From Chitinophaga sp. SYP-B3965 (GTDB lineage Bacteria > Bacteroidota > Bacteroidia > Chitinophagales > Chitinophagaceae): a DNA stretch of 64,000 nucleotides. Positions 1-64,000 of this stretch are shown one piece after another (within the stretch, counting starts at the first letter, position 1; every line of letters begins with the position of its first letter). Where the stretch lies: NCBI RefSeq assembly GCF_009647655.1, contig NZ_WJFD01000003.1, forward strand, positions 62,001-126,000. Direction: 5' to 3'. Made by a program: the position numbers and the translations under genes. The notes below the pieces were generated by a model. It saw only the letters and a list, made by a program, of their open reading frames with translations, ran no database searches and had not been told where the DNA came from.

Positions 1-785
1 ACAAATACCTTCGGTGCGCGCACAAGCCGTTTGCCTACATTAAACGTCCAGGGTTGCAGCCGCCGAACAAGCAATAGATCCACCATCAGGTCAAGATACC
101 TTCCTACAGTTACGCTGGTTACTTCCAGATTCCTGCCCAGTTGCGAGGCATTCAAAACACCTCCCTGATTATGAGCGAGCATCGTCCAAAAGCGTTCAAG
201 CGTTTGAGCCGGTATACGTGGTCCTAGCTGCGGTATATCACGTTCGAGATATGTTTTGATAAAATTACGACGCCAATTGAGGCTATCACGATCTGATGCT
301 GACAAAAGGCTTTCGGGAAATCCGCCCCGCAACCAAAGGGATGTCATTTTTTCCTGATCAGACCCGGCATATTCCATCACATCAATGCCATAGAGTTCGA
401 TATAAGCGATACGCCCGGCAAGCGATTCACTGGATTGTTGCAAAAGATCGATGGAGGCCGAGCCTAGAAATAAAAACTGTCCTGCCTTATTTCCTTTACG
501 GCGCTCTTTATCTATGATACCACGCAATGGCGCGAATACCTCTGGCATTCGCTGCACTTCATCAAGTATCAGCAGCTTTCCACTGTTTTCCGAATGAAAA
601 CTGACGATATCGCTCACCCGTTCCAGATCTAGTGTGTTTTCCAGATCAAGATACAGGGAGGGTGTTTCTTCCGATATATTTAGGGCAATGGTTGTTTTAC
701 CAACCTGACGCGGGCCCATAAGCGCAACAGAGGGGCTACGCTGTAACTCTTCCCGGATCAAAGTTTCAAGTCTACGCTTAATCAT
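1..785 (-). CDS. AAA-family ATPase with DUF4143 C-terminus, partial
   Basis: The gene starts at an ATG at 785 (protein begins MIKRRLETL) and runs off the left edge, so about 261 residues are visible. The N-terminus carries a Walker A motif (GPRQVGKTT, residues 24-32) and a Walker B motif (LLILDEVQ, 71-78), the layout of the AAA_14 domain. The part from about residue 190 (a YLERDIPQLG-like stretch followed by a helical region) fits the DUF4143 domain that normally follows it. Proteins of this kind are widespread, cytoplasmic and of unclear role; some are thought to act as accessory or toxin-antitoxin-like ATPases. The function here is unknown. It stands alone, separated from the downstream gene by a strong hairpin. 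Confidence 0.85.
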   Translation of the reverse strand, partial: MIKRRLETLIREELQRSPSVALMGPRQVGKTTIALNISEETPSLYLDLENTLDLERVSDIVSFHSENSGKLLILDEVQRMPEVFAPLRGIIDKERRKGNKAGQFLFLGSASIDLLQQSSESLAGRIAYIELYGIDVMEYAGSDQEKMTSLWLRGGFPESLLSASDRDSLNWRRNFIKTYLERDIPQLGPRIPAQTLERFWTMLAHNQGGVLNASQLGRNLEVTSVTVGRYLDLMVDLLLVRRLQPWTFNVGKRLVRAPKVF

Positions 786-894
786 CCCTGCAAATTTAAC
801 ATGAAATATTAAATTTACGGGGTTAATACAGATTTAAATAATAAGTTATTGTTTATCAATTACTTAAAAGCACAAGTTTTCCCCTATGAAAATA

Positions 895-930
895 AAAAAG
901 GAGGATATATCAAGATATATCCTCCTTTTT
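895..930 (-). terminator. Perfect-stem rho-independent terminator
   Basis: Two 17-base arms (895-911 and 914-930) are exactly complementary around a two-base AA centre, with A/T runs at both outer ends. It lies just after the stop of the RlpA-like gene on the minus strand and upstream of the AAA ATPase gene, so it most likely ends the rlpA transcript. It could work in either direction. Confidence 0.8.
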
Positions 931-944
931 CGCAATAATTTTCC

Positions 945-1355
945 CTAATTCACCGCCACATCCCACAAAGGCACACTATTCACAAACTCCCTGGACACCA
1001 CTTCCACTTTCACCCTTGTTAATCCCCAGTGAATATAACCCAGCTTCTTTGCCGCTGCCTGTGTAAGATCTACGATCCTGCGGTTAGCAGCATGCAAACG
1101 GTCTGTTACCTTCACTATCACCCAACGGTTATTCCTGACATTTGTGACTTTAATAAATGTACCCAACGGCAGCGTATTATGCGCAGCGGTCATAGCGGTA
1201 TTATCAAATACCTCACCGCTCGCTGTTTTCCTGCCATGGAATTTCTGCGCGTAATAACTCGCGATCCCCATGGAAGGTGATTTTGCTTTCTGTTGTGCCA
1301 TGGCTGGTATTCCCCCCATACACAACACACATAGTATTAATATAATATTTTTCAT
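945..1355 (-). CDS. rlpA: RlpA-like septal ring lytic transglycosylase (DPBB domain)
   Basis: A 136-residue exported protein. A signal peptide ends near AMA-QQ at residue 20, followed by a single double-psi beta-barrel domain with the RlpA signatures GIASYYAQKFHGRKTASGE (30-48), AAHNTLPLGT (58-67), VKVTDR (81-86) and IVDLTQAAAKKLG (94-106). RlpA proteins bind and in some bacteria cleave denuded glycan strands at the septum; the SPOR domain of longer homologues is absent here. I chose the ATG at 1355 over an in-frame ATG at 1373 because the signal peptide then begins properly at MKN and an AGGGGG stretch lies a few bases upstream. Probably monocistronic. Confidence 0.85.
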   Translation of the reverse strand: MKNIILILCVLCMGGIPAMAQQKAKSPSMGIASYYAQKFHGRKTASGEVFDNTAMTAAHNTLPLGTFIKVTNVRNNRWVIVKVTDRLHAANRRIVDLTQAAAKKLGYIHWGLTRVKVEVVSREFVNSVPLWDVAVN

Positions 1356-1419
1356 GACACCCCCTTTTGGCAAAATTCCTGCCAGATAATGTTAAAATCT
1401 CACAATCGTTTGATTATCA

Positions 1420-2478
1420 TTAATTAGTAATTACTATCTCGCTGAGCGCCTTGCTATTTATGAAGCCGGGATCGGTTAATGTATTAAGGAAAAAATACAG
1501 ATCACGCTGCTCGCTGGGAGTAAGAGGTAGTCCATTCCGCAGGAGTGGGTCTACTGTCGGGGTTTGGGGGATTTGTAAAATAATGCCTGAGGAATAATGC
1601 TCAAACACATTGAAAATATCATAAAAGCGCCCATCATGCATATAAGGCGGGCTCTTGATGATGTTGCGGAGTGACGGCACTTTAAATTTCAGATAGTCGT
1701 TGGTGTTATTGGTGATGCGCATACGACCGGCATCGTGCAGAGAGGCATTGATGGGAAGGCCGTTGTTCCTGTAAGAACCATCTGTGAACAGCGGCTCTTT
1801 ATGGCAGGAGGCACAGTTATTCTGAAAGATCTTATACCCGCTTGCCTCTTCTGCGGTGAATTGCACACCGGGGGCTTTCCGCATTACGCTGTCGTATTTT
1901 GAATCGAATGAATTCATGGTGGCCATGAATTGTGCCAGCGCTTTGAAGACTTTCTGGCTATTGATCTCACCTGCACCGAAGGCATCATTGAAGAGCCCCC
2001 TGTATTTTGCATCTGCATTCAGCTTTGCAATAAGGTGTGCAAGGTCCTCTCCCATTTCATTGGGATCTGTGATGGGTGTAAGTGGTTGTATCTCCAAATG
2101 ATTCACTCCTCCATCCCACATGAAATCCCTTTGCCAGATAAGATTGAATAAACCGGGCACAGAACGGAAGCCGGTGTTATTATCAATACCATGACTCAAA
2201 GGATGATCAAAGTGTGCGAAAGCAGCAAACTGCTGGTGGCAAAAACCACAGGAAATAGTACTGTCTCTGGACAAGCGCGGATCATAGAATAATCTCCTTC
2301 CCAATGCCACTCCCTGTACGGTGAGCGGGTTCTGGGACAGATCATATACAGGCTGCGGAAAATTGGCGGGTAAGTTCAGTGTATACGGCTGCGGTCCGGA
2401 AGGTCTTACATCCGATCCGCGTCTGCAGCTCCAGATGAGCAGGAAGAAGCAAGCTGTATATATGAGATATCTTGTCAC
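1420..2478 (-). CDS. MauG/MbnH-type di-haem cytochrome c peroxidase, lipoprotein
   Basis: This 352-residue protein has a lipoprotein signal peptide (lipobox LIWSC, Cys18) and two c-type haem attachment sites, CGFCH (77-81) and CASCH (222-226), the standard layout of bacterial di-haem peroxidases and MauG. The N-terminal DPRLSRDSTISC and the later PSLRNI and PYMHDGRF segments are typical of the family. It starts with GTG and overlaps the stop of the upstream MbnP-like gene by four bases (GTGA), so the two are translationally coupled. Enzymes paired this way (MbnH) oxidise a tryptophan of their partner MbnP. The partner assignment is inferred from context; a plain peroxide-detoxifying role is the alternative. 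Expected to be periplasmic and membrane-anchored. Confidence 0.9.
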   Translation of the reverse strand: MTRYLIYTACFFLLIWSCRRGSDVRPSGPQPYTLNLPANFPQPVYDLSQNPLTVQGVALGRRLFYDPRLSRDSTISCGFCHQQFAAFAHFDHPLSHGIDNNTGFRSVPGLFNLIWQRDFMWDGGVNHLEIQPLTPITDPNEMGEDLAHLIAKLNADAKYRGLFNDAFGAGEINSQKVFKALAQFMATMNSFDSKYDSVMRKAPGVQFTAEEASGYKIFQNNCASCHKEPLFTDGSYRNNGLPINASLHDAGRMRITNNTNDYLKFKVPSLRNIIKSPPYMHDGRFYDIFNVFEHYSSGIILQIPQTPTVDPLLRNGLPLTPSEQRDLYFFLNTLTDPGFINSKALSEIVITN

Positions 2479-3218
2479 AGGTCAGTTACATCTGTAATGC
2501 GGAACATGTTACGATAATTCGTGGCTATTTTCCAGGCATCTTCTCCCGGCACATGAATGGTAGAGATGGTTTGAAAACGGACCAGGTTTGGTTGATTGAA
2601 CCAGGCATAGGCATCGGCGTTAATGGTGATCTGCGGATGACGGATCTCAGAAACGGATAAGCTTATGGGGCTGATCAGCGGAATGGTTTGCAGTGCACTG
2701 TATTGTCCCTGAAATCCTCCGATGTGAAAAGTGAGGGCATTATTCGCTGCGGTGGATACCGGTGAAGTGCCTTCCAGCTGCGCCATGATATAACCACTGT
2801 TCCAACTCCAGAACATTCCACTCACAGGATCTAAAGCACCCGTTTGTGCGCCACTTACATTGCGGATACTATCTACTCCCACCATAAAGGTGATCCCCCT
2901 GTATTCGCCTCCGGGAGCCGGGATATCAATTGTTTTGGATGCGGAGTCCGCTTCATTAATGAGATAATAAGCAGCGGGCAATTTTAGCTCGCTGTTATCC
3001 ATTTTAATGAGAGCGATGTTGCTGATAAAATACCTGAACCTGGAAATAGTGAATGTTTCGCCGGCGGCATTGGTGTAATTGGTAGTATTCAGCTTCAGTG
3101 CAGCGCCGTTCACTACATTTTTGAAAGTGATCTGGAGGGTACCTTCCTGCTCCTTAATATCCTTTTTACAGGCGATGCATAAAACACAGAATGCGATCAG
3201 GAGGCGGTGCAGCTTCAT
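2475..3218 (-). CDS. MbnP-like copper-binding family lipoprotein
   Basis: A 247-residue lipoprotein (lipobox LCIAC, Cys17, then KKD). The body matches what I know of the MbnP family: an early beta-strand region (GTLQITFKNVVNG), then SRFRYFISNIAL, a GVDS segment, the conserved LDP..GMFWSWNSGY block around 129-143 with Trp137 and Trp139, and a late HIGG motif. Family members found next to MbnH bind copper(I) after a tryptophan is converted to kynurenine. It is the first gene of a two-gene operon with the di-haem enzyme. No methanobactin genes are visible in this window, so any link to copper handling rests on the family. Confidence 0.8.
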   Translation of the reverse strand: MKLHRLLIAFCVLCIACKKDIKEQEGTLQITFKNVVNGAALKLNTTNYTNAAGETFTISRFRYFISNIALIKMDNSELKLPAAYYLINEADSASKTIDIPAPGGEYRGITFMVGVDSIRNVSGAQTGALDPVSGMFWSWNSGYIMAQLEGTSPVSTAANNALTFHIGGFQGQYSALQTIPLISPISLSVSEIRHPQITINADAYAWFNQPNLVRFQTISTIHVPGEDAWKIATNYRNMFRITDVTDL

Positions 3219-3250
3219 ATAAGTGGTTTCTTATACTGAAAGTTACATAA

Positions 3251-3293
3251 AAAAACGCTGTAAAACCGGGGTGGTCTTACAGCGTTTTTAATA
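3251..3293 (-). terminator. Terminator after the fucose operon
   Basis: Arms 3251-3263 and 3277-3289 form a 13-bp stem (aaaaacgctgtaa with ttacagcgttttt) closed by a 13-base loop and flanked by A/T runs. It sits in the gap between the fucP stop at 3306 and the MbnP start at 3218, and so would end fucose operon transcripts on the minus strand before they reach the mbnP-mbnH pair. Confidence 0.75.
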
Positions 3294-3305
3294 TGTAAAT
3301 GATTA

Positions 3306-4553
3306 TTATTTAGTCTTGTACCCTTTCCATCCGTATAATAATACTACCACAAAGCAGATCAGTGGCACAATAAAGGAGATGGCGGTTGACTGGGATTCCG
3401 CAATTGCACCCATTACATAAGGCACCAAAGCACCACCTACGATAGACATAATGATGAAGGAAGATGCTTCTTTTGTGTGTTCGCCCAGGTCTTTTACACC
3501 TAATGCAAAAATGGTGGGGAACATGATCGACATAAAGAAGAAGATACCGATCAATGCATATACTGACATTTCTCCTTTACCCATCATTACTAAAGCGCAG
3601 AGCAGGATGTTGACACCTGCGTACAATGTTAACAATGCATTCGGCGCAATCTTACGCATCAACGCAGTACCTACAAAACGGCCAATGGTAAATAATGCGA
3701 GGGATACAGCCAGCAGGTAAGAAGCTTTTTCGCTGGTGGCACCTTCCCAATATTCTGTTACATAGTTGATGAACAAAGCACCTACGCCCACTTGTGCAGC
3801 TACGTAAAAGAACTGTGCGGTTACACCAAAAGTAAAGTGACTGTGTGCAAAAAGTCTTTTGCCGCTGGAAGTTGCTTTTACTGTTCCTTCTTCACTGGTA
3901 GCGATCTCCGGCAATGTAGTACGATAGAAGAGGAAAGCGATCAGCAATACCACTACTGCCATTACAATGTATACCACCTGTACAGAAGAAAGATCAGATT
4001 CCGCGCCTGCTACTTTTTCGCCACCAAAGAATAATGCACCGCCGATAATGGGCCCCAGGAAAGAACCCAGCCCATTAAAACACTGTGATAAATTCAGGCG
4101 TTGCTCAGAAGTAGCCCTGTCACCCAATACAGTTACATAAGGGTTGGCGGCGGTTTCCAGGAACGTTAATCCTGAAGCCAGTACAAATAATGCTCCCAGG
4201 AAGAAATTGAAATTAGCAAAGTGTGCAGCGGGATAGAATAATGCCGCGCCTGCTGCATACAGCAATAAACCCAGGATGATCCCTGTTTTATAACTGAATT
4301 TTTTCATGAGCAAACCAGCAGGTAAGGCCATCAGGAAGTAAGCCCCGAAATAAGCTGCCTGCAGGAGTGTGGAACGTGCTTTATTGATGGACAATGCTTC
4401 CTGGAAATGTTTATTGAGTACATCCAGCAAACCGTAAGCCAGGCCCCACATAAAGAAAAGGCTGGTCACCAGGATGAAAGGAAATAAAAATTTCTGACCC
4501 GTTGTAGTGCCCTTGGATGTATAATTAGTTGTGCTAGCTGCGCCGCCTGCCAT
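3306..4553 (-). CDS. fucP: L-fucose:H+ symporter FucP (MFS)
   Basis: This 415-residue protein has about twelve hydrophobic segments and the FucP-family N-terminus: FILVTSLFFMWGLAYGLLDVLNKHFQ, with the conserved FFMWG and LN..F elements, followed by AYFGAYFLMALPAG and LETAANPYV. It imports fucose (or a related sugar) with protons across the inner membrane. I start it at the ATG at 4553; an in-frame TTG at 4559 would add only two residues. It is the last gene of the fucose operon, 51 bases after the fucose dehydrogenase gene. Substrate specificity is inferred from the operon; FucP homologues can also carry other 6-deoxy sugars or hexoses. Confidence 0.9.
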   Translation of the reverse strand: MAGGAASTTNYTSKGTTTGQKFLFPFILVTSLFFMWGLAYGLLDVLNKHFQEALSINKARSTLLQAAYFGAYFLMALPAGLLMKKFSYKTGIILGLLLYAAGAALFYPAAHFANFNFFLGALFVLASGLTFLETAANPYVTVLGDRATSEQRLNLSQCFNGLGSFLGPIIGGALFFGGEKVAGAESDLSSVQVVYIVMAVVVLLIAFLFYRTTLPEIATSEEGTVKATSSGKRLFAHSHFTFGVTAQFFYVAAQVGVGALFINYVTEYWEGATSEKASYLLAVSLALFTIGRFVGTALMRKIAPNALLTLYAGVNILLCALVMMGKGEMSVYALIGIFFFMSIMFPTIFALGVKDLGEHTKEASSFIIMSIVGGALVPYVMGAIAESQSTAISFIVPLICFVVVLLYGWKGYKTK

Positions 4554-4604
4554 ATACAATTGCGTTTAAGGTGAAATGATTATAAGTGGAATTTGTAGGC
4601 GTTT

Positions 4605-5387
4605 TTAACTGACAGAACGGTCCAGGTGTGTGTATCCCCCATCTACATAGATGATCTGCCCGGTGGTGTGTGATGATAATCCTGATAAGAGGAATACGGT
4701 CATTCCGGCAATCTCTTCAGAAGTGGTCATTCTTTTTTCCAGTGGAATTTTAGATACGATGGACTTCAGTTTCTCTTCCGGGTTGGGTAAAGAATTGATC
4801 CATGTTTCGTACAGCGGCGTCCACACCTCTGCTGGTATTACGGTGTTCACGCGTACGGAAAAAGGCAGCAGTTCTACGGCCCATTCTCTTGTGAGTGCAT
4901 TGATAGCACCTTTGGAAGCAGCATAACCGGAGGTGTTGCCCTGGCCGGTGCTGGCTACTTTTGAACCGATGTTCACAATGTTGCCTTTTGTTGCTTTCAG
5001 GTAAGGCAATGCATAATGCGCCAGGTTGTAGTAGTGAGAAAGATTGTTCTGCAATGATTGCATGAACTTCTCCGGGCTGCCACTTTCCAGGCCTACGCCA
5101 TCATTGGCGCCTGCGTTATTGATCAATCCGTCTATACGGCCAAATTCTTTTACGGTTTGGTCTATTACTTTTTTACAGTCTTCCACTTTACCTAATTCAG
5201 CAGTGATACCGATCGCTTTGCCACCGCCTTTGCGGAGTTCTGCTACTGTTTTTTCATTATCAGCTTCCTTACGGCCTGCAATCACGGCAATGCCGCCTTC
5301 CGCTACGATCATCCGCGCAATAGCTTCACCAATACCTTTGGCGCCACCTGTAACGATCACTACTTTATCCTGTAATCCGAGATCCAT
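4605..5387 (-). CDS. SDR oxidoreductase, probable L-fucose dehydrogenase
   Basis: A 260-residue short-chain dehydrogenase. It has the TGGAKGIG cofactor motif (13-20), NNAG (89-92) and the catalytic YAASK (Tyr154, Lys158) preceded by a Ser near 141-145. The NNAG..DGVGLE sequence resembles bacterial L-fucose dehydrogenases, which oxidise L-fucose to L-fuconolactone with NAD(P)+. The operon supports this: the next gene upstream codes for a matching lactonase and the gene downstream for the FucP permease. The other SDR of the operon (8174-8956) would then take the later oxidation step. The two assignments could be swapped, since SDR substrate choice cannot be read from motifs alone. Confidence 0.8.
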   Translation of the reverse strand: MDLGLQDKVVIVTGGAKGIGEAIARMIVAEGGIAVIAGRKEADNEKTVAELRKGGGKAIGITAELGKVEDCKKVIDQTVKEFGRIDGLINNAGANDGVGLESGSPEKFMQSLQNNLSHYYNLAHYALPYLKATKGNIVNIGSKVASTGQGNTSGYAASKGAINALTREWAVELLPFSVRVNTVIPAEVWTPLYETWINSLPNPEEKLKSIVSKIPLEKRMTTSEEIAGMTVFLLSGLSSHTTGQIIYVDGGYTHLDRSVS

Positions 5388-5396
5388 TTGTGAAAT

Positions 5397-6224
5397 TTAA
5401 GCGAGTTTATAAAATTCAATGGCATTACCACCCATGATCTGTGCTTGTTCAGCAGCAGATAAACGGGAGATGTAATCCGTCACGATATCCTTTACCTGTG
5501 TATAATCTGCTGCGAGCAGGCACACCGGCCAGTCTGACCCAAACATTAAACGTGCTGGTCCAAATGCTTCCAGTGCCACATCCAGGAAGGGCGTAAAGTC
5601 TTCTTTCTTCCAGTTTTGTATATCCGCTTCCGTGACCATACCGCTCAGTTTGCAGTATACGTTCTGAGAACGGGCGATGTTGCGGATGTGTTGTTCCCAT
5701 CCTTTCAGTTCGCCTGTTTCAAAATCCGGTTTAGCGAGGTGATCTATCACCATGGGCTGGTTTTCGAACTTCTTCACAAACTCTACAGCAGCGGGCAGCT
5801 GGTGTGGATAGATGAGGATATCGTAAGTTAATCCGAATGCAGAGAGGGCTTTGATACCACGACCGAAATCTTCTCTCAATAAGAAGTTACGGTCTGGTTC
5901 TCCCTGTACAATATGCCGGACACCTTTCAGTAAAGGGAACTGTGCGTAATGTGCCAAACGTTCTTCTACATTGGCTGCCTTCAGATCTACCCAACCTACT
6001 ACACCTTTAATAAAAGGGTTTTCGGCTGCAAGTTGTAAAAGGAAATCTGTTTCTGCTTCGCTTTGATCAGCTTGTACAGCTACACAACCTTCTATGCCAT
6101 TGGCCTGTAATACGGGCGCAAGATCAGCGGGTAAAAAATCCTTGCGGATAATGCTCATGTCCTCCGTGATCCAGGCGTCACGGATGGGGTCAAAATTCCA
6201 AAAATGCTGATGCGCATCTATCAT
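5397..6224 (-). CDS. Amidohydrolase, probable L-fuconolactonase
   Basis: A 275-residue amidohydrolase-2 family protein. It begins MIDAHQHFWNF, placing the metal-binding HxH at His5 and His7; later motifs are MVIDHLAKPD and the GSDWPV aspartate near the C-terminus. These lactonases open L-fuconolactone (or L-rhamnonolactone) to the free acid. I place the start at 6224 because the ATG overlaps the mutarotase stop as ATGA and because the family begins with this short IDAHQH strand; longer in-frame extensions upstream would only read through the mutarotase gene. It sits between mutarotase and fucose dehydrogenase genes, which sets its likely step in the pathway. Confidence 0.88.
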   Translation of the reverse strand: MIDAHQHFWNFDPIRDAWITEDMSIIRKDFLPADLAPVLQANGIEGCVAVQADQSEAETDFLLQLAAENPFIKGVVGWVDLKAANVEERLAHYAQFPLLKGVRHIVQGEPDRNFLLREDFGRGIKALSAFGLTYDILIYPHQLPAAVEFVKKFENQPMVIDHLAKPDFETGELKGWEQHIRNIARSQNVYCKLSGMVTEADIQNWKKEDFTPFLDVALEAFGPARLMFGSDWPVCLLAADYTQVKDIVTDYISRLSAAEQAQIMGGNAIEFYKLA

Positions 6225-6550
6225 AACGTAAATATCTTGTCCATCAATACCCATTTTTCTCCGGGCTTTGCTACCGGGATGGCTTGCTGATATTTCCACA
6301 TCAGTTCCTCCCACTCTTGTACTTTCGGATTGGCTGCATCTGAAGCGCCTTTCCTTTCAAAAGAAAAAGTATTGTCCACCTCCATGATCATGAACATACG
6401 GTTACCGGCGCGGTAGATCTCCAGGTTGGTGATACCGCTGCTGCGGATACTTTCCAGGATCTCCGGCCATACGGCACTGTGATATGTTTCATATTCTGCT
6501 ATCAGCTTCGGCTCATCCTTCAGATCAAGCGCCAGGCAATATCTTTTCAT
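6221..6550 (-). CDS. RhaM-family sugar mutarotase (probably L-fucose)
   Basis: This 109-residue protein has the full-length RhaM (DUF718) pattern: MKRYCLALDLKD at the start, YETYHSAVWPEI (His24, Trp28, Pro29), IYRAGNRMFMIMEV and a late QEWEELMWKYQ. The family interconverts alpha and beta anomers of 6-deoxy sugars, supplying the anomer used by the dehydrogenase. RhaM itself acts on L-rhamnose; the fucose operon suggests L-fucose here. It overlaps the lactonase start by four bases and follows the FAH gene by 11 bases, so it is in the middle of the operon. Confidence 0.88.
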   Translation of the reverse strand: MKRYCLALDLKDEPKLIAEYETYHSAVWPEILESIRSSGITNLEIYRAGNRMFMIMEVDNTFSFERKGASDAANPKVQEWEELMWKYQQAIPVAKPGEKWVLMDKIFTL

Positions 6551-6561
6551 AACGATCTGTT

Positions 6562-7416
6562 TTATTTTTTCCAGGCAACCGCCTCTTGTTTAGAAGTACC
6601 CAATCCGTCAATTCCCAATTCTATCACATCTCCTGCCTTCAGATAAACGGGCGGATTGAATCCTAAACCAACACCTGCAGGTGTTCCGGTAGAGATCACA
6701 TCTCCCGGGAGCAGGGTCATGAACTGGCTCAGGTAAGAAACGATGAAAGGAATTTTGAAGATGAAGTTGGAAGTATTACCATCCTGCATCTTTTTACCAT
6801 TCACGGTTAACCAGAGGCGCAGGTTATCTATGTTTTCAATTTCATCTTTTGTAGCCATCCATGGGCCCAGTGGCGCGAAGGTATCGCAGCTCTTTCCTTT
6901 TACCCATTGGCCGCCTCTTTCTATCTGGAATTCCCTTTCGCTGTAATCATTGTGCAGGCTGTAACCCGCAATGTATTGCAGCGCATCGCTTTCTTCCACA
7001 TAACTGGCTTTTTTACCGATCACTACGGCCAGTTCTACTTCCCAGTCTGTTTTCACACTGTTGCGCGGGATCACGACATTATCATTAGGCCCTACGAGGG
7101 AAGAAGTTGCTTTAAAGAATACGATAGGTTCTTTGGGGATGGCTGCATTTGTTTCCTTTGCATGATCTGCATAGTTCAAACCGATGCAGATGATCTTGGA
7201 AGGGCGTGCCACGCAGGAACCCAGCCTTGTACCTTCTGGTACTTTAGGGCAAACATTGCTATTTGCAGCCCACCATTCTGTAAGGCGGATCAAACCATCT
7301 GTTTCAAAAAAACGTTCTCCGTAATCTTCTCCGAAAGCAGATACATCAAACATACCCGCGTCTGTTATAACGCCTGGTTTTTCTTCTCCCAACAATCCAA
7401 ACCTGATAAGTTTCAT
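6562..7416 (-). CDS. FAH-family hydrolase, probable 2,4-diketo-3-deoxy-L-fuconate hydrolase
   Basis: This 284-residue protein belongs to the fumarylacetoacetate hydrolase family. The N-terminal small domain is followed by CIGLNYADHAKE (77-87), the metal-binding DWEVELAVVIG (Glu126, Glu128) with Asp157, and the closing GDVISTGTPAGVGLG. In the non-phosphorylating fucose route an FAH enzyme splits 2,4-diketo-3-deoxy-L-fuconate into pyruvate and L-lactate. Homologues are often labelled ureidoglycolate lyase, which the neighbouring genes do not support. Its gene lies nine bases after the lipoprotein gene and 11 bases before the mutarotase gene. Confidence 0.85.
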   Translation of the reverse strand: MKLIRFGLLGEEKPGVITDAGMFDVSAFGEDYGERFFETDGLIRLTEWWAANSNVCPKVPEGTRLGSCVARPSKIICIGLNYADHAKETNAAIPKEPIVFFKATSSLVGPNDNVVIPRNSVKTDWEVELAVVIGKKASYVEESDALQYIAGYSLHNDYSEREFQIERGGQWVKGKSCDTFAPLGPWMATKDEIENIDNLRLWLTVNGKKMQDGNTSNFIFKIPFIVSYLSQFMTLLPGDVISTGTPAGVGLGFNPPVYLKAGDVIELGIDGLGTSKQEAVAWKK

Positions 7417-7424
7417 ATGTTATA

Positions 7425-8174
7425 TTATTTTACAACTGATTTTAATTGTTTAGCGCCAATGCGGCCTTCCACTACTTTTACTTCGTAATATTCTTCCAGT
7501 TCACCATCTATCTGCAAACCCACAAACACATCATCTTTTTTGTAAGACTGGATATAAGGTTTACCACCGCCATATACCGGCATGTTCAGGGTACGTTCAG
7601 CACCACCGAATTTGATGTAGACATCCACTGTACCCACAGTAGCAGATGGTTTTAATTCTACGATGAAATCTGAGATGATGAGGCCGGACTGGAAGTTCTC
7701 TTTGTATTTTTCCACAAGCGGCTGCTGACGGATCACATCACCCAGGCCCAGTTTTTTATCAATGTATTCGTAGATGCGTGCAGGGGGTGAAGGCACCCAT
7801 AAGATCCGCAATGATGCGCCATCCTGTGTACCGTGATAATAACGGTTATCCCTGTTTGCTTTGATGATGCCTATCCACACGCTGTTGGGTTTATCCCAGA
7901 GGATGCGGTAGATAGCAGTATCTGCGAAACCTTTCATCAGGGGCAGATCCTCAAATGATTTTTCATACTTCAGCGTGTCTACCGTGAAATTGAATGTAAC
8001 GGTGGAAGTGTCTTTGTCTTTTTTGCTAAAAGCTACATTGATGGTTCCGGCAGGTTTCGCTTCTTTCACAGTGTTATCTGCGGCAGAAGCGCTTGTTTCT
8101 GTTTTCTGATCTGTGGAATTGTTACAGGCCATTATGCCTGTGGCCAGCGCACATACGGCGAGGAATTGTTTCAT
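7425..8174 (-). CDS. Unknown lipoprotein within the fucose operon
   Basis: A 249-residue lipoprotein (signal peptide with lipobox GIMAC, Cys17, then a Thr/Ser/Ala/Lys-rich linker to about residue 45). The remainder is predicted to be mostly beta-strand and contains ILWDKPNSVWIGI, a DGASLRILWVPSPPARIYEY stretch, and a C-terminal VGLQIDGELEEYYEV segment. I do not recognise the family. Its ATG overlaps the stop of the upstream SDR by one base (TAATG) and it is nine bases from the FAH gene, so it is co-translated with the fucose enzymes. A role in sugar capture or periplasmic sensing is possible, but nothing in the sequence shows it. Confidence 0.85.
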   Translation of the reverse strand: MKQFLAVCALATGIMACNNSTDQKTETSASAADNTVKEAKPAGTINVAFSKKDKDTSTVTFNFTVDTLKYEKSFEDLPLMKGFADTAIYRILWDKPNSVWIGIIKANRDNRYYHGTQDGASLRILWVPSPPARIYEYIDKKLGLGDVIRQQPLVEKYKENFQSGLIISDFIVELKPSATVGTVDVYIKFGGAERTLNMPVYGGGKPYIQSYKKDDVFVGLQIDGELEEYYEVKVVEGRIGAKQLKSVVK

Positions 8175-8956
8175 TAGTTATTCAGTTTTATAAAACCTCC
8201 GTCAAGCGGATAATCGCAACCGGTGATAAAACCTGCTTCATCAGAGCAGAGGTATAAAGCGAGGTAACCCACTTCATCCGGTTTGGCCATACGGCCTATA
8301 GGTTGTGTCTTAGACAGCTTTTCAAACATTTCCGCTTCTTTGCCGGGATAGTTCTTGGCAATAAACCCATCTACGAAAGGCGTGTGTACACGGGCAGGGG
8401 AAATACTGTTCACACGGATCTTGTCTGCCAGGTAATCTTTGGCCACGGAGAGCGTCATGGTGTATACGGCGCCTTTGCTCATGGAGTAAGCAAACCTGTC
8501 AGGAATACCTACGCTGGAAGCAATAGAAGCGATATTGAGGATCACGCCGCCACCTTGCTTTTTCATCTGCTCTATTACCCCATACATGCAGTTGTAAGTA
8601 CCTTTTACATTCACGGAGAATACGCGGTCGAAATCCTGTTCGGCCGTAGATTCCAGTTTCCCTACGTGTGCAATACCGGCGCAGTTCACCAGGATATCCA
8701 GTTTACCGGATGTTTGGATGATCTTTTGCATCACGGCCACTACCGCGGCCTGATCTGCCACATTCACGGCATGCACAAATCCCTTGCCCCCAGCTGCACT
8801 GATCTCTTCCACGGTACCCTTTCCGGCATCTTCATTCAATTCCAGCACGTGAACAATAGCCCCATTGCCGGCAAAACAACGCGCAATTGCCTGTCCGATG
8901 CCACTACCGGCACCCGTTACAACAGCAATTTTCCCATCTAAACGGAACAAACTCAT
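8174..8956 (-). CDS. SDR oxidoreductase, probable 2-keto-3-deoxy-L-fuconate dehydrogenase
   Basis: A 260-residue classical SDR with TGAGSGIG (14-21), NCAG (91-94), the active-site YSMSK (Tyr157, Lys161) and a preceding NIASIASS. The SPARVHTPFVDGF and DYPLDGGF segments resemble SDRs from L-fucose and L-rhamnose oxidative clusters that oxidise the 2-keto-3-deoxy acid at C4. It is the first gene of the fucose operon, directly behind a promoter-like sequence. Either this or the SDR at 4605-5387 must be the fucose dehydrogenase; I assign this one to the later step because of the similarity and because its partner resembles L-fucose dehydrogenase more. Confidence 0.8.
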   Translation of the reverse strand: MSLFRLDGKIAVVTGAGSGIGQAIARCFAGNGAIVHVLELNEDAGKGTVEEISAAGGKGFVHAVNVADQAAVVAVMQKIIQTSGKLDILVNCAGIAHVGKLESTAEQDFDRVFSVNVKGTYNCMYGVIEQMKKQGGGVILNIASIASSVGIPDRFAYSMSKGAVYTMTLSVAKDYLADKIRVNSISPARVHTPFVDGFIAKNYPGKEAEMFEKLSKTQPIGRMAKPDEVGYLALYLCSDEAGFITGCDYPLDGGFIKLNN

Positions 8957-8977
8957 CTTTTACTTATTTTAAGGGTT

Positions 8978-9009
8978 CTAAAATACCGTAATTATAGGCG
9001 TTATTGCAA
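8978..9009 (-). promoter_or_regulatory. Possible promoter of the fucose operon
   Basis: Read on the minus strand, a TTG (9009-9007) is followed after 21 bases by TATTTTAG (8985-8978). This fits the Bacteroidota pattern of a -33 TTG and a -7 TAnnTTTG with one mismatch. It lies about 20 bases upstream of the first SDR start at 8956. Confidence 0.4.
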
Positions 9010-9071
9010 TCCTTTTTTACCCTCATTTTGTACTTTCTTGACTATTTTCATGTGTAAATAAACCCAATGTT

Positions 9072-9746
9072 GTGAAAAATATATACATCTTATACTTATT
9101 CCTACTACCATGGAAGCTCTCCGCCCAGGAAATCCCCCTGAATAAACACGGCCTGCCTGTTGTGAATTCCCTCCAATTATACAAAGAACTGGTGAAACAG
9201 AACGAGGACCTTCGCTTAATAAAGATCGATGATATAAAGCAGGATGTACGTTATGCTACTGCTAATAATTTTACGAAGGAGCAACTATACCCCTACCCTG
9301 TTGTTTATCTGCGGCGCCCTGCCTACCGGGCATTACAAGCTTTACAAATGGTACTGGAGCCTATGGGTGTGGGGCTTAAAATATTTGACGGGTACCGGCC
9401 CTACCGAATAACGGAGAAGATGTGGAAGGTGATGCCGGACGACCGTTATGCTGCTGATCCTAAAAAGGGATCCGGCCATAACCGGGGCATAGCGGTAGAC
9501 CTTACGCTCATTTATCTTAACACGGGCAAGGAATTCCCCATGGGCACGGATTACGATGATCTTTCTGAAAAAGCCCATCACGAATATGAGCAGTTAACGC
9601 CGGAAGAAAAAGAAAACCGGGTATTCCTGCGTACTTTAATGGAAGCACACGGGTTTGTAGCATTGGATACGGAATGGTGGCATTATTACCTGAAAGACCC
9701 GGAAAAATATCCTTTAATGGATATCTGGTTTGATGAGTTAAAGTAA
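9072..9746 (+). CDS. VanX-like D-alanyl-D-alanine dipeptidase (M15D)
   Basis: A 224-residue exported protein: the signal peptide runs to about KLSA-QE (residue 19). The M15D zinc-site motif SGHNRGIAVD (134-143, His136 and Asp143) and the EWWH motif (Glu201, His204) are intact, as is the transition-state arginine in DGYRP (Arg109). Such enzymes split D-Ala-D-Ala. Being exported, it probably recycles or trims peptidoglycan dipeptides in the periplasm rather than conferring vancomycin resistance; no vanH or vanA genes are nearby. The start codon is GTG at 9072; an ATG five bases earlier is out of frame and stops at once. The next gene follows after 30 bases. Confidence 0.9.
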   Translation: MKNIYILYLFLLPWKLSAQEIPLNKHGLPVVNSLQLYKELVKQNEDLRLIKIDDIKQDVRYATANNFTKEQLYPYPVVYLRRPAYRALQALQMVLEPMGVGLKIFDGYRPYRITEKMWKVMPDDRYAADPKKGSGHNRGIAVDLTLIYLNTGKEFPMGTDYDDLSEKAHHEYEQLTPEEKENRVFLRTLMEAHGFVALDTEWWHYYLKDPEKYPLMDIWFDELK

Positions 9747-9776
9747 TTTCATAGTTTAACAGCCTAATACACGTCT

Positions 9777-10619
9777 ATGCAAAGAATAAAACTACTGATG
9801 ACGATCTGCCTGGCACTGGTAACCGGGATAAGTACTGCACAGGAATCTCAAAAGGGATGGCAGCAGCTTTTTAACGGGAAAGACCTGAAAGACTGGGATA
9901 TCAAGATCTCCAAACATCAGCTGAATGATAACAACGGGAACACTTTCAGCGTGAAAGATGGTAAGCTCACTGTATCCTATGATGGGTACAAAGCTTTTGA
10001 TGAACAATATGGTCACATCTTTCACAAGAAAAAATTCTCTGCTTACCTGCTGGTGATGGAATACCGTTTTGTGGGAGAACAGGTGAATGGCGGGCCGGGA
10101 TGGGCTTACCGTAACAGTGGCGCGATGATCCATTCACAATCAGCGAAGAGCATGGGTGTGGACCAGGATTTCCCTATTTCCATCGAAGTACAATTGCTGG
10201 GTGGTAATGGCAAAGGAAAACGCTCTACGGCTAACCTTTGCACACCGGGTACCAACGTGGTGATGAAGGATCAACTGGTTACTGCGCATTGCATTAATTC
10301 CACTTCCAAAACATATGATATGGATGTATGGGTGAGAGCGGAAGTATTGGTGCTGGGAGATTCCATCGTTAAACATATTGTGGAAGGAGATACGGTGCTG
10401 ACCTATGAAAAACCACAGATCGGCGGCGGTAATGTTTCCAACTATGATCCGGCGCTGAAAAAGAATGGTCAGCTTTTATCTGAAGGATATATTGCGCTGC
10501 AGAGTGAAAGCCATCCTATTGAATACAGGAAGGTAGAGTTGTTTGATCTGGTGCCTTATATGAAGGACCCGAAGAAGCTGGGGGCGAAGTTGAAAGAATT
10601 GCAACAGCGGAAAAAATAA
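9777..10619 (+). CDS. DUF1080 protein (3-keto-disaccharide hydrolase family)
   Basis: A 280-residue secreted protein. Its signal peptide is cut near STA-QES (residue 22), and the mature part opens with the family hallmark GWQQLFNGKDLKDW, followed by a jelly-roll beta-sandwich with FHKKKFSAYLLVMEYRF, NSGAMIH and GYIALQSESHPIEYRKVEL. DUF1080 members act on 3-keto-glycosides made by Gfo/Idh/MocA oxidoreductases, eliminating or hydrolysing the glycosidic bond. A Tat-exported oxidoreductase of that type lies convergently at 11307-12650, which is compatible with such a pair. The exact substrate is not visible. Confidence 0.88.
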   Translation: MQRIKLLMTICLALVTGISTAQESQKGWQQLFNGKDLKDWDIKISKHQLNDNNGNTFSVKDGKLTVSYDGYKAFDEQYGHIFHKKKFSAYLLVMEYRFVGEQVNGGPGWAYRNSGAMIHSQSAKSMGVDQDFPISIEVQLLGGNGKGKRSTANLCTPGTNVVMKDQLVTAHCINSTSKTYDMDVWVRAEVLVLGDSIVKHIVEGDTVLTYEKPQIGGGNVSNYDPALKKNGQLLSEGYIALQSESHPIEYRKVELFDLVPYMKDPKKLGAKLKELQQRKK

Positions 10620-10660
10620 AAAAAAGGGCCGTATCAAAATTATGATGCGGCCCTTTTTTT
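10615..10660. terminator. Bidirectional terminator between convergent genes
   Basis: Arms 10626-10635 (gggccgtatc) and 10644-10653 (gatgcggccc) pair with one G-T wobble; an A-run lies on the left and seven T on the right. A further copy of one arm (gatacggcccc, near 10723-10733) could pair with the left arm instead, giving a second long-range hairpin. It separates the DUF1080 gene from the minus-strand lipoprotein gene. Confidence 0.8.
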
Positions 10661-10740
10661 ATTCGGGTACTTGATGGAGGCATGCCATCATTTATGCAAT
10701 TCTCCGGGCTATCTTTTATTTTTGATACGGCCCCTTTTTA

Positions 10741-11247
10741 TTATATCTTCTCGATAGACACTATTCGGATCCCCCGGAAACAATCATCCTGGCATCCATT
10801 TTCCACATAACCGCAAGAAGAGATCATACCACTGTTCTTTGCTTCGAAATACACCGTGACATCTTTTCTTTTCGGCAGCCACTGTGCTTTCGCCTCCTGG
10901 TAGATCTCGTCCAATGTTTGGGGAGTAAACGCATTCTGATGTGAGTTCAGGTTAGAGGCGTCTTCCTGCCATTCTTCCATGAGGGTGATCTGCCCTGTTC
11001 CACCATCCATGTTGCTGCGTTTAAAAGCGCGCCCCACAGGTTTCCCGGCTTGAACAGTAATGGAGGTTTCAGTCCTTGTTCCTGTCCAGCTTACGGTACT
11101 TACCGTATAACGGTAGTTATCACCGGAGGAAGTCCTGAAATTCGTCCAGGTTTTGTAACTCTTGTCAAAATCTTTTTCGTAAGCGGTGTCGCTTTTCTTA
11201 CATGCTGCAAAAAGCAGGAGCATTAACAGGTAAACATTGTACTTCAT
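10741..11247 (-). CDS. Small lipoprotein, DUF6174-like (tentative)
   Basis: This 168-residue lipoprotein has lipobox FAAC (Cys16) followed by KKSDT. The mature region has YKTWTNFRTSSGDNYRYTV, a beta-rich core, a TLDEIYQEAK helix and three cysteines near the C-terminus (in SSCGYVENGCQDDC), which could form disulfides. The pattern of a W..Y..Y strand, a helix beginning TLDEIY and a late beta hairpin recalls DUF6174 lipoproteins, but I am not certain. It lies between the DUF1080 gene and the Gfo/Idh/MocA gene and shares the strand of the latter (60 bases apart), so it may be co-transcribed with it. Function unknown. Confidence 0.8.
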   Translation of the reverse strand: MKYNVYLLMLLLFAACKKSDTAYEKDFDKSYKTWTNFRTSSGDNYRYTVSTVSWTGTRTETSITVQAGKPVGRAFKRSNMDGGTGQITLMEEWQEDASNLNSHQNAFTPQTLDEIYQEAKAQWLPKRKDVTVYFEAKNSGMISSCGYVENGCQDDCFRGIRIVSIEKI

Positions 11248-11306
11248 ATGGGAATTTTTCTCCCTGTTAAAACGTAAGATGTCCCTTTAATGTTACAGTC
11301 AACTGT

Positions 11307-12650
11307 TTACACCGTAGGTTCCCATCCTGGTTGATAATCCCGTTTCCAGAATTTCATGGCAGCGGGATCATTTTTTATATGGCCGTTGGAAGGGTCAATA
11401 TGCAGTGTATTGCCGGAGCGCAACGCAATATTACCTAACTGGCAGAGCAGCGTACTTTGATGACCACTGATGATATCTGAATTCAATGGCGTGCCTTTGC
11501 GGATACCGTCAAAAAAGTTTTGCAGGTGAATAGCATCCAGGTCTGCCGCAGGATTTGTTACATTGCGGGCATCTATCGTTTTATCGTTCTTCACTTCTTT
11601 CACAATCTTATTCTTCAGATCAAAGATCGTGTAGGCATTACCGCTATCTATCAGCAATGAACCGGTTTCTCCATAGAAAATAACGCCTACGGAACCACCT
11701 TCAATATATTTGCCATTACAGCTGCGGCCTTCCCAGACCATGCTGGTGTTATTAGCAAATTCGTGTGTGATCACTTGTGTATCCGGCGTTTCCCAGTCAT
11801 CTTTGTAACGGTAGCGGCCGCCGGAAGAAGTAACGCGGGTAGGGTAATCTACCTGTAAACCCCAACGCATCAGGTCTACCATGTGTGTTCCATTGTTTAA
11901 TGCTTCGCCGGTGCCCCAGTTCCAGAACCAATGCCAGTTATAATGGAGCAGGTTATCTTTAAAGGCACGGCGTGGTGCAGGGCCTTGCCAGAGATCGTAA
12001 TTCAACCAGGAAGGCACATCTATTTCTTTACCGATGCCAATGGATTCCCTGTTATTGGTGTACCAGCCTTTGGCAAAGTAGGCACGGCCAATTACGCCAT
12101 CCTGTACTGCTTTGATACCAGCTGCTACATTCGGCCAGGAACGGCGTTGGTTGCCCATCTGGATCACTGATCTGTATTTCTTCTGCACCTGCACCAGCAA
12201 TTCACCTTCATGGGGATTGTGGCTGCAGGGCTTTTCCAGGTATACATGTTTGCCAGCTTTGGCGGCTAATATAGCTGCAGGGGCATGCCAATGGTCCGGT
12301 GCGGCTATCACCAGTGCATCCATCTCTTTATTCTCCAGTGCCTTCCTGAAATCAGGAACAGCAGTAGGCGCTTTTTTCTGAATGGCTGTTACCTGCTGGA
12401 TACATTTCTCCGCAGCGCGGCTATCTACATCTGAAATGGAGAGTACTTCACAGTTCGGCTGGCGGGCATAATTGGTGGCCAGTGCCAGACCGCGGGCATT
12501 TACGCCCATCATGCCTACTTTTATACGTTCGTTTGCACCGATGATGCTGGCATAGCTTTTGGCGCTCATACCGGGCAGTATTCCGCCAATAGCCAATGCG
12601 GCGGACCCTTTCATAGCGTTTTTAAGGAACGCCCTGCGTGATTTTTCCAT
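11307..12650 (-). CDS. Tat-exported Gfo/Idh/MocA family oxidoreductase
   Basis: A 447-residue protein with a twin-arginine signal (SRRAFLK at residues 4-10, then a hydrophobic stretch with AALAIGGILPG). The Rossmann domain follows (KVGMMGVNARG), with the EKPCSHN segment carrying the conserved lysine and a C-terminal Gfo/Idh domain that contains WNWGTGEALNNGTHMVDLMRWGL. Such secreted oxidoreductases keep a tightly bound NAD(P). Several act on sugars at C3 and occur with DUF1080 partners like the one at 9777-10619. Substrate is not determined by the sequence. Confidence 0.9.
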   Translation of the reverse strand: MEKSRRAFLKNAMKGSAALAIGGILPGMSAKSYASIIGANERIKVGMMGVNARGLALATNYARQPNCEVLSISDVDSRAAEKCIQQVTAIQKKAPTAVPDFRKALENKEMDALVIAAPDHWHAPAAILAAKAGKHVYLEKPCSHNPHEGELLVQVQKKYRSVIQMGNQRRSWPNVAAGIKAVQDGVIGRAYFAKGWYTNNRESIGIGKEIDVPSWLNYDLWQGPAPRRAFKDNLLHYNWHWFWNWGTGEALNNGTHMVDLMRWGLQVDYPTRVTSSGGRYRYKDDWETPDTQVITHEFANNTSMVWEGRSCNGKYIEGGSVGVIFYGETGSLLIDSGNAYTIFDLKNKIVKEVKNDKTIDARNVTNPAADLDAIHLQNFFDGIRKGTPLNSDIISGHQSTLLCQLGNIALRSGNTLHIDPSNGHIKNDPAAMKFWKRDYQPGWEPTV

Positions 12651-12728
12651 TTTTTAACTGGATTTGGTTGTTATCCCTTTAAAGTAATACTATTTGTAAG
12701 AAAATGAAAGTGAAAAGTGCGCTTTTAA

Positions 12729-12783
12729 TACGGGATGGATACGGGATTGCTACGGGATTGGTATGCTTTTGCTACGGGATTAC
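12729..12783. repeat. 11-bp phased direct repeats
   Basis: The octamer TACGGGAT occurs at 12729, 12740, 12751 and 12773. The register at 12762 holds a decayed copy (TATGCTTTTGC), so five units sit at an exact 11-base spacing. The array lies between the divergent starts of the oxidoreductase (12650) and the small protein (12842). It may be a set of protein-binding iterons or a short minisatellite. Confidence 0.8.
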
Positions 12784-12841
12784 TCCCTTTTTATTGGGAT
12801 TTCCCAACTTTCTGCGTGGCAGATAAGGTTTAAATTTGGGT

Positions 12842-13369
12842 ATGGCCAGGCAAATAGGCATAAAAAAGATCACGGGCACTAAGGGCAATATCACCTTTTA
12901 CAAGATGAACGGGGAATACTATGCCAGGATGAAGAGTTCTTTAAAGGGTAAAAGAGTTAAAAAAGATCCTGCTTTCCGGCTTACGATGATGTATGCCGGC
13001 TGGCTGGCAAAGGCATCCAAAATTGCTGCTGTGGTGTATAGCTCTCTCCCTGAAGATGAACGGGAACATCAGCAATACCGTACCATGACGGGTATAGCGA
13101 TGAAGATGCTGAAAGCAGGATCAGCACCGGAAATGATAGTGGACCACCTGGTGAGTTTGTATACGTTTCATGTAACAGCGGAAGGGATATTAGCATGCCC
13201 TTCCGCCAGAAAAACTACTTCCCCTTACGGATATCCATCTCCTGCTGCATCTTATCCACCTGCTTCTTCAATTCAATTATATACAGCATCTGCTCTTCTA
13301 TCTTCTGCAACAGCAGCTTGTTCATTTCTCCCACATCAACGCCTTTCTCTTTCACTTCCGTTTCATTAG
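12842..13369 (+). CDS. Small conserved Bacteroidota protein, probably frameshifted at its end
   Basis: The first ~110 residues (MARQIGIKKITGTKGNITFYK, then NGEYYARMKSSLKGKRVKKDPAF and a helical YAGWLAKASKIAAVVYSSLPEDER region) resemble a family of small basic Bacteroidota proteins with an ARQKG..KGTIGDITFYK start, whose function is unknown. The remaining ~60 residues are Ser/Ala/Pro-rich, are encoded antisense to the next gene and look non-native. In the +1 frame a TAA stands at 13173-13175, directly before a hairpin. I infer a one-base shift that extends the protein by reading into the neighbour. ATG at 12842 is preferred to the TTG at 12836. A TAAATTTG box at 12831 lies just before the start. 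Confidence 0.55.
   Translation: MARQIGIKKITGTKGNITFYKMNGEYYARMKSSLKGKRVKKDPAFRLTMMYAGWLAKASKIAAVVYSSLPEDEREHQQYRTMTGIAMKMLKAGSAPEMIVDHLVSLYTFHVTAEGILACPSARKTTSPYGYPSPAASYPPASSIQLYTASALLSSATAACSFLPHQRLSLSLPFH
13178..13206. terminator. Hairpin between convergent genes
   Basis: Nine-base arms 13178-13186 (gcggaaggg) and 13198-13206 (cccttccgc) are fully complementary. The hairpin comes right after the +1-frame stop of the small gene and just before the end of the minus-strand gene at 13215. It lacks a proper T run, so its efficiency as a terminator is uncertain. Confidence 0.5.
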
Positions 13370-14414
13370 GGATGCCCGGCAGGTGTTTATGTTTTTGGAT
13401 GTACTGCTCCGTTTCGTAGATGGAGGGGAATTTGTAACCCGGTTCAAACACAAAATCGGACCAGCCGGTGAGGGTGACTTTTACTTTTTTTGCGAATACA
13501 TTTCCTTTCACGGCGAGTTTTGCATCTGGGTCGGGGTACAAGGTGCCGATGCCTACGTTTCCGCTTCCATCTATCACAATATCATCTCCGTAGTACCATT
13601 CAACTCCTGTGTTTAATTTATCAAAATGCCTCCGGGTGCCGATGATCATTTTCCCTGTAGCATGACCATTTGTAGTGTTGCCGGGTACAGTCATAACGCG
13701 GCCCTGGCCCCATGGATTATTACCGTCCATATCAGTAGGCAATACAAATTCCAGTGCAGCACCTGTACTCATATTACGTCCGGTCTGCGTTGCTTTGATG
13801 GCAACTCCCCCACCAAAAGTCTTATTATTTCCCATATTTATATTTTCCGCCAGCGCTACGACCGTCAAAGTGGAAGGTCCTCCTTCATTTTTAATAGTGG
13901 TTTGCCCCTGTAACACGATCTGATCGTTTGGGCTACTAAGTTCCTGTACATTACTTACCTGATCCCCTGGAACAAGGATAAGTGTTTCATTACGGGTATA
14001 CCCTGTAAAGGATAAATTAAACATAGTTGCTCCATAACCGATCTCAGCAGCCATGTACTTTTCTCCGTTATACGTAAGCAATACCAAACGGGCACTTTCA
14101 TTATACCCCACCAAAGTACCAAGATCTGCATTATAAGCAGAAGCGGTATTCACTTCCACCGTCCATTTACGGTTATACGACCCCGTAGTTCCACGGATAG
14201 CTGTTATCTTTCCCATCACAAAGTTGTCATTCATGGCTACGCCTGCATAGGATTTGTGCAGCAGTACATAATCCGGCCCCGCACCATCACGGGTTTGGCC
14301 TGCTATGCTTTTGTTTGCGTAATAATCTCTGCCATTGTTGAGCGAGTGAATTTCCTGTGCCTGGGCACCTGCTATGGTTAGCAACAATAGGATAATACCG
14401 GTTAACTTTTTCAT
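13215..14414 (-). CDS. Secreted protein with conserved coiled-coil tail (tail-fibre-like)
   Basis: A 399-residue exported protein (signal peptide to about AGAQAQ, residue 20). The N-terminal part is beta-rich. The C-terminal ~110 residues begin with GNVGIGTLYPDPDAKLAVKG and continue WSDFVFEPGYKFPS, HKHLPGIPNETEV, GEMNKLLLQKIEEQ and a final coiled coil rich in Lys/Gln. A second gene at 25955-27022 shares this tail. The tail resembles those that end phage-fibre-like or trimeric surface proteins of Bacteroidota and may drive trimerisation, but an enzymatic or autocleaving role cannot be shown. Followed by a good terminator site only after the leu operon side; function unknown. Confidence 0.8.
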   Translation of the reverse strand: MKKLTGIILLLLTIAGAQAQEIHSLNNGRDYYANKSIAGQTRDGAGPDYVLLHKSYAGVAMNDNFVMGKITAIRGTTGSYNRKWTVEVNTASAYNADLGTLVGYNESARLVLLTYNGEKYMAAEIGYGATMFNLSFTGYTRNETLILVPGDQVSNVQELSSPNDQIVLQGQTTIKNEGGPSTLTVVALAENINMGNNKTFGGGVAIKATQTGRNMSTGAALEFVLPTDMDGNNPWGQGRVMTVPGNTTNGHATGKMIIGTRRHFDKLNTGVEWYYGDDIVIDGSGNVGIGTLYPDPDAKLAVKGNVFAKKVKVTLTGWSDFVFEPGYKFPSIYETEQYIQKHKHLPGIPNETEVKEKGVDVGEMNKLLLQKIEEQMLYIIELKKQVDKMQQEMDIRKGK

Positions 14415-14447
14415 ATGTAAAAGGGACTTTTAGGATAGCAATATAAT

Positions 14448-14476
14448 AAAAAAACTGCCCCGGTTACCCGAAGCAG
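14448..14476 (-). terminator. Terminator of the leu operon
   Basis: On the minus strand the arms ctgcttcgg and ccggggcag (14476-14468 and 14463-14455) pair with two G-T wobbles around a GTAA loop and are followed by a run of seven T (14454-14448). It lies 33 bases after the leuA stop. Confidence 0.7.
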
Positions 14477-14508
14477 CTTAACTATTACATACATCGAAAA
14501 AACTCTTC

Positions 14509-16014
14509 CTAGAATATCTTGTTCAGTGCATCTACATAAGCATGTACACTGGCATTTACAATGTCTGTTGAATAGCCAAATCCATAATAGGATTTGCCAT
14601 TGTGGTTCACGCGCATATTCACTTTACTTACATCTTCACTACCACCACGCATAGCCTGAATGCTGAATTCATCCAGTTCAATATCATCCTGTATGATGGT
14701 ATGAATGGCGTTGATCGTTGCATTCACAGGACCGTTGCCGGCTGCGCTGCCTTCTTTCTCTTCTCCGTTGATGCGCAGTTTCACAGTAGCCATCGGGCGT
14801 AAAGGATCACCGCATACTACCTGCAGCAGAATTACTTTGATCGCTTTATCATCATAGTTGCTATCCGCACCATCGCCCATGAGTGTGAGCAGATCGTGAT
14901 CTGTGATCTCTTTGCGGGTATCCGCCATTTCTAAGAAGCGGGAATACACATCATCAATATTGATCTTTTCCAGTTTGTAACCCAGTCTTTCCAGGTGATG
15001 TTTCAATGCATGGCGGCCACTGCGTGCAGTAAGGATGATGGAGTTGGATTGCAGTCCGATATCTTCCGGATCTAAGATCTCGTAGTTTTCACGGTGTTTC
15101 AGTACACCGTCCTGGTGAATACCGGAACTGTGTGCAAAGGCGTTCCTTCCTACAATTGCTTTGTTTGGTTGTACGGGCATGCGCATCATGTTAGATACCA
15201 GGTTGCTGAGATCGTAGATGCGTTTGCTGTTGATGCCTGTGGTGTAACCCAGTGCGTGATGGGTTTTCAGGATCATGGCCACTTCTTCAAGAGAAGTATT
15301 ACCGGCACGTTCACCAATACCATTGATGGTACATTCTACCTGGCGGGCGCCATTGAAAACACCGGCGATGGTGTTGGCAGTAGCGAGACCAAGATCGTTA
15401 TGGCAGTGTACGGAAATGATAGCTTTATCAATGTTGGATACGTGATCCATGAGGTATTTGATCTTGGCGCCATATTGTTCCGGCAGGCAGTATCCGTTGG
15501 TATCAGGGATATTCACTACGGTAGCTCCGGCAGCAATTACTGCTTCTATCATTTGAGCGAGGTAGGCATTATCTGCACGGCCGGCATCTTCTGCGTAGAA
15601 TTCTACATCATCAACAAACCTGCGGGAGTATTTTACTGCTTCCACAGCGCGTTCCAGGATGTTTTCCCTGGTGCTGTTGAATTTGTATTTGATGTGCATA
15701 TCTGAAGCGCCGATACCGGTGTGGATGCGTTTGCGTTTGGCGAATTTAAGCGCTGCTGCTGCTGCATCGATATCTGCTGTGTTGGCACGTGTGAGTGCAC
15801 AGATCACAGGTTCGGTCACTGCTTTAGAAATTTCGACGACGCTTTGGAAATCGCCGGGGCTGGAGATAGGAAAGCCTGCTTCTATCACATCCACTCCTAA
15901 CGCTTCCAGTTCTTTTGCTACAATGATCTTTTCCACGGTCGTCAACTGGCAACCCGGCACCTGTTCGCCATCGCGCAGGGTTGTATCAAAAACGTAAACA
16001 CGATTGTTATCCAT
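14509..16014 (-). CDS. leuA: 2-isopropylmalate synthase
   Basis: This 501-residue enzyme condenses acetyl-CoA and 2-ketoisovalerate to 2-isopropylmalate, the first committed step of leucine synthesis. DTTLRDGEQ (10-18) gives the metal-binding Asp and catalytic Arg; [10 protein letters not shown] carries the two His ligands; [12 protein letters not shown] is also conserved. A C-terminal regulatory domain with [11 protein letters not shown] and the closing [19 protein letters not shown] is present, so leucine feedback is likely. It is the last gene of leuCDBA, 33 bases after leuB, and a terminator follows. Confidence 0.96.
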
Positions 16015-16047
16015 GGTATTTTACTATTTCAAATGAGGTAAATAAAA

Positions 16048-17127
16048 TTAATTCAGGTTTTCCAGCACTTTGGCGCCCATGGCGTCTGTGCCTAATAAAA
16101 ATTCGTTGGGTGTATGTTTGTTGGCAATATCCATTGTACGGTAACCCTGGCGCAGCGTGGCATCTACGGCACGGATCACACGTTGGGATTCTTCTTTTAA
16201 TCCGAATGAAATATCCAGCAGCAGCGCAGCAGATAAGATAGATGCCAGCGGATTGGCAATCCCTTTTCCGGTAATGTCGTGCGCGGAACCGTGGATAGGT
16301 TCATAGAAACCGATGGAATCTCCTACGGATGCAGATGCCAGCATACCCATAGATCCTGCGATCTGGGAAGCTTCGTCTGTGAGGATATCTCCAAACAGGT
16401 TGCCGGTTACTACCACATCAAAACGCTTAGGGTCTTTGATCAATTGCATGGCGGCATTATCGATGAACATATGTTCTGTTTCCACGTCAGGATATTCTTT
16501 CGCAATTTCCTGTACCACTTCTCTCCAAAGGCGGGATGCCTCCAGCACATTGGCTTTATCTACAGAGCAGAGTTTTTTACGGCGGGTGCGTGCAGCATCG
16601 TATGCTTTACGGGCAATACGTTCTACTTCATATCTATGATAGATCATCAGGTCAGACGCCGTGTTGCGGTCTTCACTTCTGTTCTTTTCTCCAAAATATA
16701 CATCTCCTGTGAGCTCACGGAAGAAAAGGATATCTGCGCCTTGCAGGATCTCCGGTTTAATACTGGAGGCATGCAGCAGATCGTCGAATAATTTGATGGG
16801 GCGAAGATTTGCGTAGAGTCCCAGTTCTTTCCTGATCTTCAGCAATCCTTGTTCAGGGCGTACTTTCAGGGTTGGGTCATTATCATATTTTTCATGGCCG
16901 ATGGCACCGAATAAGATAGCATCGCTCTGGCGTGCTTTTTCCAGTGTTTCATCCGGCAGCGGATTACCAGTGGCTTCTATGGCTACGTGGCCCATGATGC
17001 CTTCGTGGAAGGTAAAAGTATGCTTGTAGTTTTCCGCTATTGTTTCCAATACTTTCTTTCCCCAGGCTGTTACTTCCTGTCCGATCCCGTCTCCGGGTAT
17101 TACCAGAATTTTCTTTGTGACTCCCAT
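16048..17127 (-). CDS. leuB: 3-isopropylmalate dehydrogenase
   Basis: A 359-residue NAD-dependent beta-decarboxylating dehydrogenase. IPGDGIGQEV opens the protein, the substrate-binding arginines lie in the RPEQGLLKIRKELGLYANLRP stretch, and GNLFGDILTDEASQIAGSMGMLASAS and GSAHDITGKGIANP form the metal and NAD sites. It converts 3-isopropylmalate to 2-ketoisocaproate. Seven bases separate it from leuD upstream. Confidence 0.96.
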   Translation of the reverse strand: MGVTKKILVIPGDGIGQEVTAWGKKVLETIAENYKHTFTFHEGIMGHVAIEATGNPLPDETLEKARQSDAILFGAIGHEKYDNDPTLKVRPEQGLLKIRKELGLYANLRPIKLFDDLLHASSIKPEILQGADILFFRELTGDVYFGEKNRSEDRNTASDLMIYHRYEVERIARKAYDAARTRRKKLCSVDKANVLEASRLWREVVQEIAKEYPDVETEHMFIDNAAMQLIKDPKRFDVVVTGNLFGDILTDEASQIAGSMGMLASASVGDSIGFYEPIHGSAHDITGKGIANPLASILSAALLLDISFGLKEESQRVIRAVDATLRQGYRTMDIANKHTPNEFLLGTDAMGAKVLENLN

Positions 17128-17134
17128 AGTTTAT

Positions 17135-17734
17135 TTAGAAATTAAATGGTCTTGTTGTTTCGTATGCTGCTACTTCTTTGCTTAGACTGAGCAGGTAATC
17201 AATGTCGTCATAACCGTTCAGGAGGCACGTTTTCTTGTAGGCGTTGATATCGAAGGTTTCCTTTTCGCCGGAGTTTACAATCCTGATGAATTGCTCTTCC
17301 AGGTTAACTTCTACTTCAGCGGTTGGATCTTTTTCAACAGCGGCGAAGATCTTTTGCAGGAAATCATCACTTACCTGGATGGGCAGGATGAAGTTATTCA
17401 ATGCATTGTTCTTAAAGATATCTGCAAAGAAACTGCTCACTACTACTTTAAATCCGTAATCACCCAATGCCCAGGCGGCGTGTTCCCTGGAAGAGCCGCA
17501 ACCGAAGTTCTTCCCGGCTACCAGAACGCGTCCTTTATAGAGCGGATTGTTGAGTACGAAATCTTTTTTTGGCGTTTGCTGATCATCAAAGCGCCAGTCG
17601 CGGAACAGGTTCTCACCAAAACCATCACGGGTAGTAGCTTTCAGGAACCGGGCCGGGATGATCTGGTCTGTGTCTATGTTCTCTATCGGTAAAGGTACCA
17701 CGGTGGATACCAGGTTTGAAAATTTCTTGTCCAT
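17135..17734 (-). CDS. leuD: 3-isopropylmalate dehydratase small subunit
   Basis: A 199-residue protein of the aconitase swivelling-domain type. It has [15 protein letters not shown] near the start and [14 protein letters not shown] in the middle, both signatures of LeuD. It joins LeuC to form isopropylmalate isomerase in the cytoplasm. It lies ten bases after leuC and seven bases before leuB. Confidence 0.96.
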
Positions 17735-17744
17735 GTTGTTTTAA

Positions 17745-19142
17745 TTAGATCATGTTCCTCACGTCCGTTACATTTCCGGTAATAGCAGCTGCTGCAGCTG
17801 TTAGCGGGCTTGCCAGGAAAGTACGGGCATTAGGGCCCTGGCGACCTTCGAAGTTCCGGTTGGAAGTAGCAATGCAATACTTTCCGGCCGGGATCTTATC
17901 CTCATTCATGGCCAGGCAGGCTGAACATCCCGGCTGGCGCAACTGGAATCCTGCTGCTTCAAACACTTTATCAATTCCTTCTGCAATCGCCTGTGCTTCC
18001 ACTTGTTTGGAACCCGGAACGATCCATACGGTTACATCGTCTGCTTTGCGTTTTCCTTTTACGAATTCTGCCACCATGCGGAGGTCTTCTATCCGGGAAT
18101 TCGTGCAACTGCCGATAAATACGTAATCCACTTTCTTTCCCAAGAGCTGGCTGCCTGGTTCCAGATCCATGTACTGCAGGGATTTGGAGAAAGAAGGTCT
18201 TTCTTTATCGTCTATCTCTCCGAGAGAAGGAATGTGCTGGGTTACCCCGATACCCATTCCCGGGTTCGTGCCATAAGTGATCTGGGGTTCAATATCCGCC
18301 GCGTCGAAGGTGAGCACTTTGTCAAACTCCGCATCTTCATCCGTTTGCAGTGTTTCCCAGAAAGCGAGGGCTTTGTCCCAGTCTGCTCCTTTTGGAGCAA
18401 ACTCACGGCCTTTGATATATTCAAAAGTGGTAACGTCCGGTGCAATCAATCCGCCGCGGGCGCCCATTTCGATACTCATGTTACAGATGGTCATCCGGGC
18501 TTCCATGCTCAGGCTGCGGATGGCTTCTCCGGCATACTCCACAAAGTAGCCGGTAGCGCCGGAAGCAGAGATCTGTGCAATGATGTAGAGGATGATGTCT
18601 TTAGATAAAACCCCTTTCTTCAATTGCCCGTTCACTTCTATCTTCATCCTTTTGGGCTTGTATTGCAGGATGCACTGGGTGGCCAGCACCTGCTCCACTT
18701 CTGAAGTTCCGATCCCGAAGGCAACGGTTCCAAATGCCCCGTGTGTGGAAGTATGACTGTCACCACAAACGATGGTCATGCCCGGCAGGGTGATCCCCAG
18801 TTCTGGCCCTATCACATGCACAATGCCCTGGTAAGGATGGCCCAGGCCGTATAATTCCACCCCAAATTCAGTGGTGTTCTTTGTTAGCATTTCTACCTGT
18901 TTCCGGCTCAGGGCTTCCTTAATGGGAAGATGCTGTTCCAGGGTAGGCACGTTATGATCTGCAGTAGCCCTGGTCTTAGCAGGCCTGAAAACAGGGATAT
19001 TACGTTTCCGCAGACCATCAAAGGCCTGTGGACTGGTCACTTCATGTATAAAATGTGTATTAATGTACACGGCATCCGGGAATCCCGGCTTACTGGCAAC
19101 GATGTGCCCATCCCAAATCTTATCGAATAATGTTTTACCCAT
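17745..19142 (-). CDS. leuC: 3-isopropylmalate dehydratase large subunit
   Basis: This 465-residue protein carries the 4Fe-4S cluster of isopropylmalate isomerase. The cluster cysteines are seen in [14 protein letters not shown] and in [42 protein letters not shown] and [10 protein letters not shown] are also diagnostic. First gene of leuCDBA, transcribed away from the gene at 19312. The divergent spacer holds a TAnnTTTG box on this strand (see promoter entry). I saw no leucine-rich leader peptide or T-box in the spacer. Confidence 0.96.
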
Positions 19143-19192
19143 GTGTAGTTCGTTTACACCCTATATTTGCTTTTCTTATCAGTTTATTCATT

Positions 19193-19234
19193 CAAATCTA
19201 ATTGACACATTTAATCTACAGTTCGTTAAATTTG
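19193..19234. promoter_or_regulatory. Divergent promoter elements, leuC and the 19312 gene
   Basis: On the plus strand TTG (19202-19204) is followed 22 bases later by TAAATTTG (19227-19234), an exact -7 box match, about 78 bases ahead of the start at 19312. On the minus strand TAGATTTG (19200-19193) also matches exactly and lies about 50 bases ahead of leuC, though no TTG stands at the right distance. The two overlap, so the promoters may compete. Confidence 0.45.
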
Positions 19235-19311
19235 TCATTATTACGATTCATAACAGCTAAGTATAGCCATTAACCTATTAAGGATCAATTATTTATAATC
19301 CAGTATCAACG

Positions 19312-20865
19312 ATGTCCAACACGCAGAATGATGCGCTATTTATATTGATTAAAACGCTCACGAAGGCCGAAAAAAGGAATTTTCAACTGGCTTTTAACCG
19401 GGATAACACGAAAGAGGACGTACTGTTCATTCAGCTGTTCCAGACTTTGGACAAGCTGAAGGAGTACGATGAGGCGGAAATACTGAAACGGATCCCGGAC
19501 ATCAAAAAACAACAGTTAAGCAATGTAAAGGCCCATTTATACAAACATCTCCTCACCACCTTACGGTTGTTGTATAAAACCAAAGACCCCCTGATAGAAC
19601 TCCGGGAGCAACTGGATTATGCCCGGGTGCTTTACAATAAAGGTTTGTACAACCAAAGTCTGAAAATCCTGGCCAAGGCAAAAGTGAGTGCCCGGGAGCA
19701 GGAAGAGGTGATGTTGTACTTTGAGATCGTGGAGTTTGAGAAACTGATCGAAACCAGGCATATCACCCGCAGCCTGGATAACCGGGCAGATGAACTGAGT
19801 GATGAATCCCGTATTATCAATGAACAGCTCAACAATGTCAGCAAACTTTCTACCCTTTCGCTCCGGATGTATGGCATGTACCTCAAATTAGGACATGCGA
19901 GGGATGTGAAGGATGTGCATATGCTAAAAAGCTTTTTCGACTCCAACCTGCCGGTGGTGCCTTTACAGGGTATGAGCTTTTATGAAAGGGTTTACCTGTA
20001 TCAGGCCTATTGCTGGTATTACTACATCCTGCAGGATTTCCTGATGTATTACCGTTATACACAGAAGTGGGTGGACCTCTTTACAGAATATCCTGCTTTA
20101 AAGGATTCTGATGTAGACCTTTACATTAAAGCGCTGCATAACTTACTCACCGCACATTTTCATACCATGAACCACGACAGGTTCATTGAGGTGCTGGGCG
20201 TGATGGAGAAATTCATTATTGAAAAAGAAGAAAGCCTCAACGAAAATACCCGCACTTCTGCATTCGTATATCTCTATACCGGCAAGATCAACAGCCACTT
20301 CCTGGATGGTACGTTTACGGAAGGGCTTAGTTTAGTGGCGGAAGTAGAAGAGAAAATATCAGAACACCAGCTGACGGTAGATCAGCATCGTGTATTGGTA
20401 TTCTATTACAAGATCGCGTGTTTATATTTTGGCAGCGGGGATAATGATAATGCCATTGTGTACCTGAATAAGATCATCCAACTGCGCATTGGCAATTTGC
20501 GGGCAGATATTCAATGCTTTGCACGTATCCTGCATCTGATAGCTCATTATGAACTGGAGAACTACAGCCTGGTGGAATACCTGATCAAGTCTGTGTATCA
20601 CTTCATTGCGAAACATAAAGACCTTAGCCTGGTGCTGGAGGAGATCCTGAAATTCCTTCGTAAGAATATGTATGCCAATCCCAAAGCCCTGCGTACTGCT
20701 TTTAAAGACCTGAAAGGCAAACTGGAACAGATCGCGAAGAATCCTTTTGAGCGGAGGAGCTATCTGTACCTGGATATTGTATCATGGCTGGAAAGTAAGA
20801 TAGAGGGCATCCCGGTGCAAACGGTGATCAGGAAGAAATTCATTGGAAAAGTACCCCGGATCTAG
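19312..20865 (+). CDS. Large alpha-helical protein, TPR-like, unknown function
   Basis: A 517-residue cytoplasmic protein with no signal peptide or membrane segment. It is almost wholly helical and rich in Leu, Tyr, Lys and Glu. The region from about 95 to 480 has the spacing of TPR-like helical hairpins (for example LDYARVLYNKGLYNQSLKILAKAK and KIACLYFGSGDNDNAIVYLNKII). The N-terminal ILIKTLTKAEKRNFQLAF segment is its most distinctive sequence. I do not recognise a named family. It is divergent from leuC and is followed by a long non-coding region, so it appears to be monocistronic. Confidence 0.85.
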   Translation: MSNTQNDALFILIKTLTKAEKRNFQLAFNRDNTKEDVLFIQLFQTLDKLKEYDEAEILKRIPDIKKQQLSNVKAHLYKHLLTTLRLLYKTKDPLIELREQLDYARVLYNKGLYNQSLKILAKAKVSAREQEEVMLYFEIVEFEKLIETRHITRSLDNRADELSDESRIINEQLNNVSKLSTLSLRMYGMYLKLGHARDVKDVHMLKSFFDSNLPVVPLQGMSFYERVYLYQAYCWYYYILQDFLMYYRYTQKWVDLFTEYPALKDSDVDLYIKALHNLLTAHFHTMNHDRFIEVLGVMEKFIIEKEESLNENTRTSAFVYLYTGKINSHFLDGTFTEGLSLVAEVEEKISEHQLTVDQHRVLVFYYKIACLYFGSGDNDNAIVYLNKIIQLRIGNLRADIQCFARILHLIAHYELENYSLVEYLIKSVYHFIAKHKDLSLVLEEILKFLRKNMYANPKALRTAFKDLKGKLEQIAKNPFERRSYLYLDIVSWLESKIEGIPVQTVIRKKFIGKVPRI

Positions 20866-21397
20866 GGTTTTCCACATAACCGCTGTGGATTACCTCAATT
20901 GGTAACATTAAATTAAAGTGCCATAGGAAATCCTGTTAACAGGAAACGTGGTGAGATTACCCCAGTAGTTGCCCGATCATTCATCAAAACATTGCTGATC
21001 AGTTACTCAAGTATTCACTTCTTCCATAATTTATTTTTATATTTTTCGTGCCAGTTTTTTAACACATTTCACAAATATATTATACCAGAGACCTGCATTT
21101 ATATGTGCAAAAGTCCGTATTGTACACCCCTGCTACCTCTTGAAAAAACCGGCTTTCTTTATCCACACGTGTTAGGAACTTTTGCCTCTTCCGCACCCCT
21201 TTGATCGTTAGATTTGCAAACAGTCTTGACGCTGTTGTATCGGCTTCTATCGTTAGAAAAACAACCATTACAGCTTCATTGTCAAAGTCTTCGCGAGTGA
21301 GAGTGACCCTTTCCAATTTAAACAGGATTGTTATACCGTCGGCCCGCGTCTTTATTTGAAAAACATTGGACAGTCATAACCATATTATAAAATTTTT
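20866..21397. promoter_or_regulatory. Non-coding region ahead of nrdB with DnaA-box-like sites
   Basis: No convincing gene lies in these 532 bases. Three 9-mers fit or nearly fit the DnaA box TTATNCACA: TTTTCCACA (20868-20876), its inverted partner TGTGGATTA (20884-20892) and TTATCCACA (21159-21167, exact). The first two form a small inverted repeat. A 14-base palindrome, tcctgttaacagga, follows at about 20931-20944. TAGATTTG at 21209-21216 matches the -7 box but with a wide spacing to the nearest TTG, so it is only a weak promoter candidate for nrdB. Confidence 0.45.
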
Positions 21398-22369
21398 ATG
21401 AGTAACGAGAATGAGATATTATTGAGAGAGAACAAAGACCGGTTTGTAATCCTCCCGATAAACTACCCCGCCATCTGGGAACAATATAAACGCCACGAAG
21501 CCAGTTTCTGGACTGCGGAAGAAATTGATCTTTCCAGCGACCTGAAAGACTGGGCTAACCTCAATGACGGAGAACGCCACTTTGTTTCCCACGTACTGGC
21601 ATTTTTTGCTGCGTCTGACGGGATTGTGAATGAGAACCTGGCCGTAAACTTCATGAGCGAAGTACAGATCCCGGAAGCCCGTTGTTTTTATGGCTTCCAG
21701 ATCATGATGGAAAATATTCACTCTGAAACATATGCATTGCTGATAGACACATATATCAGTGATCCTGTTGAGAAGAACCGTCTCTTCCATGCTATTGATA
21801 CCATCCCTGCTGTTACTAAAAAAGCAGAATGGGCTTTACGCTGGATCAACAACGGAAGTTTTGCACAGCGCCTCGTAGCCTTTGCTGCGGTGGAAGGTAT
21901 TTTCTTCAGTGGTAGCTTCTGTTCTATCTTCTGGTTAAAAAAACGCGGCCTCATGCCCGGCCTGACCTTCTCTAATGAACTGATCAGCCGTGATGAAGGA
22001 TTACATTGCGAATTTGCCTGCCTGCTCTACAGCATGCTGAATGGTAAACTGGATGAAGCGGAAGTACACCAGATCATTGGCGATGCCGTTGAGATCGAAA
22101 AAGAATTTATCACAGACGCGTTACCTGCTGCATTGATAGGCATGAACAGCGAACTGATGAAACAATACATCGAATTTGTTGCAGACCGCTGGATCAGCGA
22201 ACTCGGCTGCAAGAAGATATATAATACAGCCAATCCTTTCGACTTTATGGAAATGATATCCTTACAGGGAAAAACCAATTTCTTCGAAAAACGGGTGGGT
22301 GACTATCAAAAATCAGGCGTGATCGGTGGAAAAGAATCCAACACCTTCAGCCTGGATGAAGACTTCTAG
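21398..22369 (+). CDS. nrdB: Class Ia ribonucleotide reductase, beta subunit
   Basis: A 323-residue radical-bearing subunit. The metal ligands Asp74, Glu105 and His108 and the radical Tyr112 keep the spacing of the mammalian protein (31, 3 and 4 residues). The segments [32 protein letters not shown] and [26 protein letters not shown] are also close to eukaryotic R2, as is the C-terminal tail NTFSLDEDF that docks on the alpha subunit. It supplies dNTP precursors together with NrdA, 47 bases downstream. The beta-before-alpha order is the reverse of that in E. coli. Confidence 0.96.
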
Positions 22370-22416
22370 AAACTACTAACCTCCATATATTCATCACCCA
22401 TTAAATTCAATACACC

Positions 22417-24789
22417 ATGTTCGTTATAAAAAGAGACGGCAGAAAAGAGTCTGTCAAATTTGACAAGATCACAGCAAGAGTAGAAAAACTGTGCTATGGA
22501 CTCGCGCCTGAATATGTTGATTCGATAGATGTGGCTAAAAAGGTGATTCAGGGACTGTACGATGGTGTTACCACTACTGAATTAGATAACCTGGCTGCCG
22601 AAACTGCTGCTTCACTTACTACCAAACATCCTGACTACGCACAGCTTGCTTCCCGTATTGCGGTGAGCAACCTGCATAAGAATACAGAGAAGTCGTTTTC
22701 CAAAACGATGAAGAAACTGTACGATTACATCGATCCTAAAACGGACAAACCAGCAGGTTTGCTGAGTGACGAAGTATGGGACATCATCCAGGAGAATGCA
22801 GACATCCTGGATTCCACTATCATCTATGACCGCGACTTTGCTTTTGATTACTTCGGTTTCAAAACCCTGGAGCGTTCTTACCTGTTGAAATTAGACGGAA
22901 AGATCGCTGAACGTCCGCAACATATGTTCATGCGTGTGTCTGTTGGTATTCACAGGAACGATATTGATTCTGCTATCAAAACGTACAACCTGATGAGCGA
23001 ACGCTGGTTTACACATGCCACGCCTACCCTCTTCAACGCAGGTACGCCTAAACCGCAAATGAGCAGCTGCTTCCTGTTAACTATGCAGGGAGATAGCATT
23101 GAAGGAATATATGATACGCTGAAACAAACTGCCAAGATCTCTCAGAGCGCCGGCGGTATTGGTTTAAGCATTCACAACATCCGCGCTACGGGTTCTTACA
23201 TCAGCGGTACCAACGGAACTTCTAATGGTATCATCCCCATGCTGCGTGTATTCAACGACACTGCACGTTACGTAGACCAGGGTGGTGGAAAACGCAAAGG
23301 CGCTTTCGCTATCTACCTGGAGCCATGGCATGCTGATGTATTTGAATTCTTAGATCTCCGCAAAAACCACGGTAAAGAAGAAATGCGCGCACGCGACTTA
23401 TTCTATGCCCTCTGGATGCCTGACCTGTTCATGCAACGTGTAGAAGCTGGTGGAGACTGGAGCTTGTTCTGTCCGCATGAAGCACCAGGACTGGCTGATT
23501 GCTGGGGCCCCGAATTTGAAGCACTGTATGCAAAATACGAGAAAGAAGGCCGTGCACGTAAAACCGTGAAAGCACAAGACCTCTGGTTCGCTATCCTGGA
23601 TGCACAGATCGAAACGGGTACTCCTTACCTGCTGTATAAAGATGCTGCCAACCGCAAATCTAACCAGCAGAACCTGGGTACTATCAAAAGTTCCAACCTG
23701 TGTACAGAGATCATCGAGTTTACTTCCCCTGATGAAGTGGCAGTATGTAACCTCGCATCACTGGCGTTACCACGCTTCGTGATAGATGGTAAATTTGATC
23801 ATCAGAAATTGTACGAAGTAGCTTACCAGGCTACACTCAACCTGAATGTGATCATCGATACCAACTACTACCCTGTTGAAGAAGCCCGTCGTAGTAACAT
23901 GCGTCACCGTCCTATCGGATTGGGTGTGCAAGGTTTGGCGGATGCATTCTTCCTGCTGCGCTATCCGTTTGAAAGCGCACCAGCACAACAGCTGAATAAA
24001 GAGATCTTTGAAACTATCTACTTTGCTGCATTGACTGCTTCCAAAGACCTCGCATCTAAAGATGGCGCATACGAAACATATGAAGGTTCACCTGTTTCCA
24101 AAGGTATCCTGCAGTATGACATGTGGGATGCTACTCCATCTGCACGTTGGGATTGGGCTGGCCTGAAAGCTGAGATCAAGAAACATGGTATCCGCAACTC
24201 CCTGTTGCTGGCGCCTATGCCTACTGCCTCTACTTCTCAGATCCTGGGTAACAATGAGTGTTTTGAACCCTACACTTCCAACATCTACACACGTCGTGTA
24301 TTGAGCGGTGAGTTCGTGGTAGTGAACAAACACCTGCTGAAAGACCTGGTGGAACTGGGCCTCTGGGATAACGATATGAAACAGAAGATCATTGCAGCCA
24401 ATGGTTCTGTACAGAGTATTGCTGAAATCCCATCTAACATCAAAGAGCTGTACAAAACTGTTTGGGAGATCAAACAACGTACGATCATTGATATGGCGGC
24501 AGACCGTGGTGCGTTCATCTGTCAGTCGCAAAGCCTTAACCTGTTCGTAGATACACCATCTGCATCTAAACTGACTTCTATGCATTTCTACGCATGGAAG
24601 AAAGGACTCAAGACCGGTATGTACTACCTGCGTACACAAGCTGCTACGCAAGCGGTTCAGTTCACAGTGGAGAAACAAGGTGGCCAGAATATGGTGCCGG
24701 TTGTGAATTCAGGAGATGTGCTGGAACTGGAAGTACCAGAGGGTGCGGTATGTACGATGGAAGAAGGTTGCGTTACCTGCAGTGCATAA
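22417..24789 (+). CDS. nrdA: Class Ia ribonucleotide reductase, alpha subunit
   Basis: This 790-residue catalytic subunit starts with an ATP-cone ([20 protein letters not shown], about residues 1-90), the allosteric activity site. The catalytic barrel includes Cys218 in SSCFLL (same number as in human RRM1), [18 protein letters not shown] and [14 protein letters not shown]. The C-terminal [10 protein letters not shown] provides the shuttle cysteines. Similarity to eukaryotic R1 continues through the whole length. It reduces ribonucleoside diphosphates and forms an operon with nrdB; a terminator follows. Confidence 0.96.
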
Positions 24790-24811
24790 TTGCTGACTTT
24801 AGATATTTAAG

Positions 24812-24847
24812 AAAGCCCTGGGAGTTGTTGCTTCCAGGGCTTTTTTT
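24812..24847 (+). terminator. Terminator of nrdBA
   Basis: A ten-base stem (aaagccctgg at 24812-24821 with ccagggcttt at 24834-24843) is closed by a 12-base loop and followed by a T run to 24847. It begins 23 bases after the nrdA stop. Confidence 0.85.
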
Positions 24848-24868
24848 ATTGAATTATCCTTCGTTCAA

Positions 24869-25381
24869 TTAGTAATACCAATTATCATCAATCTTAACTA
24901 ATTGGTTCAGGTAATCTTTCCATTGAGATTGCTCGATCTTTTTCATATCAGATACATATATCAGTATCTTTCCAGCGTTAGTATGGAATTGTAAATCAAT
25001 TCCCTTATCATAAAACTCTCTGGTTACAGCTCTAAGACCCAAATTTTCCATTTGTTTCAGCAGAAGCATACCGTATTCACTGATAGGACCCTCATTATTT
25101 GAACGTATTTTCAATCCAATAGTATCCGGACTAAACAGTATGCTCTCCCTGTAGAAAATATACTTCTTCCCTATTAGATCAAATACATACTCATTCTTGT
25201 TTCCCTTGTCATAAGTATATATAAACAAAATTCGTTTTCCACCTTCTTTAAAAATACTTATGTTCTTAAATGCATGAAGTACATCTTCCCGATGTTGATA
25301 AACATCATTTATTTCATCTGGAAGGCCCTTATCCTTACAGGCTAAGAAACAAACACAAATCAAAAAGAGGAAATATTTCAT
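24869..25381 (-). CDS. Lipoprotein of unknown function
   Basis: A 170-residue lipoprotein with lipobox FLAC (Cys15), then KDKGLPDE. The mature part has alternating helix and strand, including VYQHREDVLHAFKNISIF, FIYTYDKGNKNEYVFD and a C-terminal SDMKKIEQSQWKDYL helix. No family is recognised. It is more AT-rich than its neighbours. It points toward the nrdA terminator and probably has its own promoter. Confidence 0.75.
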   Translation of the reverse strand: MKYFLFLICVCFLACKDKGLPDEINDVYQHREDVLHAFKNISIFKEGGKRILFIYTYDKGNKNEYVFDLIGKKYIFYRESILFSPDTIGLKIRSNNEGPISEYGMLLLKQMENLGLRAVTREFYDKGIDLQFHTNAGKILIYVSDMKKIEQSQWKDYLNQLVKIDDNWYY

Positions 25382-25437
25382 TTTTATAAAAATTTAGGGT
25401 TGCTGTTGTAATCGTTTAAGTTCTGCTGCTGCATTTA

Positions 25438-25938
25438 TTAAAACTTACAATCCTCAAACGGCTTCAAAGCCCTGCCCCTTTGTTTCTCCGCTACTGCAAA
25501 CTGTTCTTCATTCAATGCTTTAAAACCTTTGGGGGCTTTGTTGGAAGGGCCTTTATAAATGCCCAGGAAGGGTTTGGAGGATGTTCTTCTGGTGACCGGG
25601 TCTGTCATCTTGAAGAATTGAGGGTACCAGCCTTGTACTTGTACGTTTTCTGCTGGTGCTGCTTTTTCCCTGTTCTGTAAGATCTTTTCAAGCGGGATGT
25701 TTTCTATATCGTCTGCGTGGAAGAAATATACGCGCTTTCCTTTTAATCTGTTTCCTACTTTGAAAATGCCGGCATGGTGCCATTCCCTGGCGAAGGGGAT
25801 CAATTCTTTTGCGGTGATCTTTGTGTTGACTTTTTTAGATAGTTGAGTGGCTACGGCACCTGCTTTCAACAATCCTTTCTCTTCTGCATCCTGGTAGTTC
25901 TCGGACTTTTTCTGCTGCAGGTAATCACGCATTTTCAT
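25438..25938 (-). CDS. Conserved-looking hypothetical protein, basic
   Basis: A 166-residue soluble protein without a signal peptide. The N-terminal half is helical (MKMRDYLQQKKSENYQDAEEKG), followed by AKELIPFAREWHHAGIF, KGKRVYFFHADDIE and a Pro/Lys-rich C-terminal third with KPFLGIYKGPSNKAPKGF. I do not recognise the domain. An ATG two codons later is an equally good start. It is 17 bases downstream of the coiled-coil protein gene on the same strand, so the two may be co-transcribed. Confidence 0.7.
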   Translation of the reverse strand: MKMRDYLQQKKSENYQDAEEKGLLKAGAVATQLSKKVNTKITAKELIPFAREWHHAGIFKVGNRLKGKRVYFFHADDIENIPLEKILQNREKAAPAENVQVQGWYPQFFKMTDPVTRRTSSKPFLGIYKGPSNKAPKGFKALNEEQFAVAEKQRGRALKPFEDCKF

Positions 25939-25954
25939 ACGGGAAAGGTACGAA

Positions 25955-27022
25955 CTAATTTACCTTCTCCAGTTTTTCCAGCCTTTCGTTCAATTGCTTC
26001 AGGGTTTTATTCATCTCTATGATATACAACGCCTGCTCTTCTATCTTCTGCAATAATTTCTGGTTCATTTCGCCAAGTTCTATTCCGTTCTCTGCAACTT
26101 CTGTGGCGGATGGAATACCAGGGAGGTGTTTGTGTTGTTTGATGTGTTGCTCCAGTCCCTGTAAGGAAGGGAGTTTGTATCCTTCTTCAAATACGAAGTC
26201 GGGCCAACCACTGATGGTTACTCTTACTTTCTGTGCGGTAATGATCCCTGCTACGGCTAATAAGGATTGCGGGGTTGTGGTGCCTATTCCAACATTACCG
26301 TTTTCAGTGATCCGCATTCTTTCTGTCATGCTATGAGTTGTGGCAGCACCATAGGCATTTGTATAGAACTTTATATAAGTATCATAACTTCCTCCTCTGG
26401 CAAAACTAATAGCTGAAGCTCCGCCGCCAAATGCAGAATACCCAATGGCTGCTTCTGTTTCAGCTGTTCTGCCCTGCATCCACAAAAATTTCACGTCATC
26501 GAAATTATTGACAAAGCCATTATTGGATTTCAGCATTCTCATAGCGCCATCATGCAGATCCAGCCGCTCTCCCGGGATTGTAGTTCCTATGCCAATTTTA
26601 CCATCCTGCGTTAACACCATGTTCGGATTGCTTCCATTTGTTGCAGACAGGAATCCAAGGCTATTTGAATTTCCTTCCAGCTGCATAGAATATTTTTCCG
26701 ATCCGGTTACCCCTACATTTTGGCCGGATGTACTTGCATTCTGCGCAAATACAATGGCATTCCTTGCATTTGTACCAAAAAGCCAGGCATCATTTCCATC
26801 CTGTATCCTGCCTGTTAAAACAAGATGCGTTCTTCCATAATTTATAGCATTGTTTGTTATAAAAACACTTGTGTAGGAATCAGTTTCATTGAGCCCTTTT
26901 ATTTGTAATATGCCGGGAAGTGCGCCACTTGTATAACCGATTCCATATGGCCCGGATAAATAGGTTTGTTGTGCATGAACAGTAAAAGATAACAAAAGGA
27001 ACAAACTGAGAAGGAGTTTCAT
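25955..27022 (-). CDS. Secreted protein with tail-fibre-like coiled-coil end (paralogue)
   Basis: This 355-residue exported protein (signal peptide to about VHAQQ, residue 18) carries a beta-rich body with two GIGTTTP/GIGTTIP motifs, as is common in trimeric fibre proteins. The final ~110 residues match the tail of the 13215-14414 protein: GNVGIGTTTPQSLLAVAG, WPDFVFEEGYKLPS, HKHLPGIPSATEV, GEMNQKLLQKIEEQ, then a Leu/Lys/Glu coiled coil. The N-terminal bodies differ, so the shared part is probably a trimerisation or anchoring module. Function unknown. Confidence 0.8.
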   Translation of the reverse strand: MKLLLSLFLLLSFTVHAQQTYLSGPYGIGYTSGALPGILQIKGLNETDSYTSVFITNNAINYGRTHLVLTGRIQDGNDAWLFGTNARNAIVFAQNASTSGQNVGVTGSEKYSMQLEGNSNSLGFLSATNGSNPNMVLTQDGKIGIGTTIPGERLDLHDGAMRMLKSNNGFVNNFDDVKFLWMQGRTAETEAAIGYSAFGGGASAISFARGGSYDTYIKFYTNAYGAATTHSMTERMRITENGNVGIGTTTPQSLLAVAGIITAQKVRVTISGWPDFVFEEGYKLPSLQGLEQHIKQHKHLPGIPSATEVAENGIELGEMNQKLLQKIEEQALYIIEMNKTLKQLNERLEKLEKVN

Positions 27023-27070
27023 ATCTGGTATAGATTAAACCGGGTTAAGAATAGTATAAAGTAATAGATT

Positions 27071-27538
27071 TTAATTTAATCTTTCTAATTCTTCGATCAA
27101 CTCTTTTTCCGTCATCATCCCTTCTACAAATTTGCGGTATCCCTTCTTACTATTAATAAAAATTGTAGCCGGAATACTACCCTCCCAGCGCGGATCGATC
27201 TTATTGGCGTATTTATTGGCATTCGGCTCATCCAACCATACCACGGCGGAACGGATCTTACGTTTACGGATAAACTTAGTGATCTGCTCCGGATACGCAT
27301 CCTTCATATCAAGGCTTAAAAAGATAAATTTTACTTGTGGGAATTTCTGCGCCTGTTTTACGAAATAAGGCATTTCTTTTACACAGGGGCCGCACCAGGT
27401 TGCCCAGAGATTGATCACTATGGCGCTGTCCGGATGTTGCATGAGCTGTTCTAATTCGGCGGCTTTGATGCGCGTTACCTCCTGAGCTTGGGAAAATGCA
27501 GGGAAGCAAAACAGTAATATGATCGATAACTTTTTCAT
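27071..27538 (-). CDS. TlpA/ResA-like thioredoxin-fold protein
   Basis: A 155-residue periplasmic thioredoxin-like protein. A signal peptide ends near SQA-QE (residue 19) and the active site WATWCGPCVKEMP has Cys49 and Cys52. The later GSIPATIFINSKKG contains the cis-proline. Such proteins reduce or exchange disulfides, for instance in cytochrome c maturation, in the periplasm. It follows trmH by only two bases on the same strand, so they are probably transcribed together although their roles seem unrelated. Confidence 0.88.
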   Translation of the reverse strand: MKKLSIILLFCFPAFSQAQEVTRIKAAELEQLMQHPDSAIVINLWATWCGPCVKEMPYFVKQAQKFPQVKFIFLSLDMKDAYPEQITKFIRKRKIRSAVVWLDEPNANKYANKIDPRWEGSIPATIFINSKKGYRKFVEGMMTEKELIEELERLN

Positions 27539-27540
27539 AC

Positions 27541-28131
27541 TTAAAGGTCTTCTTCTTTAAATCCCCATTCATTCAACAGCGATTCTCTTTGTGCGGCTGG
27601 CAGGCTGGGTTGCTCATATTGACCGGCAGCCAGTTTCTGGCGCATGGCTTCGTAGATGCTGATGGCACAGGCTACGGAGATATTCAGGGAGCGGATGATC
27701 CCCTGCATAGGGATGATAAAATTTCCGTCTGCCAGGGCGCGGGTCTCATCACTGATGCCATAATGTTCACTGCCGAATACCAATGCAACGGAACCGGTAA
27801 AATCTATATCGTACAGGCTCACGGCATCTGAGGAAAGATGGGTGGTGTATATTTTATCAAAACGCTGGCGTAGTTCGGTGAAAAGCAGGTTCACATCTGT
27901 GAACTGGTGTACATCCAGCCATTTGTCTGCACTGGAAGAACTTCTTCTTCCCCAATGGCGGCGGGGTGTTTTATTGGTAAGTACGTATATATCCTGGATA
28001 CCTACGGCATCGCAGGTGCGCATGGCGGCGGCAATATTGTGCGGGTCTTCCACGTTTTCTAATACCACCGTTAGATTGGCCTGCCGCTTGTTTAATACTG
28101 ATAATAGCCTTTCTCTTCTTTCCGGTGTCAT
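27541..28131 (-). CDS. trmH: tRNA (guanosine(18)-2'-O)-methyltransferase
   Basis: A 196-residue SPOUT methyltransferase. The start MTPERRERLLSVLNKRQANLTVVLE and the motifs VEDPHNIAAAMRTCDAVG, LVFGSEHYGISDE and IPMQGIIRSLNISVACAIS are those of TrmH; the last two make the knotted SAM-binding site. It methylates the 2'-OH of G18 in tRNAs. A C-terminal helical extension is shorter than in E. coli TrmH. It is divergent from the AsmA-like gene. Confidence 0.9.
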   Translation of the reverse strand: MTPERRERLLSVLNKRQANLTVVLENVEDPHNIAAAMRTCDAVGIQDIYVLTNKTPRRHWGRRSSSSADKWLDVHQFTDVNLLFTELRQRFDKIYTTHLSSDAVSLYDIDFTGSVALVFGSEHYGISDETRALADGNFIIPMQGIIRSLNISVACAISIYEAMRQKLAAGQYEQPSLPAAQRESLLNEWGFKEEDL

Positions 28132-28222
28132 GTGTTGTTAATTTAATGGCAAAATTAGGAGAAATTAAGTTTAGGTGGGGTGATTTACTATCTTTAGCTA
28201 ATTGTTTAATAAAAAGCATCCT

Positions 28223-30934
28223 ATGAAGTTTAAAAAGGTACTGAAAGGTATCGGCATCACATTGCTCGTACTGATTGGACTACTGATCGCCATTCCCTAT
28301 TTCTTTAAAGGGCAGATCATGGCGAAGATCAAAACGGAGTTGAATAAAAGCCTGAATGCCAAAGTAGATTTTAAAGATGTGGATATCAGCCTCTTCCGCA
28401 GATTTCCCCGTTTGGCCGTAGCATTGGAAGAATTACAAATCACCGGTGTAGCTCATTTTGAAGGAGATACCCTGCTGGCTGTTCGTCGCCTGGACCTGGC
28501 TATGAACCTCATGAGTGTCATCAAAGGGGACAACATAGAGATCTATAACGTGGTACTCCAACAGCCACGCATCTACGCCACCGTGGATGAACAAGGCCGT
28601 GCCAACTGGGATATCACCAAACCAGATACCTCCACAACTGCTGCCGCACCAGCGGATACCGCTGCCAGTGAGTTTGCACTCAGCCTGCAACAATACAGCA
28701 TCGAGGATGCCACTATCAAATACACGGACCGCCAGGGTCATATGGCCCTCACGATTGAGCAGCTGAATCATAAAGGGAAAGGAGATTTCTCACAGGACCA
28801 ATTCACCCTGCAAACTACTACTACGGCAGAATCAGTAAGTTTTGCCCAAGGGTTCATTCCTTACCTGCTCAATGCTAAAGCGGAGATCCTTGCGGATATC
28901 AATATCGATAATAAAACGAGCACGTATGCTTTCAAAACGGATAAGATCTCTGTAAACAACCTGAAAATTGCTACAGAAGGATTTCTCCAGTTGCTGAGTG
29001 ACAGTGCATATAAAATGGATATCAAATTCAATGCGCCTTCCACGGACTTCAAAGATATCCTCTCCCTGATCCCGGCTATTTATTCCCAGGATTTTGCGAG
29101 CATCAAAACGAGCGGCAGCACTACTTTTTCCGGTTTCGTGAAAGGTACTTATACGCCGCAGCAAATGCCCTCATACGGATTACACCTGACTATCAAGAAT
29201 GGTTTCTTCCAATATCCTGACCTGCCTAAACCGGTGAAGAATATTCAGTTAGCCGTAAACGTTAGTAACCCGGATGGTATTCCTGATCATACGATCGTGG
29301 ATGTGCCGCAGGCTCACCTGGAAATGGATGAAAGCCCTGTAGACCTCCGCCTGATGGTGAAAACGCCGATATCTGATCTTTACCTGGATGCAGCAGCCAA
29401 AGGCAAACTGGACCTCAGCAAAGTGGCGCAGTTCGTGAAAATGGAAGCAGGTACCAAACTGAGCGGTTTGCTGGATGCAGACCTGAAAGCGCGGGGATAT
29501 ATGAGCGCCATTGAAAAGCAACAATATGAAAACTTTGATGCTTCTGGTAAACTGGCGGTGAATAACTTAGCTTATAGCAGTAAGGATTATCCTGATGGCG
29601 TGAAAGTATCCAGCCTGCTGATGCAATTCAATCCGAAGAATGTAACGGTGCAGGAATTCATCGGGCAATACCTGGGTACTAATTTTACCGCAACAGGACA
29701 AGTGAATAACCTGCTGGCCTACGCACTCCGTAACGATGCGCTGAATGGCCAGCTGGCTTTAAAAGCGGATAACATCAACCTGGATAAATGGATGGCTACC
29801 GGTACCACAGAAGCAACTCCTGCCAAACCTGCGGATACTGCAGCTGCGGTTCCTTTTGCCGTTCCTAATAACCTTGATTTCACCATACAGGCGCAAGCGG
29901 ATAAAGTGCATTATGATAAAGTGGACCTTACGCAGTTATCGGGTAATCTGCTGATCAGCGATCAGACGGTAACGATGAAAGACATCAAGGGGAATGCACT
30001 GCAGGGCAGCATGAAAATAGATGGTACTTATTCCACCAAAGTAGATAAACTGCATCCTGATATCAGTCTTACGTATGATGTAAAGGAACTGGACATTCAG
30101 CAAACCTTCAAAGCATTCAATACTGTGCAGAAGCTCATGCCTATTGCACAATTCCTGAGCGGTAAGCTGAGTTCCCAAATGACTATGAAAGGTAAACTGG
30201 GTAAGGACATGACGCCGGACCTCAGTACGCTTACCGGAGATGGTAACCTGTTACTGATACAGGGTTTCCTGAAAAAATTCGCACCGCTGGACCAATTGGC
30301 CACACAACTGAATGTGAATTCATTGAAAGATATTTCTGTAAGGGATATCAAGAACTACTTCGCATTTGAGAACGGGCGTATGAAGGTGAACCCCTTCCGG
30401 GTGAAACTCTCTAACATGAACATGCTCATCGGCGGCTCGCATGGTTTTGATCAATCCATGGATTACACCATGCAACTGGCATTACCCCGCGCCCTACTGG
30501 GTCAGCAAGGGAATAGTCTTGTGAACAACCTGGTTACACAGGCCAATAACAAAGGCATCCCTGTTACCGTGAGCGATACTGTTTATCTCAATGTGCTGAT
30601 GGGCGGAAGTTTATTGAAACCTTCCTTAAAAACTGACCTGAAAGAAGTAGCGGGTAATGCAGTGAACAACCTGAAAGATCAGGCTACTGCCCTCGTGAAA
30701 AACAAGCTGGATACCATTCAGCATACGGTGAAAGATTCTTTGCAGTCGGTGAAAAAGGAAGCGGTTTCCGCAGTGAAGGATGAGTTGAAAAAGCAATTGC
30801 TGGGCAGTAAAGACAGTACCCAATCCGGCAAACCACTGCAGAATGCAGGAAAGGCTGCGGAGAAAACATTGAATAATACATTGAAAGGTTTGCTGAACCG
30901 TAAAAAAGCGCCGGCAGACTCAACAAAACAATAG
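28223..30934 (+). CDS. AsmA-family protein
   Basis: A 903-residue protein with one N-terminal membrane anchor (about residues 8-27, ITLLVLIGLLIAIPYFF) and a large periplasmic region of repeated beta-strands. The start (KAKVDFKDVDISLFRRFPRLAVALEELQITG) and the YRFQ-free AsmA-like C-terminal core (VNPFRVKLSNMNMLIGGSHGFDQSMDYTMQLALP) fit the AsmA_2/DUF3971 type. The last ~120 residues are Lys/Ala/Asp-rich and probably helical. Family members form bridge-like structures that move phospholipids between membranes. I use the ATG at 28223; an upstream TTG would add seven residues. A terminator follows. Confidence 0.85.
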   Translation: MKFKKVLKGIGITLLVLIGLLIAIPYFFKGQIMAKIKTELNKSLNAKVDFKDVDISLFRRFPRLAVALEELQITGVAHFEGDTLLAVRRLDLAMNLMSVIKGDNIEIYNVVLQQPRIYATVDEQGRANWDITKPDTSTTAAAPADTAASEFALSLQQYSIEDATIKYTDRQGHMALTIEQLNHKGKGDFSQDQFTLQTTTTAESVSFAQGFIPYLLNAKAEILADINIDNKTSTYAFKTDKISVNNLKIATEGFLQLLSDSAYKMDIKFNAPSTDFKDILSLIPAIYSQDFASIKTSGSTTFSGFVKGTYTPQQMPSYGLHLTIKNGFFQYPDLPKPVKNIQLAVNVSNPDGIPDHTIVDVPQAHLEMDESPVDLRLMVKTPISDLYLDAAAKGKLDLSKVAQFVKMEAGTKLSGLLDADLKARGYMSAIEKQQYENFDASGKLAVNNLAYSSKDYPDGVKVSSLLMQFNPKNVTVQEFIGQYLGTNFTATGQVNNLLAYALRNDALNGQLALKADNINLDKWMATGTTEATPAKPADTAAAVPFAVPNNLDFTIQAQADKVHYDKVDLTQLSGNLLISDQTVTMKDIKGNALQGSMKIDGTYSTKVDKLHPDISLTYDVKELDIQQTFKAFNTVQKLMPIAQFLSGKLSSQMTMKGKLGKDMTPDLSTLTGDGNLLLIQGFLKKFAPLDQLATQLNVNSLKDISVRDIKNYFAFENGRMKVNPFRVKLSNMNMLIGGSHGFDQSMDYTMQLALPRALLGQQGNSLVNNLVTQANNKGIPVTVSDTVYLNVLMGGSLLKPSLKTDLKEVAGNAVNNLKDQATALVKNKLDTIQHTVKDSLQSVKKEAVSAVKDELKKQLLGSKDSTQSGKPLQNAGKAAEKTLNNTLKGLLNRKKAPADSTKQ

Positions 30935-30948
30935 TTTGATTTGTTTTT

Positions 30949-30990
30949 AAAACGTGGTATAGCGGTAAATACGTTATGCCACGTTTTTTT
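30949..30990 (+). terminator. Terminator of the AsmA-like gene
   Basis: Arms 30949-30961 (aaaacgtggtata) and 30975-30987 (tatgccacgtttt) pair with one G-T wobble and are followed by T to 30990. It ends directly before the ATG of the next gene. Confidence 0.8.
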
Positions 30991-31392
30991 ATGAACAGCA
31001 TCATACACAGCCCCTTTTGCAATGCCAGTTTGTTAGCCGGACTGCTCTTCCTTTTCATGGGTTTCATGATCCGGAAATTCCCCCCGCGCAGTATGAAAGC
31101 CTGGTATGGATACCGTACTTTCTCTTCCACCATTAATGAAAAGACCTGGCACGAAGCCAATCAATACGCAGCATATCTTTCCCGCTGTATGGCTTATATC
31201 CTCATCCCTTTCGGGTTGCTGATGGCATTCCTGTTTAAAACACAAACGGATGCCTTCCTGTATCTTACCATCTGTCCGGTTATCTTCTGTGCTTTGCTGA
31301 TGACAGGCATGACCGAGTGGCATTTGCTGCAGGTATTTGATGAAGACGGGGAACGAAAGGAGAATAAGAAAGATGGTGTTGATATAGGTTAA
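30991..31392 (+). CDS. SdpI-family membrane protein
   Basis: A 133-residue inner-membrane protein with three hydrophobic segments (roughly 8-25, 63-80 and 87-105). Between the first two lies RKFPPRSMKAWYGYRTFSSTINEKTWHEANQYAA, the conserved region of SdpI/DUF3796-like proteins. In Bacillus SdpI gives immunity to a cannibalism toxin; most other homologues are uncharacterised. An in-frame ATG at 30976 lies inside the terminator of the upstream gene, so I start at 30991. Transcription from its own promoter within the AsmA coding end would be needed, unless the terminator leaks. Confidence 0.8.
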   Translation: MNSIIHSPFCNASLLAGLLFLFMGFMIRKFPPRSMKAWYGYRTFSSTINEKTWHEANQYAAYLSRCMAYILIPFGLLMAFLFKTQTDAFLYLTICPVIFCALLMTGMTEWHLLQVFDEDGERKENKKDGVDIG

Positions 31393-31399
31393 AATGTAA

Positions 31400-31430
31400 A
31401 AAGGCTAAAGCGTATGCCACTTTAGCCTTT
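31400..31430. terminator. Bidirectional terminator, SdpI-like gene and lipA
   Basis: Eleven-base arms (aaaggctaaag at 31400-31410 with ctttagccttt at 31420-31430) pair without a mismatch around a nine-base loop. It sits between the convergent ends at 31392 and 31448. Confidence 0.8.
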
Positions 31431-31447
31431 CAATATATTCGGGCAGA

Positions 31448-32341
31448 TTATTTTCTGCCGCTGAAAATGTGTTTTTCAGCATGGTAGGAAGAACGAACCA
31501 ATGGTCCGGCTTCTACATAATCCAATCCCATGTCGTAACCGATCTCTCTCAGTTCTGCAAACTCATCCGGATGCACAAAGCGGATCACGGGGAGATGTTT
31601 GGGAGTAGGCTGGAGATACTGGCCGAGGGTGATCACATCACAACCATTGTCTGCCAGGTCCTGCATAGCCTGTACCACTTCTTCTTTGGTTTCACCGAGA
31701 CCCAGCATGATACCGCTTTTGGTACGCATGCCACCTTCTTTTAATCTGCGGATCACTTCAAGACTGCGGTGATATTTAGCCTGGATACGCACTTGTTTGG
31801 TCATGCGCTCCACGGTTTCCAGGTTGTGGGATACCACTTCCGGGGCTGCTTCGATCACACGGTCCAGGTTTTCCCAGATACCTCTGAAGTCAGGGATCAG
31901 GGTTTCCATGGTGGTGTTTGGATTGAGGGCGCGAACGGCTTTGATGGTATTGGACCAGATAATGGAACCGCCATCTTTTAACTCGTCACGGTCTACGGAG
32001 GTGATAACGGCGTGTTTTACCTTCATCAGGTAGATGGCTTCTGCCACCCTTTGGGGTTCATCCCAATCTACAGGTTCAGGCCGGCCGGTGGCTACGGCAC
32101 AGAATCCGCAACTCCGGGTACAAACATTGCCCAGGATCATAAAGGTGGCGGTACCGGCTCCCCAGCACTCGCCCATATTTGGACAATTTCCGCTTTCGCA
32201 GATGGTATGTAGTTTATGTGTGTCTACCAGGTTCCTAACCTGCCTGTAATTCTCTCCGATCGGCAGTTTCACACGCAGCCAGTCGGGCTTTTTCACTCTC
32301 GGCGCAGCTGCTTCAGCTGCGATTACGGGTAATTCTTGCAT
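31448..32341 (-). CDS. lipA: Lipoyl synthase
   Basis: This 297-residue radical-SAM enzyme inserts two sulfur atoms into octanoyl groups on lipoyl domains. Both 4Fe-4S sets are present: the auxiliary cluster at Cys48, Cys53 and Cys59 ([12 protein letters not shown]) and the radical-SAM cluster at Cys74, Cys78 and Cys81 (CTRSCGFC). The C-terminal [15 protein letters not shown] carries the conserved RSSY. A lipB gene is not seen nearby. It lies about 30 bases after the gene at 32372. Confidence 0.95.
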
Positions 32342-32371
32342 CGCAAATCCTTTCTTTAATAAGATACAAAG

Positions 32372-33202
32372 TTACTTATTCCAGCGTTTCCCCAGTTGTA
32401 TTCCTATGTAAGCATTGAAAAAGAAGGACTTACCCTTCTCATCTACCATGATTTCCACCTTTTTGGTGTAATATTCGGCGTTTACGCCTACTTCAATTGC
32501 GGAAATTACTTCATTGAACTTGGCCCAATCGAACCGGAACCCTACTTTGGCATGCAGCCCGGGGTTCAGTTTTACTTCGCCCCAACCTTTTGTGAGGCCC
32601 CCAGCGCCGTAGATCAGGTCGCGGTTCAGGAAATCGTCCCGTATTTCGTCGGAATATTTTACTGTCCGGCGGTTATTGGGATCGCCGGAATCATTCATGA
32701 GGTCCAGGTAATAGGGTTTAACGAGGCCGAAGGATACACCACCATAGTAGATGGCATTCACTTCTACACCGTTCTTATTGCCTTTTCCGCCAATCAGGTA
32801 TTTCTGACCTACGCCCAGTTTGGCCTGGTAGAAATTATTCTTTTTACCATAAACGAAGGGGGTGGTGCTGATGGTGTAGCCCATCTGGGAATCCAGTACC
32901 CTGGAAGCACGGTCCTGTTTAGGGTGTCTTTTTTCTGAAAATTCCAGCTGGAAGTAGTTCACGAAAGAAGCGTTCTTGCGGAAGCCCATTTCGAGAAAAC
33001 CTGTCCAACCGTCTGTATTGAGGCGGGCGCCACCGGAGAATTCCCGGTTAAAGAGGTTATCCCCTTCTTCGATCTCTCTGAAAAGGGAGATCTTCCTGAG
33101 CCTTTTCTCTTCCTTTTCCTCCTTTTTGGATTGCCGGCTACTTTGGGCATAGAGCATGGTGGAAGTCAGCAATAATAGTAAGAGTACATTTATTTTTTTC
33201 AC
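32372..33202 (-). CDS. Outer-membrane beta-barrel-like protein, unknown
   Basis: This 276-residue exported protein starts at GTG (33202). The signal peptide is cut near LYA-QS (residue 20), followed by a highly charged stretch (SKKEEKEEKRLRK). The rest has alternating short strands with aromatic and Gly residues (GFLEMGFRKNASFVNYFQLEF, YYGGVSFGLVKPYYLDL, FFFNAYIGIQLGKRW), as expected for a small outer-membrane barrel; the terminal aromatic-containing strand supports this. The family is not recognised. It precedes lipA on the same strand. Confidence 0.75.
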   Translation of the reverse strand: MKKINVLLLLLLTSTMLYAQSSRQSKKEEKEEKRLRKISLFREIEEGDNLFNREFSGGARLNTDGWTGFLEMGFRKNASFVNYFQLEFSEKRHPKQDRASRVLDSQMGYTISTTPFVYGKKNNFYQAKLGVGQKYLIGGKGNKNGVEVNAIYYGGVSFGLVKPYYLDLMNDSGDPNNRRTVKYSDEIRDDFLNRDLIYGAGGLTKGWGEVKLNPGLHAKVGFRFDWAKFNEVISAIEVGVNAEYYTKKVEIMVDEKGKSFFFNAYIGIQLGKRWNK

Positions 33203-33353
33203 GGTGAGCGCGATTATATTTTAATTAAACGCCTGAATACGTTTTATGTTTTATTCCCATACAAACATAGACAAATTTGTTGATAGTTGGCAGGAGTTCA
33301 GATGTACCTTCGTATAGGAAAATACGCTTATTTTACAGACAAATTTATATATC

Positions 33354-33761
33354 ATGCAAACAGCAGCGATCCTTTACAATGGCGAATTGAGAACTACAGC
33401 AAAGCATCTCCGGTCAGGTACGGTTATAGAGACGGATGCACCGGTGGATAATAATGGAAAAGGGGAGCGGTTTTCGCCGAGTGACCTGGTGGCTACTGCC
33501 CTTGGATCTTGTATGCTGACGATCATGGGGATTAAGGCGAGGGATAAGGGGTGGAATATTGATGGTACGGCGGTGAGTGTGGAGAAGATCATGGGGACGG
33601 AGCCGCGGAGGATCACCGGGGTGAAGATACAGTTTGATTTTCCGGCGGGGCATGGATTGGAGGAGAAGGATAGGAAGATATTGGAGAATGTGGCTTTTAC
33701 GTGTCCTGTAGCGGAGAGTGTGCATCCGGATATTAAGCAGGATGTGACTTTTAATTGGTAG
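33354..33761 (+). CDS. OsmC-family peroxiredoxin-like protein
   Basis: A 135-residue OsmC/Ohr-type protein. The two reactive cysteines are in GSCMLTIMG (Cys53) and FTCPVAESVHPD (Cys117), and the ERFSPSDLVATALGSC start of the core helix is typical. These cytoplasmic enzymes reduce organic hydroperoxides or act on related thiol stress. The codons in its second half are unusually GC/AG-rich compared with its neighbours. It is followed by a copy of the dispersed 18-base repeat. Confidence 0.88.
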   Translation: MQTAAILYNGELRTTAKHLRSGTVIETDAPVDNNGKGERFSPSDLVATALGSCMLTIMGIKARDKGWNIDGTAVSVEKIMGTEPRRITGVKIQFDFPAGHGLEEKDRKILENVAFTCPVAESVHPDIKQDVTFNW

Positions 33762-33773
33762 GCTGAGAGCTTG

Positions 33774-33791
33774 CCGCGCTGCAAAGGGCGG
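33774..33791 (+). repeat. Single copy of the CCGCGCTGCAAAGGGCGG repeat
   Basis: An exact copy of the 18-mer that is clustered at 37979-38517. The flank (gagggagatttcttttggg) also matches the flank of the clustered copies, so a longer element of 60 or more bases is shared. It lies 13 bases after the osmC stop, ahead of an inverted repeat (arms 33857-33867 and 33874-33884) that overlaps the end of the next gene. Confidence 0.85.
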
Positions 33792-33869
33792 TTTATTATT
33801 TTTTTTGAGGGAGATTTCTTTTGGGAGGAAGTTTCTTCTTTTCATATTTTTTGGGAGGGGTTTTATTCT

Positions 33870-35216
33870 TTAAAATAAAACCCCTTCCTCCCATTCCTCC
33901 TCTCCCGTCCAGCCGAGTTCATCTTCGCGGCATTCGTTTACATCTGCGCCTCTGATCAAACGCTTGCCTACTGCACATTGCAGGCATTTCTTTTCTTCAC
34001 AGTAATATTGTTTCAATTGCAGCAAAGACTGGGAATCCCAGGCTGATGTGGCTTTTGTGTTTTCTGCTGCCCAGGCGCGGATGACGCGGTTGTTTTCCGG
34101 GGGGAGTTGTTGCAGAAACCTTACTGCTCTTTGCTGGTATTGGAGTAAGCCCATATGCCGGCCATATAAGTGTAGTAAAGGGATGACGGTATTTATGAGG
34201 ATATGATGTACACCCGCTTTTCCGATACCTGCCGTGCGCAGAGCGGGAATATCAAAACGATAATGATCTTCCCAGTACGGGGAAGGGTCTACGAAAAATA
34301 ACTTTTCCAGTGAGGGTAGGTCCTCTATTTCGAGGATGCGGGAAAAGAGATGAGGCGTGTTATGTAATAATGCGGCAAAACAGGCGATCCGCATAGTGGG
34401 GAAAGCAGACGGGCGCATGCGTAACCAGCGCCAGCCATGAGATGGCAGAGATTCCAGCTGGTGTTTGTGTTGCTGGAAACGGTATTCTTCCTGTAACTGC
34501 TGCGGATATGCATCTTTAAAACTTCCTGCCAGCATACCTGCCTGTCCAAACAACAAAGCTTCCAGCCTTTGTAAATGCGGACGCTGACGAGCCAGTAATA
34601 CAAAAGGCATGGATTGTGCCAGTTGCAGAAATGCTTCTGTGTTTACGGGCATCCCGAAACCCTGTGCCATAGCACGGAAACAGACTTCCTCCCAATTAAA
34701 ATGATTCTGTTGCAGCCAGTTCATAAAAAGGCTCGTTTTGCGTTCAAACCGTTCCCGCATGAGTTTACCATTCCAGGATAACCAGTCTTCTTCTGTAATC
34801 CGTGGTAATAAAGGGGCGCAGGGAACAAAGGTGGCGTCCTCTTTCAATTGCTGGTAGCGCTTTAGCAACATCTTTGGGATCCGCTGCTGTAGTTCCAGGC
34901 AGGGGATGTTCAATGCAGGAGCATCGTTTTCAAACACCACATGCAGGATCACATTATCATAGCGCTGATTGCGATGGTGGCCATGTTTCCGCCAATCTGA
35001 ACTGCGGTAATGCAGTTCTACATTCCCGGCCCATTCTACGCCGCCGATATTGATCCTGGCTGCTGTAAAGTCTGGTCCGGCATCCCGGTTAAGGGTACCA
35101 GCGTGGATAATGGTGACAGGCTCTCCCTTAATAGTGGAAAGACGATGCTGGTTAAACAAACCGAATTGCCAGATATGCTGCAGCAATTCCTCTGAGAATA
35201 ATGGGTCAACAAACAT
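33870..35216 (-). CDS. DUF2851 family protein
   Basis: A 448-residue soluble protein characteristic of Bacteroidota. The N-terminal region (HIWQFGLFNQHRLSTIKGEPVTIIHAGTLNRDAGPDF) and the GNVELHYRSSDWRKHGHHRNQRYDNVILHVVF block are the family signature; the latter has clustered His/Asp residues that recall a nuclease core, but no activity is established. A C-terminal CEEKKCLQCAVGKRL segment has three cysteines and might bind a metal. The last residues are coded within an inverted repeat. It is divergent from the riboswitch-controlled methionine genes. Confidence 0.88.
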   Translation of the reverse strand: MFVDPLFSEELLQHIWQFGLFNQHRLSTIKGEPVTIIHAGTLNRDAGPDFTAARINIGGVEWAGNVELHYRSSDWRKHGHHRNQRYDNVILHVVFENDAPALNIPCLELQQRIPKMLLKRYQQLKEDATFVPCAPLLPRITEEDWLSWNGKLMRERFERKTSLFMNWLQQNHFNWEEVCFRAMAQGFGMPVNTEAFLQLAQSMPFVLLARQRPHLQRLEALLFGQAGMLAGSFKDAYPQQLQEEYRFQQHKHQLESLPSHGWRWLRMRPSAFPTMRIACFAALLHNTPHLFSRILEIEDLPSLEKLFFVDPSPYWEDHYRFDIPALRTAGIGKAGVHHILINTVIPLLHLYGRHMGLLQYQQRAVRFLQQLPPENNRVIRAWAAENTKATSAWDSQSLLQLKQYYCEEKKCLQCAVGKRLIRGADVNECREDELGWTGEEEWEEGVLF

Positions 35217-35284
35217 AAAATACTATTACAAACCATCAATAAATTACTACAAAAATTGCTAAAAATCGAAATTCTGCATCTGTA

Positions 35285-35317
35285 TTTGGAAATTTGGCTC
35301 TTCTACCATTACCTTTG
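35285..35317 (+). promoter_or_regulatory. Promoter ahead of the SAM riboswitch
   Basis: A TTTG at 35285-35288 is followed after 21 bases by TACCTTTG (35310-35317), an exact match to the Bacteroidota -33 and -7 elements at the usual distance. Transcription would start about 35323-35325, a dozen bases before the riboswitch. Confidence 0.7.
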
Positions 35318-35336
35318 CGCACAGTTCTTAAACATC

Positions 35337-35444
35337 ACTTATCCAGAAAGGCAGAGGGTACTGGCCCTGCGAAGCCTTAGCAACCAATTCCGGTTACACG
35401 GAAAAAAGGTGCTAATTCCGGCCCCTATACGGGGAAAGATAAGT
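35337..35444 (+). promoter_or_regulatory. SAM-I (S-box) riboswitch
   Basis: Helix P1 is formed by ACTTATC (35337-35343) and GATAAGT (35438-35444). Between them are the conserved S-box elements AGAGGGTACTGGCCC, GAAGCCTTAGCAACC and GGTGCTAATTCC, in the right order and spacing, plus a terminal P4-like hairpin (GGCCCCTATACGGGG). When S-adenosylmethionine binds, the downstream terminator should form and reduce expression of the methionine genes. Confidence 0.95.
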
Positions 35445-35486
35445 TGGCAGAGATATTACTTACAGCATCATCAACATATTGCTTTA

Positions 35487-35517
35487 AGCTCTTCCAACCC
35501 CGGAAGGGCTTTTTTTG
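35487..35517 (+). terminator. Riboswitch-linked attenuator
   Basis: A nine-base stem (agctcttcc at 35487-35495 with ggaagggct at 35502-35510, one G-T pair) is followed by seven T (35511-35517). It lies 42 bases after the SAM aptamer and 82 bases before the gene, as expected for a transcriptional OFF switch. I did not find a clean anti-terminator pairing by eye. Confidence 0.8.
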
Positions 35518-35598
35518 TGCCTGCTCTCCATTCTGTTATTAAGTCGATATTTATAGAATCGCAACGGCTTGTTCGTTTCGTAAAAACATTGATCGACC

Positions 35599-36777
35599 AT
35601 GAAACCATCTACGCAACTGATCCACAGCATCCCGATAGATGAACTGACGGGAGCCATTTCGGTGCCTATCTACCAAACGTCTACGTTTGTGCAGGAAAGC
35701 CCCGGAATCAACAAAGGATTCGAATTCTCGCGGGCCAACAACCCCACGCGGAAAGTGCTGGAAGACCTGATCTGTAGCCTGGAAGATGGCTATGCAGGCT
35801 TCGCCTTTGCCAGTGGTATGTCCGCCATCGATGCTGTATTGAAATTATTGAAAACCGGCGATGAGATCATGGCCGTGGAAGATACCTATGGTGGCATCTT
35901 CCAGATCTTTAACGCGATGTTCGAACGCTTTGGCATCAAAGTGAACTTTGTGGATACGAGTGATATTGATAAAGTGCTGGAAAAGATCACGCCCAAAACA
36001 AAGATCATCTGGCTGGAGTCTCCCACCAACCCCACTTTGAAGATCTCTGATATTAAATCTATCAGCAAGATCGCCAAACAGCATAACATCCTGCTGGTGG
36101 TGGACAATACCTTCTCCACTCCCCTGCTGCTGAAACCTATTCCACTTGGAGCGGATATCGTGATCCACAGTGCATCCAAATACCTCTCCGGCCATTCTGA
36201 TGTAATAGCAGGACTGGTAGTAGTGAACAATAAATTACTGGCAGACCAGATCCGGTTCAACCAGAATATCTCCGGTAGTATCCTTAGCCCTTTTGAGGCA
36301 TGGCTGACTATCAGAGGTATTGAAACACTGGCCCTGCGCCTGGAAAAGCAATGTGCGAATGCTACGGCTATCGCTACTTTCCTCACAGATCATCCTGCAG
36401 TGGATAAAGTATTCTATCCTGGATTGGCCACACATAAGAACCATCATATTGCGCGCAAGCAGCAAAAAGGATATGGTGGCATGGTGAGCTTTACGCTGAA
36501 GGAAGACCAGATCAAAAATGCGATCCGTATTGTGAACGCTACCAAGCTCTTTAAACTGGCGGAAAGTTTTGGCGGTGTGAAGAGCATGCTCAATCACCCG
36601 GTGACGATGACGCATCGTAATATACCTGAAGATTTCCGTCGTAAGGCGGGATTACAGGATTCCTGCATCCGGTTGTCTGTTGGCGTGGAAGATGCGGAAG
36701 ATCTCATCAATGACCTCAAACAAGCTTTGGATAAACTTAACCAGCCTATTGGCAAACAAATTACTGTACTGCAATAA
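35599..36777 (+). CDS. Trans-sulfuration PLP enzyme (cystathionine gamma-synthase or sulfhydrylase type)
   Basis: A 392-residue Cys/Met-metabolism PLP enzyme. It has SRANNPTRKVLE (44-55), ASGMSAIDAV, DTYGG, the SPTNPTLK stretch (141-148), Asp169 in VVDNTFSTP and the PLP lysine Lys194 in SASKYLSGHSD. The family includes cystathionine gamma-synthase (MetB), O-acetyl/succinylhomoserine sulfhydrylase (MetZ), and gamma-lyases. The SAM riboswitch and the homoserine dehydrogenase two bases downstream point to a biosynthetic role on an activated homoserine, not to degradation. Which sulfur donor it uses cannot be read from these motifs, so I give no symbol. Confidence 0.88.
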   Translation: MKPSTQLIHSIPIDELTGAISVPIYQTSTFVQESPGINKGFEFSRANNPTRKVLEDLICSLEDGYAGFAFASGMSAIDAVLKLLKTGDEIMAVEDTYGGIFQIFNAMFERFGIKVNFVDTSDIDKVLEKITPKTKIIWLESPTNPTLKISDIKSISKIAKQHNILLVVDNTFSTPLLLKPIPLGADIVIHSASKYLSGHSDVIAGLVVVNNKLLADQIRFNQNISGSILSPFEAWLTIRGIETLALRLEKQCANATAIATFLTDHPAVDKVFYPGLATHKNHHIARKQQKGYGGMVSFTLKEDQIKNAIRIVNATKLFKLAESFGGVKSMLNHPVTMTHRNIPEDFRRKAGLQDSCIRLSVGVEDAEDLINDLKQALDKLNQPIGKQITVLQ

Positions 36778-36779
36778 CT

Positions 36780-37964
36780 ATGGAAAAGAAGAACATTAAT
36801 CTTGGCATTTTCGGATTTGGCTGTGTTGGCCAGGGCCTCTATGAAGTACTGAACCGAACAAAAGGTATCAACGCAAGGATCAAAAAGATCTGTATTAAAG
36901 ATCCAAACAAACCCCGTCCGATAGACGCGAGCTATTTTACGACGGACCCTAATGAAATCCTCAACGATCCTACTATCGACGTGGTAGTAGAATTGATCAA
37001 CGATACGGAAGCTGCTTTTTCTATTGTAAGCACTGCACTGAAGAATGGTAAAGCGGTGGTTAGTGCCAGTAAACGCATGATCGCAGAGAACCTGCCTGCT
37101 CTCTATCAATTGCAGGTAGAGAACAAAGTACCGTTCCTCTACGAAGCATCCAGCTGTGCCAGTATTCCTATCATCCGGAACCTGGAAGAATACTATGATA
37201 ATGACCTGCTGAATGCAGTGGAAGGGATCTGTAATGGTTCTACCAATTACATCCTCACAAAAATATTTGAAGAGAACCTGAGCTTTGAGACGGCACTGCG
37301 CCAGGCTACGGACCTCGGTTTTGCTGAAACTGATCCAACGCTGGACATCGAAGGATATGATCCTAAATTTAAGATCGTGATCCTGTTGCTGCATGCATTC
37401 GGTACTTTCGTGAAACCGGAGAATGTATTCAACTTCGGGATCAGTCACCTCAATGATTTTGATATTCAGTTTGCCCGTCAGCGGAATTGTACGATTAAGC
37501 TGATAGGTACCTGTCGCAGACAGAATGGGCATGTGAATGCTTATGTATTGCCTCATCTCATTAAAGAACACAATCTGCTGTATGATGTGTATAATGAGTA
37601 CAACGGTATCCTGCTGGAAAGTGCTTTTACAGATAAGCAATTCTTTGTGGGTAAAGGGGCAGGGGGTACTGCTACGGGTAGTGCGGTATTGAGTGATATC
37701 TCAGCCTTATTGTACAATTACCGTTACGAGTATAAAAAGATCAAACAAGCCAACCAGCCTGCTTTCACTAATGATCTGCAATTGCAGGTGTATGTGCGGT
37801 ACAGCACACCGGATCAGGTGGATCTTACCGAGTTCTATAATATCTCGGAGAAGTATGAGTCGCCTACCTACCGTTATGTAGTGGGTACCATCAACCTGGA
37901 TAAATTAAAAGATGCGGTGTGGTTGCAGAATAAGGATGTGAACTTATTGGTGCTGGAACATTAA
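36780..37964 (+). CDS. hom: Homoserine dehydrogenase, monofunctional
   Basis: This 394-residue enzyme has an N-terminal Rossmann motif (LGIFGFGCVGQGLYEVL, about 8-24) and the homoserine dehydrogenase core with EASSCASIPIIRNLEEYY, GICNGSTNYILTKI and GFAETDPTLDIEGYD. The GKGAGGTATGSAVLSDI segment is also diagnostic. It reduces aspartate semialdehyde to homoserine. No aspartokinase domain is fused. Control by the upstream SAM riboswitch suggests that this copy serves methionine synthesis; other copies, for instance fused to aspartokinase for threonine, may exist elsewhere. Repeats and hairpins follow its stop. Confidence 0.92.
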   Translation: MEKKNINLGIFGFGCVGQGLYEVLNRTKGINARIKKICIKDPNKPRPIDASYFTTDPNEILNDPTIDVVVELINDTEAAFSIVSTALKNGKAVVSASKRMIAENLPALYQLQVENKVPFLYEASSCASIPIIRNLEEYYDNDLLNAVEGICNGSTNYILTKIFEENLSFETALRQATDLGFAETDPTLDIEGYDPKFKIVILLLHAFGTFVKPENVFNFGISHLNDFDIQFARQRNCTIKLIGTCRRQNGHVNAYVLPHLIKEHNLLYDVYNEYNGILLESAFTDKQFFVGKGAGGTATGSAVLSDISALLYNYRYEYKKIKQANQPAFTNDLQLQVYVRYSTPDQVDLTEFYNISEKYESPTYRYVVGTINLDKLKDAVWLQNKDVNLLVLEH

Positions 37965-38035
37965 TAAAAGAGACCCTGCCGCGCTACAAAGGGCGGAGGT
38001 TTTTTATTCTTTAAAGGAAGATTCTTTTTTATAGA

Positions 38036-38063
38036 AAAGGCTGTATCGATTGATGCAGCCTTT
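38036..38063 (+). terminator. Terminator-like hairpin, unit 1
   Basis: Arms 38036-38047 (aaaggctgtatc) and 38052-38063 (gatgcagccttt) pair over 12 bases with one wobble, followed by a T-rich tract. It lies about 72 bases after the hom stop and could end the methionine operon. Confidence 0.65.
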
Positions 38064-38225
38064 CTTTTTGCAAAGAGCCTGCCGCGCTGCAAAGGGCGGA
38101 GGTTTTCTCTTTTTGAGGGAGATTTCTTTTGGGTGTGAGGCTCTTTTCTTTTTTGAAGGATGAGGGTTTTCCGCGCTGCAAAGGGCGGTGTTGTTTATTT
38201 TTAAAGGAAGATTCTTTTTTATAGA

Positions 38226-38253
38226 AAAGGCTGTATCGATTGATACGGCCTTT
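38226..38253 (+). terminator. Terminator-like hairpin, unit 2
   Basis: The second copy of the hairpin, 190 bases later. Its right arm reads gatacggccttt: relative to unit 1 two bases differ, yet all 12 positions still pair, with the wobble moved from one position to another. A run of nine T follows. Confidence 0.65.
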
Positions 38254-38490
38254 TTTTTTGCAAAGAGCCTGCCGCGCTGCAAAGGGCGGAGGTTTTCTCT
38301 TTTTGAGGAAGATTTCTTTTGGGTGTGAGGCTCTTTTCTTTTTTGAAGGATGAGGGTTTTCCGCGCTGCAAAGGGCGGAGTTTTATACTTTTTAAAGGAA
38401 GATTTTTTTTGTAGAGAACCTGCCGTCCTGCAAAGGCCGGTGTTTTTTTTTATTTTTAGGCGAAGAGGTTTTATTAAATTATTTTATATA

Positions 38491-38527
38491 AAAAGCCTAC
38501 CGCCCTTTGCAGCGCGGCGGGCTTTTT
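38491..38527 (-). terminator. Terminator made from an inverted repeat copy
   Basis: The inverted 18-mer copy is enclosed by aaaagcc (38491-38497) and ggctttt (38520-38526), and its own ccgcc and ggcgg ends can pair too. It lies 35 bases after the stop of the minus-strand lipoprotein gene at 38562, so it probably ends that transcript. Confidence 0.6.
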
Positions 38528-38561
38528 ATTTTTTTACGGGAAGAAGTTTTATTAAAAATAA

Positions 38562-39248
38562 TTATTTCTTCGTATAACTGAAGGTTATAACCCTGTTACT
38601 CACGGAAGGATCGTTTATCAGTTGCTCTGATCTCACTTTTTGTTCTACCAGCAGATCCTTTTCGTTGAACTTATATTCATACGTATCGCGGGAATGTACC
38701 TCTCCGGCGAAGACTGTTTCTTGTTTAACAAGGTTATTAAAACTTAATAACTCAAAGGATAAGGGGGAGCATAGCCACATGCAATTATCCTTTAGCGCTA
38801 TTTTTTTATTGCCGTAGGTGTAATTCTTTGTGCTGCCCTGGGTCGTGTCTTCATTATATACGTTGAACGTTGTCATGCTTTTTACATTCTCATTCTCCCA
38901 GGTGAGTTTGTAAATGGTGGACTTCCATCTCACTTCACTTATTTTATGCTCAGCGTTATATATCACGTCGTAGTATGCTTCAGATTCGTTGATGCGGATA
39001 ATGTTGTTTCCGGTGTATTCAAATGCCCTCGTGACCACATCAGATTCCATGATCTTAGCCAGTTTGTTTTCTTCGAAAACAGGGTAGGCAACAAGTGTAT
39101 CCCGGCTTTCTACATCGATACGGGTGAGTTTGCTGAGGAGCCATTCTTCTGCGGGAGGATGCTCTCCTCCTGCCGGAGATGTATCATTCTTGTTGCAGGC
39201 AAATAATAAGAGTATAAAAGCGGAAATATTTAATAATGCTCTTTTCAT
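38562..39248 (-). CDS. Tandem lipoprotein paralogue 7 (shortened)
   Basis: A 228-residue lipoprotein with lipobox LFAC (Cys18) followed by NKND. It is the nearest relative of the next gene upstream (39300): shared text includes KIMESD, FEYTGNN, TWENENVKS, the DTTQGST/DTSQGST pair and the end VRSEQL. It is about 48 residues shorter; the loss is spread over several loops (for example after the DTL near residue 51 and around the INES region), which leaves the strand pattern intact. It is separated from the rest of the array by a terminator and so has its own transcript or depends on read-through. Function unknown. Confidence 0.85.
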   Translation of the reverse strand: MKRALLNISAFILLLFACNKNDTSPAGGEHPPAEEWLLSKLTRIDVESRDTLVAYPVFEENKLAKIMESDVVTRAFEYTGNNIIRINESEAYYDVIYNAEHKISEVRWKSTIYKLTWENENVKSMTTFNVYNEDTTQGSTKNYTYGNKKIALKDNCMWLCSPLSFELLSFNNLVKQETVFAGEVHSRDTYEYKFNEKDLLVEQKVRSEQLINDPSVSNRVITFSYTKK

Positions 39249-39263
39249 TTCTTTTGCTTTACA

Positions 39264-39295
39264 GAAAAAGGGCTGCCACTGTGTGTGGCAGCCCT
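39264..39295 (-). terminator. Terminator inside the lipoprotein array
   Basis: An 11-base perfect stem (agggctgccac at 39269-39279 with gtggcagccct at 39285-39295) is followed on the minus strand by a T run. It divides paralogue 6 from paralogue 7. Confidence 0.75.
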
Positions 39296-39299
39296 GGAC

Positions 39300-40130
39300 T
39301 TACTTCTTTGTATAGGTGAAAGTCACTATACTGTTACTTACGGAAGGCTGATCCATCAGTTGCTCTGATCTCACTTTCTGTTCCGTCAGCTGGTTCTTTT
39401 CATTAAACTTAAACTCAAAGGTATCCCTGGTGTACACTTCGCCGCTGTAAAGGGTTTCGTGTTTAGCCAGGTTATTGGCGCTTAAATATTCGAAAGAGGT
39501 TGGCGAACTCAGCCACATGTAATTATCCTTAAATAAGGCTTTCACAATGTTGGGCTGATCGTCGTACGTGAAGTTGTTGGTGCTGCCCTGGCTCGTGTCC
39601 GTACCAGCTACATTGAAAGTGGTCACGCTTTTCACATTCTCGTTTTCCCAGGTGACCTTGTAGATGGCAGCATAATCAGGAGCGGCAATTGACTTCCGTC
39701 TCAATTCGCTTATCTTATTCTGTGCATTGTATAACACTTCATAATACTCTTCAATCGTCCACTCCTGTGCCTGATCAAATCCATATGTGTTGATGCGGGT
39801 AACGTTGTTACCTGTATACTCAAATGAATTCCTGATAGTGGGTGTGGTCACTTCCAGGTCAGACTCCATGATCTTCGTCAACTTGCTTCCTTCAAAAACA
39901 GGATAAGAAGTGAAGCTGTAAGGCTGATCACCGTCTGCTCCGCTTTCTGTTAGTTCAGACAGAACAGATGACGTGTTGTACTTCAGGCTGGTGGTAACGG
40001 TATCCTGCCTTTCCACATCAATATTGGTGAATTTGGTAAGGATCCATTCTTCTGCCGGCGCTGCATCATCCTTTTTACAGGCAGACAGTAACAGTACAAA
40101 AGCTGCAATGCTTAATAATGTTCTTTTCAT
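39300..40130 (-). CDS. Tandem lipoprotein paralogue 6
   Basis: A 276-residue lipoprotein. The lipobox LSAC (Cys18) is followed by KKDDAAP, an acidic/basic patch like the export signal that sends Bacteroidota lipoproteins to the cell surface. The mature part is almost all beta-strand with repeated short Y/F-x-Y hairpins: KITWEN-like VTWENENVKS near 160, YTYDD, MWLSSPTSFEYLSANN, and the end VTFTYTKK. The pattern resembles YD-repeat-like or DUF4595-like lipoproteins, which I cannot confirm. Only eight bases separate it from paralogue 5. Confidence 0.88.
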   Translation of the reverse strand: MKRTLLSIAAFVLLLSACKKDDAAPAEEWILTKFTNIDVERQDTVTTSLKYNTSSVLSELTESGADGDQPYSFTSYPVFEGSKLTKIMESDLEVTTPTIRNSFEYTGNNVTRINTYGFDQAQEWTIEEYYEVLYNAQNKISELRRKSIAAPDYAAIYKVTWENENVKSVTTFNVAGTDTSQGSTNNFTYDDQPNIVKALFKDNYMWLSSPTSFEYLSANNLAKHETLYSGEVYTRDTFEFKFNEKNQLTEQKVRSEQLMDQPSVSNSIVTFTYTKK

Positions 40131-40138
40131 GGTACAGG

Positions 40139-40939
40139 TTATCTTGTGATATATTCAAGTTTTACTTTGTAGATGTCCGGAGATCCACTTTCAAATGTGT
40201 CTTCAGAATCTATCGTTTTCAGCAGATTACCTTCAAAAGTGTACACATCCGTAAAGGTGGAATACAGTTCACCATTCATGAACATTTCCTCTTTTACCAC
40301 GTTATTGGCACTCAGGTATTCAACGCTGGCTACATCACTTAACCATTGGTAATTTCCGAGGAGTTGCTGGAAGCCGGGTTTGTTATCATAGGTGTATTTC
40401 TTTACGCTGTTCAGTACATAATCCGCGCCACCTTCTTTCACGTATAGGCTGCAGACCTTCACATTGTTTCCTTCCCAGGTCAATACGGATTTCTTATTAT
40501 AACCGTTGTTCATTTCAAACAATTCAGCGAGCTTTCCGCCAGCATACACCAGGGAATCATAACGATATGTGTCCTCTATTCCATCTCCGTTCCTGTCTCC
40601 AAAATATTGCACCTTACTAACAACACCAGCTGTATATACAAAAGAACTGATTGTGTGCAATGCAGGCTGGTCAGGGTTCTTTTCGTAGATGGATACGATC
40701 TTTCCTCCTTCATAAACCGGGCCTTGTGCATAAGATTCCAGTATATCATTATTAATGTAGGAATAAGACAACTCTTTAAAGGTATTGTCTGCATTATAGG
40801 TGATGAAAGTGGTATCATTACCATCTGTGCCAACTTCGATAATGTGGCTCAGGTAGTAGGTTTCAGGTGAAGCGTCGTCTTTTTTACAGGCTGCAAAGAA
40901 GAGAGTGATGGCTGTTAAGCCCAACATTGTTTTTTTCAT
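40139..40939 (-). CDS. Tandem lipoprotein paralogue 5
   Basis: A 266-residue member of the array: lipobox FAAC (Cys18) then KKDDASP. Shared motifs are GPVYEGGKIVSI, DSLVYAGGKLAELF, LTWEGNNVKVCSLY, KYTYDNKPGFQQLLGNYQWL, EYLSANNVVKEE and the final KLEYITR. It is most similar to paralogue 4 just upstream, as expected for a recent local duplication; 27 bases separate them. A surface location is inferred from the signal. Role unknown. Confidence 0.88.
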   Translation of the reverse strand: MKKTMLGLTAITLFFAACKKDDASPETYYLSHIIEVGTDGNDTTFITYNADNTFKELSYSYINNDILESYAQGPVYEGGKIVSIYEKNPDQPALHTISSFVYTAGVVSKVQYFGDRNGDGIEDTYRYDSLVYAGGKLAELFEMNNGYNKKSVLTWEGNNVKVCSLYVKEGGADYVLNSVKKYTYDNKPGFQQLLGNYQWLSDVASVEYLSANNVVKEEMFMNGELYSTFTDVYTFEGNLLKTIDSEDTFESGSPDIYKVKLEYITR

Positions 40940-40966
40940 AGGATATTTGCTTAAGTAGTTTACCGT

Positions 40967-41794
40967 TTATTTTGTGATGTATTCAAACTTTATTTTGTAG
41001 GTTTCTGAACGTACAGGATCTGTGAATGCTTCTTCTGTATCTATCGTTTTCAGCAGGTTGCCTTCATAAGTATATGCATGGGTATAAGTGGAACCCAGCA
41101 CATCATTATTATTGAAGTATTCTTCTTTTGTGACATTATTGGCACTCAGGTATTCAAAGCTGGTCAGATCATCTAACCACAGGTATGATCCGATGAGATG
41201 CTGATATCCGGGCTTGTTATCATAGGTATATTTATTTACACTTTCCAGTATAAAATCATTGCCGGAATGTTTAAAGTAAAGCGAGCAGGTCTTCACATTA
41301 TTCCCTTCCCAGGTAAGCAGATATTTATTCTGATTATCAGGTTGATCCGGGTTCAGCGCCCATAATTCTGTTAATTTTCCTGCGACATATACCAGTGAAT
41401 CAAAAGCAGGGCCCACTTCATACTGTCCATCCTGGTTATTATCCCAATAATAGTTCACTTTTGTTACAAGATCACCTGTATAAACAAAGGATTTCGTGTA
41501 GTGACTAACAGGATTCAAACTGCTTCTTTGCTGCACAGCTATTATCTTTCCTCCTTCGTATACCGGTCCTGCCTCATAGAATTCCAACTGGCCATTGTTC
41601 ATGCCGGAAGAATATGTTTCTTTGAAAGTATTGTTTTCATTGTAGGAGATCAGTGTGGTATCATTACCATCTTCTCCCACTTGAATAAATTTGCTCAGGT
41701 AGTAAGTTCCAGGTGTTGTGTCGTCGTTGTCGTCTTTGTTACAAGCTGCAAAAAAGAGGGTCATGGCAGTTAAGCCCAACAGTGTTTTTCTCAT
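40967..41794 (-). CDS. Tandem lipoprotein paralogue 4
   Basis: A 275-residue lipoprotein with lipobox FAAC (Cys18) and NKDDNDD after it. The body follows the array pattern closely: GPVYEGGKIIAV, DSLVYVAGKLTELW, LTWEGNNVKTCSLYF, KYTYDNKPGYQHLIGSYLWL, EYLSANNVTKEE, and the end KFEYITK. It and paralogue 5 form a close pair. It starts seven bases after the stop of paralogue 3, consistent with one transcript. Confidence 0.88.
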   Translation of the reverse strand: MRKTLLGLTAMTLFFAACNKDDNDDTTPGTYYLSKFIQVGEDGNDTTLISYNENNTFKETYSSGMNNGQLEFYEAGPVYEGGKIIAVQQRSSLNPVSHYTKSFVYTGDLVTKVNYYWDNNQDGQYEVGPAFDSLVYVAGKLTELWALNPDQPDNQNKYLLTWEGNNVKTCSLYFKHSGNDFILESVNKYTYDNKPGYQHLIGSYLWLDDLTSFEYLSANNVTKEEYFNNNDVLGSTYTHAYTYEGNLLKTIDTEEAFTDPVRSETYKIKFEYITK

Positions 41795-41801
41795 AGGTTG
41801 T

Positions 41802-42623
41802 TTATCGTTTTGTGTATTCTAAAACAGTTGTATAATTTTTAGCAGATTCAAGATATACAGATTCTTCTCTCGTAGCGATGGATGTTAGCAGCCCTTCTCC
41901 GTTATATATGAATGTATTGGTCCTGCTGGTTTCCACGGTTCCTTCCGGTTGTCTTATCATGTCTGCTTTAGTTACGTTATTAGCACTCAGATAGGTGAAA
42001 TTTGTGATGTCCGCCAGCCAATAGTAGTTACCAGTCAACATCCGGTGGAATGCTGGTTTGGCATCATACGTGTAGTTAAACGTTTGGAACAATACATATT
42101 CAGTACCGGTTTGTTTTGAATAACATTCATAACTCTTCACATTATCTCCTTCCCAGGTGAGTTTATAGAATGTAGTGGAACCATTCTTGTAGTTCGCATA
42201 TAACTCAGCTAATTTTCCTCCGGCATATACCAATGAATCATGACTGTTGATCACCCATTTGGCCTGCTCACGATCATATACTTCCTGGTCAGCAATGGTT
42301 ACCAGGTTGCCGGTATACTGAATTGAAGTGATGGTATGGCGCTCAGGCATGGAATTGCTCCACATTTGGATACCGGTAATTTTATCGCCTTCGTAAACGG
42401 CGCCGAAAGCATTAAATGCCGGCGCATCGTTGTGTATATATGAAAAACGGGATTCTTTAAACGTATTGTCCGCATTGTATGAAATGAAGGTGGTATCATT
42501 TCTTGCCTCGTATACATCGATCAACCTGGTTAAATACCAGTTTTCAGCTGCCGGATCATCATCCTTTTTACAGGACGAAAAAAAGAGGGCAATGACTATT
42601 AAGCTAAATAGTGGCTTTCTCAT
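41802..42623 (-). CDS. Tandem lipoprotein paralogue 3
   Basis: A 273-residue lipoprotein: lipobox FSSC (Cys18) and KKDDDPA. The shared core motifs are present (FGAVYEGDKITGI, DSLVYAGGKLAELY, LTWEGDNVKSYECY, YTYDAKPAFHRMLTGNYYWL, TYLSANNVTKAD and the terminal VLEYTKR), while loops differ from those of paralogues 4 and 5. It lies 15 bases after paralogue 2 on the same strand. Function unknown. Confidence 0.88.
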   Translation of the reverse strand: MRKPLFSLIVIALFFSSCKKDDDPAAENWYLTRLIDVYEARNDTTFISYNADNTFKESRFSYIHNDAPAFNAFGAVYEGDKITGIQMWSNSMPERHTITSIQYTGNLVTIADQEVYDREQAKWVINSHDSLVYAGGKLAELYANYKNGSTTFYKLTWEGDNVKSYECYSKQTGTEYVLFQTFNYTYDAKPAFHRMLTGNYYWLADITNFTYLSANNVTKADMIRQPEGTVETSRTNTFIYNGEGLLTSIATREESVYLESAKNYTTVLEYTKR

Positions 42624-42638
42624 AGGGTAGGGTGTATT

Positions 42639-43463
42639 CTATTTTTTGATGTATTGCAAGTTTTCAGTGTACTCTTTGGTCAGGCTGTTAGGCAGGTCTT
42701 CTTCTTTTGTGGCGATCTTTTCCAGCAGGCCTTTTGCATCGTAGGTGTAGACCATTGTATTCCTTACGGCCAATACGTTGGAAGGCAGTAAAGTGGTTTC
42801 TTCTTTCAACAGGTTATTTTCACTCAGGTATTCCACATACCAGGGATTGGTGAGTATTTCGAAATTACCGGGAATGTTTTTCCAGAAATTAGCTTTATCA
42901 TCGTAGGTATAGTTGATGGTGGCTTCATGTACCATCGTACCTTCATTATTTCTGTGACGTTCTACTTTGGTGATGTTTCCGCCGGTCCATTGTAGTTTCA
43001 GGATGTGATCTATCTTGCCCTGCTGAATAACCACATATTCCTTCAACTTACCATCTGCATACACCAGGGAATCTGCTGCACTGGATGGAGAGCTGTCGTC
43101 ATTGTAGTAATCTATCCTGCTGAGCAGGCTGCCATTATATTGGAAGATACATTCCAGCCGGGGCGTGATAGTTGAATCAAGTGTTACCCGCATTTTTTCT
43201 ATCCTGCCATTTACATATTCTGGCACTTGAACCGTATAGATGGTGGTAACACCACTAGGGGCGGGATAGGGCATAATGGAGAGCACTTTACTTACTTTGT
43301 GTTCATTATCGTAGAAATAGCGCGTAGTATCTGTATTGCGGATCTTTGCGGACAGGAACCACTCGACCATGACATCGGGGGGATCCACTGCTGCATTATC
43401 TTTTTCCGAGCAGGACGCAAGCAGGCATATCATGGCAGAGATGCCAATCAGTTTTGTTTTCAT
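42639..43463 (-). CDS. Tandem lipoprotein paralogue 2
   Basis: A 274-residue lipoprotein read from the ATG at 43463 (MKTKLIGISAM), chosen because the signal peptide begins there; an in-frame start at 43505 would overlap paralogue 1 and place 14 polar residues ahead of it. Lipobox LASC (Cys17) is followed by SEKDN. The core motifs are more divergent (DSLVYADGKLKEY, LQWTGGNITKVERH, YTYDDKANFWKNIPGNFEIL, EYLSENNLLKEE, end LQYIKK) yet in the same order and spacing. Confidence 0.85.
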   Translation of the reverse strand: MKTKLIGISAMICLLASCSEKDNAAVDPPDVMVEWFLSAKIRNTDTTRYFYDNEHKVSKVLSIMPYPAPSGVTTIYTVQVPEYVNGRIEKMRVTLDSTITPRLECIFQYNGSLLSRIDYYNDDSSPSSAADSLVYADGKLKEYVVIQQGKIDHILKLQWTGGNITKVERHRNNEGTMVHEATINYTYDDKANFWKNIPGNFEILTNPWYVEYLSENNLLKEETTLLPSNVLAVRNTMVYTYDAKGLLEKIATKEEDLPNSLTKEYTENLQYIKK

Positions 43464-43482
43464 AGGATAATAGGTTCTTTTA

Positions 43483-44274
43483 CTAGTTAAATTTCGTGTA
43501 TTCAAAAACGGTATTAAAAGTCAGTGACTGATTATTATCAAGGTCTTCTGTTGTTTCAGTTGTTTTCACCACATTCTTTCCTTCCAGCACAAAGTCTTTC
43601 ACTGTTCTTGAAAACAAGATCTCTCCGGGAACCCTTGCCCTCTCCGCTTTGGCCAGCATCTTATCACTCAAAAGCGTAAAATCCCGGAACAGGTAGAGGA
43701 AAAGGAACTGGCCGCTGATGCGATGCTGTACTCCTTCTTCTGCCGCATACGTATAGGTGTTCACGTAAGCGGGTATGTCTGTTCCCTGGTCTACGTCAAA
43801 ACCTTCTTCTTTTATTATATTTTTCTCTTCCCAGGTGAATTTGTTCACCCTGCTGCGGATGCCTCCGCTGATCTCGTGGTATTCTGCCAGCCGGCCATTC
43901 TTATACACCAGGGAATCATAATCCAGTATCACCCATTGGTCCTGTAAGTTCCAGCCATACTGATTGATCCGCACGATGTTCTCTCCGCTGTATGTAAAAG
44001 ATCTAAAAGGGAGGCCCTTCACATATTCCATCAGGTACACGAATTGTTTGATCCGGCCGTTTTCGTATACTACTTTAAAGGAATCATTATTGGCTTCATT
44101 TACCTGTTTTATTGTTCTGTTGGAATTATAAAAGAAGTGAGTCGTATCTGTTCCCTTTATCATGCTGGAAACCAACCAATAATCTATTGGCGGAGCAGGC
44201 GGAGCGTCTTTTTTCTTGCAGGCAGACAGGGTTATTGTCAACACCGTTAAGCATCCAAGGGTTTTCATCAGCAT
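43483..44274 (-). CDS. Tandem lipoprotein paralogue 1 (first of the array)
   Basis: A 263-residue lipoprotein with lipobox LSAC (Cys19) and KKKDAPP. It is the most divergent member: DSLVYKNGRLAEYH and FTWEEKNIIKEEGF align with the array core, NTYTYAAEEGVQHRISGQFLFL replaces the YTYD block, and the protein ends VFEYTKFN. Two start codons are possible (44274 and 44268). An AT-rich stretch at 44275-44345 upstream is the likely promoter area of the array; I could not pick a confident -7 box. Confidence 0.85.
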   Translation of the reverse strand: MLMKTLGCLTVLTITLSACKKKDAPPAPPIDYWLVSSMIKGTDTTHFFYNSNRTIKQVNEANNDSFKVVYENGRIKQFVYLMEYVKGLPFRSFTYSGENIVRINQYGWNLQDQWVILDYDSLVYKNGRLAEYHEISGGIRSRVNKFTWEEKNIIKEEGFDVDQGTDIPAYVNTYTYAAEEGVQHRISGQFLFLYLFRDFTLLSDKMLAKAERARVPGEILFSRTVKDFVLEGKNVVKTTETTEDLDNNQSLTFNTVFEYTKFN

Positions 44275-44347
44275 AGGGCTTCCTTACATTACAAAATTCT
44301 GCATTTCGGGGACAAATATAAATATAATTTCTATAATGTATATATTA

Positions 44348-44917
44348 TTATAATCTGGATAAGCGTTCCGCTACCTGGCTGATGGGAAGGCCCATCACGT
44401 TATAAAAGCAACCGTTTATCCGATCTATGCCCACAGCCCCTATCCATTCCTGGATGGCATAAGCGCCGGCTTTATCAAAAGGTTGATAATGATCTACATA
44501 GTAAACGATCTGTTCGGGGGTAAGGGGTTTGAAATGTACTTCTGTGGTTTGCGAAAAGGCATCTTCCGTTCCATTGAAACGGATCACGACTCCTGTGATC
44601 ACTTCGTGTATGCGTCCGCTTAAGCGGGAGAGTATATTAATGGCGTCCTGCCTGTCTGTCGGTTTGCCGATGATCTCTTTATCCAGTAAAACGATGGTAT
44701 CTGCAGCGATGATCACATCGTCCTTTCCAAAAGAGCTGCTGACAGCATTGGCTTTCTGGCGGGCAATATGTACCGGCACTTCTGCAATGGGCATTTCCGG
44801 CGGGAAGGTTTCTGCTGCTTCACTCACCATTACTTCAAAAGGAATACCGGCCTGCTCTAATAACTGCTTGCGGCGCGGAGATTGCGATGCCAGGATCACA
44901 CGTTTACCAGCGTACAT
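44348..44917 (-). CDS. maf: Maf/YhdE-family nucleotide pyrophosphatase
   Basis: A 189-residue Maf-like protein. The N-terminal loop motif ILASQSPRRKQLLEQAGIPFEV binds the nucleotide, the middle IIAADTIVLLDKEIIGKP carries the catalytic Asp, and GAYAIQEWIGAVGIDRINGCFYNVMGLP closes the domain. These enzymes hydrolyse non-canonical or m5U/dTTP-like nucleoside triphosphates and have been linked to division arrest. The start overlaps the stop of the prenyltransferase gene by one base. Confidence 0.92.
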   Translation of the reverse strand: MYAGKRVILASQSPRRKQLLEQAGIPFEVMVSEAAETFPPEMPIAEVPVHIARQKANAVSSSFGKDDVIIAADTIVLLDKEIIGKPTDRQDAINILSRLSGRIHEVITGVVIRFNGTEDAFSQTTEVHFKPLTPEQIVYYVDHYQPFDKAGAYAIQEWIGAVGIDRINGCFYNVMGLPISQVAERLSRL

Positions 44918-45861
44918 TACAACATGATTTTAAAGAAGATCATTGATAAGATACCTGTGAGCATCACGATCTTGATCCAGGTACTGATCTTATGATATTG
45001 TTCCGGCGTATAGGCCGTGAGGAAAGGTTTCTGTACGAAAAGGGTGAAAGGCGCCAATACGAAAACGAAGATGTAAGCCACTGCTGCATACCATTCTTTC
45101 AAACCAGTTACCACCATGATAGTGATCAGCAAGACCTGCAAAATTACCATCAGCAGGATGGTGAAACGTTTCGTTTTCTTCAATCCCCATACGATGGGTA
45201 GTGTGCGGCAGCCGTCTTTACTATCCCCGATCATGTCTTCCATATCTTTCACGATCTCACGGATCATGGATAATACAAAAGCGAAGGTGGCGTAAACACC
45301 GATGATCTTGATGAGCTTTCTTCCTTCGAAGGACATGATGGCTTCAAAGCTGGAATAGATCTGCTTTTCGTAAAACCCTACCACCACTACGCTCAATGCG
45401 GTCAGGATGGAGATCACTACGTTGCCGATCAGCACCTGGCGTTTGAAAGAAGTGGAATAGAACCATAACAACAGGGTGCAGATCACCTGTATAAAACCAA
45501 GGTAGAACTGGCCGATCTGGAAAGCTACCAGGAAACCCAGTGATACCCCGGCCATGTTCAGGAGGGTATGCCAGGCCATGGCCCAGCGGCGGTTAATGAT
45601 CCTGTCCACCACCATTTTATCTGGTTTATTGACGAGGTCGATATTGATATCGAAATAATCATTGATGATGTATCCGCCGGCTGCTACCAATATGGTAGAG
45701 AGGCATAACATCAGGAAATGCGGGAAAGAGAGGGAAGGTTCTGCTCCTCCATTTAATAATACCGGCCTTACCACGCAGTACTGCAGCAAAAATTGCGTCA
45801 GTACAATGTAGATCAGGTTCGGGTACCGTATCATTCTGAAAAAGGCCGCGAGGAGAGTCAT
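44917..45861 (-). CDS. UbiA-family prenyltransferase (GGGP-synthase-like annotation)
   Basis: A 314-residue membrane enzyme with about eight transmembrane segments. The first Asp-rich motif is NDYFDINIDLVNKPDKMV (about residues 67-84) and the second lies in DMEDMIGDSKDGCRTLPI, both expected to bind prenyl diphosphate through Mg. Bacteroidota homologues are usually labelled geranylgeranylglycerol-phosphate geranylgeranyltransferase, but the true bacterial substrate is uncertain. I use the ATG at 45861 instead of the TTG two codons upstream. It is followed without a gap by maf. Confidence 0.88.
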   Translation of the reverse strand: MTLLAAFFRMIRYPNLIYIVLTQFLLQYCVVRPVLLNGGAEPSLSFPHFLMLCLSTILVAAGGYIINDYFDINIDLVNKPDKMVVDRIINRRWAMAWHTLLNMAGVSLGFLVAFQIGQFYLGFIQVICTLLLWFYSTSFKRQVLIGNVVISILTALSVVVVGFYEKQIYSSFEAIMSFEGRKLIKIIGVYATFAFVLSMIREIVKDMEDMIGDSKDGCRTLPIVWGLKKTKRFTILLMVILQVLLITIMVVTGLKEWYAAVAYIFVFVLAPFTLFVQKPFLTAYTPEQYHKISTWIKIVMLTGILSMIFFKIML

Positions 45862-45926
45862 ATTCAATTCAATGTAGAATTATTCAATTTCGAATGACGA
45901 ATGTAGCTGAACTAATCGTAATCCGG

Positions 45927-46448
45927 CTATTTTGATGCCACCCCTTCGTCCATTGTCCAGTGACCGTTGAGTTTCAATACTTTCTCAATTACGTCACGGA
46001 CACAACCCTGGCCACCTGTCACGGGGGATATGTATTTGCAAATGCTTTTTATTTCCGGGGCAGCGTCTCCGGGGCAAACGGGCAAACCGCATAACTGCAT
46101 GGCCCTGTAATCCGGAATATCATCTCCCATAAAGAGTACTTCTTCCCAGCGCAGATCATGTTCAATGGCATAATCTTCCAGTTTTTCCTGTTTATTGGTG
46201 ACGCCGGTGAAGATATCTGTGATGCCTAATCCGTTGAGGCGGTTGACCACACTTTCTGAGCGGCCGCCTGAAATAATGGCTATGCGATAGCCTTTTTTAA
46301 CAGCCAGCTGCAGAGCATAGCCATCCCGGATGCTCATTTTGCGGCTTTGTTCCCCATTGGGGAGCAATTGTACCGTTCCGTCTGTCAGTACGCCATCCAC
46401 GTCGAATATGAACGTGCGGATGTGCCTGAATTGTTCCAATACGTTCAT
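45927..46448 (-). CDS. kdsC: KdsC-like HAD phosphatase
   Basis: A 173-residue HAD-type C0 phosphatase without a cap. The nucleophile motif FDVDGVLTDGTVQL (about 14-27), IISGGRSESVVNRLNGLGI, GDDIPDYRAMQLCGLPVCPGDAAPE and the GGQGCVRDVIE end match KDO-8-phosphate phosphatase, which releases KDO for lipid A. The symbol is given on this likeness; related family members act on other sugar phosphates. I start it at the ATG at 46448; a TTG at 46484 would add 12 residues. It follows the DUF2520 gene by 42 bases. Confidence 0.85.
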   Translation of the reverse strand: MNVLEQFRHIRTFIFDVDGVLTDGTVQLLPNGEQSRKMSIRDGYALQLAVKKGYRIAIISGGRSESVVNRLNGLGITDIFTGVTNKQEKLEDYAIEHDLRWEEVLFMGDDIPDYRAMQLCGLPVCPGDAAPEIKSICKYISPVTGGQGCVRDVIEKVLKLNGHWTMDEGVASK

Positions 46449-46490
46449 CGTTAGTTCTGCTGGTGTTTTTCCATGAATGGGCAAAAATAG

Positions 46491-47261
46491 CTATTTTTCT
46501 GCGTGGTGGAACTGGTAAATACTTTCAGACAGCATGGGATAGATCTGTTGCATGGAAGGAAATTGTGCCAGGATGGATTGATGAAGGGCCATGGTCTGTT
46601 CATCGTGCCTTATAGCGGGGCCTGTTTGTACAGATTCCGGCGGATATTTATCCAGCCGCTGGAAGGTTTCCCGGATAATTGGCCCGAGAAGGGAGAAATC
46701 CCGCCCTTCCTGCTCACAATAGAATTTAGCCAGGGCTATCAGGTGATTGGTGAAATTGTTGCAAAATACGGCTGCCAGGTGCATTTGCAGGCGCTGGGCG
46801 GAGTTCATGGTAGCCGTAACAGGAGAAATACTCTGTGCCAGGGCATACAACCGCTTCAATACTTCATCGTTGGAACCTTCCAGGATGAGGGGGATGGAAG
46901 GATAACTCTTGATCTCCTTCCGGATACTTTGGAGGGGATAGATCACCCCGATATTCATGGACATGCGGGAAATAGCCTCCATGGGTACTGCCCCTGCGGT
47001 ATGAACCACAATCCTCCGGCCCAGTCTTAACTGGTCGTTCAATTCAAGGATCACGCTATCGTTTACAGCCAGCAGGTATACATCTGCCTCCATATTAATA
47101 TCTATCAGTTCGGTAGTATACTCCCCTCCCAGCAATTCTGCCAGTTCCCGGGCGTTTTCCTTCCGTCTGCTGATCACCTGGGTTACATGGTGACCGTGTA
47201 ACTTCATCAGGTGACCAAAACAATGCGCCACATTGCCCGCTCCTATAATAACTATGTCCAT
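46491..47261 (-). CDS. Rossmann-fold DUF2520 protein
   Basis: This 256-residue protein has an N-terminal NAD(P)-binding motif (MDIVIIGAGNVAHCFGHLMKLHG, with GAGNVA near 7-12) and continues VYLLAVNDSVI and VHTAGAVPMEAI, then a C-terminal helical DUF2520 domain (AVFCNNFTNHLIALAKFYCEQ and LGPIIRETFQRL). It resembles ketopantoate or 6-phosphogluconate reductases in fold, but its substrate is not known. It starts the cluster with kdsC, the prenyltransferase and maf. A 279-base gap separates it from topA; I see nothing definite in that gap apart from AT-rich promoter-like sequence. Confidence 0.88.
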   Translation of the reverse strand: MDIVIIGAGNVAHCFGHLMKLHGHHVTQVISRRKENARELAELLGGEYTTELIDINMEADVYLLAVNDSVILELNDQLRLGRRIVVHTAGAVPMEAISRMSMNIGVIYPLQSIRKEIKSYPSIPLILEGSNDEVLKRLYALAQSISPVTATMNSAQRLQMHLAAVFCNNFTNHLIALAKFYCEQEGRDFSLLGPIIRETFQRLDKYPPESVQTGPAIRHDEQTMALHQSILAQFPSMQQIYPMLSESIYQFHHAEK

Positions 47262-47540
47262 GATACGTTTTTAAAATTCGGTTAACGGCGGTATGGCCCC
47301 CAAATCCATGCCAACCACCAGATACATGGCTTTATTTTAACATGTAATAATACTGCCTTTACAGCTAATAGGAGACTAAATATATTATATGGAGGATTGC
47401 CTCCTGCCATTGCTACCTCGAAATCAACTATTTACCGGATAATATTTTTTATATCAACCTACTTTTATATACTTGCAGAATGCGGATTCGCACCTTTCGT
47501 GCTAAATTTTGCGTAATTATAGTAAATAAAGCAGGCGTTC

Positions 47541-49892
47541 ATGGCTAAAAATCTTGTAATTGTTGAGTCCCCGGCAAAGGCAAAAACGATAGAAAAAATT
47601 TTAGGTAAAGACTTTGAGGTTAAATCTTGTTTTGGTCATATCCGGGATCTTGAAAAGGATGATATGGGTATTGACATTCAGAACAGCTTCAAACCCAAGT
47701 ATATAATACCAGAAGATAAAGAAAAGGTTGTAAAGGAATTAAAAAAAATAGCGAAGGACTCCGATGAGGTTTGGCTCGCAACGGATGAGGACCGTGAAGG
47801 GGAAGCCATATCCTGGCACCTTTGCGAAGTACTCAACCTGGACCCTGCTACTACCAAACGCATTGTATTTCATGAGATTACGAAGCCTGCCATTGAAAAA
47901 GCCGTTCTGAATCCCCGCCTGCTGAACATGGACCTCGTGAACGCTCAGCAAGCCCGCCGGATCCTGGATCGTATTGTTGGTTTTGAACTGTCGCCCGTTT
48001 TGTGGAGAAAGATGAGCATGCGCAATTCTCTGTCCGCTGGCCGTGTTCAATCGGTTGCCGTACGCCTGATCGTGGAAAGGGAAAGGGAGATCAATGGATT
48101 TACTACTACCAGCAGCTTCAAAGTGGAAGCTTTTTTCCTCGCCAAGGACATTGCGGGTAAAACCATCACTTTCAAAGCAGAAGGACCTACCAAGTTCAAA
48201 ACTGCGGAAGATGCGGAAAAGTTCCTCCAACAATGTGTGGGGGCAGCTTATACGGTGAAAGACATCCAGGTAAAACCGGGTAAGAAATCACCTTCAGCGC
48301 CTTTTACCACTTCTACCCTTCAGCAGGAAGCCAGCCGGAAACTGGGTTACAGTGTTTCCAAAACGATGCTCCTGGCGCAAAAGCTCTATGAAAGTGGTAA
48401 TATCACCTATATGAGAACGGATTCCGTGAACCTCTCGGAAACCGCCATGACGGACATCAGCAATGCCATTCACAAGAATTATGGCGAACGCTACTACCAA
48501 AGCCGCAAATACAAGAACAAAAATGAGAACGCTCAGGAAGCCCACGAAGCCATCCGCCCTACTTATATGGAGAATGCTTCCGTGGACGACGCCGATCTCA
48601 AAAGATTATATGAACTGATCTGGAAACGGACCATCGCCAGCCAGATGAGTGATGCCGAACTGGAAAAGACCATCGCCAAGATCGAGATCTCTACCAATAA
48701 GGAAGACCTCACAGCCAGCGGGGAAGTGCTGAAATTTGACGGGTTCCTCAAGATATATATGGAGGGTCAGGATGATGAGGACGAAGGTGAAGAAGATCAG
48801 GAAGGTGTATTGCCACCACTCGCTGTGAAGCAGGTGCTGGAAATGAAGGAAATGAAGGCCACTGAACGTTATACCCGCCCTGCTCCCCGTTATACAGAGG
48901 CAAGTCTGGTAAAGAAACTGGAAGAGCTGGGCATCGGCCGACCTTCTACTTACGCCCCCACTATTACTACTGTTCAGAAACGCGGATATGTAGAAAAACG
49001 GGATAAAGAAGGCGTGAAAAGGGATGTACGCATCCTCTTCCTGAAGAATGACCAGATCAGCAAACAAACAGACCAGGAGAACACCGGCGCGGAGAAATCC
49101 AAACTGTTCCCTACGGACCTGGGCATGCTGGTAACGGACTTCCTCAAACAGTACTTCGAAAAAGTAATGGACTATAGCTTCACGGCTAATATTGAACAAC
49201 AGTTTGATGAAATTGCCCATGGCAAAAAGGTATGGAACATCATGCTGCATGAGTTCTACGATCCTTTCCATCATACGGTGGAAGAAACCCTCGAGAAAGC
49301 AGAAAGGGTGAAAGGGGAAAGACCACTTGGAGAAGATCCCACTTCCGGCAAACCGGTTGTAGCGCGTATGGGACGTTTTGGCCCAATGGTGCAGATCGGG
49401 AAAGTAGAAGATGAAGAGAAACCACGCTTCGCCAAATTAAAACAAACGCAAAGCATTGAGACCATCACCATGGAAGAAGCCATGGACCTGTTCCGCCTTC
49501 CGCGTAACCTGGGTCTTTTTGAAGGAACGGATGTACTGGTGAATATCGGTCGTTTTGGTCCTTATGCGCAACATGATAAGAAATTCTATTCCCTCAAAAA
49601 GGAAATGGACCCCTACTCTGTAGAACTGGAAGAAGTAGCACCCCTCATCGCTGAAAAACGTACGGCCAAAGATGAACGTACTATTAAGGTGTTTGAGAAA
49701 GAAAAGATCCAGGTGCTGAAAGGACCTTATGGCCCTTATCTTAAAGTAGGTCTGAAGAATTATAAGATTCCGAAAGAAAAAATAGATACTGCAGCGGACA
49801 TCACGGTGGAAGAAGCAAAAGCGATCATTGAAGAGCTGAAGGCTAATCCTCCTAAAAAGAAAGCGCCTGCACGGAAGAAGAAAGCGGAATAG
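47541..49892 (+). CDS. topA: DNA topoisomerase I
   Basis: This 783-residue type IA topoisomerase relaxes negative supercoils. The N-terminal TOPRIM domain starts with LVIVESPAKAKTIEKILG and has DEDREGEAISWHL; the active-site tyrosine is in GNITYMRTDSVNLSE (about 290-304); GRPSTYAPTITTVQKRGYV is in domain II/IV. In place of clear Cys4 zinc fingers the C-terminal part has repeated GRFGPMVQIG, GRFGPYAQHD and KGPYGPYLKVG motifs, and it ends in a basic KKKAPARKKKAE tail. An acidic insertion (DDEDEGEEDQEG) lies near residue 415. Confidence 0.95.
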   Translation: MAKNLVIVESPAKAKTIEKILGKDFEVKSCFGHIRDLEKDDMGIDIQNSFKPKYIIPEDKEKVVKELKKIAKDSDEVWLATDEDREGEAISWHLCEVLNLDPATTKRIVFHEITKPAIEKAVLNPRLLNMDLVNAQQARRILDRIVGFELSPVLWRKMSMRNSLSAGRVQSVAVRLIVEREREINGFTTTSSFKVEAFFLAKDIAGKTITFKAEGPTKFKTAEDAEKFLQQCVGAAYTVKDIQVKPGKKSPSAPFTTSTLQQEASRKLGYSVSKTMLLAQKLYESGNITYMRTDSVNLSETAMTDISNAIHKNYGERYYQSRKYKNKNENAQEAHEAIRPTYMENASVDDADLKRLYELIWKRTIASQMSDAELEKTIAKIEISTNKEDLTASGEVLKFDGFLKIYMEGQDDEDEGEEDQEGVLPPLAVKQVLEMKEMKATERYTRPAPRYTEASLVKKLEELGIGRPSTYAPTITTVQKRGYVEKRDKEGVKRDVRILFLKNDQISKQTDQENTGAEKSKLFPTDLGMLVTDFLKQYFEKVMDYSFTANIEQQFDEIAHGKKVWNIMLHEFYDPFHHTVEETLEKAERVKGERPLGEDPTSGKPVVARMGRFGPMVQIGKVEDEEKPRFAKLKQTQSIETITMEEAMDLFRLPRNLGLFEGTDVLVNIGRFGPYAQHDKKFYSLKKEMDPYSVELEEVAPLIAEKRTAKDERTIKVFEKEKIQVLKGPYGPYLKVGLKNYKIPKEKIDTAADITVEEAKAIIEELKANPPKKKAPARKKKAE

Positions 49893-49979
49893 AAGATACT
49901 GATTTTATTGTAGAAATACAATGCTTCCAATTCAGACTACAATTCGTAAATTGTTTACCAGAATCTAACTCTAGCTGCA

Positions 49980-50852
49980 TTGAACGAAACCAGGGAAATA
50001 AACGCATTGTTCCATTTACTGGATGATCCGGATCAGGAAGTATTTGATACGGTGGCCAGCAAGATCCTGCTGTTCGGAAAAGAAATTATTCCGAACCTGG
50101 AGCATCTCTGGGAAACCACTTACGACGAATCTATCCAGGAACGAATAGAACTGCTCATTCACCGTGTTCACTACCAGGATTTACAGGAAGCTGTTCGTAT
50201 CTGGGGGAGTACCGGTACGCAGGACCTGGTGCAGGGGGCTATCCTGGCTGCCCGGTATCAGTATCCGGAGCTGGTGGCAGCTACGGTGAATACGGAGATT
50301 GAACGTATCAAACGGAATATCTGGCTGGAATTAAATAACTACCTCACACCGCTGGAGCAGATCAACGTGCTGAACAGCATGATCTATAATTATTTCGGCT
50401 TAAAGGGTGAAGAGGTGTCCTACCAGCGTAAGAACCAGTTCTTCCTTAACCAGGTGATGGAAGCTAAGAAAGGGAACCCTATCACCAACGGGATCATCTA
50501 TCAAAGCCTCTGTTCTATGCTGGACCTTCCGGTGTATGCAGTGAACATTCCCCGCCAGTTCATCCTGGCTTATTTTGATACTTTCTATGATTTTACGGAG
50601 CCTGCTGATCCAGGGGATTACAGGATACTTTTCTTCATTGATCCTATCCAGGGGCAGATCTATACACAGCAGGATGTGGAGACTTATTTTAAACGGGTAA
50701 ATGTGCCGCAGTTGCCGGAGTATTATAAACCGATGAGTAATCAGCGGATCATTCAGTTCCTGATGAGTGAATTGGCGAAGTGTTTCCGGAATGATAAGGA
50801 GCAGTATAAGTTTGATGAGTTGAATAATCTTTCGCAGATATTGGAGTTGTAA
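49980..50852 (+). CDS. SirB1-like transglutaminase-related protein
   Basis: A 290-residue soluble protein of the Transglut_core2/SirB1 type. The first ~110 residues are helical and HEAT-like (LDDPDQEVFDTVASKILLFG). Then come LTPLEQINVLNSMIYNYFGLKGE, NPITNGIIYQSLCSMLDLPVYAVNIPRQFILAYFD and a final helical tail. The expected catalytic Cys region reads as YQSLCSMLDLPV, so activity is uncertain. It starts at a TTG (49980), since the next Met lies far inside the domain. It follows topA by 87 bases and is followed by a terminator. Confidence 0.8.
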   Translation: MNETREINALFHLLDDPDQEVFDTVASKILLFGKEIIPNLEHLWETTYDESIQERIELLIHRVHYQDLQEAVRIWGSTGTQDLVQGAILAARYQYPELVAATVNTEIERIKRNIWLELNNYLTPLEQINVLNSMIYNYFGLKGEEVSYQRKNQFFLNQVMEAKKGNPITNGIIYQSLCSMLDLPVYAVNIPRQFILAYFDTFYDFTEPADPGDYRILFFIDPIQGQIYTQQDVETYFKRVNVPQLPEYYKPMSNQRIIQFLMSELAKCFRNDKEQYKFDELNNLSQILEL

Positions 50853-50870
50853 AGGAGATTTTTTTATAGT

Positions 50871-50899
50871 GAGGCTGTCCTGAGGGGCGGCCTTTTTTG
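50871..50899 (+). terminator. Terminator after the SirB1-like gene
   Basis: Arms 50872-50880 (aggctgtcc) and 50885-50893 (gggcggcct) pair with two G-T wobbles around a four-base loop, followed by T. It lies 20 bases after the stop. Confidence 0.7.
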
Positions 50900-51004
50900 T
50901 TTTTAGGGAACAGTTTTTTTTCTTTTGTTTATAAAAAATACCCCTACCCTCGCAGCAGAAGGTGGAGCGACTTTATTAGGGAACAGTTTTTGAGCATCAT
51001 CAAT

Positions 51005-51778
51005 ATGCTAAAAATTGCCAGTTATAATGTCAATGGAATTAATGGGCGGCTAGCTGTTTTGCTTAAATGGCTGGAGGAGGCTAAGCCTGATATTGTTTGC
51101 CTGCAGGAATTGAAAGCACCCAATGATCGGTTTCCTTTAGCGGCCATCCAGACAGCTGGTTATCAGGCGGTATGGGATGGGCAGAAGAGCTGGAACGGCG
51201 TTGCTATCCTTTCGCGGTCCCTTCCTATTGAGGAGGTTCGGCGTGTGTTGCCGGGAGATAAGGAAGATGTCCAGAGCCGCTACCTTGAAGCGGTTATTGG
51301 GAAGATGGTAATTTCTTGCCTCTATTGCCCGAATGGTAACCCCTACCCTGGTGAGAAGTTTGAATATAAACTCAAATGGTATAAACGATTAACCGCACAT
51401 GCTAAAAAGCTGCTTGAGCATGATGTGCCTGTCATCCTGGTTGGAGATTATAACGTGATGCCTACCGCGCTGGATGTTTATAAGCCTGAGAAGTATATCA
51501 ATGATGCGCTTTTTCGTGAAGAAGTAAGGGAGGCTTTTGACAGGCTTTTAAAGCAGGGATGGAGTGATGCTATCCGGCAGCTTTTCCCGGGTGAAATCAT
51601 TTACACCTTCTGGGATTATTTTCGCCATGCCTGGGAGCGGAATGCGGGGTTGAGGCTTGATCATTTTTTAATGAGTCCGCATTTGACGGATCGGCTTAAT
51701 GGGGGTGGTGTTGATAAACATGTTCGGGGTTGGGAGAAGACAAGTGATCATGCGCCTGTTTGGATTGAATTGAAATGA
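51005..51778 (+). CDS. xth: Exodeoxyribonuclease III / AP endonuclease
   Basis: A 257-residue EEP-superfamily nuclease. LKIASYNVNGINGR opens it, LQELKA gives the metal-binding Glu, GDYNVMPTALDVY the Asp/Asn pair, LRLDHFLMSP the next Asp, and TSDHAPVWIEL the catalytic Asp-His. It nicks DNA at abasic sites and trims 3' ends. I start at the ATG at 51005; a frame open upstream to 50897 codes for a non-conserved basic leader. That leader region contains a 16-base direct repeat (50903-50918 and 50976-50991), 73 bases apart. Confidence 0.93.
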   Translation: MLKIASYNVNGINGRLAVLLKWLEEAKPDIVCLQELKAPNDRFPLAAIQTAGYQAVWDGQKSWNGVAILSRSLPIEEVRRVLPGDKEDVQSRYLEAVIGKMVISCLYCPNGNPYPGEKFEYKLKWYKRLTAHAKKLLEHDVPVILVGDYNVMPTALDVYKPEKYINDALFREEVREAFDRLLKQGWSDAIRQLFPGEIIYTFWDYFRHAWERNAGLRLDHFLMSPHLTDRLNGGGVDKHVRGWEKTSDHAPVWIELK

Positions 51779-51800
51779 TTATAATCCTGATATCAAAATT

Positions 51801-51883
51801 ATCTGGACATAAATCTGGACAGTTTTGTCCAGATTTATAATTATGCCCCAATTTCAGGAACTTATCTGGACAATTTGTCCAGA
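51801..51883. promoter_or_regulatory. Cluster of CTGGACA/TGTCCAG inverted repeats
   Basis: A 30-base palindrome (51809-51838) has 13-base perfect arms (ataaatctggaca and its complement) around GTTT. A second dyad, TCTGGACA-ATT-TGTCCAGA, lies at 51865-51883. A single half site, ATCTGGACA, precedes them at 51801-51809. The cluster lies between xth and the RloA gene, about 170 bases before the latter, and is the only visible candidate for an operator there. No regulator gene is adjacent. The rest of the 272-base gap is AT-rich without a gene. Confidence 0.6.
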
Positions 51884-52050
51884 ATGTCTCTGGATAAAAA
51901 ACTTTTTGCCTTTAGAGAAGAAGACGAATATGGGCCTTCAGATAGCCCGTATCTACAAAACATGCATATTATGCTGATTTTCTGCATAAACGACGTATTT
52001 TTAGAATCATTTTGGCTTTATTTGCTTTAATTTGCATAAAATCCGCATGT

Positions 52051-53316
52051 ATGTTAGTCTATTTTAAAGCAGAAAACTACAAGTCTATTAAAGCCCCTGT
52101 AGTCATAAATTTTGAGGCAACGGCTATAGCTGCCCACCAACAGACAAATGTACTTGATAGAGGTAAAGCAAAATTGCTAAAGACAGTATTGCTGTACGGT
52201 GCAAATGCCAGCGGCAAATCAAACATTTTGGAAGCATTTGTAACCTACCGCGGACTGATATTGACGTCAACAACTCATCACAGTACATCCCCGCTTCCAG
52301 TGCATTTTTTCAAACTGAATACAGAGACTGTAAAACAGCCTTCACACTTCGAATCTGAATTCATCATTAAAAATAAGCGCTACAAGTATGGCTTTAAAGC
52401 AAACCGTAAACATATAGAATCTGAGTGGCTGATTGAAGTGAAATTGACGACTGAATCGCCGATTTTTTTAAGAATTGCGCAAGAGTTTGACATTGACAAA
52501 AAGAAATTCCTGAATGCGGAAGGGCTAGAAAAAAAATGTAATGAAAACGTGCTTTTTCTATCAGTCGCAGACCAATGGAATGTGCCGCTGGCAAAGGAAA
52601 TCTATAAATGGTTTTTCGACATGGTTACCATACATGGACTACATGACGGAAAATTTAAAAGACATACAAACGAGCTGTTAGAAAAAACAGAATATAATAA
52701 ACTGATCAATGATCTCGTAGCACATGCAGATCTGGGGATTAAGTCGTTAAATGTGGTCAAATTTAGGGAGACTCAGCGGCAGCATCTTCAGGAGCGTGGT
52801 GTATTGTCTCCTGGCGACTTAGATCCAGACAACGAGAGCCGCGTGTTTGCGCGTCATGATATTTATAATAACGAAGGGCAGATAACCGGAGAAGAATCGT
52901 TTGATATGCTGACCCATGAATCGGAAGGAACCAAGAAATTTTATAACATTCTTGGAGCAATACTATCTTCCATTAAAACCGGCAACTTGGTTTTAATAGA
53001 CGAACTGGACGCAAGATTTCATACACTATTGACCAAGGCTATTATTGGCCTTTTCAACAGTGAAATTGTAAAAAGCGGGGCACAGCTAATGGCCGTAAGT
53101 CATGACGTGTCTGTAGTAGATCATGAGCTTTTGAGAAGGGACCAGGTTTATATTGTTGAAAAAGACAACTTTGGTGCTACTACCACAGTGAGCCTTGCCG
53201 AGTACAAAACTGTTCGTAATGAAACTCCTTTTGCCAAAAACTACCTGGAAGGCAAATATGGCGGCATTCCTTTTATCGAAAATCTTGAAAATTTCCTGAA
53301 GGATGGCAAAAAATAA
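52051..53316 (+). CDS. rloA: RloA/AbiLi-like AAA ATPase of a putative defence pair
   Basis: A 421-residue SMC-like/OLD-like ATPase. It begins MLVYFKAENYKSIKAPVVINFEA, has Walker A GANASGKSN (50-58), and toward the C-terminus MLTHESEGTKKFYNIL (signature-like), Walker B VLIDELDARFHTLL and the AVSHDVSVVD switch. RloA proteins pair with RloB; the pair corresponds to the Lactococcus abortive-infection system AbiL. I start at 52051 because the family begins with this FKAENYKSI strand; a 13-residue longer reading from 52012 is not conserved-looking. AT-richer than neighbouring genes, suggesting acquisition by transfer. It overlaps rloB by 14 bases. Confidence 0.88.
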   Translation: MLVYFKAENYKSIKAPVVINFEATAIAAHQQTNVLDRGKAKLLKTVLLYGANASGKSNILEAFVTYRGLILTSTTHHSTSPLPVHFFKLNTETVKQPSHFESEFIIKNKRYKYGFKANRKHIESEWLIEVKLTTESPIFLRIAQEFDIDKKKFLNAEGLEKKCNENVLFLSVADQWNVPLAKEIYKWFFDMVTIHGLHDGKFKRHTNELLEKTEYNKLINDLVAHADLGIKSLNVVKFRETQRQHLQERGVLSPGDLDPDNESRVFARHDIYNNEGQITGEESFDMLTHESEGTKKFYNILGAILSSIKTGNLVLIDELDARFHTLLTKAIIGLFNSEIVKSGAQLMAVSHDVSVVDHELLRRDQVYIVEKDNFGATTTVSLAEYKTVRNETPFAKNYLEGKYGGIPFIENLENFLKDGKK

Positions 53317-53998
53317 GAGCAAGGAATTGAGTGGATTTGCAAAGTTGATGGCCGATATTAAAGCTGGGACGCCTACCGTACCTGTTATAAACAGTAAAGC
53401 AGAGCGTAAATACTATTTGATAGTAAGTCAAGGAACTGAAACGGAGGTTTTGTATTTTAAGTATCTGGCATCGCTGCTACCTAATAAGATGGTACAGGTG
53501 GATACCAAAGGACATAGTAAGGATACTGTTGCTGTGGTAAAAAAAGCGGTTGACCTTCGGGAGCAAAGAAAGAAAAACCATAATGCACCTGCGTATGATG
53601 AGGTTTGGGCACTTTTTGATAAAGATGATTTTACGGATACAGACTATGAAAAAGCGATAGCCCTTGCCAATAGTGAAGGGATTGAAAGCGGCCATTCTAA
53701 TGAATGTTTTGAGCTTTGGTTCATTCTGCATTTTGGAACGCTGAATGCAGCCATCAGCAGAAAAGTTTATTTTGAAAGATTATCTAAATTACGGGGAGCA
53801 GATTACGAAAAAAATGATACGGGCATTTGTGAGTTTGTACATACCAAGGGGGATGTAACTAAAGCTATAGACCGTGCCCACTCTTTAGAAGCACTGCATA
53901 ACGACAAGCACAATGCCGCGTGGAACCCATATACCAGGGTATATAGATTAGTTGATCGGCTAATGGCCCATATCGAAAACCGAGAAGCAAAATACTGA
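53303..53998 (+). CDS. rloB: RloB/AbiLii-like protein of a putative defence pair
   Basis: A 231-residue RloB-family protein. After a Lys-rich N-terminus comes YYLIVSQGTETEVLYFKYLAS (about 34-54, conserved Glu), then VWALFDKDDFTDTDY with clustered acidic residues, SNECFELWFILHFG and a C-terminal helical part. The fold is thought to be TOPRIM-like, and the Glu and Asp clusters would bind metal, so a nuclease role is plausible. The 14-base overlap with rloA shows co-translation. Nothing else of a defence island is seen on either side. Confidence 0.88.
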   Translation: MAKNKSKELSGFAKLMADIKAGTPTVPVINSKAERKYYLIVSQGTETEVLYFKYLASLLPNKMVQVDTKGHSKDTVAVVKKAVDLREQRKKNHNAPAYDEVWALFDKDDFTDTDYEKAIALANSEGIESGHSNECFELWFILHFGTLNAAISRKVYFERLSKLRGADYEKNDTGICEFVHTKGDVTKAIDRAHSLEALHNDKHNAAWNPYTRVYRLVDRLMAHIENREAKY

Positions 53999-54119
53999 TA
54001 CTGGAAACTACTGGCTATTTCAAGAGCATTTATGCCACTCCCACATAACTATTCCAAGGCCATTTGCAGGAACAGAAGTTGAACCTATGCAAACCCTGTA
54101 ATTTACGGGATTTAATGAA

Positions 54120-54632
54120 TTATGTCTTTATCTCTTTTGTGCAGATGTTACCGGCAATATCGTATACCTGTACGGTAAATGGTGTTTGTATTAGTGGAAA
54201 TTCCCAATGATTATTTGCTGAGGAAGTAGGGAGAATTGTTTTTTCGATAAGCCCGCCTTTCGTTTGGGTGATGATCTTTATTTTTTCTATACGGTGTTTG
54301 GCTTTTGCTTTGATGACTACCTTTTCTTCTACAATTACTTCTACTTCCGGTTTATGGTAAGCATCCTGAAAAGCTGCGTTGAAGGCGGTTTGGTTGGGTT
54401 TCTTTATGGATTGATAGTAAGCCTTCTTCTCCGGGTCTTTGACGGCGGCTTTGGCGAAGTCGTTGGCTCTTGAAAAGCGTTCCTGGTTCGCTATCTGGGT
54501 GGGGGTTTTGGGTGGGTATTTGCAGGGGCGATTGCACATCACGGTTTTACCGAACCGCTGACGGAAGACGATCTGCTTTGCGAAGGTACCTGTGGCCTTC
54601 CGGAGGATGACGTTATCGTTTGTTAGTGCCAT
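54120..54632 (-). CDS. Small conserved Bacteroidota protein, unknown
   Basis: A 170-residue protein whose first ~95 residues (ILRKATGTFAKQIVFRQRFGKTVMCNRPCKYPPKTP, then TQIANQERFSRANDFAKAAVKDPEKKAYYQS) match a recurrent small basic family of Bacteroidota. The layout, with a TG/KG turn, a short I-V-F-R strand, a G-K-T/Y strand, a basic Pro-rich loop and a helical RF..A..FAK region, is also seen in the protein at 12842. The C-terminal ~70 residues look like a beta-sandwich with VQVYDIAGN. Function unknown. It is monocistronic and convergent with rloB. Confidence 0.8.
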   Translation of the reverse strand: MALTNDNVILRKATGTFAKQIVFRQRFGKTVMCNRPCKYPPKTPTQIANQERFSRANDFAKAAVKDPEKKAYYQSIKKPNQTAFNAAFQDAYHKPEVEVIVEEKVVIKAKAKHRIEKIKIITQTKGGLIEKTILPTSSANNHWEFPLIQTPFTVQVYDIAGNICTKEIKT

Positions 54633-54726
54633 AATACTAAGATAAGACTATTATCTTGCATTTCTCATCGAATCTTTAGCCTATGTCAAACCTATCTGGG
54701 ATATAGGAGCGACCTTATATAAACGA

Positions 54727-54757
54727 AAGAGGGAGCCTCTTGTGGAGACTCCCTCTT
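54727..54757 (-). terminator. Possible terminator of the M48 peptidase gene
   Basis: Nine-base perfect arms (aagagggag at 54727-54735 with ctccctctt at 54749-54757). On the minus strand it lies 20 bases after the M48 stop, but the T tract is interrupted. Confidence 0.5.
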
Positions 54758-54777
54758 GTTTCAATATGTTTTATCCT

Positions 54778-55578
54778 TTAGCGCTGGGTACTGTAGTACT
54801 TCATGGCTTCGGGCATGAGTTTTTGAAGTTGGGCGATACGTTTATCGTCACTTGGGTGGGTGCTGAGGAGTTCTGGTGGTTTCTGGCCGCCGGTGTTAGC
54901 CATGCGGGTCCAGAAGGGAACAGCTTCCTGTGGATTGTAGCCGGCCATGGCCATGAAGATAAGACCCAGATGGTCTGCTTCCAGCTCATTCTGACGGCCA
55001 TAGGCCATGAGGCCTAAGGGGCCGCCTACGTTGTAGGCCTGCATGAAGATGTTCTGGGCCTGGGGGTTCTTGTTGAGGGCAACGGCACCAGCTACCTGGA
55101 TACCTTGCGCTACTAATCCCTGGCTCATCCTTTCGTTACCGTGGCGGGCAATGGCGTGGGCTATTTCGTGGCCCATTACGCATGCCAGCGCAGTTTCGTT
55201 TTGTGTTACGGGTAATAGACCTGTGTATACTACCACTTTGCCGCCGGGCATACACCACGCATTTACCTGTTTATCATTTACGAGATTGAATTCCCATTTG
55301 TAATTAGCTACCTCGTTACCCAGATTGTTCTGCGCCATGTAAGTGGTTACAGCCTGGGCAATCCGGCCTCCTACCCTCCGCACCATTTCAGCATCTTTGC
55401 TGCCGGTAGGGGAAACGGTCTTATTCTGGGAAAGGAAGGTCTGGTACTCCTGTAAAGCCATGGATTGAATGGTGCTCTCAGGGATGAGGTTTAACTGGCT
55501 GCGACCTGTTATGGGTACGCGCGTACATGCATATAGTAAACCTGTACCGGCTACAAATAGCAATGCTAATTTTTTCAT
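54778..55578 (-). CDS. M48-family metallopeptidase, lipoprotein
   Basis: A 266-residue zinc peptidase with a lipoprotein signal (lipobox LYAC, Cys18). The zinc site is HEIAH (His137, His141) in VMGHEIAHAIARHGNERM, with the third ligand in the NELEADHLGL segment. The LIPESTIQSMALQEYQTFL start and the LSTHPSDDKRI end match the LoiP/YggG type of periplasmic M48 peptidases, which help in envelope quality control. It stands alone, facing away from plsY. Confidence 0.93.
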   Translation of the reverse strand: MKKLALLFVAGTGLLYACTRVPITGRSQLNLIPESTIQSMALQEYQTFLSQNKTVSPTGSKDAEMVRRVGGRIAQAVTTYMAQNNLGNEVANYKWEFNLVNDKQVNAWCMPGGKVVVYTGLLPVTQNETALACVMGHEIAHAIARHGNERMSQGLVAQGIQVAGAVALNKNPQAQNIFMQAYNVGGPLGLMAYGRQNELEADHLGLIFMAMAGYNPQEAVPFWTRMANTGGQKPPELLSTHPSDDKRIAQLQKLMPEAMKYYSTQR

Positions 55579-55640
55579 CGTTTAGTATTTAGAAGCAATT
55601 CACACGATCACATAAGCAATCGTTGTGCCGAATTTGCGGG

Positions 55641-56291
55641 CTACTCTCTTTCGTGTTTGTTCTTGCGATTCTTGAACAGGGGTACTTTGCTTTCACTGCC
55701 GGTGAGTAACCGGGCAATGTTCTTCTGGTGTGTTAATACCACCATTAAAGCTACAGCGATAGCAAAGATGCGGTAGAATACCTCTTTTTCACGGAATATG
55801 AACAGTATCAGCACTGGGAATGCAATACTGGCAATGATAGAACTTAAAGAAACGTATCTGGTTAAGAAAAGGATCATGAGGAATACACCCACACAGCACA
55901 ACGCCACTAAAGGCTGGATAGCCAGCACCATTCCGAAAAGGGTGGCAATACCCTTACCGCCACGGAAACCTGCCCAAATGGGGAAGATATGACCCACTAC
56001 GGCAGCGAGCCCTAAGCCCACCTGAAGGTTCACCAGCTGGGTGATCTGTTCTGGTTCGTTGTAAATTGGCAATATATAAGATAATCTTACGGCTAATACA
56101 CCTTTGAACATATCCACGAGCATTACGAACGTACCGGCTTTAGGGCCGAGTACCCGGAAAGTGTTGGTGGCGCCGGCATTACCGGAACCGTGTTCGCGAA
56201 TATCCATTCCATAAACGCCTTTGCTCACCCATACGGCGGTGGCAAAAGAGCCGATAAAATAGGCACCTATTAGTAGCAATAATTCAGTCAT
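55641..56291 (-). CDS. plsY: Glycerol-3-phosphate acyltransferase
   Basis: A 216-residue inner-membrane enzyme with five hydrophobic segments. The three PlsY loop motifs are present: GSFATAVWVSKG, EHGSGNAGATNTFRVLGPKAG and GHIFPIWAGFRGGKGIATLFG. It acylates glycerol-3-phosphate from acyl phosphate, the first step of phospholipid synthesis. The ATG at 56291 is preferred to the adjacent GTG. The cytoplasmic C-terminus ends in a basic Lys/Arg/Asn tail. Confidence 0.95.
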   Translation of the reverse strand: MTELLLLIGAYFIGSFATAVWVSKGVYGMDIREHGSGNAGATNTFRVLGPKAGTFVMLVDMFKGVLAVRLSYILPIYNEPEQITQLVNLQVGLGLAAVVGHIFPIWAGFRGGKGIATLFGMVLAIQPLVALCCVGVFLMILFLTRYVSLSSIIASIAFPVLILFIFREKEVFYRIFAIAVALMVVLTHQKNIARLLTGSESKVPLFKNRKNKHERE

Positions 56292-56412
56292 CACAATAAG
56301 TTAGAGTGCTAAGATAGTAATTCTTGTGTTAAAAATAATACAAAGTTCACTGCAATAATAAGACAAATACTCGTCAATCAGCAATTAAAGTATATAAATT
56401 TTTCCACATCAA

Positions 56413-57240
56413 TCAGCTGTTCCCTGCTTTAAAGGATATGGCCAGCCAATTATCTCTCGATGCTTTCCTTTCCAGGTACAGGTTTTGGCTTTCAGCTGCC
56501 GTAACGATCACTGTTTCATCCTCTTGCAATATACCACTCAAAATCAATAATCCATCGGGTTTCATAATTCTTTTCATGTGGGCCATATTGGCTAACAGGA
56601 TGTTACGGTTGATATTGGCCAGGAGGATGTCGTAAGCCCCGTCTGCAATAGCTTCCAGGTTATCTGCCCGCCAGATCCTTACATTCCTGACGCCGTTGGC
56701 TACTACGTTTTCGATGGCATTATCTACCGCCCAGGAATCATTATCGATGGCATCTGCCAGGGCTGCATCGATTTTATCTGCGAGGATAGCCAGGATGCCG
56801 GTGCCGGTGCCAAAATCAAATACTTTTTTTCCTTTGATATTGATGTCTTCCATCAGCTTGATCACGGAATAAGTGGTGGCATGATGACCGGTGCCGAAGG
56901 ACATTTTTGGTGTGATGATGATCTCATGTAACACCTGCCCCTGCAGCGATTCATGGAAACCTGCGCGGATACCGCAAAAACCATCTACCAATACAGGCTG
57001 AAAGTTACTCTCCCACACTGCATTCCAGTTAGCCTGTGCAATTGTTTCTTTCGTATAGTCTAATCCGTGACTGCCCAGGATGCCGAGCAGGGTGTTCTCT
57101 TCAAATTGTATAGTAGGGATATAAGCAACGAGTGTGTCGGCTGTTTCTTCAAACCCTTCATAACCAACATCCGCTAATTGTGCAACTAAGATATCTTTCA
57201 ATTCTGATGGAGCGGATACGGTGATCGCGATATGTGACAT
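56413..57240 (-). CDS. prmA: Ribosomal protein L11 methyltransferase
   Basis: This 275-residue SAM-dependent methyltransferase has an N-terminal L11-binding domain (to about residue 100) and a C-terminal catalytic domain with SFGTGHHATT, the SAM-binding DFGTGTGILAILAD, DNDSWAVDNAIEN and LLANINRNILL. The last is the N-P/I-N type motif that faces the lysine substrate. It methylates ribosomal protein L11. A gene of unknown function (57358) is divergent from it. Confidence 0.93.
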   Translation of the reverse strand: MSHIAITVSAPSELKDILVAQLADVGYEGFEETADTLVAYIPTIQFEENTLLGILGSHGLDYTKETIAQANWNAVWESNFQPVLVDGFCGIRAGFHESLQGQVLHEIIITPKMSFGTGHHATTYSVIKLMEDINIKGKKVFDFGTGTGILAILADKIDAALADAIDNDSWAVDNAIENVVANGVRNVRIWRADNLEAIADGAYDILLANINRNILLANMAHMKRIMKPDGLLILSGILQEDETVIVTAAESQNLYLERKASRDNWLAISFKAGNS

Positions 57241-57357
57241 GGCCGCAAGATAATTACAAATTCCTCAGTGCCAATGCAGAAAAAGCATTTTTCAAAAACC
57301 TTTGCGGAATTGGGCTGCAGACCTTATATTTGAATTATATTAATATAACCTTATCCT

Positions 57358-57936
57358 ATGAAAAACCTAATTACTCTTGTAGCCGCCATGGCTTTCTATG
57401 TGTGTGGTTCCGCCCAAACCATCATCAAACCATTTGAGATCGAATTGAAGGATTCTATTTTTTACCAGGTGAGTTCTGCTGTTTTTATCATCGACAAACA
57501 GGATGTGGAAGATTATTTCAAGGGGCTTGATACCATCCTTCCGCAGAGGAAATATTCGAAAGATGTTTTTCGGAACATTCAATTCCTTCACCTGAACCCG
57601 GAAGAAGTGCAAAGGCATTATAAGATGGCTTCCAAATTCTGGGCGGCTAACAAAAACAATCCTTTAAGTTATAATACCGATCGCATTTCGCTGTTCTGGA
57701 ATGATAATGAAACTATCTTAATGCCTTACCTGGATGAGATCTTGCCGAATCTGCTGGAAGGTGGAAAGATCCAGATCGTGGATCGTTCCACGAATAAGCG
57801 GGTACAGAAATATGAGATGAACTATGAGGATGTGGGCGTGAAATCTTTTAAGGTATTTAAGTTTATTGGTAAGGGCAGAATTATGTGGCGGGAGAGTGAG
57901 GTGTTTATGGAGCAGATGTCCACTGTAAATAACTAA
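57358..57936 (+). CDS. Exported protein of unknown function
   Basis: A 192-residue protein with a signal peptide ending near GSAQT (residue 20). The mature region is mixed alpha/beta (FEIELKDSIFYQVSSAVFIIDKQDVEDYF, FRNIQFLHLNPEEVQRHY, VGVKSFKVFKFIGKGRIMW). No lipobox, no known domain. It is flanked by prmA in the other direction and a strong terminator downstream, and so is probably a single-gene unit. Confidence 0.8.
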   Translation: MKNLITLVAAMAFYVCGSAQTIIKPFEIELKDSIFYQVSSAVFIIDKQDVEDYFKGLDTILPQRKYSKDVFRNIQFLHLNPEEVQRHYKMASKFWAANKNNPLSYNTDRISLFWNDNETILMPYLDEILPNLLEGGKIQIVDRSTNKRVQKYEMNYEDVGVKSFKVFKFIGKGRIMWRESEVFMEQMSTVNN

Positions 57937-57939
57937 ATT

Positions 57940-57974
57940 AAAAAAGGCTTTGGAAGATCTCCAAAGCCTTTTTT
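57940..57974. terminator. Bidirectional terminator, 57358 gene and pnp
   Basis: A 15-base stem (57940-57954 with 57960-57974, aaaaaaggctttgga and its complement) surrounds a five-base loop, with T runs in both directions. It lies between the convergent stops at 57936 and 57991. Confidence 0.85.
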
Positions 57975-57990
57975 CTTATAATGTTGAATA

Positions 57991-60351
57991 CTATTGTTCA
58001 TCAAACACGGGACCTTCGATAGGACCTTCTGATTGTTGCGGAGGGCGATTGTAACCACCACGGTCACTACCACCACGATCTCCACCTCTTTCAAAACCAC
58101 CACCACGAGGACGGTCTCCGCCACGGTCACCACCACGAGGACGGTCACCACCACGATCTCCACCTCTGCGGTCTCCACGATCACCACGATCTCCACGGTC
58201 ACCACGTTCTTCGCGTTCTGGTCTTTCTACATATCCTTCTGGTTTATCCATCAGCACTTTGCGGCTGAGTTTGAATTTACCTGTTTTAGGATCTGTACCT
58301 ACCAGTTTCACTTTCACTTTATCACCTTCAGCAAGAACACCATCCATTGTTTCGAGGCGTTTCCAGGAAACTTCGGAGATGTGCAGCAAACCTTGTTTGC
58401 CAGGCATGAATTCTACGAAGGCACCATAAGGCATTACGCTTTTTACGGTGGATTCATAAACTTCGCCTACTTCAGGAACAGAAACAATTCCTTTCACCCA
58501 GGCCATAGCCTTGTCCAGGTTTTCTTTCTGTGCGGAGAAGATGCTCACTTCACCTGTTTGGCCAACTTCTTCGATATTGATAGTAGTACCGGTTTCACGT
58601 TGAATTTCTTGAATCACTTTACCACCAGGCCCGATCACAGCGCCGATAAATTCACGGTCGATGATCAGTTTTTCCATGCGTGGTGCATGTGGTTTAGGTT
58701 CAGGACGGAAGGCAGGCATTGCGGTGTACATGGCATCCAGGATATGCAGGCGGCCCTGACGAGCTTGTGCAAGCGCAGCGCGCATTACATCCATGCTCAG
58801 ACCATCTACTTTGATATCCATTTGAACACCGGTGATACCATCGCGGGTACCTGTTACTTTGAAGTCCATATCACCCAGGTGATCTTCATCACCGAGGATA
58901 TCGCTCAACACTACCCATTTTCCATCGCTTGCACGGGAGATCAATCCCATAGCGATACCGGAAACGTGTTTAGGCAATGGAACGCCTGCATCCATGAGGG
59001 CTAATGAACCCGCGCAAACGGTAGCCATGGAAGAGGAACCGTTAGATTCCAGGATGTCTGAAACAACACGTACTGTGTAAGCGTAATCGCTACCTGGCAT
59101 CATTTGTTTCAAAGAACGGAGGGCAAGGTTACCGTGCCCAACTTCCCGACGGCCGGGGCCGCGCATCATTTTCACCTCTCCGGTTGAGAAGGGAGGGAAA
59201 TTATAGTGCAGGATAAATTTAGTATAGTTAGAGGTAGCGGCGCTTTCGATCAGCAACTCGTCATCTGGTGTACCCAGGGTAACGGTGGTGAGGGATTGCG
59301 TTTCGCCACGGGTGAACAGAGCGGAACCGTGTGGTGATGGGAGCAGATCTACTTCCATTGCCAAAGGACGCACCTGATCGAGAACGCGACCATCCAGACG
59401 AACTTTCTCGTCCAGCATCATGTTACGTACTACTTCTTTTTCCAGATCGTGCAGGTACTCTCCTACTAATGGAGCGTCTTCTTCCGGTAATTCGCCTAAA
59501 GCTACTACCAGTTCTTCACCTATCTTTTTGAAAGCATCTGTACGGGCATGTTTACCCAGTGCACCTTTTGCTACTTCGAGGATCTTCGCTTGTGCAAATA
59601 CAGCGATCTTTCCTTTCAGTTCTTCATTTTGGTGAGGTTTCTCGTACGTACGTTTAGCAGGGTTACCTACTAAGGCACGCAGATCTTCCTGTGCTTTCAC
59701 TTGTATTTTAATAGCTTCGTGACCGATCTCAATTACTTTGATCAGGTCTTCTTCTGAACATTCCTTGCTTTCGCCTTCCACCATCATGATGTTTTTGGCG
59801 GTAGCAGCAATGATGAAGTCCATATCAGCGGTAGCGAGCTCTGTGCGGGTAGGGTTCAAAACGAACTCTCCGCCAACACGTGCAACACGTACTTCTGAGA
59901 TGATCTCCTGAATGGGCACGTCAGAAACGGCCAATGCTGCAGAGGCTGCGAGGGCGGCCATTGCATCAGGCATTACTTCTTTATCTGAAGAGATGAGGGT
60001 TACAAGAACCTGCACATCGCATAAATAATCGTCTGGGAACAAAGGGCGCAAAGCGCGATCGATCAAACGGGAGTTCAGTACTTCATAGTCGCTCAGTTTA
60101 CCTTCTCTTTTGAAGAAAGAACCGGGGATCCGGCCAGCTGATGCAAATTTTTCCTGATAATCTACTGTAAGAGGGAAGAAAGATTGGCCGGGTTTGGGTT
60201 TTTGGTTGGCAACAACGGTAGCCAGCAGGATACAATTTCCCAAGCGCACAGTCACCGAACCATCGGCCTGGCGGGCCATCTTGCCGGTTTCTATCGTCAC
60301 CTCGCGGCCACCGCCTATATCAAATTTAACCGAAGCAGGTGTAAGATTCAT
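57991..60351 (-). CDS. pnp: Polyribonucleotide nucleotidyltransferase (PNPase) with RGG-type tail
   Basis: This 786-residue 3'-5' exoribonuclease has two RNase PH domains (the second with FSTGEVKMMRGPGRREVGHGNLALRSL and MDFKVTGTRDGITGVQMDIK), a KH domain (IDREFIGAVIGPGGKVIQEI) and an S1 domain (VMPYGAFVEFMPGKQGLLHISEVSW). Residues 701-786 form a disordered tail of repeated RGD, GGDR and DRPRGG units with 20 or so arginines, unlike the short tail of E. coli PNPase. I start at the ATG at 60351; a longer frame reads into the rpsO-pnp hairpin. It follows rpsO. Confidence 0.95.
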   Translation of the reverse strand: MNLTPASVKFDIGGGREVTIETGKMARQADGSVTVRLGNCILLATVVANQKPKPGQSFFPLTVDYQEKFASAGRIPGSFFKREGKLSDYEVLNSRLIDRALRPLFPDDYLCDVQVLVTLISSDKEVMPDAMAALAASAALAVSDVPIQEIISEVRVARVGGEFVLNPTRTELATADMDFIIAATAKNIMMVEGESKECSEEDLIKVIEIGHEAIKIQVKAQEDLRALVGNPAKRTYEKPHQNEELKGKIAVFAQAKILEVAKGALGKHARTDAFKKIGEELVVALGELPEEDAPLVGEYLHDLEKEVVRNMMLDEKVRLDGRVLDQVRPLAMEVDLLPSPHGSALFTRGETQSLTTVTLGTPDDELLIESAATSNYTKFILHYNFPPFSTGEVKMMRGPGRREVGHGNLALRSLKQMMPGSDYAYTVRVVSDILESNGSSSMATVCAGSLALMDAGVPLPKHVSGIAMGLISRASDGKWVVLSDILGDEDHLGDMDFKVTGTRDGITGVQMDIKVDGLSMDVMRAALAQARQGRLHILDAMYTAMPAFRPEPKPHAPRMEKLIIDREFIGAVIGPGGKVIQEIQRETGTTINIEEVGQTGEVSIFSAQKENLDKAMAWVKGIVSVPEVGEVYESTVKSVMPYGAFVEFMPGKQGLLHISEVSWKRLETMDGVLAEGDKVKVKLVGTDPKTGKFKLSRKVLMDKPEGYVERPEREERGDRGDRGDRGDRRGGDRGGDRPRGGDRGGDRPRGGGFERGGDRGGSDRGGYNRPPQQSEGPIEGPVFDEQ

Positions 60352-60382
60352 ACTTGTGTGAGGATTAATAAGGTACACATAC

Positions 60383-60418
60383 AAAAAAACTATTCCCAAC
60401 TAATATAGTTGGGAATAG
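60383..60418 (-). terminator. Hairpin between rpsO and pnp
   Basis: Twelve-base perfect arms (60407-60418 and 60390-60401, ctattcccaact and its complement) with a five-base loop are followed on the minus strand by seven T. It would end or attenuate the rpsO transcript before pnp, the same position as the terminator in the E. coli rpsO-pnp operon. Confidence 0.8.
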
Positions 60419-60437
60419 CGCTATAATAAGTTTCAGA

Positions 60438-60710
60438 TTACTTTCTGATACCTAACTTCTCAATAAGGGCGCGGTAGCCGGAGAGGTTGGTTTTAGAGAG
60501 ATAAGACAGCAAACGCTTTCTTTGTCCCACCATTTTCATAAGACCACGGTGCGTAGAGAAGTCTTTTTTATTTTGTTTCAGGTGAGCAGATATGCTATTG
60601 ATACGCTCAGTTACCAATGCTACCTGTGCTTCCACAGAACCGGTGTTCTTTTCGCTACCACCAAATTCTTTGAAAATGTTAGCTTTTTTTTCTACAGTTA
60701 AGTAAGACAT
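60438..60710 (-). CDS. rpsO: 30S ribosomal protein S15
   Basis: A 90-residue protein, the normal S15 length when read from the ATG at 60710 (MSYLTVEKKANIFKEFGGSE). It shows the S15 helices with NTGSVEAQVALVTERINSISAHLK, KKDFSTHRGLMKMVGQRKRLLSYL and the end YRALIEKLGIRK. It binds 16S rRNA and the central domain of the 30S subunit. Extending the frame to 60755 would add 15 unlikely residues. A hairpin follows before pnp. Confidence 0.96.
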   Translation of the reverse strand: MSYLTVEKKANIFKEFGGSEKNTGSVEAQVALVTERINSISAHLKQNKKDFSTHRGLMKMVGQRKRLLSYLSKTNLSGYRALIEKLGIRK

Positions 60711-60851
60711 CTTTAATAAAAATAATTTTTTTAACTCGCTATTTTTCCGGTGCAAAGGTAAGAAGTTACGTTTGTATTAGCAAATACAAATCAAAATGTA
60801 GGTACTTTCCTCTCTTCTCGCTGGAAATCAGCCTTATATCAATATAAAATT

Positions 60852-61544
60852 TTAAACAAAACTAACGGCTGCATTATCAGTTACCTGTCCGTTTTCCGTC
60901 CGTAATACGCGGGATGGGAACTTTTGGAGTACTATATAATCATGGGTGGCCATAACAAGAGCGGTACCATCTTCCCGGCAGATCCTGAACAATAATTGCA
61001 TGATGCCGTCTGATGTTTCAGGGTCCAGGTTACCGGTGGGCTCATCTGCCAGGATCAGTTTGGGGGAATTGAGCAGGGCGCGGGCAATATCTACCCTTTG
61101 CTGCTCTCCGCCTGATAACTCATAGGGCATTTTGAAACCTTTGGTGCCGAGGCCTACCTTTTCCAGTACATCGTTGATCTTGTCCTCTATCTGTTTAGGT
61201 TCCTGCCAGCCGGTGGCCTTCAGGGCAAATTTGAGGTTATCGTGCACATTACGGTCTGTGAGCAGTTGAAAATCCTGGAACACTACGCCCAGGTTCCTGC
61301 GCAGGTAGGGCACTTTCTTCCAATCCATCTTCTTCAGATCAAACCCTACTACCTGACCAATTCCTTCTTTCAGGGTAAGATCCCCGTATAAAGTCTTTAG
61401 CAGGGAAGATTTGCCTGTACCCGTTTTTCCGATCAGGTAAACGAATTCACCCTTGTTGATCGTAATATTCACATCGGATAAGATCAATGAATGGCCCTGG
61501 TAAATATTAACATTCGTCAGTTGAACTATGGGTTGATCCACCAT
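60852..61544 (-). CDS. ftsE: FtsE-like ABC transporter ATP-binding protein
   Basis: A 230-residue ATPase. Walker A is IGKTGTGKSSLLK (about 37-49), the Q-loop FQDFQLL, signature LSGGEQQRVDIARALL, Walker B LILADEPTGNLDPE, and the switch histidine is in MATHDY. The arrangement and ARRNLG-like region fit FtsE, which with FtsX controls cell-wall hydrolases at division. No ftsX lies beside it in this window. The gene is divergent from the BlaI-type regulator. Confidence 0.85.
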   Translation of the reverse strand: MVDQPIVQLTNVNIYQGHSLILSDVNITINKGEFVYLIGKTGTGKSSLLKTLYGDLTLKEGIGQVVGFDLKKMDWKKVPYLRRNLGVVFQDFQLLTDRNVHDNLKFALKATGWQEPKQIEDKINDVLEKVGLGTKGFKMPYELSGGEQQRVDIARALLNSPKLILADEPTGNLDPETSDGIMQLLFRICREDGTALVMATHDYIVLQKFPSRVLRTENGQVTDNAAVSFV

Positions 61545-61626
61545 TTATTTCCTTTTTGAAACTTAAAATTTCAGTTTTGAAATCCAAAAATAACTAATTC
61601 CTTGTTATTGATCTGCTAAGGTTATT

Positions 61627-61663
61627 AACTAAAATAATAGTTTGTAAACTAAACAAATAGTTT
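61627..61663 (+). promoter_or_regulatory. Alternating AAACTA/TAGTTT sites, candidate BlaI operator
   Basis: AACTA (61627-61631), TAGTTT (61638-61643), AAACTA (61646-61651) and TAGTTT (61658-61663) make overlapping inverted repeats; the core TAGTTTGTAAACTA (61638-61651) is a near-palindrome. They lie 37-73 bases before the BlaI-type gene, where an autorepressor would bind. Confidence 0.55.
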
Positions 61664-61699
61664 TACATTTGAAATGAGCGGCCTAATGCTCTTTAATTT

Positions 61700-62071
61700 A
61701 TGAAAACACTGACTAAAGCAGAAGAACAGATCATGCAGGTATTATGGAAACTGGGGCCTTCTTTTGTGAAAGACATGATAGATGAAATGCCGGAACCGCG
61801 GCCTCATTATAATACGATCTCTACATTGGTGAAGATATTGGTGGATAAAGGTTTTGTGAACTTCAAGGCGTATGGGAAAAGTCATCAGTACTATGCGCTG
61901 ATCTCAAAAGATGAATACAGCCATAAAACGGTGAAGAACCTGGTATCCGGCTACTTTGAAGGTTCTTTCAGTAATATGGTTTCTTTCTTTGTGAAGGAGA
62001 AAGATATGAGTGTAGCCGATCTCGAAAAATTATTACAACAGATCAAGAACGCTAAAAACGCTGAAAAATGA
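61700..62071 (+). CDS. BlaI/MecI/CopY-family repressor
   Basis: A 123-residue winged-helix regulator. MKTLTKAEEQIMQVLWKLGPSFVKDMIDEMP is the N-terminal HTH entry and HYNTISTLVKILVDKGFVNFK the recognition helix and wing; the C-terminal helices (LVSGYFEGSFSNMVSFFVKEKDMS) form the dimer. In this family the partner metallopeptidase cleaves the repressor when its signal arrives. The stop overlaps the start of that partner (ATGA at 62068-62071). No beta-lactamase gene lies nearby. Confidence 0.93.
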   Translation: MKTLTKAEEQIMQVLWKLGPSFVKDMIDEMPEPRPHYNTISTLVKILVDKGFVNFKAYGKSHQYYALISKDEYSHKTVKNLVSGYFEGSFSNMVSFFVKEKDMSVADLEKLLQQIKNAKNAEK

Positions 62072-63729
62072 CACCGCTCCTTGCCTATCTGGCTAAAGTG
62101 ATCATCTGCTCAGGCATCCTGTATGCTTATTATCACCTTGCTTTACGCAATAATCGTTTTCATCAGTGGAACAGGTTTTACCTGTTGCTTTGTACGATAC
62201 TTAGTCTGATAGTGCCTTTGCTGCGCATTCCTATTTCTTTTACGCCTGAAGGAACGGATACCATCTTCGTATATACCAGCCAGGTAGTTACGCTCCGCGA
62301 GCAGGTGTTCACTCCTGCTAAAGCTTTGCCGGTGTTTCATTTCAACTGGGCTGCTCTGCTGTATGTTATTGTGATAGTTACGTTAGTTGGCAGGCTGTTG
62401 TTTGGTTACGGGAAGATATTCCTCCTCATACATAAGAGTCATGTTGAGTTTGTAAAGCCTTACTGGTTTGTATTGTCAGAACATATTACCTCGCCCTTTT
62501 CTTTCTTCCGGTATATTTTCTGGAACAACCGGGTGAATGCGGATACATCTGAAGGCCGCCAGATGTTGCGGCATGAGATGGTGCATATGCAGGAAAAACA
62601 TAGTACTGACAAACTTTTCATGGAGATCATCACGGCTGTTTGCTGGATCAATCCTTTCTTTCATCTGATCAAACGGGAACTGTCACTTATCCACGAATTC
62701 ATTGCTGATAAAAAAGCCGTTGTGAACGGCGATGTGGCGGACTATGCACAAACCATTCTGCAGATGGCTTTGCAAACGAACCGCACGTTCAGCATGACGA
62801 ACAATTTCTCACATCAACCTATTAAACGCCGCATCCTTATGCTCACGCAATCACGTAAACTGAGATTCAGCTATTTGCGCAGGTTAATGATCCTTCCCAT
62901 AGCCATCATGATATTTTCTTCACTTGCTTTTGTTATCACGGAAGAGAATTTTATTGCTGCACCGTTGGACATTCAGCAAAAGAAGGATAGTACTGTAAAA
63001 CCGCCGCCAGCACCACCTAAACAGAAAATACAGTTCAAACCTGCCCAGAAAAATGGAAAAGAGGTGTTCACTTTTGTGGAGCAGCCTCCTTCTTTTCCCG
63101 GTGGTGATCAGGGTTTGAACAAATACCTCGCTCATACTATCAGGTATCCTCATATGGCTGTGGAGCGAAATGTTGGTGGTACTGTTTTCGTATCTTTTGT
63201 TGTAACCAAAGAAGGTGAGGTTACAGACGTTACAACAGTAGGTAATCCTAAAGGACACGGACTGGAAGAAGAAGCGATCCGTGTAGTGGAAAAAATGCCG
63301 AACTGGACACCGGGTAAACAAAATGGCCAACTGGTAAATGTACAGTTCAACCTTCCTATCCGCTTTACCATGCAGGGTGGCGAGCCTGTTAAGAAAATTT
63401 CGAATGATGGTGCTTACTTAATGGTGGAAGAAATGCCCACTTACCCGGGTGGGGAAGTGGCTATGATGAATTACCTGAGTCAACATGTGAAATATCCGAA
63501 AGAAGCGGTGGCAAAGAAACTGGAAGGTACTGTATATGTAAGCTTTGATATTAATCCTGATGGCTCTGTGAGCAATGCCAAATCTGTACATAAACCCAAA
63601 GATGGCGGACTGGAAGACGAAGCGATCCGTGTAGTGAACGGTATGCCAAAGTGGAATCCGGGCAAGGAAAAAGGAGAACCGGTACGGGTAAAATTTGTAC
63701 TACCTATTTCATTCAAACTTGGTCAATAA
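62068..63729 (+). CDS. BlaR1-type M56 peptidase fused to two TonB C-terminal domains
   Basis: A 553-residue membrane protein. The N-terminal M56 part has transmembrane segments near 5-22, 38-52, 95-118 and 285-300 and the zinc motif HEMVH (His169, Glu170, His173) with Glu210 and Asp214 in HEFIADKKAV. After a Pro/Lys-rich linker (about 312-340) two TonB-like domains follow, about 343-435 and 455-551, each with FPGG or YPGG, YP..A....GTV.V.F and a P.W.PGK motif. The two domains are clear duplicates. It probably senses an envelope signal and cleaves the BlaI-type partner; what the TonB domains do here is unknown. Confidence 0.92.
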   Translation: MTPLLAYLAKVIICSGILYAYYHLALRNNRFHQWNRFYLLLCTILSLIVPLLRIPISFTPEGTDTIFVYTSQVVTLREQVFTPAKALPVFHFNWAALLYVIVIVTLVGRLLFGYGKIFLLIHKSHVEFVKPYWFVLSEHITSPFSFFRYIFWNNRVNADTSEGRQMLRHEMVHMQEKHSTDKLFMEIITAVCWINPFFHLIKRELSLIHEFIADKKAVVNGDVADYAQTILQMALQTNRTFSMTNNFSHQPIKRRILMLTQSRKLRFSYLRRLMILPIAIMIFSSLAFVITEENFIAAPLDIQQKKDSTVKPPPAPPKQKIQFKPAQKNGKEVFTFVEQPPSFPGGDQGLNKYLAHTIRYPHMAVERNVGGTVFVSFVVTKEGEVTDVTTVGNPKGHGLEEEAIRVVEKMPNWTPGKQNGQLVNVQFNLPIRFTMQGGEPVKKISNDGAYLMVEEMPTYPGGEVAMMNYLSQHVKYPKEAVAKKLEGTVYVSFDINPDGSVSNAKSVHKPKDGGLEDEAIRVVNGMPKWNPGKEKGEPVRVKFVLPISFKLGQ

Positions 63730-63733
63730 ATAA

Positions 63734-63764
63734 AAAAGGCCTCAGTTCATCACTGAGGCCTTTT
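63734..63764. terminator. Bidirectional terminator, blaR-like gene and purM
   Basis: Twelve-base perfect arms (aaaaggcctcag at 63734-63745 and ctgaggcctttt at 63753-63764) around a seven-base loop. It lies between the convergent stops at 63729 and 63769. Confidence 0.85.
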
Positions 63765-63768
63765 CATT

Positions 63769-64000
63769 TTAAGCATATTCAAATGTTCCCTGGGAACTTT
63801 TAACTGTTACCTTTTTAGCAGGACTATCTTCAACCCTACCCACTATCTGCGCATCAATATTGTAAGTCTGGCTGATGCGGATGATATCTTCTGCAATCTC
63901 CTCCGGTACATATAACTCCATCCTGTGGCCCATATTAAACACCTGGTACATTTCTTTCCAGCTGGTGCCGGATTGCTCCTGGATCAGTGAAAACAGCGGC
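63769..64000 (-). CDS. purM: Phosphoribosylformylglycinamidine cyclo-ligase, C-terminal part
   Basis: About 76 C-terminal residues are visible; the gene continues beyond the right edge. The visible part reads PLFSLIQEQSGTSWKEMYQ, then VFNMGHRMELYVPE and IDAQIVGRVED, which matches the end of PurM; FNMGHR and the IG/VGRVE region are diagnostic. The enzyme closes the imidazole ring of AIR in purine synthesis. The stop is TAA at 63769-63771, just after the terminator that it shares with the blaR-like gene. Confidence 0.88.
   Translation of the reverse strand, partial: PLFSLIQEQSGTSWKEMYQVFNMGHRMELYVPEEIAEDIIRISQTYNIDAQIVGRVEDSPAKKVTVKSSQGTFEYA

Follow-up and report, generated by a model that had tools for sequence, protein, structure and literature searches.

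A clade-restricted tandem array of predicted YD-hairpin lipoproteins in Chitinophaga, candidate surface binding scaffolds

The seven tandem lipoprotein genes described here, found in a 64,000-nucleotide window of Chitinophaga sp. SYP-B3965, form a lineage-specific array of outer-membrane YD-hairpin lipoproteins that most likely serve as non-enzymatic surface binding scaffolds, a reading to which we give a probability of about one half. Each lipoprotein would fold on its own into a sheet made of eight or nine degenerate YD-type beta hairpins, and the array proteins would be related distantly to the 'porin-like' DUF4595 lipoproteins of Bacteroidota and still more remotely to the YD shells of Rhs, Tc and teneurin proteins. 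A conserved aromatic ladder of the hairpins would hold the sheet together, while residues that vary from copy to copy would bind different ligands or partner proteins, such that duplication, we propose, widens the set of things bound. This proposed binding role is argued from the fold and the duplication.

All seven genes lie on the minus strand of a variable site bordered by maf (44348-44917, minus strand; Maf family nucleotide pyrophosphatase) and by a convergent homoserine dehydrogenase gene (36780-37964, plus strand). Numbered from the maf side, and with stop codons included in the coordinates, they are gene 1 (g1; 43483-44274, 263 aa), which lies 73 bases downstream of maf, g2 (42639-43463 from its ATG, 274 aa), g3 (41802-42623, 273 aa), g4 (40967-41794, 275 aa), g5 (40139-40939, 266 aa), g6 (39300-40130, 276 aa), and g7 (38562-39248, 228 aa). 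The listed TTG start of g2 at 43505 overlaps g1, and the ATG start was taken instead. All seven reading frames are intact in the open reading frame list of the window, which confirms the earlier note's description of seven tandem paralogous lipoproteins of 228-276 residues. From g1 to g7 the intergenic gaps are 19, 15, 7, 27, 8, and 51 bases; because those within g1-g6 measure only 7-27 bases, these six genes probably share one transcript, which may continue from the maf operon. The 51-base gap between g6 and g7 holds an intrinsic-terminator-like hairpin (39269-39295, minus strand; a pattern match only) of 11 pairs, 8 of them G-C, followed by a T run. A promoter scan found 21 sites versus 20.8 expected, and since this is the expected number we claim no promoter. 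The six flanking genes scanned with Pfam match Cys_Met_Meta_PP, Homoserine_dh, Maf, UbiA, a KdsC-type phosphatase, and DUF2520. G+C content is 0.39-0.45 within the array and 0.43-0.50 in the flanks, too small a contrast for a decision on horizontal import.

The copies are related to one another and stand apart within their genome: with g4 as query, a search of the source genome recovered the other six (E 9e-7 to 5e-93) and no further match at E <= 10. As first noted, similarity peaks between direct neighbors, consistent with stepwise duplication: identity is 66% for g6/g7, 59% for g4/g5, 41-43% for g3 against g4/g5, and 27-34% for the remaining pairs. Fifteen residues are invariant across the seven (C, D, D-T, Y, E, W, N, T-Y, L, L-S, K, and one C-terminal Y), so a shared core is real, but the claim that all copies keep the same motifs was too strong: g6 and g7 lack DSLVY, g1 has YTYA and g7 YTYG, and g2 has LQWTGGNITK. 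Nor do the data support rapid duplication, as had been supposed: even the two closest pairs (g4/g5 and g6/g7) are not recent, with dS about 0.75-1.2, and dN is well below dS. Their dN/dS ratios are 0.41 and 0.16 by NG86 and 0.35 and 0.27 by YN00, and these two measurable pairs evolve mainly under purifying selection; ratios were read for them only, the other pairs being near saturation. A scan of the same two pairs for positive selection, over whole genes and 40-codon blocks, found no block with dN above dS, the top ratios being about 0.7. Mean entropy is 2.60 in strands, 2.79 in helices, and 2.74 at other positions, a contrast between structural classes so small that no hypervariable region stands out; the ratio and loop comparison proposed at the outset thus gave dN below dS and no clear hypervariable-loop contrast.

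The sequence of each protein divides into eight or nine degenerate YD-type repeats, each about 25-30 aa long, that follow the pattern Y-x-Y-(N/D)-x-x-G-x-(V/L) and have the consensus TDTTSYTYNSKGNVKKITY. In a leave-one-out PSSM test on 48 members of the wider family (about 184 positions), the true repeat came first by median rank at seven of the eight anchors and second at the remaining one, and the mean fractional rank was 0.012, compared with 0.42-0.57 for six random anchor sets. A stricter version, using aromatic positions only and leaving the anchor residue unscored, gave 0.037 (n=381; chance 0.5). When the anchors were moved by 5 to 20 residues, the values were 0.021, 0.029, 0.116, 0.288, 0.287, and 0.352, all below 0.5, as would be expected where windows of periodic sequence overlap; the random anchor sets are the real control.

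Named families are approached from below their thresholds. Pfam and NCBIfam scans of the seven window proteins found no family at cut-off; none of the seven matches DUF4595 (PF15283) even at E <= 10, RHS_repeat (PF05593) lists only g2 (14.1 bits versus a cut-off of 22), and the RHS core (PF03527) has no match in any of the seven proteins (228-276 aa). Among the 48 wider members, RHS_repeat matches 8 at E <= 0.01 (best 9.4e-7), YD_repeat_2x matches 6, and DUF4595 matches 2 at E <= 0.01 (best 4e-4); the best family member scores 21 bits for DUF4595 against a gathering cut-off of 34.2. Otherwise, the 48 members gave lipoprotein-model matches (six each, to PG1828_fam_lipo) and isolated single hits in Pfam, NCBIfam, PHROGs, and PADLOC. 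Compared as a profile, however, the 48 members align over the full length of a 263-aa DUF4595 lipoprotein that scores above the cut-off (probability 96.4, E 1.1e-9, 233 columns; a control protein gave 0.1), whereas the narrow seven-sequence profile reaches only probability 0.9 and E 0.064 against the same protein. In a scan of genome contigs, all matches spanned 24-50 residues and fell close to the signal peptide. The profile comparison with DUF4595 and YD families suggested in the earlier note thus bears out serial YD repeats and gives a DUF4595 match with the wider-family profile but not with the narrow one, the window proteins themselves lying below the Pfam cut-offs. By sequence, the best PDB entry was 4r03 (DUF3836; E 0.027), with 4ghb at E 0.072, or 0.39 with the narrow profile.

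Structure prediction replaces the 'unknown fold' of the earlier note with a 'porin-like' antiparallel YD-hairpin sheet, the fold that the models assign to the array proteins. AlphaFold2 models the mature part of g3 as an all-beta meander of 16 strands (pLDDT 88.9, pTM 0.82) and g7 with 14 strands (pLDDT 85.6), so the shorter length of g7 reflects about one hairpin fewer. The best solved matches of the g3 model in Foldseek are 4ghb (BACUNI_01323; E 3.6e-8, TM 0.59) and then 3tzg (BVU_2266; 1.1e-6), both of which match nearly the whole mature protein. VIA gives Z 14.8 (rmsd 3.6, 212 aligned) and 14.2 to these two entries, with a porin next at Z 10.0; for g7 the scores are 11.4 to 3tzg, 10.8 to 4ghb, and 8.4 to the next entry. 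Identity to 4ghb and 3tzg is only 8-13%, which, together with the scores below cut-off, sets the array family apart from DUF4595 proper. We infer that 4ghb and 3tzg are DUF4595 members from their shared 'porin-like' description, with two DUF4595 proteins as queries they were not found by sequence, and the DUF4595-fold match of the models holds insofar as these two entries stand for the family fold. Among the 22 Foldseek chains at E <= 0.001, the other 18 are 16 Rhs, Tc, or teneurin chains (E 1.5e-5 to 9e-4, low TM of 0.08-0.29) and two of OspA. Like the Rhs, Tc B-C, and teneurin shells, the array proteins have a YD-pattern repeat of about 25-30 aa; unlike them, they have only eight or nine repeats and no RHS core signature, and they are lipid anchored and without a toxin tail; no closed cocoon is implied. 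Among viral structures (BFVD), the best match was a phage protein whose name refers to a lipoprotein attachment site (E 1e-8, probability 1.00, but TM 0.35 and 10.6 A rmsd) with many MORN-repeat proteins below it, and we take these matches as common beta-meander resemblance.

By inspection, the signal peptides of all seven proteins end in a lipobox cysteine (FAC, SAC, AAC, AAC, SSC, ASC, and SAC from g7 to g1). The optimal Capnocytophaga-type surface-export signal, as defined in a passage of PMC5080379, was scored as C-X-K-(D/E)2, a consensus that may not be that of this genus. It is present in g3-g6 and absent from g1, g2, and g7, so the KKDD-type signal that the earlier note saw on most copies is, in its optimal form, confined to these four; elsewhere it occurs in 7 of 31 other family lipoproteins and in 0 of 9 non-family lipoprotein-like open reading frames. 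A looser rule (at least two acidic residues at +2 to +6) takes in 5 of the 7 array proteins, 18 of the 31 other family lipoproteins, and 2 of the 9 non-family frames, a background that consists of these nine, chosen by a home-made lipobox rule. On these signals, at least g3-g6 probably reach the cell surface. Elsewhere in the genus, 16 relatives form a group without the lipid cysteine, so lipid anchoring is not general in the family.

Within the genus, 8 of 39 genomes have the array at the maf/homoserine dehydrogenase site, in one to seven copies, and the other 31 lack it there. Copy number in relatives therefore varies from 0 to 7, and the fixed-copy housekeeping fold that the earlier note allowed for was not found. 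The eight genomes make up one side of a branch with support 100/99, presence of the array requires 1 change on the tree versus 7.4 in shuffles, and g1 groups with copies at the same site in the seven other genomes: one old copy is common to the clade and then multiplied to one to seven. On a tree rooted at its midpoint, the clade probably gained the array, rather than all others losing it. More broadly, a family-level census at E <= 1e-5, in which up to 13 candidates per genome were scored, found at least 26 of 195 genomes with members, and the DUF4595 model was matched at E <= 1e-9 in a single genome out of a class-wide sample of 247.

Could the array instead be a bank of orphan immunity proteins, each lipoprotein blocking a contact-delivered or secreted toxin (a T6SS effector or pore former) and the copies acting against different toxins? 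The analogy is with Bti1 (BF9343_1936) of B. fragilis, a DUF4595 protein and the immunity partner of the T6SS effector Bte1 in passages of PMC11854122 and PMC7604300, the former of which calls a near-identical homolog in strain BOB25 a lipoprotein; the likeness is drawn from its domain description. Since the target of Bte1 is a periplasmic chaperone complex (PMC12718326), immunity of this type would not need surface display. Part of PMC11169675 likewise describes a pore-forming toxin blocked by a surface lipoprotein, BcdI, and an excerpt of PMC12247911 describes orphan immunity arrays in Bacteroidales, the AID/rAID type, which resemble our locus in their variable content. The source genome has no TssC match, and among the first 36 genus genomes 6 of the 8 that carry the array lack TssC, compared with 5 of the 28 others (Fisher p 0.005); however, the array is one clade, this contrast is a single phylogenetic event (1 independent pair), and we set it aside despite the nominal p value. 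Bti1 is paired with its effector in a T6SS locus, whereas the array has no visible effector, and the AID/rAID arrays differ in that here the six flanking genes scanned include no recombinase, neither a toxin homolog nor a link to a T6SS was found, and one clade only is involved. The nearest TssC on a contig shared with a family member lies about 82 kb away (a weak hit), and otherwise more than 400 kb. No toxin is recognizable among the 25 listed of 32 Pfam families in 34 same-strand neighbors within 300 bp of members elsewhere, in a survey of 40 regions around the best hits that used script ORF calls and Pfam, which is blind to effectors without a family, and in 1 of which the member was not re-recognized by the wider profile. 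An RHS protein near members in one genome (G011, L124) was discarded as a partner, its gene facing the other way; the two 311-aa frames between it and the members are LRR proteins. The mainly purifying selection seen in g4/g5 and g6/g7, the pairs that could be measured, also argues against the immunity role. The immunity function raised in the earlier note is therefore conceivable by analogy with Bti1, and we rate it as unlikely. A literature search on YD-repeat lipoprotein immunity and tandem lipoprotein paralogs in Chitinophaga found no title on the array family, and one under the locus names and PDB codes of 4ghb and 3tzg found none on those proteins.

Bacteroidota surface lipoproteins often capture nutrients, and the array proteins could be SusE/F- or BtuG-like, holding carbohydrate or another nutrient for an outer-membrane transporter, with duplicated copies that differ in ligand. 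The six flanking genes scanned are housekeeping genes and include no TonB-dependent receptor, SusD, or hydrolase, which makes this reading doubtful. Equally doubtful is a redundant expansion at a permissive site, in which the copies would share a weak common function (for example, in envelope structure) with no diversification of ligands. In its favor, the border genes are 62-257 bases apart in 21 of 39 genomes, whereas in six others 11-16 kb occupied by other genes lies between them (two of these six have border genes that no longer face each other), and genome G035 holds a family-gene fragment. The divergence of copies down to 27% identity and the position of g7 behind the terminator-like hairpin point the same way. 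However, a neutral array would decay, and the seven intact frames and the low dN of the two measurable pairs speak against neutrality. Least probable is an orphan immunity or decoy bank of miniature YD shells, each capturing an incoming toxin, possibly an Rhs-type one by adding its hairpin sheet to an open shell edge, which would, if true, serve a clade whose members mostly lack a T6SS of their own.

For the surface binding scaffolds that we favor, the fold is ordinary and the expansion is what is interesting. DUF4595, the nearest named family, has almost no known function, and the array shows the DUF4595-like fold to be a chain of YD hairpins, tied to the Rhs/teneurin shell group. Close relatives have anywhere from 0 to 7 copies at this single site, a natural series for the role of copy number.

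The seven tandem lipoprotein genes of this window are a lineage-specific tandem expansion, an ordinary kind of event, in a family of known fold. On the minus strand at 38562-44274, seven ORFs of 228-276 codons each (g1-g7, with g1 adjoining maf) are separated by 19, 15, 7, 27, 8, and 51 bases, taking the ATG at 43463 as the start of g2, and all begin with a signal peptide and lipobox cysteine. Pairwise identity is 66% for g6/g7, 59% for g4/g5, 41-43% for g3 against g4 and g5, and 27-34% for other pairs. As a query against the whole genome, g4 recovered the six other array genes and nothing further at E ≤ 10, confirming the tandem paralogous array described in the earlier note. A profile of g1-g7 alone recovered all seven at E ≤ 1.1e-60, plus a split N-terminal piece of g7; below these came 17 weak matches at E ≥ 6e-4, many to signal peptides. 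The array is flanked by ordinary genes, encoding Maf, a UbiA prenyltransferase, a KdsC-type phosphatase, and a DUF2520 protein beyond g1, and homoserine dehydrogenase and a Cys/Met metabolism enzyme beyond g7. The convergent intergenic region past g7 (37965-38561) carries a 190-nt tandem duplication (95%) and seven copies of a 53-nt repeat, which is a REP-like extragenic element, since its core, CCGCGCTGCAAAGGGCGG, occurs 127 times (at most one mismatch) in the 7.14 Mb genome versus 0 times for the reversed control.

The earlier note called the fold unknown, and this does not hold. Pfam and NCBIfam scans gave no model at cut-off for any of g1-g7. An AlphaFold2 model of g3, with the seven window sequences as input, is an all-beta meander of 16 strands and three short helices (mean pLDDT 88.9, pTM 0.82), and its top PDB matches are the Bacteroides 'porin-like' proteins 4ghb (E 3.6e-8, TM 0.59) and 3tzg (E 1.1e-6). 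Among the 22 chains at E ≤ 0.001, the 18 besides the 4ghb and 3tzg matches, all of low TM, are Rhs effectors, Tc toxin B-C components, teneurins, and two OspA chains. VIA-align likewise placed 4ghb (Z 14.8) and 3tzg (Z 14.2) ahead of the next entry, an OmpU porin (Z 10.0). The model of g7 (228 aa) has 14 strands, one hairpin fewer than g3, and its best matches are again 3tzg (Z 11.4) and 4ghb (Z 10.8), with the next entry at 8.4.

The YD-repeat nature of the fold, a result added by this analysis, is also visible directly in the sequences. In a 48-member alignment of the family, the best conserved columns include aromatics at model positions 31, 59, 85, 115, 139, 168, 222, and 252, whose spacing is 24-30 residues except for one double step. 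When a position-specific matrix was built from all repeats except one and used to rank about 184 positions, the omitted repeat had a median rank of 1 for seven of the eight anchors and 2 for the last (mean fractional rank 0.012, versus 0.42-0.57 for six random anchor sets). A stricter test, using aromatic positions only and leaving the anchor residue unscored, gave a mean of 0.037 where chance is 0.5; its weakest anchor was the last, at rank 1 in 9/43. A ninth repeat near position 193 was scorable in only 12 members and ranked first in 6. The consensus of the repeat, TDTTSYTYNSKGNVKKITY, matches a YD repeat. In accord with this, RHS_repeat is matched by 8 of the 48 members (best 9.4e-7) and YD_repeat_2x by 6. 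DUF4595 (PF15283) is matched weakly by two members (best 4e-4), and its model, run over the genomes, assigns 21 bits to the second gene of the G032 array, below the 34.2 cut-off. The 48-member profile aligned over 233 columns with L110, a DUF4595 protein above cut-off at 35.9 bits (probability 96.4, E 1.1e-9; 0.1 for a housekeeping control and 12.8 for an Rhs protein), but the seven-member profile did not detect it (probability 0.9). Because of this difference and the sub-threshold PF15283 scores, the array family is, on sequence comparison, probably a distant relative of DUF4595 rather than a member.

A further added result is that the array is limited to one clade and that copy number at this one fixed position ranges from 0 to 7 among the genus genomes. 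Both border genes, maf and the homoserine dehydrogenase gene, are present in all 39 genus genomes examined, convergent in 37 and in the same direction in G015 and G164. The array occupies the site in eight genomes, with seven genes in G000, four in G006, three in G024 (one on the other strand), two each in G003, G031, and G032, two and a fragment in G035, and one in G012; whole-genome searches of the remaining 31 gave no array match there. In these 31, the borders are 62-257 bases apart (21 genomes), 532-1048 bases apart (four), or separated by 11-16 kb of other genes (six). In G007, G017, G022, and G009 (loci L101, L103, L104, and L105), the site is occupied by unrelated blocks of 14-16 kb, in which scans of single genes gave an AcrB-family transporter (G007), a glycosyltransferase (G009), and a TonB receptor and SusD protein (G022); judged by where its ORFs begin, the G017 block resembles that of G022. 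The site thus has the look of one where insertions are tolerated. With the array counted, a match to the family was found somewhere in the genome for 31 of the 36 genus genomes searched (E ≤ 1e-3) and for at least 26 of 195 in a family-wide sample (E ≤ 1e-5). The tree built from both border proteins places the eight array genomes on one side of a branch (support 100/99). In the lipoprotein trees, the second of which was built without three divergent genes of the G006, G024, and G035 arrays, g1 groups with copies of G003, G032, G012, G031, G024, G006, and G035 (99/96 and 97/95), and g3-g5 and g6-g7 each form a starred group private to the window's genome. These groupings point to one old copy common to the clade, to which several more were added later. 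The additions are not recent, and the rapid duplication proposed in the earlier note is not supported: dS is 0.75 for g4/g5 and 1.22 for g6/g7 (NG86), with dN/dS below 1 (0.41 and 0.16, respectively; 0.35 and 0.27 by YN00).

Passages of a study of Capnocytophaga give C-X-K-(D/E)2 as the optimal export signal there (PMC5080379). At least four array copies are likely surface-exposed, because g3-g6 carry this motif; it is absent from g1, g2, and g7, and is found in 7 of 31 other family lipoproteins from genus regions and in none of nine unrelated lipoprotein-like ORFs. Part of the family is predicted to be secreted or periplasmic, since 16 relatives elsewhere in the genus, forming one starred group (L044, L046-L048, L050-L060, and L062), have no lipid cysteine. 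These 16 keep the sequence signature, their signal peptides end in AFR, AFK, or similar rather than in a lipobox, and neighbor genes vary among their subgroups.

The most specific rival to a binding function is immunity: DUF4595 is reported, in passages of PMC11854122 and PMC7604300, in BF9343_1936 (Bti1), the immunity protein of the Bte1 effector, and a passage of PMC11169675 describes BcdI, a surface lipoprotein of B. fragilis that blocks a pore-forming toxin. However, in a survey of 40 fetched regions (39 with a recognized member, 50 member ORFs), no recognizable toxin appeared in the 25 shown of 32 Pfam families among 34 same-strand neighbors within 300 bases of members. On contigs that carry both, the closest TssC is about 82 kb from a weak member match and otherwise more than 400 kb from a member, and a TssC search of the window's genome gave no match. 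The Bacteroidota-type T6SS (TssC, PF17541) is patchy in the genus (25/36 genomes, some with two copies). TssC is missing in 6/8 array genomes versus 5/28 others, a contrast we discount because the array genomes are one clade and give one independent pair. At locus L125 of G011, the ORF of a family member sits immediately before, and slightly overlaps, that of a 1370-aa protein with SprB repeats and a type IX secretion tail, an arrangement resembling an adhesin operon.

Non-enzymatic surface binding is favored because the repeat sheet has no evident active site, because the copies diverge yet stay under purifying selection, and because binding lipoproteins commonly broaden their ligand range by duplication. 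The array proteins would act as binders at the cell surface, where extra copies may widen the range of ligands bound.
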